A DNA stretch of 37,152 nt, taken from Okeania sp. SIO3I5 (GTDB taxonomy: Bacteria; Cyanobacteriota; Cyanobacteriia; Cyanobacteriales; Microcoleaceae). The DNA lies in NCBI RefSeq assembly GCF_010672085.1, contig NZ_JAAHHT010000020.1, forward strand, positions 1 through 37,152. The letters run 5' to 3'. Positions 1 to 37,152 of this stretch are shown here, piece by piece. The position numbers and the translations under genes are program-made. The notes beneath the pieces were generated by a model. The model did not search any database. It was not told the origin of the DNA and was given only the letters and a program-made list of their open reading frames with translations. How positions within the stretch are numbered: position 1 is the first letter of the stretch; each line of letters opens with the position of its first letter.

Positions 1-207
1 TAGTCTTAGATTCATCATCAGTAATTGTCAAGAGCTAACTCTTTCTTAGCTATATTGAAAATATCTATAAACAAATATTAAGTAGGGAACAGGGAACAGG
101 GAACAGGCATGAAAAACATTTCCTAGTCTTAGATTCATCATCAGTAATTGTCAAGAGCTAACTCTTTCTTAGCTATATTAAAAATATCTACAAACAAATA
201 TTAAGTA
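1..207. repeat. 84-bp direct repeat, two copies
   Basis: Bases 1-84 recur at 124-207 with only two mismatches. The 39-bp spacer holds a heptamer tract (AGGGAAC, about three units, 83-108). The first copy begins at the window edge, so the repeat may extend upstream. No coding potential or known family is recognised. Confidence 0.85.
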
Positions 208-259
208 ATGTTAAAAGGTGAAGTATTGGTTGGAAAAGCTGAAAATTTAATGTTTTTCT

Positions 260-427
260 ATGCTGAATAATTTTAGTATTTTTAATAGTATGAATATTCC
301 GATTCCAGAGGGTACTCAGTTGATTAAAATTGGTAGTCAAGCAACTGAATTTGGTATTAATAATTTACAGTTGACATTACAAACAGAGGGAATTTTTGCC
401 GGATCTAGTATTGATGGTTTCTTTTAG
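260..427 (+). CDS. possible 55-aa ORF, unrecognised
   Basis: An ATG at 260 opens a 55-codon frame (an internal ATG lies at 290) that ends at TAG 425-427, eleven bases before a MITE-like element. The product starts MLNNFSIFNSMNIPIPEGTQ and is not hydrophobic. I recognise no family and see no good ribosome binding site. It could equally be the 3' remnant of a larger gene cut by rearrangement of the flanking repeats. Confidence 0.2.
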   Translation: MLNNFSIFNSMNIPIPEGTQLIKIGSQATEFGINNLQLTLQTEGIFAGSSIDGFF

Positions 428-437
428 TCAAATACAG

Positions 438-527
438 TAGACCTCTCCGAAAAAGAGGGAGTAGTGGGAAATAATTGATGATTTATACACGATAATTGAT
501 TTGATTTTTGATGATCGGAGATGTCTA
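438..527. mobile_element. MITE-like element, family 1, copy 1
   Basis: A 90-bp noncoding element bounded by inverted ends: TAGACCTCTCCGA at 438-450 and TCGGAGATGTCTA at 515-527, which match at 12 of 13 positions. A related copy lies at 31223-31326, and the core GGAAATAATTGATG recurs near 17405. It has no ORF, so it would have to be mobilised in trans. No target duplication is clear at this copy. Confidence 0.6.
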
Positions 528-533
528 GTAAAT

Positions 534-3373
534 TTAATTGGGAAACCAAGGTCCGACTATTTGTTTACCTTGTTTTTCTATTGCTGCTAATTCTAAGTTG
601 AATTGTAAAATCTTTTCCAAAATATTGTCATTCTTATTAAATTTATATGCTTGTATTACTAACTCATCTAGTTGAGCGTGAAGTTTAAATAGTTGACTGG
701 TAGATTCGGTAAAAAATTGGTTATAAAGTTGAGTTATTCCCCACTGTTTTTGTTTCATTTGTTCTGTCCGGGATTGGTGTAATTGTTGGGTGGTTTGGCG
801 AATTTCCTGAACTAATTTTTGACTAGGGTTTTGAGGAAATGGGAAAGTTTCAAAACAGGTATTATGAGTGTAGGGAATATCCCCTTTAAGAGTTGAACTT
901 TTAGCCTGAATCCAGAGACGATGAATTTTTGATGTAAGTATGCCAAGAATATAGAAATCATCTGAAGCAACAACAACATTTAAGTCTCCAGGTAGCCATT
1001 TAATAGGTACTTGTAAAAAGACTGCCCATTTAGAAACTCTTGGCACTGTAAAATAATATGATAAAGGAGCGATCGCTTTTCTCATTGCTGGACGAGAACG
1101 CAAAAACTGCCACCAATAATTCCTAGCTCTACTATCTCTATTGTTATCTCTTTCTGGCTTGACTGTAGTTTTAATATATTCAAAAGGTAAACTATAATTA
1201 CTAGCATCTTCTAAACTCATATCATTAAAATCAATAATCCATCTTTCAGGTTTACCTAATGGATTTTGAGCTAAATTTTTACCCATAGAAAATAGTTTCA
1301 AAATATCTTGATTTTTAGCATCAGCTTCAATCCATTTTTTTACTAATTCCTCAGTAATAATAAAACCATTACCTACAGGAATTACCCCTTGAAAACATTG
1401 ATTTTTATTAGCCTTTAACTTAACTGCTCCAGAAACATCTATAGTTGAAGTTAACGATGAATTAATCTGACTAACTTTTTGATTATCCAAATAGTAATAT
1501 TCTGGTTTTTGCCTACTCCAATTAACAATACTAACATGAACTTTTGCTTCCCCAGACCAAGGTTGAGTCGAAATAGCTTCATGGATATAACCACCATTTT
1601 GAGTAATAAAATCTAGAGATGCGACTCTACTTTTTCCCTGACTAACTGAATTTGTTCCTACTAACCCAGCTCTACCATTTTCTCCTAAATATTCGTGAGC
1701 TAGTCGATACCAATAACAGCAAAAATCCACAGAATCTTTCACATCAGAAAACTGTTCAAAAACTCTATCAACATACTCATCTCCAACAGCTAATCTGATA
1801 TGTTTTCCACCTAAAAAAGGAGGGTTGCCAATAATAGCATTGGCTTCCGGCCATTTACTAAATAAAGCATCTTGACAAATAATATTTTGATCAAGAGTAT
1901 CCAAAGGTAAAGCAGTTTCAGTTAACCCAAATTTATCAATAGCAACTTTCCGAGCAATCATTAAAGTTACTCTCGCCAATTCCACAGCAAATTGATTAGT
2001 ATCTATTCCATAAAATTGTATTGGAGTAACAAAACTAATCTCCATTTGTTGCCTTTCTGAACGGCGACGACTAGCAATTTTTTCCAACAATAATTGTTCG
2101 ATTCTTTTCAACTCTTGATAAGCAATATAAAGAAAATTTCCCGAACCACAAGCAGGATCTAAAACTCGATAACCTTGTAATTCAAGCTGCAATTTATTTA
2201 ATTCTTTAATAGTAGTCGCTGATTCAATTTTTTCCTCCCAAAATTTACTAATAGTCGGTCTGACAATTTTCATTATGTCAACTTCAGAAGTGAAATGAAT
2301 TCCATAACTATGACGTTTTTCTTTATCGGTTGCTGCTTCAAATATGTTGCCAAAAATTGCCGGGCGAATTTGACTCCAATTTTGCCTACCACAAGCTTCT
2401 AAAATAGTCAATTCCGATTTTGTTAACTCTATCGGATGAATATCAGAAAATAAACCTCCATTAAAATAATCGGTGGTGGTGCTGAGGAATGGTAGAGAGA
2501 GTGTGGGAGGTGTGGGAGGTGTGGGAGGTGTGGGAAGTTGGTTCGTGTGGGAAGAAATTACAAAACTTATGTATCTTCGCCATTCCTCAGCAGGACTACC
2601 AAATAATCTACTCCCTCATAACGTCCAGTAGGTGTAATTCCAGACTGATTCATTTCACGAAATAATCCACCAAGAATGTCATAAGAATTGCCACCTTTTA
2701 AGCAGTCTTGAACACAAGAAATCAACAAATTTTCGGGTAACATTCCTCTATCAGCAGCGAACATTGCTAAAACACATTGCAATACAAACCTTTGAGCGTC
2801 AAACTGATTAAATAATTGTTGTTTTTTACCTCTTTCTTGAAGTTCTTGAAAAAGCTGCCCCATCCGTTTTGCTGCTGTTTCTGTTACTTAGACTTGGTTA
2901 TTTATAAATACTGGTTGCCTGTTGGCTATTTCCATGAAGGTAAAAGCACCAGAACGTTGAGGTATTTGTGTCAATGGGATGCAGTCTACTGGAGTATATA
3001 ATTGAGTGTTGAAGTCAAAAATCCAAAATTCGTTAAAGTTGCAAAGTATGACATATTTGGGGCGATCAGGAATTAAGCGTATCCAATAATCAAATGCTTG
3101 GGAATAGTATTTATTTAAGTCTTCTCCACGTTTTTTCATTTCTATTAAAACCCGTGGTTTCCAGACTAAATCAGCAAAACCTGTATTACCTTTTTTACTG
3201 CCTTTTTTAACTCTTTGTTCGTAGGTAGCTCCTGCTTCTATTGCTCCCTGATGTCCGAATGCTTGAAAAAAGCGGTCTAAAAATATTTGTGCTTCTCCTT
3301 TTTCGTTTCCAGTGATGTGTTGTTGACAGAAAATGACAAAATTGTGGAGGTTTTCGGTAGAAGCTGACATCAT
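534..3373 (-). pseudogene. disrupted MmeI-like type IIL restriction-methyltransferase
   Basis: Three collinear reading frames together make one bifunctional restriction-modification protein. 3373-2888 carries the N-terminal nuclease: an Asp in FADLVW followed by IEMKKRG, a PD-(D/E)xK pattern. 2863-2567 matches the helical spacer. 2471-534 carries the adenine methyltransferase, with SAM motif DPACGSGNF and catalytic NPPF, then the target-recognition and C-terminal helical regions. Two lesions separate them: an in-frame TAA at 2888-2890, and a 129-bp element at 2472-2600 with 8-bp target duplication. Removing the element and one duplicate restores the frame (GVDY-FNGGLF) and would give about 900 codons, the usual length of MmeI-type enzymes. 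The family assignment rests on motifs and domain order. A methyltransferase fragment might still be made from an internal start near 2411, but a functional enzyme is unlikely. Confidence 0.8.
2464..2608. mobile_element. 129-bp MITE with 8-bp target duplication
   Basis: The element spans 2472-2600 and is flanked by AAATAATC at 2464-2471 and 2601-2608. Its 21-bp ends (2472-2492 and 2580-2600) are inverted and match at 18 of 21 positions, sharing GCTGAGGAATGG. The interior is noncoding and contains the 9-bp GTGGGAGGT minisatellite (2501-2554). It interrupts the MmeI-like gene and, with the duplication, adds 137 bp, shifting the frame. The transposase family that would move it is not identifiable here. 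Confidence 0.85.
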
Positions 3374-3442
3374 CGTTATTCCTCTTTTCTTTTTTAAAGC
3401 TCTAAATTAGGTTGAAATATTTTACGGGGAGTTTGGTCTCCA

Positions 3443-3705
3443 AACCTTACCAAAAAAGGGATTTGGAAACCAAACCCCTACAGCTTTTTTCACAAATCAT
3501 TTCTGATGGCTATACAACATCTAATCCGTATATCCGTGGCCAAATCTGTGTGTGCCCCATTTTCCCAACCTTACCAAAAAAGGGATTTGGAAACCAAACC
3601 CCTACAGTTGTTTTCACAAATCATTTCTGATGGCTATACAACATCTAATCCATCTAATCCGTACATCCGTGGCCAAATCTGTGTGTGCCCCATTCTCCCA
3701 GTCCT
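3443..3705. repeat. about 124-bp direct repeat, two tandem copies
   Basis: Unit 1 (3443-3566) and unit 2 (3567-3705) are nearly identical over their length; unit 2 has an extra CATCTAATC. Each includes the segment ACCAAACCCCTACAG and CACAAATCATTT. Related sequence occurs at 19291-19335, so this is a dispersed family that has duplicated here. The short frames across it (3412-3715) are repeat artefacts. The region lies between the broken methyltransferase gene and the psaB terminator. Confidence 0.85.
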
Positions 3706-3716
3706 AATATTCTAAC

Positions 3717-3756
3717 AAACAAAAAAAACCTCCACCAAAAAAAGGTAGGAGGTTCA
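3717..3756 (-). terminator. rho-independent terminator of psaAB
   Basis: Read on the minus strand, about 45 bases after the psaB stop, a stem of about ten pairs (AACCTCCTACC with GGTGGAGGTT, loop of seven T) is followed by eight T residues. This is a textbook intrinsic terminator and closes the psaA-psaB transcription unit. Confidence 0.85.
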
Positions 3757-3800
3757 ATCTAATTAATCTACTAAACTAGAGTTCAGCTAATCTCTAAAAG

Positions 3801-6017
3801 TTAACCAAACTTACCAGCAGTCGAGGCTATCAAGAACGCCGCGTAAGTCAGGACAAAGCCCACCGTAAAGTGAGCTAAACCTACCACACGAGCTTGAACG
3901 ATAGAAAGAGCAACAGGCTTATCTTTCCAGCGAACTAAGTTAGCTAGAGGAGTACGCTCATGTGCCCAAACAATAGTTTCAATCAACTCTTGCCAGTAAC
4001 CACGCCAAGAGATGAGGAACATGAAACCAGTTGCCCAAACTAGGTGTGCAAATAAGAACATCCAAGCCCAAACAGACAAGTTATTTACTCCATAAGGGTT
4101 ATAACCGTTAATTAATGGAGCAGAGTTTAGCCACAGATAATCGCGGAACCAACCCATTAAATGAGTCGAAGATTGATTGAACTGAGCTAAGTTACCTTGC
4201 CATACAGACAAGTTTTTCCAGTGCCAGTAGAATGTTGCCCAAGCAATGGTGTTTAACATCCAGAACATAGATAGGTAGAAGGCATCCCAAGCAGAGATAT
4301 CACAAGTACCACCACGACCAGGACCATCGCAAGGGAATGCGTATCCAAAGTCTTTCTTGTCTGGCATTAACTTAGAACCACGAGCATCCAACGCACCTTT
4401 AACCAAAATCAAAGTAGTTGTATGCAAACCTAGAGCGATCGCATGGTGAACCAAGAAATCTCCAGGTCCAATAGTTAAGAACAGAGAGTTTGTACCACTA
4501 TTGATAGCTTCTAACCAGTTTGGTAACCATACAGCACCAGCACTTGAAGCAAGACTATCAGAGTTAGACAACAGCACATCCATGCCGTATAAAGCCTTCC
4601 CGGAAGCAGCTTGAACGAACTGAGCAAATACTGGCTCAATCAAGATTTGCTTTTCAGGAGTGCCGAAAGCTACCACTACATCGTTATGGACGTAAAGACC
4701 TAGAGTATGGAAGCCTAAGAATAAAGAGACCCAGCTCAAGTGAGAGATGATTGCCTCTTTGTGCTGTAATACACGATCCAGCACATTGCCTTTGTTTTGC
4801 TCTGCATCATAATCCCGTACTAGGAAAATCGCACCGTGAGCAAATGCACCTACCATGATGAAACCAGCAATATACTGGTGATGGGTATAAAGTGCAGCCA
4901 TTGTAGTGTAATCCTTTGCTATGAAAGCATAAGGAGGCAGAGCATACATATGCTGTGCTACTAAGGAAGTAATTACACCAAGAGAAGCTAGAGCTAAAGC
5001 TAACTGGAAGTGTAGAGAGTTGTTGAGAGTCTCATACAAACCTTGGTGAGGCAAGTTAAACTGACCTTGACTCTTTCCACCAACTAAGCCAGCTTTGGAA
5101 TCCAGCATTTCTTTGATACTGTGACCAATTCCCCAGTTTGTCCGATACATGTGACCGGCGATGATGAAAATAACTGCGATCGCTAAGTGGTGATGAGCCA
5201 TGTCAGTCAACCACAGGGACTCAGTTTGAGGATGGAAACCACCCAAGAAAGTCAAAATTGCCGTTCCCGCACCTTCGGAAGTACCAAACACATGGTTAGC
5301 AGTGTCAGGATTTTGAGCATAAACACCCCAATTTCCTGAAAAGAACGGGCCTAAACCTGCTGGATGAGGCAAAGTTGTCAGGAAGTTATCCCAACCAACG
5401 TGCTGTCCGCGAGATTCAGGAATTGCAACGTGAACCAAGTGACCAGTCCAAGCTAAGGAACTAACACCGAATAAACCTGACAAGTGGTGATTGAGGCGGG
5501 ATTCAGCGTTTTTGAACCATTGTAGGCTAGGACGGAACTTGGGCTGGAGGTGTAACCAACCAGCAAAGAGCATTAAGGATGCTAATACCAAGAGGAATAT
5601 AGAACCTTGATATAAGTCTCCATTTGTTCTCATGCCGATGGTGTACCACCAGTGGTAAACACCAGAGTATGCAATATTTACTGGACTAGAAGCTCCAGCT
5701 TGGGTAAAGGCATCTATAGCACCTTGACCGAATTGAGGGTCCCAAATCGCGTGAGCGATTGGACGTACATTCAGAGGATCTTTAATCCACTGTTCAAAGT
5801 TTCCTTGCCAGGCAACATGGAATAGGTTACCAGAAGTCCAGAGGAAAATGATTGCTAGATGGCCGAAGTGAGAAGCAAAAATCTTTTGGTAAAGATTTTC
5901 TTCTGTCATGCCATCGTGGGTTTCAAAATCATGGGCTGTAGCAATCCCATACCATATCCGACGGGTGGTTGGATCTTGTGCCAGGTCTTGGCTAAATTTT
6001 GGGAATTTTGTGGCCAT
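3801..6017 (-). CDS. psaB: photosystem I P700 apoprotein A2 (PsaB)
   Basis: PsaB, 738 aa, forms with PsaA the thylakoid heterodimer that binds P700, the antenna chlorophylls and the FX iron-sulfur cluster. The start [20 protein letters not shown] is the standard N-terminus. The FX-binding loop [12 protein letters not shown] is present near residue 560, with both cysteine ligands. About eleven transmembrane segments with the usual histidine pairs ([24 protein letters not shown]) are visible. Length is normal for the family. It lies 284 bp downstream of psaA on the same strand and ends at a strong terminator, so the two are probably cotranscribed. No lesion is seen. The Shine-Dalgarno is weak. 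Confidence 0.99.
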
Positions 6018-6301
6018 AAATCTTTTATCTAAGTCTCGGAGATATTGTTAAGAGAATTTAGATTTTAGTGGGGTTTTCCCACCGTTAAATCGTAAACGTT
6101 ACAACGGTAGTTGTATTAACCTCACCGGTAACAGCTCTGTGCTTCAATAGCTCGCTAATATTTGAGCTTTCACAGACAGCAACCATGAGACCCACTGTCG
6201 TTTTGTATTAGCATTTCATAATCCGATATCCTTTGACAGATTAAGCTGGGGATTGAGGATAAGTCAACCCCCAAGGAAGAATCTTAAAATGCTATTACAT
6301 T
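6018..6301 (-). promoter_or_regulatory. psaA-psaB spacer with hairpins
   Basis: The spacer is 284 bp with no convincing gene. On the transcribed strand it forms a hairpin at 6247-6273 (TGGGG/CCCCA and TTGA/TCAA arms, one mismatch, seven-base loop). A short GTGGG/CCCAC stem lies near 6068-6081, about 50 bases before the psaB start. These could mark RNA processing or pausing between the cistrons, or a second promoter region for psaB; the sequence alone does not decide. Confidence 0.4.
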
Positions 6302-8563
6302 CTATCCTACTGCAATTATTCGACACAGGAAGAATGCCCAGGTTGTAGCGATTCCACCTAGGAGATAGTGAGCTACGCCCACTGCCCGACCTTGGGTGAT
6401 GCTTAAAGCACGAGGCTGAATTGCTGGAGCAACCTTTAACTTATTATGAGCCCAAACAATAGACTCAATCAACTCTTGCCAGTAACCACGACCACTGAAT
6501 AAGAACATTAAGCTAAATGCCCAAATAAAGTGTGCGCCTAGGAACAACAAACCGTAGGCAGACAGAGCTGAACCGTAGGATGTAATTACATTTGAAGCTT
6601 GCGCCCACAGGAAGTCACGCAACCAACCATTTATGGTTATTGCACTTTCTGCAAAGTTACCGTAGGTAATGTGGCTTACTGTACCATCTGAGGCTACTGT
6701 TCCCCAAACATCTGACTGCATCTTCCAGCTAAAGTGGAAAATTACAATTGACAGAGAATTATACATCCAGAATAGACCTAAGAACACATGGTCCCAACCA
6801 GAAACTTGACAAGTACCACCACGACCAGGACCGTCGCAAGGGAAACGGAAGCCTAATTCACTCTTATCTGGAATTAGACGAGAGCTACGAGCATACAGTA
6901 CACCTTTGAGAAGAATCAAAGCTGTAACGTGGATTGTAAAGGCATGAATATGGTGAACCATAAAGTCCGCCGTACCCAATGTTATTGGCATCATTGCTAC
7001 TTTGCCACCTACTGCTACTATGTCGCCACCAAAAACTGGGCTAACAGATGCTAAAGCATTAGGAGCAGTGTTGCCAGGAGCCAAAGCATGAAGATTTTGT
7101 ACCCACTGAGCAAAGATTGGCTGCAATTGAATCGCACTATCAGAGAACATATCTTGGGGACGACCCAAAGCTCTCATTGTATCGTTGTGGACGTACAAAC
7201 CGAAGCTATGGAAGCCTAGGAAAATACAAACCCAGTTCAGGTGAGAGATAATTGCATCGCGGTGACGAATAACTCTATCCAACACGTTGTTAACATTCTT
7301 GGCTGGATCGTAATCCCGCACCATGAAAATAGCACCATGAGCTCCAGCTCCCACAATCAGAAATCCTCCAATCCAAATATGGTGTGTGAATAGGGATAAC
7401 TGAGTTGGGTAGTCAGTAGCAATATAAGGATATGGTGGCATTGCATACATATGATGCGCCACAATGATGCTGAGGGAACCCATCATTGCTAAGTTAATTG
7501 CTAACTGAGCATGCCAGGAAGTTGTTAAAGCTTCATATAGACCTTTATGACCTTGACCACCGATGAGAAGTGGATCTTTATGAGCTTCTAGGATTTCTTT
7601 CATGCTGTGACCAATACCCCAGTTTGTCCGGTACATATGGCCAGCAACAATGAATAATACAGCTAGTGCTAAGTGATGGTGAGCTGTATCAGATAACCAT
7701 AAGCCACCAGTTACAGGGTTTAAACCACCTTTAAAGGTTAGGAAGTCAGAATACTCACCCCAGTTCAATGTAAAGAATGGAGTTAAGCCTTTGGCAAAAC
7801 TAGGGTACAACTCTGCCATCAAGCTTTTATTAAAGAGAAACTCATGGGGTAGAGGAATATCCGCTGGTGCTACTCCAGAGTCTAACAACTTGTTAATAGG
7901 CAGAGAAACGTGAATCTGGTGACCTGCCCAAGACAAGCAACCTAAACCTAGTAAACCTGCTAAGTGGTGGTTCATCATTGATTCCACGTTCTGGAACCAT
8001 TCCAACTTAGGTGCCTTCTTATGATAATGGAACCAACCTGCAAACATCATCAGTGCTGCCATTACTAAGCCACCGATCGCCGTGCAGTATAGTTGGTACT
8101 CATTGGTTATTCCAGAAGCACGCCATAGTTGGAATAATCCAGAGGTGATTTGGATTCCGTGGAAACCACCACCAACATCACCATTTAAAATTCCTTGGCC
8201 GACAATCGGCCAGACAACTTGAGCGCTTGGTTTAATTCCTGTAGGATCTGCTAACCAAGCTTCATAGTTGGAGAATTTAGCGCCATGAAAATATGCGCCA
8301 CTTAACCAAACAAAGATTACGGCCAGGTGACCAAAGTGTGCGCTGAAGATTTTGCGCGATACATCTTCTAAATCTGAAGTATGACTATCAAAGTCGTGAG
8401 CGTCAGCATGAAGGTTCCAAATCCAGGTAGTGGTTTTTGGTCCTTTAGATAAAGAACGACTGAAGTGACCGGGTTTACCCCACTTTTCAAATGAAGTAGG
8501 TACGGGGTCAGTATCAACAGTTACTTTTACCTTGGCCTCGCGCTCTGGAGGACTTATGGTCAT
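6302..8563 (-). CDS. psaA: photosystem I P700 apoprotein A1 (PsaA)
   Basis: PsaA, 753 aa, is the partner of PsaB in the photosystem I core. The N-terminus [20 protein letters not shown] is typical of cyanobacteria. The FX loop [12 protein letters not shown] lies near residue 575, and the histidine-rich helices ([29 protein letters not shown]) are intact. The start is supported by GGGAGAGGAG seven bases upstream of the ATG. Length is normal. The extreme C-terminus reads [10 protein letters not shown]; as I remember the family, the cysteine position is usually Ala or His, so this is at most a minor variation. It is the first gene of the psaAB unit. Confidence 0.99.
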
Positions 8564-8605
8564 AAAGACTCTCCTCTCCCAAAGACAATTTACTAAATTA
8601 TTGAT

Positions 8606-8642
8606 GTTGTAAAGACTAATAAAAGTTGTAAAGAATTGTCAA
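8606..8642 (-). promoter_or_regulatory. candidate psaA promoter with CTTTACAAC repeats
   Basis: On the minus strand, TTGACA (8642-8637) is followed after 15 bases by TATTAG (8621-8616), a plausible but tightly spaced sigma-70 promoter 53 bp upstream of the psaA start. The nonamer CTTTACAAC occurs twice, at 8633-8625 between the two boxes and at 8614-8606 just downstream. Cyanobacterial psaA promoters are light-regulated through RpaB sites made of TTACA-type direct repeats; the resemblance is only partial because the spacing here is wider. Confidence 0.35.
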
Positions 8643-9170
8643 CATCCTTCACAAGTTTACAGCTTTTAACTGCTTTTTTCTGGAGTGCAACATCATACTC
8701 CTCGCTTTTACCAAAAATACATCATATTTTGGCAAAAATCTCACAAATACATAGATTTAATGTAAGTGTGAACTTCTTTAGGTGATTATAAGCTTGCTTA
8801 AGAACTTTAAGTTGTATGTTTACAATTATTAAAATTTCTTTATATGGCGTTTCATAATTATCACAACTATGTTATTAAAGTCAAGAAATATCGCCGAAAA
8901 TATTACTATAGCGCTAGGCGCTAGGGAATAGGGAATAGGGAATAGTAAGCTGTCAAAGGGTTTTTCTTATAGGGAAATGCTCCGCAAACAGGATTTATAA
9001 ATGTCCGCGCCCAATATTCGACTGCTATAAACTCAAGCTTGAACGCTTTGGAAAACTTGACTGTGGTCTATAAGGACATTTTTACATTTTCCTAAGCTAT
9101 TGATGTCCATCTTCTTAGTCCTTAAAAATGCAAGGTCAATTTATTATCACCAGAGAAAAAAGTAGGAGAG
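8643..9170. other. noncoding psaA upstream region
   Basis: No gene is supported here. The region is AT-rich and probably holds further psaA regulatory sequence. At about 8925-8945 a heptamer tract (GGGAATA, three units) follows a duplicated GCGCTAG. Stops occur in all frames. Confidence 0.5.
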
Positions 9171-9285
9171 GGTGGGGAGGTGTGGGAAGTGTGGGAGGTG
9201 TGGGAGGTGTGGGGAGTGTGGGAGGTGTGGGAAGTGTGGGAGGTGTGGGAGGTGTGGGAAGTGTGGGGAGTGTGGGGAGTGTTGG
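9171..9285. repeat. 9-bp minisatellite, locus B
   Basis: About twelve units of TGTGGGAGG or TGTGGGAAG run in tandem. The period is a multiple of three, so artificial Gly-Val-rich and His-Thr-Ser-rich frames span it on both strands; they have no start signals and are not genes. The same unit is found at 2501-2554, 14745-14792, 15077-15252, 16447-16486 and, degenerate, 31787-31824. Confidence 0.9.
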
Positions 9286-9358
9286 AGAAAAGTCCGCTTT
9301 TATTCATGCAACTTGCGTAACTTCAAAATGTAATATCAACTGCAAGTAGTCAGTAGTC

Positions 9359-9386
9359 GTAGGGGCGAATGGCCATTCGCCCGTAC
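9359..9386. repeat. GTAGGG palindrome, copy 1
   Basis: The core at 9363-9382 (GGGCGAATGG and its exact complement) is a perfect 20-bp palindrome inside a GTAGGG...CCGTAC frame. It lies between short CAGTAGTC repeats. Related palindromes are at 16621, 19115 and 26430. It belongs to the small dispersed palindromes common in filamentous cyanobacteria. Confidence 0.8.
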
Positions 9387-9789
9387 AGTAGTCAGTAGAG
9401 AATGATTCTAGCTAATCATCTGGCTCCATTGAGTCTTTATGCTTAATATTTTACTGGTGGATTTGACTTAACAGAAAGGTCAATGAATATGATTTATACA
9501 GTATAGATAATTACCAATCTCCCAAGGTTTATACTACTTTTAATGTTACAGCTTGACGTGCGGAATGTGGAGTATAAAAAATAAGTATCAAAAAAGTTGA
9601 TAAACTTTGATTTGTGAGAGTGCGTTTCACAGTGAAGTTAGAAACCTATGGCATAGTTAAGAGTCTTGGTATTAGCTAATTCACTGATAAAATTATCATT
9701 AACAATAGAAAAAAACTTCAACTAGCTTGACAGAAGTCTCCCACTATTATAATTGCAAGATTGAGTAGGAAGAGAAATATCTGAACAAG

Positions 9790-9900
9790 CGACCCCTAAT
9801 GGTTCGTCGAATGAAACCAAAGCTGCAAGTCTTTTGAGGTTTGCAGAATTGCGGTGGACGGCAGAATCAAGTCCACACTATATCGAAGATTAGTGTGCGG
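9790..9900 (+). promoter_or_regulatory. hairpin-rich leader before the repeat lipoprotein
   Basis: Just upstream of the start at 9940 lie successive possible hairpins: GGTT/AACC near 9800, CTGCAA/TTGCAG near 9822-9845, and then two that compete for the same bases, GTGGAC/GTCCAC (9854-9876) and CACACTA/TAGTGTG (9874-9897). Two mutually exclusive stems upstream of a ribosome binding site suggest a structured leader. I could not match it to any riboswitch consensus I know, so this stays a candidate. The rest of 9387-9789 shows nothing recognisable. Confidence 0.3.
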
Positions 9901-9939
9901 TAGTTGACTGTTAACTATCAATTTCTAGGAGTATCATCA

Positions 9940-12549
9940 GTGTTTGGCATAAATTTGCAGGCAAAATATCTCAGAAAAATTATCACATTCCTAATTACAG
10001 TAGTTTTAATATCTGGTTTAGTTAGTTGTAGCGATCGCCTCCCAGAATTATCAAAATTTGGTTCGGAAAAATCTGTAGCTACTTCTACTACTTCTAAAAT
10101 ATCTGAAGTTTCCCCACCAAAAATAATTCAACAATTGCGTCAAGCGATCGACATATACAAACCACAACTGGCAATACAAAGTCCGCAACCGGACCAAATA
10201 TTTGAAGACAACGATATTAGTGTGCAACTTCAGGTCAAAGACTTACCTATATTCAAGTCAGATTTAGACTTAGGACCTTATGTAGAAGTAATCTTAGACG
10301 ATCAACATTACACAAAAATCTATAACCTTGATGAATCGATTGTACTATCAGATTTAGAACCAGGTACTCATACTCTCAGAGTTTTTGCTTGTCGTCCGTG
10401 GGATGAAAGTTTTAAGAATGAAGGTGCTTACGCTCAAACTACGTTTCATATCTTTACCAAAACCGCAAATAATGATCCTGCTCCCGACTTACCATTGTTA
10501 ACTTATAATAGTCCGGTAGGTAGCTATGGTGCAGAACCTATTATGATTGACTACTACCTAACTAATGCACCATTGCACTCGGTAGCGCGAGAAGATTCTG
10601 AAGATGAAATAGCTGATTGGGGTATTCGTGTTACTGTTAATGGAACCAGTTTTATTACCGATGGATGGGAACCAATATATTTACAAGGGTTTGATCCAGG
10701 AAAAAATTGGGTGAAGTTAGAATATATTGATGAATCGGGTAATCCAGTTAATAATGTTTATAACAATACTGTTCGCTTGATTACCTATAAACCAGATGGG
10801 GAAGATACTCTTAGTAAAATAATTCGAGGAGAAATTTCACTTAAAGAAGCACTTAGTATAGTTGATCGGGAATATATCTATGAGAAATCACAACCAGAAA
10901 CTACTTCAGAAACAGAAGAAATTACTATTGATGAGGAATTAGAAGTTGATGAAACTTTGGTTGAACCAATATCGGAAGAAATTACTACTGATGAGGAGTT
11001 AGAAGTTGATGAAACTTTGGTTGAACCAATATCGGAAGAAATTACTACTGATGAGGAGTTAGAAGTTGATGAAACTTTGGTTGAACCAATATCGGAAGAA
11101 ATTACTACTGATGAGGAATTAGAAGTTGATGAAACTTTGGTTGAACCAATATCGGAAGAAATTACTACTGATGAGGAGTTAGAAGTTGATGAAACTTTGG
11201 TTGAACCAATATCGGAAGAAATTACTACTGATGAGGAGTTAGAAGTTGATGAAATTTTGGTTGAACCAATATCGGAAGAAATTACTACTGATGAGGAGTT
11301 AGAAGTTGATGAAACTTTGGTTGAACCAACCCAAGCTATTGAATCTGAAAAAATACAAGCACTGAAAGAAAAAATTGAGATATCAACAAATTGGATTAAA
11401 AATAGATTTAAAGATATAAATCAACTCATTAACAAACTGACAGAACCAACTTCAGAAGAAAGTTTAAATGTTACAAAAGAATCTGAAACTGAAGACTCAC
11501 TTGAGCAAAATGAGCTTTCTAATGTACTAGAAATAGTAGACGAATTACCTAGACAAGAGTCAGTCAAAGAAATGCCTCTGCCAGAAACTTCTAACCTAAC
11601 TCCAAATTTAGAAGAAGTTACTGAATCAATGGAAGATTACTCTATTGATCAAAATGAAGATTATCAAGAAGAAACTACTATAGAATTAGAAGAAATAATG
11701 CCGGAAAAATCTAATGTTGTTGTGGATTTTGATGAACTAGAAAGTGATGATTCGGCATCAGATTTGACTCAAAAAATTGAACCTGAAAATATTCTTGATT
11801 CAGTAGAAGCAGAAGAAATAATGCCGGAAAAATCTGAACTTGTTGTGGAGTTTGATGAGCTAGAAAGTGATGATTTGACATCAGATGTTACTCAAAAAAT
11901 TGAACCTGAAAATATTCTTGATTCAGCAGAAGCAGAAGAAATGATTCAGGAAAAATCTGAAGTTGTTGTGGAGTTTGATGAACTAGAAAGTGATGATTCG
12001 GCATCAGATGTTACTCAAAAAATTGAATCTGAAAATATTCTTGATTCAGTAGAAGCAGAAGAAATAATGCCGGAAAAATCTGAACTTGTTGTGGAGTTTG
12101 ATGAACTAGAAAGTGATGATTCGGCATCAGATGTTACTCAAAAAATTGAATCTGAAAATATTCTTGATTCAGTAGAAGCAGAAGAAATAATGCCGGAAAA
12201 ATCTGAACTTGTTGTGGATTTTGATGAACTAGAAAGTGATGATTCGGCATCAGATGTTACTCAAAAAATTGAATCTGAAAATATTCTTGATTCAGTAGAA
12301 GCAGAAGAAATAATGCCGGAAAAATCTGAACTTGTTGTGGATTTTGATGAACTAGAAAGTGATGATTCGGCATCAGATGTTACTCAAAAAATTGAATCTG
12401 AAAATATTCTTGATTCAGTAGAAGCAGAAGAAATAATGCCGGAAAAATCTGAACTTGTTGTGGATTTTGATGAACTAGAAAGTGATGATTCGGCATCAGA
12501 TGTTACTCAAAAAATTGAATCTGAAAATATTCTTGATTCAATTGATTGA
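9940..12549 (+). CDS. lipoprotein with two acidic tandem-repeat arrays
   Basis: A secreted lipoprotein of 869 aa if started at GTG 9940, which has AGGAG at 9927-9931, eight bases upstream; a TTG at 9904 is in frame but has no such site. The signal peptide ends in lipobox LVSC with Cys30. Residues about 60-300 look like two beta-sandwich domains (LEPGTHTLRVFA; GFDPGKNWVKLEY). Then come seven 20-residue repeats (DEELEVDETLVEP, DNA 10921-11330), a linker with a short coiled-coil-like stretch, and seven 41-residue repeats (EEIMPEKSELVV..FDELESDD, DNA 11689-12540). The repeats are almost entirely acidic and hydrophobic with few basic residues. The N-terminal part resembles a conserved cyanobacterial protein of unknown role. 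Function unknown; surface cation binding is only a guess from the charge. Confidence 0.8.
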   Translation: MFGINLQAKYLRKIITFLITVVLISGLVSCSDRLPELSKFGSEKSVATSTTSKISEVSPPKIIQQLRQAIDIYKPQLAIQSPQPDQIFEDNDISVQLQVKDLPIFKSDLDLGPYVEVILDDQHYTKIYNLDESIVLSDLEPGTHTLRVFACRPWDESFKNEGAYAQTTFHIFTKTANNDPAPDLPLLTYNSPVGSYGAEPIMIDYYLTNAPLHSVAREDSEDEIADWGIRVTVNGTSFITDGWEPIYLQGFDPGKNWVKLEYIDESGNPVNNVYNNTVRLITYKPDGEDTLSKIIRGEISLKEALSIVDREYIYEKSQPETTSETEEITIDEELEVDETLVEPISEEITTDEELEVDETLVEPISEEITTDEELEVDETLVEPISEEITTDEELEVDETLVEPISEEITTDEELEVDETLVEPISEEITTDEELEVDEILVEPISEEITTDEELEVDETLVEPTQAIESEKIQALKEKIEISTNWIKNRFKDINQLINKLTEPTSEESLNVTKESETEDSLEQNELSNVLEIVDELPRQESVKEMPLPETSNLTPNLEEVTESMEDYSIDQNEDYQEETTIELEEIMPEKSNVVVDFDELESDDSASDLTQKIEPENILDSVEAEEIMPEKSELVVEFDELESDDLTSDVTQKIEPENILDSAEAEEMIQEKSEVVVEFDELESDDSASDVTQKIESENILDSVEAEEIMPEKSELVVEFDELESDDSASDVTQKIESENILDSVEAEEIMPEKSELVVDFDELESDDSASDVTQKIESENILDSVEAEEIMPEKSELVVDFDELESDDSASDVTQKIESENILDSVEAEEIMPEKSELVVDFDELESDDSASDVTQKIESENILDSID
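10921..11330 (+). repeat. 60-bp coding tandem repeat, seven units
   Basis: Seven units of 60 bp, nearly identical at the DNA level (the last is partial), each encoding about 20 residues with DEELEVDETLVEP. Differences between units are single bases such as GAG/GAA, so expansion is recent. Confidence 0.95.
11689..12540 (+). repeat. 123-bp coding tandem repeat, seven units
   Basis: Units begin at 11689, 11812, 11935, 12058, 12181, 12304 and 12427, each encoding 41 residues. Units 1-3 have diverged, while units 5-7 appear identical, so the array has grown from its 3' end. Confidence 0.95.
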
Positions 12550-12682
12550 GGAAACGGAGCAACAAGCAAACTTGAAAATACTTCCTCGCTTATTAGCGAA
12601 AGGTTTTTCTGTTGAAGAAATTACTGAAGTTTGAGAATTAGAGGTTGAGCAAGTGCGACAAGCTATTGCTAACTTGAATTAA
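12548..12682 (+). pseudogene. C-terminal remnant of an Rpn-like protein
   Basis: In the +2 frame relative to the repeat lipoprotein, and overlapping its stop codon, the sequence reads EETEQQANLKILPRLLAKGF, then SVEEITEV, an in-frame TGA at 12632-12634, then ELEVEQVRQAIANLN and a stop. This helical SVEEI...LEVEQVRQAI tail is characteristic of the C-termini of Rpn/PD-(D/E)xK transposase-like proteins frequent in cyanobacteria. The rest of that gene is missing, so the repeat array has been fused to, or has replaced, its body. Assignment is by motif memory only. Confidence 0.45.
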
Positions 12683-12690
12683 CTTAAATT

Positions 12691-12720
12691 GTAGGTTGGG
12701 TTGAGGCAACGAAACCCAAC
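12691..12720. repeat. GTTGGGTT dispersed hairpin
   Basis: A hairpin with arms GTTGGGTT and AACCCAAC around GAGGCAACGA. This GTAGGTTGGGTT...AAACCCAACA form is a common intergenic repeat in cyanobacteria. The remainder of 12683-13134 holds the next repeat and no supported gene. Confidence 0.6.
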
Positions 12721-12816
12721 AAATTATTTGCCGTATTCCAAACTATATATCCTAGAAAAATTACTATAATAAGTCGTCAGGAGTTATATCAAATCTGCTT
12801 GCTTCAGAGTATTATA

Positions 12817-12882
12817 AGAAACCGGGTTTGTGGAAGGTCGATCTCAGTAAGTGTAGAACATTTAATACTTTCCCCGGTTTCT
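12817..12882. repeat. AGAAACCGGG inverted repeat element
   Basis: A 66-bp segment bounded by AGAAACCGGG and CCCGGTTTCT. The same end sequence forms the inner arms of the element at 14863-14968, so the two are related dispersed repeats. Confidence 0.6.
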
Positions 12883-13134
12883 CTGCTTTTTTATACCGAT
12901 ACTACCGGATTTGATATTAGAAGCTATATTTGGTTATTGATAATAAATAAATTTGACAAAATAATAAGTAAATTTTACAAAACTAAAATTATTCTGATTC
13001 CTGAATTCTGACTCTAGACTCCTCTAATCAAGAATTAATGTTTAATTAATAGCCGAAATTAACTTAATAACGTTAAAGTTAGGCTGAGTCTGTTTATATA
13101 GACATTTAATCCTAATGTGAGGAATTAATATTTA

Positions 13135-14736
13135 ATGCGAGTCCTATTAATTTACCCCTTATTTCCCAAATCTTTCTGGTCTTTTGAAAAAATTCTGGAA
13201 CTGATAAATCGCAAAGTAATGCTACCTCCGTTAGGGTTAGTAACCGTAGCAGCAATCTTACCCCAGGAATGGGAATATAAATTAGTTGATAGAAATGTTA
13301 GGGCAGTCACAGAAGCAGAATGGGAATGGGCAGATTTAGTTATACTCTCGGCCATGATTGTCCAAAAAGAAGACTTTCATGACCAGATTCGAGAAGCAAA
13401 ACGACGTCATAAATTAGTGGCCTGCGGAGGTCCATATCCGACAGCATTACCCCAGGAACAATTGGACAGTGGTGTAGATTTTCTGATTTTGGATGAAGGG
13501 GAAATTACTTTGCCAATGTTTATTGATGCTATTCAGCGTGGGGAAACTCACGGTATTTTCCGTGCAGATGGAAATAAACCGGATGTGACAACTACTCCTA
13601 TTCCCAGATTTGATTTATTGGAAATGCAATATTATGAATCTATGTCGGTTCAGTTTTCCCGTGGTTGTCCGTTCCAATGTGAATTTTGCGATATTATTGT
13701 TTTGTATGGTCGTAAACCCCGTACAAAAACGCCAGCACAATTATTAGCTGAGTTAGATTGTTTATACGATTTAGGATGGCGTGGTTCTCTATTTATGGTG
13801 GATGACAACTTTATTGGCAACAAGCGTAATGTTAAGTTGTTGCTCAAAGAGTTAAAAGTTTGGCAAGCAGAACATCAATATCCATTTAAAATGACTACCG
13901 AAGCTTCCGTTAACTTAGCAGAAGATCCAGAATTAATGCAGTTAATGGTAGATTCTAATCTTAGAGCAGTATTTTTGGGAATAGAAACTCCTGATGAAGA
14001 TAGTTTAGAGTTAACTCATAAATATCAAAATAATCGTAACCCTCTCAATGAAGCAGTAGAGAAAATTATTAAATCTGGTATCAGAGTAATGGCAGGGTTT
14101 ATTATCGGTTTCGATGGAGAAAAACCAGGAGCAGGCGATCGCATTGTTAAATTTGTGGAAGAGACGACTATTCCCACTGCCATGTTTAGTATGTTGCAAG
14201 TCTTACCAAATACTGCACTTTGGCATCGTCTAAAAAAGGAAGGTCGCCTTTTAGATAAAGGTGCTAATATTAATCAAGTAACGCTGACAAATTTTATCCC
14301 CACCAGACCAATAGAAGATATTGCCAGGGAATATGTAAGTGCATTTTGGCAATTATATGACCAGGAAAAATTTTTAGATCGAACTTATCGGCATTTTCTT
14401 ATAATGGGAAGTCCCACTGCTCAAGGTGTTGCAAAAATGCCAAGTTGGATGGAGTTGCGAGCGTTATTAATTATTTGCTGGCGACAGGGAATAAAACGGA
14501 AAACTCGTTGGAAGTTTTGGCATCATTTGTTTAGTATCAAAAAACATAATCCCAGTGTTTTGACAGCTTATATTAGTACCTCTGCTCATATCGAACATTT
14601 TTATGAGTATCGTCATATTGTCAAAGAGAATATTGAAGCGCAGTTAGCTCAATATTTAGCTGAGAATAAAAAGTTGAGTGTAATTAAAGAAGAAGTTAGA
14701 AGTCAGGAAGAGGAGGTTAAAGAAGAAGTAGCTTAA
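13135..14736 (+). CDS. B12-binding domain radical SAM protein
   Basis: A 533-aa enzyme with an N-terminal cobalamin-binding-like Rossmann domain (residues about 1-140), a radical SAM domain with the 4Fe-4S motif CPFQCEFC (Cys178, Cys182, Cys185), and a C-terminal DUF4070-like region (about 400-500). The tail (VIKEEVRSQEEEVKEEVA) is charged and low in complexity. GAGGA lies 11 bases before the ATG. Such proteins carry out radical methylations or related carbon chemistry. HpnP, the hopanoid C-2 methylase, belongs to this group and similar architecture is seen, but cyanobacteria carry several paralogues and there is no hopanoid gene nearby, so the substrate is unknown. It appears to stand alone. 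Confidence 0.85.
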   Translation: MRVLLIYPLFPKSFWSFEKILELINRKVMLPPLGLVTVAAILPQEWEYKLVDRNVRAVTEAEWEWADLVILSAMIVQKEDFHDQIREAKRRHKLVACGGPYPTALPQEQLDSGVDFLILDEGEITLPMFIDAIQRGETHGIFRADGNKPDVTTTPIPRFDLLEMQYYESMSVQFSRGCPFQCEFCDIIVLYGRKPRTKTPAQLLAELDCLYDLGWRGSLFMVDDNFIGNKRNVKLLLKELKVWQAEHQYPFKMTTEASVNLAEDPELMQLMVDSNLRAVFLGIETPDEDSLELTHKYQNNRNPLNEAVEKIIKSGIRVMAGFIIGFDGEKPGAGDRIVKFVEETTIPTAMFSMLQVLPNTALWHRLKKEGRLLDKGANINQVTLTNFIPTRPIEDIAREYVSAFWQLYDQEKFLDRTYRHFLIMGSPTAQGVAKMPSWMELRALLIICWRQGIKRKTRWKFWHHLFSIKKHNPSVLTAYISTSAHIEHFYEYRHIVKENIEAQLAQYLAENKKLSVIKEEVRSQEEEVKEEVA

Positions 14737-14744
14737 TAGTAAGG

Positions 14745-14792
14745 GAGTGTGGGAAGGGTGGGGAGTGTGGGAAGGGTGGGGAGTGTGGGAAG
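14745..14792. repeat. 9-bp minisatellite, locus C
   Basis: Alternating GAGTGTGGGAAGG and GTGGG units on the plus strand begin just after the radical SAM stop codon. They belong to the same family as locus B but have a less regular period. Confidence 0.75.
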
Positions 14793-14862
14793 ATACGCAA
14801 GTTGGATTAATAAAAACTGAGACCAATTCACTTTAAGGATGTCGCAAATAGTTTCAAACTTT

Positions 14863-14968
14863 AACAGGACTTACGCAAAGAAACCCGGTTTCTACGGTAA
14901 ATCATTGTTTTTGACAATAAACATCTACGAGAAACCGGGTTTCTGGGTTTGCCTGCGTAAATCCTGTT
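14863..14968. mobile_element. MITE-like element with AACAGGACTTACGCA ends
   Basis: A 106-bp element with inverted ends AACAGGACTTACGCA (14863-14877) and the complement of AACAGGATTTACGCA (14954-14968), 14 of 15 matching. Inside are AGAAACCCGGTTTCT and its partner AGAAACCGGGTTTCT, so the whole can fold on itself. No ORF is present. A lone end-like TGCGTAAGTCTTGT occurs at about 16664. Confidence 0.65.
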
Positions 14969-15076
14969 TAAATGTCAAATAACTGCCCGAAACTATTGTC
15001 TTGTCAAAGTTTTTAGTAGATAAAATCACGCCTTTTGACTTCAGTGAATTTGACTTCCATGAAACGGTATAGTTTT

Positions 15077-15252
15077 CCCTCCACACTTCCCAGACCTCCC
15101 ACACTTCCCACACTTCCCACACTTTCCACACTTCCCACACTTCCCACACCTCCCACACTTTCCACACTTCCCACACTTCCCACACTTCCCAGACCTCCCA
15201 CACCTCCCACACTTCCCACACCTCCCACACCTCCCACACTTCCCACACCTCC
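15077..15252. repeat. 9-bp minisatellite, locus D, abutting recF
   Basis: About nineteen units of CCCACACTT or CCCACACCT, i.e. the family unit in the opposite orientation to the other loci. It ends 14 bases before the recF start codon, so it occupies the position of the recF leader. The Trp-Glu-Val and Pro-Thr-Leu frames across it are artefacts. Confidence 0.9.
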
Positions 15253-15266
15253 TAATTTCCTCTTTT

Positions 15267-16439
15267 ATGTACCTGAGACATTTACATTTACGACAGTTTA
15301 GGAACTATCGAGACCAGGAAGTTAAATTTGATGCTGCCAAAACAATTTTGGTGGGAGATAATGCTCAGGGAAAATCTAATTTACTAGAGTCAGTAGAGTT
15401 ACTTTCTACTCTTAAGTCTCATCGAGCAATTCGCGATCGCGACTTAATCCTAGATGGCAAACCAGCAGGTCAAATTAAAGCATCTTTAGAAAGACAATTG
15501 GGAAATATTGACTTGACTCTAACTCTGCGGAGTCAAGGTAAACGCACCGTCGCAGTTAATGGTGAAACTTTACGTCGCCATTTAGACTTTTTAAGTATTC
15601 TGAACGTGGTTCATTTTTCTAGTCTAGATTTAGATTTGGTCAGAGGTGGACCAGAAGTACGACGTAATTGGTTAGACCGACTTTTGGTGCAATTAGAACC
15701 TGTTTATGCTCATATTCTCCAACAGTATAATCAAGTTCTCCGTCAACGAAATGCTTTATTAAAGAAAATTCGTCAACAAAAGATCGCAGCAGAAACTACT
15801 GGTTCGTTATATTCTATTCCAACTGGGGAGTTAGCTTTGTGGGATGCTCAGTTGGCAACTACTGGAGCGCGAGTAATTCGGCGACGACAGCGACTTTTAC
15901 AGCGGTTGGCACCTTTGGCGACTGAATGGCATCGTGCTATTAGTGGGAGTATAGAAGTTTTACAAATGGAATATTTAGCAAATGTCACTGTTGATAGTAA
16001 AGAGTTAATTCTTCAGGAGAGTTTGGAGGGAGTACGTCAAGCTTTTTTAGAGAAAATCAAAGCACGAGCGATCGCTGAACAATATCAAGGTACTACGGTA
16101 GTAGGTCCCCATCGGGATGATGTAACTTTTACTATTAATGATACTCCAGCGCGACAATATGGTTCTCAGGGGCAGCAGCGGACTTTGGTATTAGCTTTGA
16201 AATTAGCTGAATTGCAACTTATTGAGCAAGTGGTGAATGAACCGCCTTTGTTGTTGTTAGATGATGTTTTGGCAGAATTAGATTTGCATCGACAAAATCA
16301 ATTGTTAGAAGCAATTACTAATCGTTTTCAAACTTTAATTACTACTACTCATTTGGGGTGTTTTGATGGGCAGTGGTTACAGGATACTCAAATTCTTTCG
16401 GTACAGTCGGGGAAGATTAGTTATTTCTTTGATTTTTAG
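15267..16439 (+). CDS. recF: DNA replication and repair protein RecF
   Basis: RecF, 390 aa, is the SMC-like ATPase of the RecFOR pathway; it helps load RecA at single-strand gaps. The start [18 protein letters not shown] and Walker A motif GDNAQGKSN (residues 30-38) are diagnostic. The signature region ([19 protein letters not shown]) and Walker [13 protein letters not shown] are in the C-terminal third. Length is normal (about 360-390). The start codon is the first of the RecF fold. No Shine-Dalgarno is visible because the upstream sequence is the CT-rich minisatellite, which is odd. psb27 follows 315 bp downstream with repeats between, so cotranscription is doubtful. Confidence 0.97.
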
Positions 16440-16446
16440 GAAGTAG

Positions 16447-16754
16447 GAGAGTGTGGAAAGTTTGGCGAGTGTGGGAAGGGTGGGGAGATAAAGTATCCTT
16501 TTTCAATTTATTTCTAACCCTTCTACCTTAATTTGACAAAAAAGAAAAACTGTGATAAAAAACATTTTTTTAGTAACCATAACTCAGGACTGAGGCAAAA
16601 TATTAAATCACACACCATCTGTAGGGGCGATTCGCGAATCGCCCCTACTAGATATGGAGGTTCTGCGTAAGTCTTGTATACGAAAATCCCAAGTCAAATC
16701 AAACTATGAGATAATCCATAATAAGTCAGATACCATAGTAAAAAAGAAAGTTCC
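16447..16754. other. recF-psb27 spacer with minisatellite E and palindrome
   Basis: 16447-16486 is a degenerate copy of the 9-bp minisatellite. 16621-16648 is a perfect 28-bp palindrome whose left arm is GTAGGGGCGATTCG. A TGCGTAAGTCTTGT end-like sequence follows at about 16664. No gene is supported in the spacer. Confidence 0.7.
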
Positions 16755-17153
16755 ATGAAACGTTTTATTTCTCGTCTATTAGCCTTAGTTTTAGTTTGTG
16801 CTATTGGTTTGATGGGTTGTTCTAATAACTCTTCAATTTTAACTGGAAATTATCCCGAAGATACATTAAACTTAATCAGCAGCTTAAGAACAGCTATTGA
16901 GTTACCAGAAAATACAGAAGCTAAGAGTGAAGCTCAAGCAACAGCACGTCAAATAATTAATGACTATGCATCTCGCTATCGTCGTGATGATTCTACAGCT
17001 AATTTACCATCATTTACCACAATGCGAACTGCTCTAAATTCTTTAGCAGGACATTATAGTTCTTATCCAAATCGTCCTGTACCAGAGAAATTAAAGAAAC
17101 GTTTAGAACAAGAATTTAAACAAGTAGAAATTGCTTTAAAGCGTGGAGTATAG
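16755..17153 (+). CDS. psb27: photosystem II assembly lipoprotein Psb27
   Basis: Psb27 (132 aa) is a lumenal lipoprotein that binds CP43 in photosystem II assembly and repair intermediates and holds off the oxygen-evolving cluster subunits. A short signal peptide ends in lipobox LMGC with the lipidated Cys22. The mature part, from LTGNYPEDTLNLI through SRYRRDDSTA and a C-terminal helix ending KRGV, fits the four-helix-bundle fold of the family. Length is normal. It has its own noncoding upstream region. No lesion is seen. Confidence 0.93.
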   Translation: MKRFISRLLALVLVCAIGLMGCSNNSSILTGNYPEDTLNLISSLRTAIELPENTEAKSEAQATARQIINDYASRYRRDDSTANLPSFTTMRTALNSLAGHYSSYPNRPVPEKLKKRLEQEFKQVEIALKRGV

Positions 17154-17300
17154 AGCTACGCGCAAGTTATAAGTCAGAAGTCAGAATTAATTTATGACTA
17201 AATTTTTCCTGTGGAAATGCTGCACAAATAACACATAGAAATTTCCCAGAAATTTCTCAATTTTTAAAAGTAATTAAAGCTGATAACTGACCTCCTCCAT

Positions 17301-17363
17301 TCTAGTTGAACTAGCCATAAATTATGAACAATAGTTCATTATAATTATGGCTGTTTAACTAGA
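17301..17363. repeat. 63-bp near-perfect palindrome
   Basis: Starts TCTAGTTGAACTAGCCATAA and ends with a near complement (TTATGGCTGTTTAACTAGA); the centre is ATGAAC-AATA-GTTCAT. It is followed by TTTTATTTG, so on the plus strand it could terminate psb27 transcription 150 bp downstream of that gene, or it may be a small inverted-repeat element. At 17383-17420 a GGGAATA tract and the family 1 core GGAAATAATTGATG follow. Nothing else is seen in 17154-17554. Confidence 0.6.
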
Positions 17364-17554
17364 TTTTATTTGTCTGATTAGAGTAAGTAGGGAATAGGGA
17401 GTAGGAGGAAATAATTGATGATGATTTTTGTGCTATAATTAACCCTATTTTTTACTATTGGAAATGTATAATCTAAATCTAGAAAAAAAACTAAATTTCT
17501 GGTTTCGTCTGTGTCAGTTATGTATTTGTAGTAAACATTTATCAAACTAATATT

Positions 17555-19084
17555 ATGCAAAAATATTCTACTTTTTTGACAAAAATTAAAACTAAAAAAT
17601 GTTTCCAGATAAGTAGTTTAGGAACTATTTTATTGAGTCTGGCAGTCAATTCCTTTTTATGGTTTCCGGAAAAAGTACAAGCACAAACAGACATTTATTG
17701 TCGATTGTCACCAGAAGCGATCGCCGAAAAAGAAAATCTTCGCCAAGCAGTTTTAGCAGGAAATAAAGATGCAGAAAAACAATATCAAGATATTCATATT
17801 CAACATAGTCGAGAAGTTAACAATTGTCGCATCAGAAATTGGCCGAGAACTCAAGGTATTTGGTTACGAATATATCCTTGTGATATTAGACGGGGAGAAA
17901 TTGACAGGATACTAGATAAAGTTGTTAATTATGGCTATAACCAAGTATACATAGAAGCTTTCTATGACGGACAAGTGCTTTTACCGGCAGCAAATAACCC
18001 CACGGTTTGGCCGTCGGTACTCCGCGTACCTGGTTATGAAAATGTCGATCTATTAGCTGAGAGTCTGAAAAAAGCACGAGATAGAGGTTTGCGTGCTTAT
18101 GCTTGGGTATTTACCATGAACTTCGGGTACACTTATTCCCAACTACCGAACCGTCAACAAGCATTAGCGCGTAATGGCAAAGGTCAAACAACCCTGGATG
18201 TAATTCCAGATAATGTTAGTTTACATAACCAGTTAGGTGCGAGTCATGCTTTCCATACTTTCGTAGATCCTTACAGTCCGGAAGCACGTCAAGATTATAG
18301 CGTTATGGTGAATGAGGTGTTAAAACGCCAACCTCAAGGAGTTTTATTCGACTACGTTCGTTATTTGCGGGGAGTGGGGGGTGACTCTGTAGCGGATGAC
18401 GTAAAAGATTTATGGATATATGGTGAAGCTTCTCAGAATGTGCTGTTGCAACGGGCGAAAAATGAAGCGGGAAAGGAATTAATTAGAAGATTTTTAGACA
18501 AGGGGTATGTTACTTCTGGAGATATTTATGCTGTTTCTTCCAGGGAGTCTCCGAAATGGCAAGGTTTCTTTTCACCTTCTGGTAATGGCGACAAACTACC
18601 GAAAGGAGGTTCGGGAACGCAGGTTTGGGAATTGAGTATTGCTCATGCTGCTCAAGGAATATTAGATTTTCTCCAGGTGGCGACTCAACCAGTAAAGCAA
18701 AAAGGTCTGTCTACTGGTGCTGTATTTTTCCCTGGTGGAAATAGGAGAATACAGAATGATGGTTTTGACTCTCGCCTCCAACCTTGGGATCAATTTCCGA
18801 CTTCGATGGAATGGCATCCGATGGCGTATGCAATTTGTGGCGATCGCGACGCTAGTTGTATTGTTTCTAAAGTGGAGAGAGTTTTGAGTATGGCGTCTAA
18901 TGGGGTGGCGGTTATTCCGGCGATCGCTGGTACTTGGGGAGAACCTTTTAAAAATCGTCCTTCTTTGGAAATACAAATGCAAGCTATTAGGAAGGCGACT
19001 CCTCAGATTAATGCTATTAGTCATTTTTCTTATGGTTGGCAACATATTGAAGAAACTCGCCTGCGGAAGTCTTGTCGGTTGTGA
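17555..19084 (+). CDS. exported glycoside hydrolase-like (GHL10/DUF187) protein
   Basis: A 509-aa secreted protein. An N-terminal hydrophobic stretch (about residues 20-42) ends in VQAQ, a signal-peptidase-like site. From about residue 100 it matches the GHL10 TIM-barrel family: GIWLRIYPCDI, YNQVYIEAFYDGQV, AYAWVFTMNFGY, DPYSPEARQDY and GVLFDYVRYLRG. These are putative carbohydrate hydrolases widespread in cyanobacteria, and the Asp in FDYVRY is a candidate catalytic residue by analogy with related barrels. The substrate is unknown. It stands alone between repeat-bearing spacers; HIP1 sites occur inside it at several points, which argues that it is long resident. Confidence 0.85.
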   Translation: MQKYSTFLTKIKTKKCFQISSLGTILLSLAVNSFLWFPEKVQAQTDIYCRLSPEAIAEKENLRQAVLAGNKDAEKQYQDIHIQHSREVNNCRIRNWPRTQGIWLRIYPCDIRRGEIDRILDKVVNYGYNQVYIEAFYDGQVLLPAANNPTVWPSVLRVPGYENVDLLAESLKKARDRGLRAYAWVFTMNFGYTYSQLPNRQQALARNGKGQTTLDVIPDNVSLHNQLGASHAFHTFVDPYSPEARQDYSVMVNEVLKRQPQGVLFDYVRYLRGVGGDSVADDVKDLWIYGEASQNVLLQRAKNEAGKELIRRFLDKGYVTSGDIYAVSSRESPKWQGFFSPSGNGDKLPKGGSGTQVWELSIAHAAQGILDFLQVATQPVKQKGLSTGAVFFPGGNRRIQNDGFDSRLQPWDQFPTSMEWHPMAYAICGDRDASCIVSKVERVLSMASNGVAVIPAIAGTWGEPFKNRPSLEIQMQAIRKATPQINAISHFSYGWQHIEETRLRKSCRL

Positions 19085-19114
19085 AAATAGAATTATCTCA
19101 AATCTGGATAATCT

Positions 19115-19142
19115 GTAGGGACGTTGCATGCAACGTCCCTAC
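19115..19142. repeat. GTAGGG palindrome, copy 3
   Basis: A perfect 28-bp palindrome with left arm GTAGGGACGTTGCA. It begins 31 bases after the glycosidase stop codon and could act as a terminator hairpin, but its lack of a T-run and its dispersed copies favour a repeat element. Confidence 0.8.
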
Positions 19143-19216
19143 CTGCTAAATAGATTATAATATTTTATGGCATTGCATAATTGTGGGATGATTTTGTTAG
19201 AAAGGATCGAGGATAA

Positions 19217-19340
19217 TCCCCGTGTCTCCTTGTCTCCGTGTCCCCGTGTCAGCCTCAATCATCCCAGTATTCAGCAACGCCTATTTTATTGTAGGGGTTT
19301 GGTCTCCAAACCCAAGCACAAATTTTCACAAATCATTTAG
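19217..19340. repeat. GTGTCTCC microsatellite and dispersed repeat
   Basis: 19217-19253 is a degenerate tract of CGTGTCTCC-type units. 19291-19335 carries GTAGGGGTTTGGTCTCCAAA and CACAAATCATTT, the same repeat as at 3443-3705. An open frame runs through here into the next gene, but the repeat content shows it is not coding. Confidence 0.65.
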
Positions 19341-19365
19341 GATTAGTATATCAGCGATCGAGATT

Positions 19366-20214
19366 ATGAAAAGGAAGAGAAAACGAACATCAAAGGAAAA
19401 AAAATTAGAGGAAAGAATAGAAAAGCTGAGACAACAAGGTTTTTATTTTCCTCCAAACATTCAATCTCCTAACAAAAAAACTTCTGAAAAACAAACCAGA
19501 TTAATCAGGCGTTTTGCAGATTGGTGGGAAACAACTCCTGTTGAGAAGTTTTTAGAAGATATACATTATCTGTTAAAAAATTCAGCAATTTTAGATATTT
19601 TTAGTTTGCTTACTAATGTTGCTATTATTGTTAGTTTGGTGAGCTGGTTAACGGGTTTAGAAGAACGAAAAGAAAATAAACTTTTTTCTACCTGGACTAT
19701 TATTAATGATGGTAAAGGCGATCAATCTGGTGTTGTAAGAACTGCTGTAGAACGGTTATATAAAGATAAATTTTCGTTATCTGGTCTACAGCTTAATAAA
19801 ACTAACTTAAGTGGAGCTAACTTTAGTAAAATTGACCTCAGTGGAGTTGACCTTAGTGGAGCTAATCTACTTGCTACAAACCTTAGTGGAGCTAACCTAC
19901 TTGCTACAAACCTTAGTGAATCTTTCCTCTTTGAAGCTAACCTCAGTGGAGCTAACCTGCTTGCCGCTAACCTTAGTGGAGCTAACTTTGGTGGAACTAA
20001 GCTCAATGGAGCCAACCTTTTTTTGGCTAACCTCAGTAATACACAAATAAAATTAGCCTGCAATTGGAAAGAAGCGACTTATGTAAGCAGTAAAATAGTT
20101 GACAACAAATGGGTTCCTTTAGATAAGCAAGCTAACCAAGATAGAATAAAAGAAATTGAACAAGATAAAGATTCCGATCCTAAAAATCCTCCTGATTGTT
20201 CTAAATGGGAATAA
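19366..20214 (+). CDS. pentapeptide-repeat membrane protein
   Basis: A 282-aa protein. I chose the ATG at 19366 (MKRKRKRTSKEKK) although the frame is open to 19222, because the upstream part is dispersed repeat. A basic, coiled N-terminus (1-45) is followed by one transmembrane helix (about 74-95, LLTNVAIIVSLVSW), a linker, and about seventeen pentapeptides of the A(N/D)LSG type (about 141-225), which fold as a right-handed beta helix. The C-terminus is charged. The N-terminus-helix-pentapeptide layout is common in cyanobacteria; its role is unknown. The next gene starts 33 bp downstream, so the two may be cotranscribed. Confidence 0.8.
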   Translation: MKRKRKRTSKEKKLEERIEKLRQQGFYFPPNIQSPNKKTSEKQTRLIRRFADWWETTPVEKFLEDIHYLLKNSAILDIFSLLTNVAIIVSLVSWLTGLEERKENKLFSTWTIINDGKGDQSGVVRTAVERLYKDKFSLSGLQLNKTNLSGANFSKIDLSGVDLSGANLLATNLSGANLLATNLSESFLFEANLSGANLLAANLSGANFGGTKLNGANLFLANLSNTQIKLACNWKEATYVSSKIVDNKWVPLDKQANQDRIKEIEQDKDSDPKNPPDCSKWE

Positions 20215-20247
20215 AGACTAACAAAATTTTATTAAAAACTAACAATT

Positions 20248-20916
20248 ATGCACATCTCTAAATACCTTATTTTACTCTCAATATCATTACTTTCAGCTTG
20301 CACTTTTGAAACATCAAAAATTCCTCCAGAAACAGAAACTTCGGACAAAAATTCTCCATCTACAGTTACTCCAGATAATAATTCCCAGTTCGTAGAAAAT
20401 CTAGTAGAGAATTACCTCGAAAAAACTCAAGTCAAAACAACAGTAAATCTAACTTTACCCGAAGCACAAAAAGTTCAAAATCAGTTTGTAGTAGAAATTA
20501 GTAAAAGTCTCGGTCCGGTAGTTGGTTATAAAGCGGGATTAACTAATCAAAAAGCTCAAGAAAGTTTCAACGTTTCTCAGCCTTTGCGCGGTGTTTTTTT
20601 AGAAAAAATGTTATTGGAAAATGGTAGTGTTATTTCTGCTAAACTTGGCAGTCGCCCTATTGGGGAAGGCGACTTAATTATGAGGGTAGGAAGTGCAGAA
20701 ATTAATAATGCCAAAACTCCGAGAGAAACCTTGAAGTATTTAGATGCAGTTATCCCATTTATTGAATTGGGAGATTTAGTTTATAGCGAAGATATAAAAA
20801 TAGATGCGCCGGCTCTTTTAGCAATTAATGTTGGAGCAAGAACAGGAATTTTAGGTCAACCTTGGACGCAACAATGTCCACATTTTTGCCTAACCTTATG
20901 TTTTGAGGTTAATTAA
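20248..20916 (+). CDS. lipoprotein with truncated hydratase/FAH-like domain
   Basis: 222 aa. Signal peptide with Cys18 in lipobox LLSAC, then a Ser/Thr/Pro-rich linker. From about residue 60 it resembles 2-keto-4-pentenoate hydratases and FAH-type enzymes: VGYKAGLTNQKAQ, RGVFLEKML and EGDLIMRVG, which contribute to the metal and substrate site in those families. The similarity stops after INVGARTGILG; family members usually continue for another 80-90 residues. Here the frame ends with an unrelated QPWTQQCPHFCLTLCFEVN. It is therefore probably a C-terminal truncation with doubtful activity. Lipid anchoring of such a domain is also unusual. Confidence 0.6.
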   Translation: MHISKYLILLSISLLSACTFETSKIPPETETSDKNSPSTVTPDNNSQFVENLVENYLEKTQVKTTVNLTLPEAQKVQNQFVVEISKSLGPVVGYKAGLTNQKAQESFNVSQPLRGVFLEKMLLENGSVISAKLGSRPIGEGDLIMRVGSAEINNAKTPRETLKYLDAVIPFIELGDLVYSEDIKIDAPALLAINVGARTGILGQPWTQQCPHFCLTLCFEVN

Positions 20917-20928
20917 TTGACCTCAAAA
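20901..20928 (+). terminator. hairpin at the end of the lipoprotein gene
   Basis: A nine-pair stem, TTTTGAGGT with ACCTCAAAA, encloses the stop codon of the preceding gene in its loop. The T-rich run that follows is weak, so it may be an inefficient bidirectional terminator. Confidence 0.45.
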
Positions 20929-20997
20929 ACATCTTATTTATTTAGGAAATAGAGACAATTACTCGTTTTAAGCACATTTTTTCTAAGAGGTCGTTCT

Positions 20998-23415
20998 ATG
21001 AAGCGAACATTTCCGAATAAAACTAAGTCTGTTGGTAAATGTGAACTTCACACAGAAGCAAGTATTGAACAGACTAAACAAACAAATATAGATACTAGCA
21101 AGGCTTGTTCCTCGGCTGCAATGATTGGACTTGCTGCTATCTCAACTACAATGGGTGCATCAGGCATCCTCTTCCCCGGGGAAGGCGATCGGGCAGTAGC
21201 AGCAGAGCTGCCTCAAATAGATACGAATCAACAATATTCTTCTGAAGTAAAAATTTCAGAACTAAATATTACTGGGGTTAATAGAGGAAAAGGTCTACTG
21301 CTGCAAAAATTGACCCAAGGCCATGTAAATACTGAAGGAAATAGTGATTCTGAAGTAGGGATAACTAAACCTGAAACTGTTTTGCCCTCAGGACAACAAT
21401 TAGGAGATAGGTCTTTTTTACCTGTAGAACTTAAACAGAAAAACCTAAATCAAGCAAAAAGCAATAAGTTGCCTCCTTTAGGTTCCATAAGTAAAGTACA
21501 AGTAAAGAAAGATATTAGTAGTGATGGCCTGCAACTTGAGCAATTAAAAACAGGAATTAACCCTGTTCAAAAACAAAAAAACCGCCCGGCAAAAAGTTCG
21601 GTGGAGTGGAGGTATGAGGAGTCTGTTTCTGAGTCTGTAGGAAAGCCTTTTGATTTATCAAAAAGGAAAATCCTAGAAAAAAATATATCTCAGAAACCAC
21701 AAAATTTAGTTGTTACCGAACCAGCGCTAGAAATAGCTACCCCGAAACTAGATAATAATTCTGCTGCTAGACAAGTAACTGAGGATCGAGCAGATATTTC
21801 TCCAGAGTCTATTAAGACTCAAGAGACAAAACTAGAAGGAGCAGTAGTTATTGATTCGGAGATGACATCTACACCAGTTTCATTGGTGTACAAAGTGCGT
21901 GTTGGGGACACATTGAGTTTAATTGCTAGTCAGCACAATGTATCTGTTGGGTCGTTGGCTAAAATTAATCAAATTAAAGATCCAGACGTAATTGAAGTTG
22001 CCAAATTACTGAAAATTCCTCAGCAAAAATCTTCTTCATCATTAACTCTACCAACTTATAAAGGTGGAAATTTCACTTACCTAGAAAATTATTCTGGAAA
22101 ACAAGAATTTGGTCAAGCTTCCCAAGAGACTAAAAACGATCGCCTGAATTTTCCAGAAACCAAGATACCCATTAAAAAATCTGATTATTCATCATATAAT
22201 AAACTCAATCTTCCTACATCTAAAGTTTCAACAATGGGAAGTTTAGAGCTTACTTCTTGGTCTCAAGATGCAGGCAATAAAGAGTCCCAAATAAATCAGA
22301 AATCAAAAGAATTTATAACTTCAAAACACTCGGTTGCTACACAGAAGACCAAAACTCCCTTAGTTAATGGTAAAGTATGGCCTACTCATCTAAAATCAAA
22401 CGTATCTAGGCCAAATTCTACTACAGAGTTAGAAAATCAAATCAACTTTACTAATAACCAACCTGTTCAACAAACAGAAATTGCTAGTGATACAAAAGAT
22501 AGTGAATCAGTACCAGTAGCTCAAACGGATAATAAAGAAAATCCTTATTCCAATCGTTTAAGGTCAGAAATTACTAGACTACGAGAAGAATATAATGCTC
22601 AAAAAGATTTAGAAGAATCTCAGAGCACTAATTCACAATCAACAACAATTATTCCAGTACCTCAACCACTATCTTCAGAAAATAACCTATCTATTAATCA
22701 TCAAATTCCTATAAACAACAACAATAAAAATAGATACTTACAGCGCACTTATCAGCTAGAAATTAGTACCCCCGAAACCAGACAATGGTCTGAAGAAATG
22801 AGAAATAATCGACCAGAAAGGAGAAATCCTGCTACAGTTGTGAAAGAACTACCCGCAGGAAGTCAGATTAATCAATCTCAAGACTCATCTCTTATGGTAG
22901 CAGCACCAATAGGAGGTAACGCAGACCAGATTCTTAATAATCCTTCGCTTGGAAAAATGGTTTCCCCAGATTTACCACCTTTGGGTAAAGCTGATACCTA
23001 TTTACCTGGTGGATCAATGCAATTTACAGGGTATACCTGGCCAGCAAGAGGCGCTCTTACATCAGGTTATGGTTGGCGATGGGGAAGAATGCACAGAGGT
23101 ATTGATATAGCAGCACCTACTGGGACACCAATTGTAGCAGCAGCTCCTGGTATTGTTACTTATGCTGATTGGAATAGCGGGGGTTACGGTAATCTAGTGG
23201 AAATTCAACATCCCAATGGTAGTCTCACAGTTTATGCTCATAACAGCCAAATTTTGGTTAGAGAAGGTCAAAAAGTGTCTCAGGGTGAAATGATTGCTAA
23301 AATGGGAAGTACAGGCCGTAGCACTGGGCCTCATTTACACTTTGAAATCCACCCTAAAGGGAACGGAGCGGTAAACCCGATGGCCCTTCTTCCTTCTGGA
23401 AGGACTTATAATTAG
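20998..23415 (+). CDS. LysM and M23 domain cell-wall endopeptidase
   Basis: 805 aa. AGAGG lies upstream of the ATG. The N-terminus has a long cytoplasmic-looking stretch before a hydrophobic segment (about 37-60) ending in AVAAE, probably a signal or anchor. A LysM peptidoglycan-binding motif lies at about 296-342 (YKVRVGDTLSLIASQHNVSV). A long Ser/Asn/Gln-rich linker leads to a C-terminal M23 zinc metallopeptidase (about 680-800). Its motifs are HRGID, with the zinc-binding His and Asp near 699-703, and HLHFE near 779. Such proteins cut peptide cross-links or activate amidases during cell division and filament growth. The pattern (LysM, linker, M23) is typical of cyanobacteria. It is probably monocistronic. 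Confidence 0.93.
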   Translation: MKRTFPNKTKSVGKCELHTEASIEQTKQTNIDTSKACSSAAMIGLAAISTTMGASGILFPGEGDRAVAAELPQIDTNQQYSSEVKISELNITGVNRGKGLLLQKLTQGHVNTEGNSDSEVGITKPETVLPSGQQLGDRSFLPVELKQKNLNQAKSNKLPPLGSISKVQVKKDISSDGLQLEQLKTGINPVQKQKNRPAKSSVEWRYEESVSESVGKPFDLSKRKILEKNISQKPQNLVVTEPALEIATPKLDNNSAARQVTEDRADISPESIKTQETKLEGAVVIDSEMTSTPVSLVYKVRVGDTLSLIASQHNVSVGSLAKINQIKDPDVIEVAKLLKIPQQKSSSSLTLPTYKGGNFTYLENYSGKQEFGQASQETKNDRLNFPETKIPIKKSDYSSYNKLNLPTSKVSTMGSLELTSWSQDAGNKESQINQKSKEFITSKHSVATQKTKTPLVNGKVWPTHLKSNVSRPNSTTELENQINFTNNQPVQQTEIASDTKDSESVPVAQTDNKENPYSNRLRSEITRLREEYNAQKDLEESQSTNSQSTTIIPVPQPLSSENNLSINHQIPINNNNKNRYLQRTYQLEISTPETRQWSEEMRNNRPERRNPATVVKELPAGSQINQSQDSSLMVAAPIGGNADQILNNPSLGKMVSPDLPPLGKADTYLPGGSMQFTGYTWPARGALTSGYGWRWGRMHRGIDIAAPTGTPIVAAAPGIVTYADWNSGGYGNLVEIQHPNGSLTVYAHNSQILVREGQKVSQGEMIAKMGSTGRSTGPHLHFEIHPKGNGAVNPMALLPSGRTYN

Positions 23416-23790
23416 AATTTTGACATTCTCTCCCGTTGTTAGGCGCTGAAATTCCTACTGAGTCCGAAATGTTTCGGTAGATTAGTGTTTCTTATGATGC
23501 TTCTAACCAATGTGTCACCCTAACGGTTTCCCCCACCTCCATTTAGGGTTTCCGGTTTCCGTCTTCAGTTATCACCGACATGAAATGCTACGGGAAATGA
23601 AAAGCGTTTTGCGTTCGGCAAAGCTTCACTTTTCATATTGCGGAGCAAAATGGCGGTTGCCGAAATGACTTTAAAATTAATAAATAAGTAAAGTTTGCCC
23701 TTGAGTTTTATCTAGTCTTTGACATACTATTTGGTGGTTAGGCGCGGAAATTATTCTGGTTTCAGCATAATTTTTTCCGTATAGTCCACT
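23416..23790 (-). mobile_element. remnant right ends of TnpB-type (IS200/IS605-like) elements
   Basis: On the minus strand, 23449-23422 reads CAGCGCCTAACAAC-GGGAGAGAATGTCAAAA, and a second related segment lies around 23750-23715 (GCGCCTAACCACC...ATGTCAAA). Both resemble the end of the plus-strand tnpB remnant at 32170-32205 (AGCGCCGGGAGGATGTCAAA). Upstream of the first is a highly foldable stretch (ATGAAAAG/CTTTTCAT; CTAC..GGTAG), as expected for TnpB guide-RNA scaffolds. No TnpB coding sequence is recognised. A 71-codon minus-strand frame (23677-23892) crosses the second segment but matches nothing I know. Assignment is moderate. Confidence 0.4.
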
Positions 23791-24177
23791 TAAATTACAC
23801 ACCTGATAATGTCTAATACAAAGGTGGTTCTTTACCCAAGCATTTTCTATATTCCAAAAGCCTTTAGAACTATACCCTAGGGTGCATTTCAAACATAAAA
23901 AAACTTTATTTTCTTATATCTGTATATTTAGAGTTTTTCCATCGACAAGTCAAAATCTCGTCATAACCCCTAACTCTAGTTTTCAAGGTAAATTCGTTAC
24001 CGAGAGCTATAATTTAGGTTTTTAGAGCGGTTGAATACTTTGGGGTTTTGTGCCATAACCATAGAGCTACCTGCTTAAGGACGAGGTTTTAAAGCAAATT
24101 TTTTGGAAAAAAAAATTCTTAAATGGTTGACGAAACTATGGTAATCTATGCTAAGATTATAAATGGTTAAAAAACTA
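23791..24177. other. spacer upstream of the tRNA
   Basis: No gene is seen. A possible tRNA promoter has TTGACG (24127-24132) and TAAGAT (24152-24157), but the 19-bp spacing is long. The rest is AT-rich, without structure I can interpret. Confidence 0.35.
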
Positions 24178-24250
24178 GGCTCAGTAGCTCAGTGGTTAGA
24201 GCAGGGGACTCATAAGCCCAAGGTCGCAGGTTCAAATCCCGCCTGAGCCA
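24178..24250 (+). tRNA. tRNA with CAT anticodon (Met or Ile2)
   Basis: 73 nt with a perfect 7-bp acceptor stem (GGCTCAG/CTGAGCC), discriminator A, a perfect D stem (GCTC/GAGC), anticodon loop CTCATAA, and a T loop TTCAAAT. The CAT anticodon fits elongator tRNA-Met or a lysidine-modified tRNA-Ile2; CTCATAA occurs in both. Unusually, the anticodon stem has only three Watson-Crick pairs (G27-A43 and A31-G39 are mismatched) and the T stem has an A51-C63 mismatch. CCA is not encoded. Confidence 0.85.
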
Positions 24251-24867
24251 TATTTGTTAATAATTACCTCAAAATGTAATTTCTAAAAAATACTTGGAGA
24301 TTTTAAAAATCTCTAAAAGAGGGTTTAAATATTGCTAACCCTATTCAGTATTTATTATAAATAAACGTATTAAACGCATTTCATAACATTTAATTGTAAT
24401 TTTTTTGATTTAATTTCTTTGGTTCAATAACAAACATACAAGGTTAACTTAGATATTAGATAGTAGATGTACTAAAGTAGTCTCTTAAAAACTAACGTTT
24501 TTTACTATGTGAACAAGGTTTGTGGAATTGATACGATTATTGTGGCTTACCATGAAATTATGGCAATTCTAAGATTATTGATACTCTTTTTCATCATTCT
24601 GGGACAAGTTCTTCACTGTAGGTAAAGTCGCCATTTATGGCCATAAGACCCGAACTACAATTGTATAGTGATAAAACTTTGAGGACAGTTTCCTTCAAAG
24701 AAAATCTATATACCATTATGATTAATAATAAGCTTTTTGATTAGATTAAATGTTTTAATAATATAGAGGTTATTAGTAGTTAAAACAGGAAGCTCTGACA
24801 AATGCTAGATTGAGAGCAACTCATAATAAAAAAATTATCAACTCATTTTCATAAGGAGAATTAAATC
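24251..24867. other. noncoding spacer between tRNA and peroxiredoxin
   Basis: 617 bp of AT-rich sequence with no supported gene. A short perfect palindrome GAGATTTT-A-AAAATCTC lies at 24297-24313. The 3' part presumably holds the peroxiredoxin promoter, but I cannot pick convincing boxes. Confidence 0.4.
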
Positions 24868-25467
24868 ATGACAGATGAATGCCTGCGTGTGGGCAAAAAA
24901 GCTCCGGATTTTACTGCTACAGCTGTAGTGGATCAGGAATTCGAGACAATTAAACTGTCTGATTATCGTGGTAAGTATGTAGTCTTATTCTTCTACCCCC
25001 TGGATTTTACTTTCGTTTGTCCAACAGAAATTACGGCCTTTAACGCTCGCTACAGAGAATTTGAGTCACTTAACACTGAAATTTTAGGAGTTTCAGTGGA
25101 CAGTGAATTTTCACATCTAGCTTGGATTCAAACAGATCGTAAGTCTGGCGGTATTGGAGACCTTAATTATCCCCTATTATCTGATATTAAGAAAGAAATT
25201 AGTGCCGCCTACAATGTTTTAGATCCAGAAGCTGGTATTGCCCTACGGGGATTATTTATTATTGATAGAGAAGGTATTATCCAGCACACAATGATTAATA
25301 ATTTTGCTTTTGGCCGTAATGTGGATGAAACTCTCCGCTCTCTACAAGCTATTCAATATGTACAGGTTCACCCAGATGAAGTTTGTCCCGAAGGTTGGAA
25401 ACCGGGGGATAAAACTATGAATTCCGATCCAATTAAGTCTAAAGAATTTTTTGCTGCTATTGAATAA
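24868..25467 (+). CDS. typical 2-Cys peroxiredoxin
   Basis: 199 aa. It reduces hydrogen peroxide and organic peroxides with electrons from thioredoxins. The peroxidatic Cys51 lies in FTFVCPTE and the resolving Cys173 in DEVCPEGW, the pattern of the typical (Prx1/AhpC) class that works as a head-to-tail dimer. [14 protein letters not shown] is the conserved second half of the fold. AAGGAG precedes the ATG by nine bases. Length is normal. It is followed at 271 bp by a second thioredoxin-fold gene on the same strand, consistent with a peroxide-defence pair. Confidence 0.97.
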
Positions 25468-25503
25468 ATTTTTTGAGGCAGTTTATAAAGTACCTCATAA
25501 TTT
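25468..25503 (+). terminator. possible weak terminator after peroxiredoxin
   Basis: GAGGCA and TACCTC form a short stem about 8-30 bases after the stop codon, followed by ATAATTTT. The hairpin is weak, so readthrough into the next gene is possible. Confidence 0.3.
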
Positions 25504-25738
25504 TGATAAAATACTTACTCCAATACTGTAGCTGAGATTAAAAATCTCAAGGTTTTGGATTCGTAAATCTAAAATACAGCCGTTTTTTTCTTTCTTATTG
25601 ATGAAGTATATATATTGATAATTTTAGGGAGTGGAGAAGATGGATATGATGCACCAGATTGCTCACCTAATCTGCTAGTCTGCTGTATATTTCAATTAAT
25701 TAAAGTTTGGACTTTTTAGTTTTAATTAAAATTAGATC

Positions 25739-26290
25739 ATGCTAACTTCTTATGACTTTAGGGGTTTACTAAATCAACGTTTTTTTCAAAATTTATTACC
25801 TATTCCAGCTATTAATGGTTTGGATAATGGTAAAAGAACGCCAGATTTTGAATTACCAGATCTTACAAATAATAAATTAGTTCGGTTATCTAATTATTGG
25901 GGAGTAACTCCTGTCATAATTGCCTTGACTCGTATTTTTACTGAAAAGCAGTATTGCCCATTTTGTTTCCCTCATATCTTGGCTTTAAATAACAATTATG
26001 AAAGGTTTTTAGAGCAAGGAGTAGAAGTATTAATGATTACAAGTACCGATGAGGAGCAAAGCAAGATTGTTGTGAAGGATCTAAGTTTAAAAATGCCACT
26101 ACTTAGTGATTCTAGTTGTCAGGTGTTTAAAAATTACAAGGTTGGTCAAGCTTTAGGAGCGCCTTTATCGGGGCAGTTTGTATTAGATAAACAGGGTAGA
26201 CTTTGCTATAAACATTTGTTTTCTTTTCTAGATCATAATGCTAGTGTTGAGGATTTGTTGGCGATTTTAGATAATCATATTTTTGAGTAA
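25739..26290 (+). CDS. AhpC/TSA-family redoxin with CPFC motif
   Basis: 183 aa with a thioredoxin-like peroxiredoxin fold. PDFELPDLTNNKLVRLSNY is the usual first beta-hairpin region, and the active site reads KQYCPFCFPHI with Cys73 and Cys76, a CxxC pair instead of the single peroxidatic cysteine of typical peroxiredoxins. GQFVLDKQGRL matches the C-terminal strand pair. Conserved proteins of this type are found in many cyanobacteria and are annotated as redoxins or peroxiredoxin-like; the reductant and substrate are unknown. No strong Shine-Dalgarno is visible. It follows the 2-Cys peroxiredoxin on the same strand, which suggests a shared role in oxidative stress. Confidence 0.85.
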   Translation: MLTSYDFRGLLNQRFFQNLLPIPAINGLDNGKRTPDFELPDLTNNKLVRLSNYWGVTPVIIALTRIFTEKQYCPFCFPHILALNNNYERFLEQGVEVLMITSTDEEQSKIVVKDLSLKMPLLSDSSCQVFKNYKVGQALGAPLSGQFVLDKQGRLCYKHLFSFLDHNASVEDLLAILDNHIFE

Positions 26291-26374
26291 AATAATTACT
26301 AATAGTTGAGATTATTTCAGTGCAAATAGCGATCGCTTTTTGACAAGCACACGACTATCAAAAATTACATCAAT

Positions 26375-26676
26375 AATTAGGGTTTGCTCAAAAAGTATTT
26401 TGGTAAGGGTAGGAGTCAGGAGTCTGGATGTAGGGACGTTTCGCTGGCGCGACATGAAACGCATTTTTGTTATGCAACGTCCGTACGGAGTCAGGAGAAA
26501 TGGGAATTATAAAAGAGTTAGGAAAAAGAATAGTCCCTTGATTTTTATTCCCAACTCTTGCCTAAAATGCTAATTTTTTGAACCTGAGCAACCTAAAAGC
26601 TTGTACTTTTTTCGACTAAAAAAGGATCAAACCTTTATTTTTCAAAGATTTGAGATTAAGAAAACAAACCCTAATT
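26375..26676 (+). mobile_element. MITE-like element family 2, copy with both ends
   Basis: Inverted ends AATTAGGGTTTGCT (26375-26388) and the complement of AATTAGGGTTTGTT (26663-26676) match at 13 of 14 positions. The interior contains CCCAACTCTTGCCTAAAATG, shared with copies at 32270-32400 (+) and 34476-34672 (-). A GTAGGGACGTT...AACGTCCGTAC inverted repeat (26430-26486) is nested inside. No real gene is present; the 77-codon frame across it is repeat sequence. Confidence 0.6.
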
Positions 26677-26849
26677 AAAACAACCTAAGCTAGCATCAAC
26701 TCAACTTCAAAAAGTCGTCGAGCTTGTTAATTTATTCTGCTATTAATTAAAAATTTATTCCCCAATACTTATGGTTTTATATTTAAAAATAGTGAGGCAA
26801 AACCTGAGTTGAATATTGCAAGTTGGGCATTAAAACTTCCATCTTAATC

Positions 26850-26980
26850 AACCTATCCCACTATCCTAAAAATGCTTGTTTATTTATTGAAGTAAAATTT
26901 TCCTGAAAAGCTGGATTTTTTGTTTTTATCTTTAAGAATATTTGTGCTTTTTAGGAAAAATATTATTAGTGGGATAGGTT
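26850..26980. mobile_element. 131-bp element with 14-bp perfect inverted ends
   Basis: AACCTATCCCACTA (26850-26863) and its exact complement (26967-26980) bound a noncoding segment. Just inside, CCTAAAAATGC and CCTAAAAAGC extend the similarity with a gap. No target duplication is obvious. The rest of 26677-27287 contains no supported gene. Confidence 0.55.
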
Positions 26981-27287
26981 CAATGTATTACTTTGCTTTA
27001 AGGTAACGTTAATTTTGTAGAAGATTTAGATAGTCTTAACTTGTCAAGATTTGCTAAAGTCATTACCCAAAATAACATTCCGTATTCCGATCATGGCACA
27101 AAACCCACTAATTAAAGATTTATAAACTCTTTGAGTTTTACCAAATTCAGAAATAACCACATCATTCTCTGGATATTTATCTATAAATATTATCATAGTA
27201 GTTTAACTCCTAATCTTATCAAGAAAAGGAGTATCAACAAAATATTGCAGAAATTGAAACTAAAGTGATTAGAAATTTAGTCAGAAA

Positions 27288-27473
27288 TCATTCATAGCCA
27301 GATAATTCATAAGGAGTTTGAGGAATCACATTGATATTACTATGAGAATAGCTAGCAATGGCTAATAAAGGTAATGTTAAAGTTAATAAACCAATCGCCG
27401 TTCCCAAAATATTTGTAATCCATTGAGGAGGTTTATCATCTGAGTAACTAGGAGGTTGACTATCTGATTCCAT
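27288..27473 (-). CDS. small single-pass membrane protein
   Basis: 61 aa: a polar, Pro/Ser-rich N-terminus (residues 1-20), one transmembrane helix (about 21-43, ILGTAIGLLTLTLPLLAIAS), and a short polar tail. I believe similar small proteins occur in other cyanobacteria but cannot name a family. It lies 104 bp downstream of the 118-aa gene on the same strand and may be the last member of the cyclase transcription unit. There is no strong Shine-Dalgarno. Confidence 0.5.
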   Translation of the reverse strand: MESDSQPPSYSDDKPPQWITNILGTAIGLLTLTLPLLAIASYSHSNINVIPQTPYELSGYE

Positions 27474-27577
27474 ATTTAGGAAATTTCTAAAAAACTTAAA
27501 GTGTTAGTTGTCATACAAGTTCTATTATAGATGCTATTTTTACGTTCACCTAAACTTTAAACCTTGATTATTGACAA

Positions 27578-27934
27578 CTACGATTTTTTTTCCGCAACTT
27601 TGTCTTTAATATTTTGAGCTATTTTTGCTAATGTCAGGGATCTTTGACCCATACTCACAGATAGTCTGGGTGTATCTGCCAAAGAATCACGAGATAAATC
27701 CAACAAAAGTTCACGCACTTTCTCTACCCATTCTAGAGAATCTGAAGGAATGATTAGGCTATCAGCTTTTTCTTGGATACTTTCTGCTTTCTTGGCCAAT
27801 GGTAGAGCTCTTTCCGCAACATCTTCTGGTAGCTTAGGTTTATCTGAAACAGAAGCACTGGCAATCTCAACCAATAACTGATGGACCTTGTCTACCCACT
27901 CAGTATCTGAGTAGTGGGAATTTAAATTATTCAT
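27578..27934 (-). CDS. 118-aa helical protein with internal duplication
   Basis: Soluble, helical and unrecognised. It consists of two similar halves: residues about 11-57 (EWVDKVHQLLVEIASASVSD) and about 67-114 (EWVEKVRELLLDLSRDSLAD). They share the pattern W-V-x-K-V-x-x-L-L, D-x-P, R-x-L-x-LAK-x-A and a final I-x-x-K. It starts 58 bp downstream of the adenylate cyclase on the same strand, so it is probably cotranscribed and may be a partner or modulator of it; that function is inference from position only. Confidence 0.7.
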   Translation of the reverse strand: MNNLNSHYSDTEWVDKVHQLLVEIASASVSDKPKLPEDVAERALPLAKKAESIQEKADSLIIPSDSLEWVEKVRELLLDLSRDSLADTPRLSVSMGQRSLTLAKIAQNIKDKVAEKKS

Positions 27935-27992
27935 AACTAGGGCTAGTTTTTTTCAAAATATGAGAACTAACATTCTTTTCAGAGAGAAATTT

Positions 27993-30725
27993 TTACTTTT
28001 CAGTTAACTTCCAGACTCCATCCCAATCTTTCCCAGGAAGTTGGGCCTGAAATAGCTGACAACGACCAACGTGTAATTTAGCAGCTTTGTTATTTGGGTC
28101 AATATTTAGAACTTCTTTAAATTCAGCTTCAGCTAGTGCAAAAGCTTCCTTAATAGAATCATCTGTTAATTTTTTATCTTTGGATGGCCTCAAATAATAC
28201 TCCCGCCCTTGACGATAGTGTCCAACAATCTGATGTTGTCGATCGGTCAATTCTTGCTTCAGTTCGCCTTCTTTAAAACCTAAAAGTTCATATATTCTGA
28301 CAGGTTGAGTTTTTCCTTTCACCGTAATCAAGTCCAATTCCCGAACCCAAAGCAATTCTTTGTAAGGTTGATAAGTATTATCACTAATGACTAAATCTGT
28401 CCCATACTGTTTACTTGTACCTTCCAGGCGAGAGGCTAGGTTAACACCATCTCCAATAGAAGTTAGCTCCATACGTTTACTAGAGCCAATATTACCACTA
28501 ACTACTTCATCTGAGTGAATCCCCATGCCAATACTGATGGCCTTTTTCTTCTTAGCTACACGGTCTTCATTATACACCTGCAAGCGTTGACGCATTTCTA
28601 CACCAGCTTGCATAGCACACAAAGGATGATCTACTAATGGAGCTGGAGAGCCAAATACTGCCATTAATGCATCTCCTATATATTTATCTAGAGTGCCTTT
28701 GTATTTGAAGACAGCATCTACCATCTCTTCAAAATAATCGTTCAGCATACTGACAACTTGTTCAGCGCTCATACTTTCTGTCAAAGTAGTGTAGCTACGA
28801 ATATCACTGAAAAGTACAGAAACTTGTTGACGTTTACCTCCTAAACCAGTATCACCACTTGCTAATAATTGTTCTGCGACTTCTGGTGTCATGTAACGAT
28901 ACATCAAATTTTTAACTTGCTTTTCTCCAGAGATGTCCTCCATCACCACCAAAACGCCATTCACCTTATCTGGTTCCAAGACATCAACCATGGAGTTAAT
29001 TGACAAATTAATACTTTGAGGTTCTAAATCTCCTTGAGGTAACAAAGTCTGATCTGGATAATACTGTTGGTACTCTTTAATGTCACTAGGAGAGAGAGCT
29101 ACATCTAACCATTTAGAAAATTCACCTTCTTTAAGGCAAAGCAGATTTTTTACAGATTTACCTTCTACTATCTCTGTATCGCTAATGCCTAGTAAATGTC
29201 TAGCACTTTCATTTGTAGCAATGACTTTGCCTTTTTTATCAGTTGAAATTACACCGTTGGTGAGACTGCGTAGAATGTCCCTTTGCCGTTGTTGTTCTTG
29301 TTTGACTGTATCAAATAATTTGGCGTTTTGAAGGGCTACACCAGCTTGGATATTAAAAGCCTTCATAAACTCTAAATCATTACGGTTAAAACTGGCCTTC
29401 CATTGTTCTGGTGCATTCGGCCAATCTGCGGGATTATAGGCTGGATATTCTCCTTGTTTCTTTTTATTAATTAACTGAGTCACACCAATTAATTCATTGT
29501 CAGCATTAAAAACAGGCATACATAACAGACTGCAAGTACGATAACCTGTTTTTTCGTCTGTTTCTTTGGCTGTAACTGAACGGGCATCTTTATAAACGTC
29601 AAAAGGAATTAGTAGTGGTTCACCAGACGTGGCCACCATACCAGCAAAACCTTTATCTTTAGCTATCCTAATTTCAATTAACTTACCATCAATTGGGATT
29701 TTTGTCCAGAGTTGATTTTTATCGTTGTCTATGAGCCATAAGGTACTGCGGTCTGCATTCATCAGTTCCTTGGCCTGATCCATGACTTTTTTCAGAGTAT
29801 CTTCTAAGTCTAAGCTGCTTTTGCTGAGGGAGTCCACAGCTTTCATTAAAGCTTCTGCTGCTCTTTGTCTTTGGGTAGCTGCATAAAATGACTTAGAAGA
29901 TTCTAGTATCAAACTAATAGAAGGAGCAAATTCACGAAATACTCTTTCATCTTCTTCAGTAAACCCATTTATATCTATTTTGTCTTCTAAAAGTTCATAT
30001 TGTTCTGCATCTAGTTTGAACTTATTTAGAAGTTGAACAACTGCAATTAAATCCCCAGTTTCTTCTTGCAATAATGGCATTACTACCATACTATAAGTTC
30101 GATATCCGTTTTGTTTATCGAATGTTTTCGCACTCGCTGAACGGGGGTCATCATAGAAATCGTAAGGAATATTAATAACTTTTTTGCCTTGAGCTGATTC
30201 TCCAGCGATTCCTACATTTGCGGGAATTCTTAAATGTAATGGTTTTCCATCAGATCCTTTAGCCACTGTTGACCAAAGTTCATCTTTTTCTTCATCTAAT
30301 AACCAAATTGTAGTTCGGTCTGCGTTTAATAATTCTCCTGTTTTGAGAGTAATTGAACTTAACATTTCATGGAGAATTGCATCAAATCCTTGAGCTTCTA
30401 ACAAATTATTGAGCATCCCAAGAGTTTGATTAACTGTCGTTAACTTTGCTTCAACATCTTTAACTGTTTTGACAAAGTTCTCTTTAGTTAGAGGAGCTAG
30501 ATAACTAGAGAAGCTAGATCCAGGATGAACTAATGCACTACTTTCATTAACTTTTGATTTAGTTTTGGGTTTATTTCCATTACTGCTATTGGTTTCAGGA
30601 TTTTTATAACTAGAATTATTTTGAGGCTGATACACCTGATGGTTGGTACCCTCTAGAACTTCCACATCCTCTATGGGGATTGTGGTGTACTCTGTTGCTA
30701 TGTGGTTTGGAGATGCAGATGTCAT
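27993..30725 (-). CDS. adenylate cyclase, GAF-GAF-PAS-cyclase (CyaB1/CyaB2 type)
   Basis: 910 aa, making cAMP from ATP. Order: a disordered N-terminus (1-90), GAF1 (about 112-278), GAF2 (about 305-466), PAS (about 485-598), a class III catalytic domain (about 630-816), and a C-terminal TPR-like stretch (about 835-905, LNIDPNNKAAKLHVGRC). The metal Asp residues are D641 (FSDIR) and D685 (YIGDALM), the adenine-site pair is K681 with T755 (ELTSIGD), and the transition-state residues are N762 and R766 (VNLASR). Thr755 in place of Asp marks class IIIb, which in the Anabaena enzymes is bicarbonate-responsive. GAF1 carries the NK...FxxxDE motif of cyclic-nucleotide-binding GAFs (N234-K235, F255, D259-E260). 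GAF2 has NK and FxxxD but Leu in place of the Glu. Autoregulation by cAMP through GAF is therefore likely. Confidence 0.95.
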   Translation of the reverse strand: MTSASPNHIATEYTTIPIEDVEVLEGTNHQVYQPQNNSSYKNPETNSSNGNKPKTKSKVNESSALVHPGSSFSSYLAPLTKENFVKTVKDVEAKLTTVNQTLGMLNNLLEAQGFDAILHEMLSSITLKTGELLNADRTTIWLLDEEKDELWSTVAKGSDGKPLHLRIPANVGIAGESAQGKKVINIPYDFYDDPRSASAKTFDKQNGYRTYSMVVMPLLQEETGDLIAVVQLLNKFKLDAEQYELLEDKIDINGFTEEDERVFREFAPSISLILESSKSFYAATQRQRAAEALMKAVDSLSKSSLDLEDTLKKVMDQAKELMNADRSTLWLIDNDKNQLWTKIPIDGKLIEIRIAKDKGFAGMVATSGEPLLIPFDVYKDARSVTAKETDEKTGYRTCSLLCMPVFNADNELIGVTQLINKKKQGEYPAYNPADWPNAPEQWKASFNRNDLEFMKAFNIQAGVALQNAKLFDTVKQEQQRQRDILRSLTNGVISTDKKGKVIATNESARHLLGISDTEIVEGKSVKNLLCLKEGEFSKWLDVALSPSDIKEYQQYYPDQTLLPQGDLEPQSINLSINSMVDVLEPDKVNGVLVVMEDISGEKQVKNLMYRYMTPEVAEQLLASGDTGLGGKRQQVSVLFSDIRSYTTLTESMSAEQVVSMLNDYFEEMVDAVFKYKGTLDKYIGDALMAVFGSPAPLVDHPLCAMQAGVEMRQRLQVYNEDRVAKKKKAISIGMGIHSDEVVSGNIGSSKRMELTSIGDGVNLASRLEGTSKQYGTDLVISDNTYQPYKELLWVRELDLITVKGKTQPVRIYELLGFKEGELKQELTDRQHQIVGHYRQGREYYLRPSKDKKLTDDSIKEAFALAEAEFKEVLNIDPNNKAAKLHVGRCQLFQAQLPGKDWDGVWKLTEK

Positions 30726-31222
30726 AATGCTTTAACTAAATTAAGTATTGTTATTGGATGCTCTTTTTTGTCTCTAAAGTTATTTTAATTTTTATTTTAT
30801 GTAATTCTAGCTGGGTTTGTTAATTAATATTAAGCACTGAAGGCTTTTTAAACATTCGATAATAAGCTGTAATGTAATCTAACATAATAATTTTTTCAAC
30901 CTTTGTTTATATAAATTATTCTTATATCTTCTATCTTCATTAGTTAAGATAATAGCGTGCCATTCTACTTTCCCCTTCAATGCCAAAATCAAGTAGTTAT
31001 GGATACTTAAGATTAATTTTTTGCTTCTTATTCAGAAGAATTAATTTTATCTAATAAATTACTTTTGCTTTTTTTCAAGATAAATCACCAAGATTGTGCT
31101 ATTTTTTCTGAAAAATTACTGAGATTGATAACTTTAACTGTTTTTTTATTTGCTATTGTAAATATTGCTGAGTTAGATACACAGGGATTACATAACTTAG
31201 CATTTCATTTTAATTTTCTCAA
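30726..31222. other. noncoding region upstream of the cyclase
   Basis: About 500 bp with no supported gene; it presumably carries the cyclase promoter. A 63-codon plus-strand frame (31065-31256) begins with TTG, has no ribosome binding site and runs into the next repeat, so it is rejected. Confidence 0.4.
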
Positions 31223-31326
31223 TAAACCTCTCCGGAAAAGAGGGACTAGGGAGTAGGGATTAGGGGGAAATAATTGATGGTTTATACACGATAATTGATT
31301 TTATTTTTGATTATCGGAGATTTCTA
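31223..31326. mobile_element. MITE-like element, family 1, copy 2
   Basis: 104 bp bounded by TAAACCTCTCCGG and TCGGAGATTTCTA, with an internal block (GGAAATAATTGATG, TTATACACGATAATTGATTT) that is almost the same as in 438-527. The differences are mostly an expansion of AGGGAGTAGGG-type sequence near the left end. Confidence 0.65.
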
Positions 31327-31418
31327 ATATAACTGTAACAAAAAAAGTCGATTAATATGTGAGGAAGATATTTTGTCATTGAATTTATATTAACCTAAAT
31401 ATAAGGGTCATTTAATTT

Positions 31419-31546
31419 ATCAGTTATTACTTATCAATTATCAGTACCTTCAAGTAAACCATAGGGATTGAAATAATGAACCAAATATTTTTTGCCTCCC
31501 CTTAAAAAGGGGAGGCAAGAAAAATGTCTGTAAACTTAGACATTTT
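31419..31546. repeat. TATCAGT tract and double hairpin
   Basis: A TATCAGTTAT-type tract leads into GGGATTGAAATAATGAACCA, then a 27-bp perfect hairpin (TTGCCTCCCCTT/AAGGGGAGGCAA, 31492-31518) and a second stem AAAATGTCT/AGACATTTT (31521-31546). The block is collinear with 34962-35067, so the two are copies of one dispersed element, perhaps the end of a former insertion sequence. Confidence 0.6.
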
Positions 31547-31700
31547 CTTGGAGTCTAGGGTTGATTAACGTTCTAATATGATTATCTATAAATAATTAAT
31601 GACGGGAGTGCAAACTCCTTCCCACTATTGATTTGTTAAAATTTTTTTCTACTGATGTATATATATTCCCCCACTTAATATTTCAAATTTTTACTTTTTA

Positions 31701-31732
31701 TCTCAACGTTGCTTGAAGACCCGCGCTTTCCA
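31701..31732 (+). mobile_element. TnpB-element right-end-like sequence
   Basis: The segment TCAACGTTGCTTGAAGACCC continuing to GCGCTTTCC matches 32220-32250 at nearly every base. At that second site it lies directly downstream of a tnpB 3' remnant, so this copy is read as another right end that has lost its element body. Confidence 0.45.
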
Positions 31733-31742
31733 TCCCCCCTAA

Positions 31743-31970
31743 CCCCCCTTTGAAAGCTATCCCTTATAAGGAACTCTTGAAACCCTTGTGGGAGGGTGGG
31801 GAGGATGGGGAGGATGGGGAGGAAGAATTCTGTCTACATTCATAAAAAAGTGTATTGAAAAAGACACTTTTCTCCTGAAAAAGCCGATTCAAGACTTAAA
31901 CATAACTTGTCTATGTTGTCAAGTTTTATGTTAAGAAAAATGTTTATAAAGCATAGCTTTGAAAGGGGGG
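31743..31970. mobile_element. 228-bp element with CCCCCCTTTGAAAGCTA ends
   Basis: The ends at 31743-31759 and 31954-31970 are inverted and match at 16 of 17 positions. The inside is noncoding and includes a degenerate GTGGGAGG/ATGGGGAGG minisatellite (31787-31824) and a hairpin-like AAGTGT...ACACTT. CCCCCTTT-ended repeats of this kind are common in cyanobacterial spacers. Confidence 0.55.
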
Positions 31971-32035
31971 AGGGGGAGCGACGCAATTGGAAAACCAATT
32001 AATATTGCGGTATTTACAATAGTATGCTATGATAA

Positions 32036-32173
32036 AATAATAAGGCTGCTGGGCTAGCAGTGTCAGTCTGTGGAGCGACCGTAAGACCGGAAAGAGGTTC
32101 GGCCTCGGAGGCAGGTGCTATGAAGCAGAAAGTCCCTATCAGCAATGTTAGGGAATCCCGTACTGTCTCGTAA
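32036..32173 (+). pseudogene. TnpB C-terminal remnant
   Basis: The frame NNKAAGLAVSVCGATVRPER, then GSASEAGAMKQKVPISNV and RESRTVS, ends at TAA 32171-32173. The AVSVCGATVRPER and EAGAMKQK motifs belong to the extreme C-terminus of cyanobacterial TnpB proteins of IS200/IS605-type elements. An in-frame stop at 32033 closes the frame upstream, and none of the RuvC or zinc-finger region is present within the window. The gene body has been deleted. The minus-strand frame over the same bases (32014-32196) is a shadow. Confidence 0.65.
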
Positions 32174-32265
32174 GAGCAGCGCCGGGAGGATGTCAAAACA
32201 TATCAATTGCCGACATTTATCTTAACGTTGGTTGAAGACCCGCGCTCTCCCCTAGGGGAGCGGGG
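32042..32265 (+). ncRNA. orphan TnpB guide RNA (omega/reRNA) region and right end
   Basis: In TnpB elements the 3' end of tnpB and the following bases to the right end are transcribed as the guide RNA, whose guide is the sequence beyond the element. Here that part is preserved: GGAAAGAGGTTCGGCCTCGG (nested stem), CCCTAT/AGGGA pairing near 32131-32155, GGGAGGATGTCAAA, and a right-end region with the perfect palindrome CTCCCCT-AGGGGAG (32247-32260). The exact RNA ends are unknown, and expression is unproven without the tnpB promoter. Confidence 0.45.
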
Positions 32266-32269
32266 GATA

Positions 32270-32400
32270 TTTTTTTTTGCCTAACTCTTGCCCAAAATGC
32301 CAACATGCATGAGCATGAAGAGCTGAAAACCAAGGTATTTCAGACATAAAATTGCTCAAACCCTTATCTAAAAATGCTTTGAGATTTAATCAGCAAGCCA
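32270..32400 (+). mobile_element. MITE-like element family 2, left-truncated copy
   Basis: TTGCCTAACTCTTGCCCAAA through GAAGAGCTGAAAACCAAGG to AATCAGCAAGCC matches, in order, the minus-strand copy at 34476-34672. Its left end is missing and is replaced by the TnpB right end, so that element probably cut into it. It ends 18 bp from the recN stop codon. Confidence 0.6.
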
Positions 32401-32417
32401 TAATTAATAGATATGGA

Positions 32418-34199
32418 TTACTTTTCACCTCCAGAACTAGAACTAGAAATAGGAATAGTAAAATTTTTCTGGCGTTTAGTTGCAGCTTGAGTTAAAAGAG
32501 ATTCTGCAAAAGCAATAGCTTCTTGAACTGGTTTACCACTAGCTAATTGTGCCAGTTCCTCTCGCCGTTGATAATTATCTAGGGTTTTCACTCTAACTAT
32601 TGTCCTCTCCTCAGAATTCTGAGCGCTTGAGTCAACATTGGCCATTTCCTGAACTACCTGCTTACTAACATTAAAATGATGGTCTGCCATTGCAGCAACT
32701 ATGGGTTGGTGAGTTACACATAGAACTTGATGTTGACGACTAAGTTGGTGTAGTTTTTCTGAAATAGCTCCTGCTACTCTTCCTGAAACTCCTACATCTA
32801 TCTCATCAAAAACAAGAGTATCTGATGCTTCGATTTGAGAAAAACAAGCTTTTAGTGCTAATAAAAACCGACTCATTTCCCCTCCAGAAGCAGTTAAATT
32901 TAGAGGTTGTAGTGGCTCACCAGGATTAGAACTAAAACAGAATATCAAGTTGTCAGCACCTGTCGCTGTTGGAGTAGTAGAAGTAATTTTTACCTTAAAT
33001 TTTACTTTCTCCATAGCAAGAGGCTTTAATTCTTCTACTAAATGTGTTTCTAATTTAGCAGCAGCATTATGACGTTGTAAACTAAGTTCGCTACATTTAT
33101 TTTCTAATTCTTTTTGAGCTTCTTGATATGTTTTTTCTAGTGCTTCGAGAGACTCTCCTCCTTCCAGTAACTCTTTAAGTTCTGCTTGTATTTTGTGATA
33201 ATAATTAATAGCTTCTTCGAGGGTAGGACCATATTTACGACAAATTTGTTTTAGTTCTTGAATTCTTTCTTCTACATCTTCCAATCTTTGAGGATCTGCT
33301 TCTAATTGCTCACCATAACTGCTAATTTGTCGGCTAGCTTCAATAACTTGAGCTAGAGCTTCACTAATCATTTCTGATATAGGTTGTAATGTGGAATCGT
33401 AGTTTACCATATCATTTAATATTGTTTCTGCTTCTCCTAAAAGGTCTGCTGCTGCTGAATTATCACCTTCATTTTGATATAAAGCTTGATATATTTGATA
33501 ACTTTGATGTTGCAGTTCAACTGCATGACTAAGACGTTGACTTTCTTGTGTTAGTTGTTCTAATTCTTGAGGTTCTGTAAGATTAGCTTTATCTAATTCT
33601 TGTACTTGGTATTCTAATAAATCTATTCTTTGTAAACGTTGCTTTTCTGACTGGCGACGGTTTTCTAATGCTGCTTTAGCTTTTTGAGCTTTTTGATAGG
33701 AAATATTTACTGTTTCTCTACATTTTAATAAGGGATAACCACCATATAAATCAAGCCATTCCCTTTGCAAATTAGGATTTCCTAATTGTAAAGTTTGGCC
33801 TTGAGCTGTAATTTCTACTAGGCGATCGCGAAGTTGGTCCATTATTTTTCGGTTAACTAGGATGCCATTGAGACGAGACCTAGTGCGTAGGGAACCTTGG
33901 GCCGCCATAATTTCTCGACTACAAACTACTAATGTGCCATCTATTGGATCTATTTCTTGACTACTTAACCATTCAGCTAGAGCTGGGTTTAGTTCAAAGG
34001 TTGCTTCTAGGATGGCTCGTTTAGTTCCTGTTCTGATGATACGGCGATCTATTTTAGCACCTAGAGTAGCATTTAGAGCATCTAGGATAATGGACTTACC
34101 AGCACCTGTTTCACCTGTGAATACATTCAGACCCGATCCTAATTCTAAGTCTAGATGGTCTATAAGGGCAAAGTTATTAATGCGAAGGGATATGAGCAT
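32418..34199 (-). CDS. recN: DNA repair protein RecN
   Basis: RecN, 593 aa, is an SMC-like ATPase that acts in double-strand break repair and RecA-dependent strand pairing. The N-terminus MLISLRINNFALIDHLDLEL and Walker A motif GETGAGKS (residues 29-36) are diagnostic. A long coiled-coil middle (about 155-370) is followed by the signature LTASGGEMSRFLLALK and Walker B DTLVFDEIDVGVSG, then VLCVTHQPIVAAMADHH. Length is slightly above the usual 550-580 because of a Ser-rich tail (ISSSSSGGEK). The start at 34199 is the first Met of the fold. It is monocistronic, between two inverted copies of a dispersed element. Confidence 0.97.
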   Translation of the reverse strand: MLISLRINNFALIDHLDLELGSGLNVFTGETGAGKSIILDALNATLGAKIDRRIIRTGTKRAILEATFELNPALAEWLSSQEIDPIDGTLVVCSREIMAAQGSLRTRSRLNGILVNRKIMDQLRDRLVEITAQGQTLQLGNPNLQREWLDLYGGYPLLKCRETVNISYQKAQKAKAALENRRQSEKQRLQRIDLLEYQVQELDKANLTEPQELEQLTQESQRLSHAVELQHQSYQIYQALYQNEGDNSAAADLLGEAETILNDMVNYDSTLQPISEMISEALAQVIEASRQISSYGEQLEADPQRLEDVEERIQELKQICRKYGPTLEEAINYYHKIQAELKELLEGGESLEALEKTYQEAQKELENKCSELSLQRHNAAAKLETHLVEELKPLAMEKVKFKVKITSTTPTATGADNLIFCFSSNPGEPLQPLNLTASGGEMSRFLLALKACFSQIEASDTLVFDEIDVGVSGRVAGAISEKLHQLSRQHQVLCVTHQPIVAAMADHHFNVSKQVVQEMANVDSSAQNSEERTIVRVKTLDNYQRREELAQLASGKPVQEAIAFAESLLTQAATKRQKNFTIPISSSSSGGEK

Positions 34200-34221
34200 T
34201 TATTCAAGGAAGGAAGAGTTC

Positions 34222-34381
34222 AATAATTAATAATTAACAATTAATAATTAATAATTAATAATTACCTCTTCTTGAAAAGAAGAGGATTGGTTAAAAGGAA
34301 TTTTTTCTTTCTCTTGGTCGATTGGATATGGCGAGGAAACCTCGCCATCCCTCGACCGCTTTTTTCTCCTTGATAAGGAGA
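34222..34381. repeat. AT heptamer tract and three perfect hairpins
   Basis: A TTAATAA-type tract (34222-34262) is followed by three hairpins: CCTCTTCTT/AAGAAGAGG (34265-34285), TGGCGAGG/CCTCGCCA (34329-34347) and TCTCCTT/AAGGAGA (34365-34381). They lie upstream of recN on the opposite strand sense. The spacing suggests one composite repeat. The 93-codon minus-strand frame here is not convincing. Confidence 0.6.
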
Positions 34382-34475
34382 GACTTTCAACCTTTATTTT
34401 TCGGCAAGAAGGAAGAAGTAAGAAGAAATAATAGAAGATTAAATGTTTGCCTTTAAATTTTATTCTTCCTCTTTT

Positions 34476-34672
34476 AAGTAGAGCTTGCTGATTAAATATA
34501 AAAGCATTAACAGATAAAGGTTTTAGCAATTTTGATGGTCATAAATACCTTAGTTTTCAGCTCTTGATGCTCAAAAGTTAGCATTTCTGGCGCATAGTTG
34601 GGCAAAAAAATTACTCCCCTACTCCCCCACTCTCCTACTCCTTAAAAAAGACTTTTTCAGCAAACCCTAAGT
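34476..34672 (-). mobile_element. MITE-like element family 2, minus-strand copy
   Basis: 197 bp with ends ACTTAGGGTTTGCTGA (34672-34657, minus) and AAGTAGAGCTTGCTGA (34476-34491, plus), which agree at 11 of the 14 inner positions. The interior matches 32281-32400 in inverted orientation (AAGAGCTGAAAAC, AAGGTATTT, AAAATTGCT, ATTTAATCAGCAAGC). It also holds a GAGTAGGAGAGTGGGGGAG simple tract. Confidence 0.6.
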
Positions 34673-34961
34673 AAAAGAAGTTAAGTCAAAAGTCAATAAT
34701 AATTTTTGAGTTTATAGTTTGAATTTCCAATTTTTATTGATCTATTCAAAATCGGATATGCTGAAAAATAGCTTCCCCAATTCATTTGAGAAAGTTATCT
34801 CTATCTTTTCTCCCTTTTTTTGAATGTTTATCCATTCTTGCTTCTTACTTCTCTCCCAGATAACTAAAGTCTTCTTTCTTACTTCTACTATTTGTAACAA
34901 ATATTTATTAAATTGATATAACATATTTGCTATTAGCTATTAATGAGAATAAGAGGTAATT

Positions 34962-35067
34962 TCAGTTATCAGTTATCAGTTATCAATTATCAGTGAACCT
35001 CCGACTAAACTCGGAGGCTTGAAATACTGAATTAAATATTTTTTTCATCCCCTTTATTGGGGAGGCG
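34962..35067. repeat. TATCAGT tract and hairpin element, second copy
   Basis: TCAGTTA units are followed by the hairpin CCTCCGACT/..ACTCGGAGG (34998-35017), TTGAAATACTGAATTAAATA and a CCCCTTTATTGGGG stem. It aligns with 31419-31520. The rest of 34673-35617 contains a GGGAATA heptamer tract (35168-35210) and no supported gene. Confidence 0.55.
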
Positions 35068-35617
35068 CATACCCTCATTTTTTGGTAAAAGCAATTAAAA
35101 AATTGAGAGAGAATTAAAAGTTACTTTCAACCAGGCGCTCCCTTAATCTTAAGACTTCGTGGCAGTTGTCAGGGAATAGAGAATAGGGAATAGGGAATAG
35201 GGAATAGGGGGAATAAAATTGTTGATTCTAGAACTTGAATTGGTTTAATTAAAAATTTTGCAAGAGGTTTTTAGAAGGAATTATCCATTATTTGCGCTCT
35301 AGCTGACAGCTAATAGTTGAATGTTTACATTTAGGAACTGAAGTTTATGCTCTAATTTAAGTATGATAATATTGTAGACAATCCCCAGATGAATATAAGT
35401 TAATTTTTCAATTATTTTTCCCTAGCTGTCTTTTCAACTCTAGATTACTATTAATAATAAGTAATTAGCATAATTTTTATCGTGTTTTAACAAAGTTTTT
35501 ATTTAGGTAATGAAGCTGATAACTAATGGCTGACCGCTGAATGCTTACGATTTACCTATTATTGGTTTTTTGTCTATAATTCTAAGTAAATAGTTTCATT
35601 AAGTCTGAGGTAATTTT

Positions 35618-37000
35618 ATGACTCCAAATCCTGCAATAATGAAAGCCGTAGAGAATTTGGACTACCGTGTTACTGTAGGGGATGTAGCAGCTAAAGTTGG
35701 ATTAGATGTGAAAGTTGCAGAACAGGGATTATTAGCTTTAGCTACAGATGCTAGTGGTCATTTACAAGTATCCGAATCTGGGGAAATTGCTTATTTATTT
35801 CCCAATAATTTTAGAGATGTTTTACGCAATAAATTCTGGCGTTTAAAATTCAAAGAATGGTGGGAAAAAGTTTGGCGGGTATTGTTTTATTTGATTCGGA
35901 TTTCTTTTGGAATTTTGTTGATACTTTCTTTGGTAATTATCATGGTTGCTATTGCCATTATTGTTATTTCAATTAATTCTAGTAGTGAACGAAATGACTC
36001 AGGTGGTGGGGGTAATAATTCGGGTGGTGGAATGGTATTTTTTCCCAGGTTGGGATTTAATTTTTATTGGCTTTTTTGGTGGTTTGACTGGGGATACTAC
36101 GATCAACCCTATAGATATCGACAAGAAAAACAAAGACAAAAACAAAGACAAGGACAAAGGCAAAAATCTCGAAGTTCAGGTAAAAAAAATGAGCTGAATT
36201 TTTTGGAGGCTGTATTTTCTTTTCTATTTGGAGATGGGAACCCTAATTACAATTTAGATGAGCAACGTTGGCAGGCGATCGCTACTGTAATTAAAAATAA
36301 TCAAGGGGCGGTAGTTGCGGAACAAATTGCTCCTTATTTAGATGATTTGGGAAAAGGATATAGTCTGGAATATGAGGAGTATATTTTACCAGTATTAATT
36401 CGTTTTAATGGTCGTCCGGAAGTTAGTCCAGATGGTCAAATTGTATATCATTTTCCGGAGTTACAAACAACAGCAAAAGAGTGGCATTCTCAACCTGTTT
36501 CTGCTTATTTGAAGGAAAAACTTTGGCGGTTTAGCGAGGCCAATTCTGGTCAAATAATGTTAGCAACTGGATTAGGTGCTGTTAATTTTGTTGGTGCTTT
36601 AGTGTTGGGTTCGTTGTTAGAAGATGGTACAGTAGCAGCTCAGATTGGAGGGTTTATTGCTTTTGTTGAAGTTATCTATCCTGTGCTGCTAGCTTATGGT
36701 ATTAGTTTTTTAGTATTACCATTAATTCGTTATTTTTGGGTACAGTGGCGTAATGGTAAAGTTGAGAAACGGAATAAACAAAGGCAAAATAGAGCTGTTG
36801 CTTTAAACCATGCGAATAATCTGTTAAGGCAGAAAATTGAGTATGCTAGAGAATTTGCCAAAGAAACGATTATTAGTAATCAAGATTTAGCTTATACAAC
36901 CGAAAAGAATGTGTTAGAACAGGAAGCTGAAAAGGCAGATAAAATTGATGCTGAATGGCAAAAAAGATTAGAGCGATCAGATGCTGAAGATATTAGCTGA
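35618..37000 (+). CDS. conserved cyanobacterial membrane protein with duplicated module
   Basis: 460 aa. GAGG precedes the ATG. Residues 1-70 and about 218-290 look like two copies of one helical, winged-helix-like module: each runs through an A-x-x-I/V...V-x-AE/D-x-A helix to an EVS-x-x-G-x-I-x-Y-x-FP ending (HLQVSESGEIAYLFP; RPEVSPDGQIVYHFP). Between them are a hydrophobic helix (about 86-118), a Gly-rich loop, an aromatic segment and a Lys/Gln/Arg-rich stretch. Two to three further helices (about 313-375) precede a charged coiled C-terminus. I recall plastid homologues described as iron-sulfur-cluster-biosynthesis-related, but no cluster ligands are evident, so function is left open. Confidence 0.8.
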   Translation: MTPNPAIMKAVENLDYRVTVGDVAAKVGLDVKVAEQGLLALATDASGHLQVSESGEIAYLFPNNFRDVLRNKFWRLKFKEWWEKVWRVLFYLIRISFGILLILSLVIIMVAIAIIVISINSSSERNDSGGGGNNSGGGMVFFPRLGFNFYWLFWWFDWGYYDQPYRYRQEKQRQKQRQGQRQKSRSSGKKNELNFLEAVFSFLFGDGNPNYNLDEQRWQAIATVIKNNQGAVVAEQIAPYLDDLGKGYSLEYEEYILPVLIRFNGRPEVSPDGQIVYHFPELQTTAKEWHSQPVSAYLKEKLWRFSEANSGQIMLATGLGAVNFVGALVLGSLLEDGTVAAQIGGFIAFVEVIYPVLLAYGISFLVLPLIRYFWVQWRNGKVEKRNKQRQNRAVALNHANNLLRQKIEYAREFAKETIISNQDLAYTTEKNVLEQEAEKADKIDAEWQKRLERSDAEDIS

Positions 37001-37152
37001 AGTTCTTAAGTATCGATGGTCTATCTTATAGTTTTAGGACGTTTAAATATGAGGTAATTATCGTCAGATTTTGAGTGATGACTAAAAGTTACTAATTCTC
37101 ATCCTTCATTACCCAAATAATTAATTAACTAATTCGGATAGTGAATATATTT
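37001..37152. other. 3' end of the window, no feature
   Basis: AT-rich sequence without a supported gene or a clear terminator. Confidence 0.4.

Follow-up and report, generated by a model that had tools for sequence, protein, structure and literature searches.

A 129-bp MITE, probably mobilised by an IS1-type transposase, encloses a minisatellite and interrupts an MmeI-like gene in a cyanobacterial genome

Among the closest described systems is BrickBuilt, a MITE of Porphyromonas gingivalis which, in the relevant portions of its description, encloses a minisatellite of 1 to 22.8 units of 23 nt between a conserved flanking "leader" and "tail" (PMC4596501). Nineteen copies were reported in one strain and described as always intergenic, and the authors propose that the element propagates the repeat (PMC4596501). 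In the passages of the MITEAba12 paper that concern it, a pair of insertion sequences most like the IS1-family ISAba3 has a 24-bp end starting GGTGGTG, with 8-bp duplications around the insert that the pair bounds (PMC6382973). Nezha and other cyanobacterial MITEs are short non-autonomous elements, as cited in the same paper and in a review of prokaryote MITEs (PMC10969869, PMC6382973), and the Trichodesmium pangenome belongs to the related literature (PMC9950141).

The element studied here lies in a window of 37,152 bp, by which the whole analysed stretch of DNA is meant (contig C113, about 37 kb, of a host genome of 10.5 Mb in 562 contigs). It resembles Nezha as a short non-autonomous cyanobacterial element, a likeness drawn from the citations of Nezha in those sources and not from sequence. 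Print records of the family to which it belongs were not found in the open-access literature searched.

Footprint of the insertion and the interrupted gene

A preliminary description of this DNA had reported a 129-bp MITE with an 8-bp target-site duplication. Exact copies of AAATAATC were found on both sides of positions 2472–2600 (left copy 2464–2471, right copy 2601–2608), and the 129-bp element between them, on the plus strand, was without a transposase gene. The 21-bp terminal inverted repeats, a GG-type left end at 2472–2492 (plus strand) and a CC-type right end at 2580–2600 (minus strand), gave on recomputation the 18 matches of 21 that had been claimed. Comparison of 58 copies showed that the inner blocks next to these ends, TAGAGAGA at 2493–2500 and the right inner block at 2554–2579 (both plus strand), were conserved. 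The 53-bp minisatellite core lies between the blocks at 2501–2553 (plus strand) and consists of about six units of 9 bp (GTGTGGGAR and the variant GTTGGTTC). TRF also detected a tandem repeat with a 9-bp unit inside the element, as had been described, and placed it at 2501–2535; the array reaches 2553 when the variant units are counted.

When the MITE was folded as a DNA strand, its ends formed 20 base pairs with each other in the centroid structure, with a fold-energy z-score of −3.30, and none of 200 shuffles folded equally well. The window copy is a short element without a transposase gene, with inverted ends, a target-site duplication of fixed length and dispersed copies, and these are features by which a MITE is recognised, as are the full-length relatives with nearly the same ends in same-genus genomes. 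No Rfam match to a structured RNA was obtained at window positions 2300–2800, and a search of 72,556 records for a plasmid source of the MITE found none at E 1e-5.

Judged by its profile matches, the host gene is an MmeI-like type IIG restriction enzyme gene, with the N-terminal, helicase spacer, methyltransferase and target-recognition domains all present. It is read from the minus strand in three pieces: the 5′ piece at 2888–3373 (MmeI_N), the middle piece at 2567–2863 (MmeI_hel) and the 3′ piece at 534–2411 (MmeI_Mtase and MmeI_TRD). The three pieces matched four Pfam MmeI domains (PF20464, PF20465, PF20473, and PF20466), and the PADLOC type IIG model PDLC03599 matched each of them. Removal of the element and one duplicate had been predicted to join GVDY to FNGGLF in frame, and both flanks do form one frame. 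That the MITE split the gene is true, but the earlier account did not mention a second break in the gene, an in-frame stop of its own at 2888–2890. This stop ends the 5′ piece independently of the MITE, and the frame of the middle piece enters the MITE and stops inside it.

Relatives of the 3′ piece were present in 39 of 59 genomes, host included. Twenty loci were fetched for comparison of the junction, 19 of them other than the window's own. Alignment of these 19 homologous loci showed that 15 were uninterrupted and two were in pieces away from the junction; two gave no match. Alignment with an uninterrupted homologue had been suggested as a check, and the 129 bp were found to be missing from 15 of the 19. 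In the nearest relative, locus L271 of the same-genus genome G002 (Hydrocoleum sp. CS-953), the DNA flanks overlapped on exactly one AAATAATC (L271:3094–3101), which is an empty site. An assembly artefact was ruled out by this empty site together with the position of the MITE copy, internal to a 37-kb contig.

The codon at 2888–2890, a stop in the window, is a sense codon in all 16 loci whose alignment covers it. Since the stop lies outside the element and is absent from these 16 loci, the gene was broken twice, by independent events. The gene at L271 carries its own in-frame stop at a different place from that of the window, so decay of the MmeI-like gene is not tied to the MITE. The stop codon that the gene carries besides, whether older or younger than the insertion, may explain why the insertion persisted. 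The interruption could also have been tolerated because the gene pieces work as separate proteins of a split enzyme, perhaps with transcription from the MITE, and the 3′ piece does keep an open frame of 625 aa that includes the methyltransferase and target-recognition domains. This is nevertheless unlikely: a separate stop ends the 5′ piece, the middle piece ends in the MITE, and the nearest relative's gene likewise has an in-frame stop, at another place, a picture that resembles ordinary decay.

Copies in the host genome and their changed ends

A search with the end pattern, allowing up to 3 mismatches, gave 130 matches in the 10.5-Mb host genome and none for the backwards-read control. This abundance, together with the matching flanks, is far beyond chance. 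The preliminary description had looked to second genomic copies of the ends, and dozens of paired copies were present in the host. The 58 paired copies examined were 101–270 bp long; they were collected from the fetched stretches, which take in the 100 end matches listed out of 130 apart from those at C552 and C194, and are a lower bound. Also left out were a 515-bp composite spanning two neighbouring copies (L011), a copy lying 6 bp from the start of its contig (L019) and copies that were halved or stood at a contig end (L060, L290, L298, and L299).

The flank duplications of the 58 copies matched at 8/8 positions in 50, at 7/8 in four and at 4/8 or fewer in four. A 9-bp duplication fitted none of the 50 exact copies, and control flanks shifted by 10 bp never had more than 5/8 positions matching. 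The consensus of the duplications leaned towards NAAAWTTT, the left half tending to A and the right half to T. Insertions that left an open frame of at least 60 codons on both sides were found in 4/58 copies, a lower bound with some flanks too short for the 60-codon threshold, compared with 873 of 2000 random positions. Because only these four copies sit in open frames, the window copy is an unusual genic insertion. Its 29-nt left and 47-nt right end blocks are the modal ones, as in 20/58 copies, the left block alone being identical in 44/58; with end blocks equal to the family mode, the window copy is probably recent.

The inner end CTGAGGAATGG, preceded by GGTRGTNNTG, had 96 exact matches in the host and none in the 58 other genomes searched. 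Among the 58 copies, the left end was exactly CTGAGGAATGG in 54, while the right end was CTGAGGAATGG in 40 (one with a substitution), CATT-type in 13, CATAGT in four and of another type in one. In the MITEs of relatives, both ends were CATAGT or of a similar CAT type. Judged from these end types, the simplest order would be that the left end changed first and that the right end later took the identical change within a few bases. A candidate cause of this matching would be template switching between the arms of the hairpin, with selection to match a changed IS1 as the alternative.

IS1-type partners in related genomes

IS1 makes duplications of 8 to 10 bp, and its transposase is made by −1 frameshifting on an A run. 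A search for a full-length insertion sequence with the same ends, proposed in the preliminary description, succeeded in same-genus genomes, where two elements have nearly the same ends, but not in the host assembly. In the same-genus genome G003, locus L101 is a 789-bp IS1 with both 21-bp ends identical (GGTAGTCCTGCATAGTAATGG) and the duplication GACTATCT. It matched the profiles Zn_ribbon_InsA (PF03811, 1.1e-06) and DDE_Tnp_IS1 (PF03400, 8.8e-22; InsB), and its −1 frame is open across a run of nine A (A9); the IS1-family name of this partner is a tool match. Its 783-bp relative in G004 (L151) has the same ends and a GAATAGTT duplication. The L101 end was identical at 20/21 positions to host right ends of the CATTGT type and at 18/21 to those of the CTGAGG type, the window's right end also scoring 18/21. 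It agreed at 18/21 with the left end common in relatives' MITEs and at only 15/21 with the host left end. The MITE resembles the IS1 family in ends starting GGTxGT..TG, in 8-bp duplications and in a partner with InsA/InsB and the frameshift run; it differs in having neither InsA nor InsB.

The transposase families searched in the host were IS1 (PF03400) and IS1595 (PF12762), and IS1595 as the partner was rejected with 0 matches to PF12762. PF03400 gave three matches at two places (C10 and C201), both with other ends. The C10 IS1 has 25-bp ends (GGTGGTCCTGTATATG...), a AACAATTA duplication and, within the matched stretch, a stop, and the C201 IS1 likewise carries ends different from those of the MITE. 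The search of the host with L101 DNA returned only the C10 relative and two fragments. By these profile and DNA searches no intact IS1 with the MITE ends was found in the host assembly, which at 562 contigs may be incomplete.

Taken with the footprint, the relative's empty site and the multicopy family with 8-bp duplications, the same-genus IS1 with nearly the same ends makes it very probable that the element at 2472–2600 is a non-autonomous transposon (MITE) with IS1-family ends, moved by an IS1-type transposase. Such a transposase would have bound both 21-bp ends and moved the element; the MmeI-like gene would have been cut with an 8-bp stagger, and repair would have left the AAATAATC duplication. 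The mover may have been an IS1 of the L101 type or a lost sibling with changed ends, and an IS1 with the ends GGTRGTSSTGCTGAGGAATGG would be the expected mobiliser of the host copies. The CTGAGGAATGG variant occurs only in the host among the 59 genomes, so that none of the IS1 elements found carries exactly the ends of the commonest copies.

The same two results, a host end variant found in none of the other genomes (59 searched, host included) and a host assembly in which no intact IS1 with the MITE ends was found, would also fit mobilisation by a transposase unrelated to IS1 whose ends have converged, such as one of another family that makes 8-bp duplications. A mobiliser of this kind is improbable: the IS1 copy of G003 agrees in end sequence, duplication length and genus, its 21-bp end being a single position away from one host right-end type, and the search for an IS1595-type transposase in the host was negative.

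A different 125-bp MITE, with similar IS1-type ends, an unrelated interior and no minisatellite, was observed in related genomes at L147, L199, L231, and L248.

Repeat core, free arrays and comparison with BrickBuilt

Twenty copies with identical end blocks carried 20 different arrays of 4 to 21 units, and the 9-bp minisatellite core changes in length and units much faster than the MITE ends. The array would most likely change by replication slippage and exchange, and the minisatellite may be carried passively, being probably not needed for transposition.

The copies of Okeania genomes (e.g., L192, L213, L217, L244, and L246) had closely similar inner blocks around an 8-bp GGGGAGAT repeat, and the cores of other relatives' MITEs were mixtures of repeat types. 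The relatives compared included, besides G002, Okeania sp. SIO3B5 (G018) and a Trichodesmium MAG (G010), both identified, like G002 with its 2957 bp, by exact sequence identity to a named record; G012, G023, and G030 are called Okeania by the genus label that they have in common with G018. Exact 18-base patterns of the 9-bp unit (either purine last) and of the 8-bp unit were counted genome-wide, MITE cores included. The 9-bp and 8-bp counts were 1132 vs 32 in the host, 20 vs 368 in G018, 8 vs 244 in G012, 37 vs 110 in G023, 49 vs 47 in G002, 67 vs 100 in G003, 90 vs 59 in G013, and 90 vs 20 in G042. Outside paired MITEs, the counts were 70 vs 7 in 800 kb of the host and 0 vs 19 in 400 kb of G030, where only one paired MITE was present. 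Core and free arrays agree in these two sampled genomes; the mixed counts of G002, G003, and G013 carry no weight either way. Genomes in which the MITE search gave no match, such as G038 with 44 matches, contain the 8-bp repeat as well.

Arrays of at least three units numbered 34 in 800 kb of the host plus the window: ten were with this MITE (two as right-half remnants), seven were in three other repeated contexts and 17 stood alone. Exact unit pairs in the 800 kb lay inside paired copies in 31 of 101 cases. The suggestion that the element spreads the 9-bp repeat through the genome therefore holds for about a third of the repeats by either count, but 24 of the 34 arrays lie outside it, and the array census rejects the MITE as sole spreader. 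Because only 10/34 arrays belong with the MITE, it is one vehicle among several.

The 24 arrays outside the MITE, with seven in other repeated contexts, are also what would be expected if the 9-bp minisatellite were the active thing and the element merely an array flanked by inverted ends by chance. In G042, a genome from another family, exact unit pairs number 90, and the matches to the MITE fell within query positions 12–87 among the matches listed (14 of 92 candidates scored). However, it is the inverted ends, not the array, that the duplications adjoin, different genera share the end blocks but not the array, and the empty site in the relative disfavours an active array; this explanation is highly improbable beside a transposon moved by its ends.

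Four more 9-bp arrays without MITE ends were observed in the window (9180–9287, 14747–14791, 15078–15248, and 16451–16486), one of which underlies open frames at 14925–15301 on both strands. At L329:17257, L343:3491, and L347:13527 a 9-bp array lies between other inverted flanks (CCGGACATGATAT-like, CCGGTT-like, and ACACCTAAAA-like), as if carried by other small elements. At L036 (host, C24) and L268, the right inner block of the MITE contains another small element, its ends resembling GACTTGTCGCT, apparently at the same TA and apparently in opposite orientation. Among other repeats, a protein gene of the window has in-frame tandem repeats of 60 bp (10915–11329) and 123 bp (11681–12540) with 98% and 96% matches, and heptamer tandem repeats were the commonest short arrays in the host sample L310–L349 (387/807 TRF rows).

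For an IS1 MITE family, a broader and still doubtful reading may be offered tentatively. The MITE ends and inner blocks would be common to marine Microcoleaceae, and the core would be an exchangeable minisatellite, its unit set by lineage and matching the free arrays of the genome (9-bp GTGTGGGAR in the host, 8-bp GGGGAGAT in Okeania). The free arrays would overwrite the core or be seeded by it, so that MITE and minisatellite evolve together, and the host right inner end would have been rewritten to the left one (CAT-type to CTGAGG), as by template switching across the hairpin. An exchange between core and free arrays, if real, would tie the spread of a transposon to repeat growth in large marine filamentous cyanobacterial genomes. 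The 20 copies with identical end blocks and 20 arrays form a natural experiment, in which the minisatellite is a fast clock inside a slow transposon.

Here a footprint, an empty site and an IS1 partner are documented together for a bacterial MITE family. Compared with BrickBuilt, it is likewise a bacterial MITE around a minisatellite, with a unit number that varies between copies and with conserved flanking parts. BrickBuilt differs in its 23-nt unit and has no named parent in the relevant portions of its description (PMC4596501), whereas the host family has a 9-bp unit, an IS1 partner, 8-bp duplications, an empty site and, in the window, a genic copy. The host family works like BrickBuilt and, because of its different unit and its IS1 partner, is not a member of it. 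MITEs with minisatellites are already known from BrickBuilt; the new points are this family, its connection with IS1 and the difference in repeat core from genus to genus.
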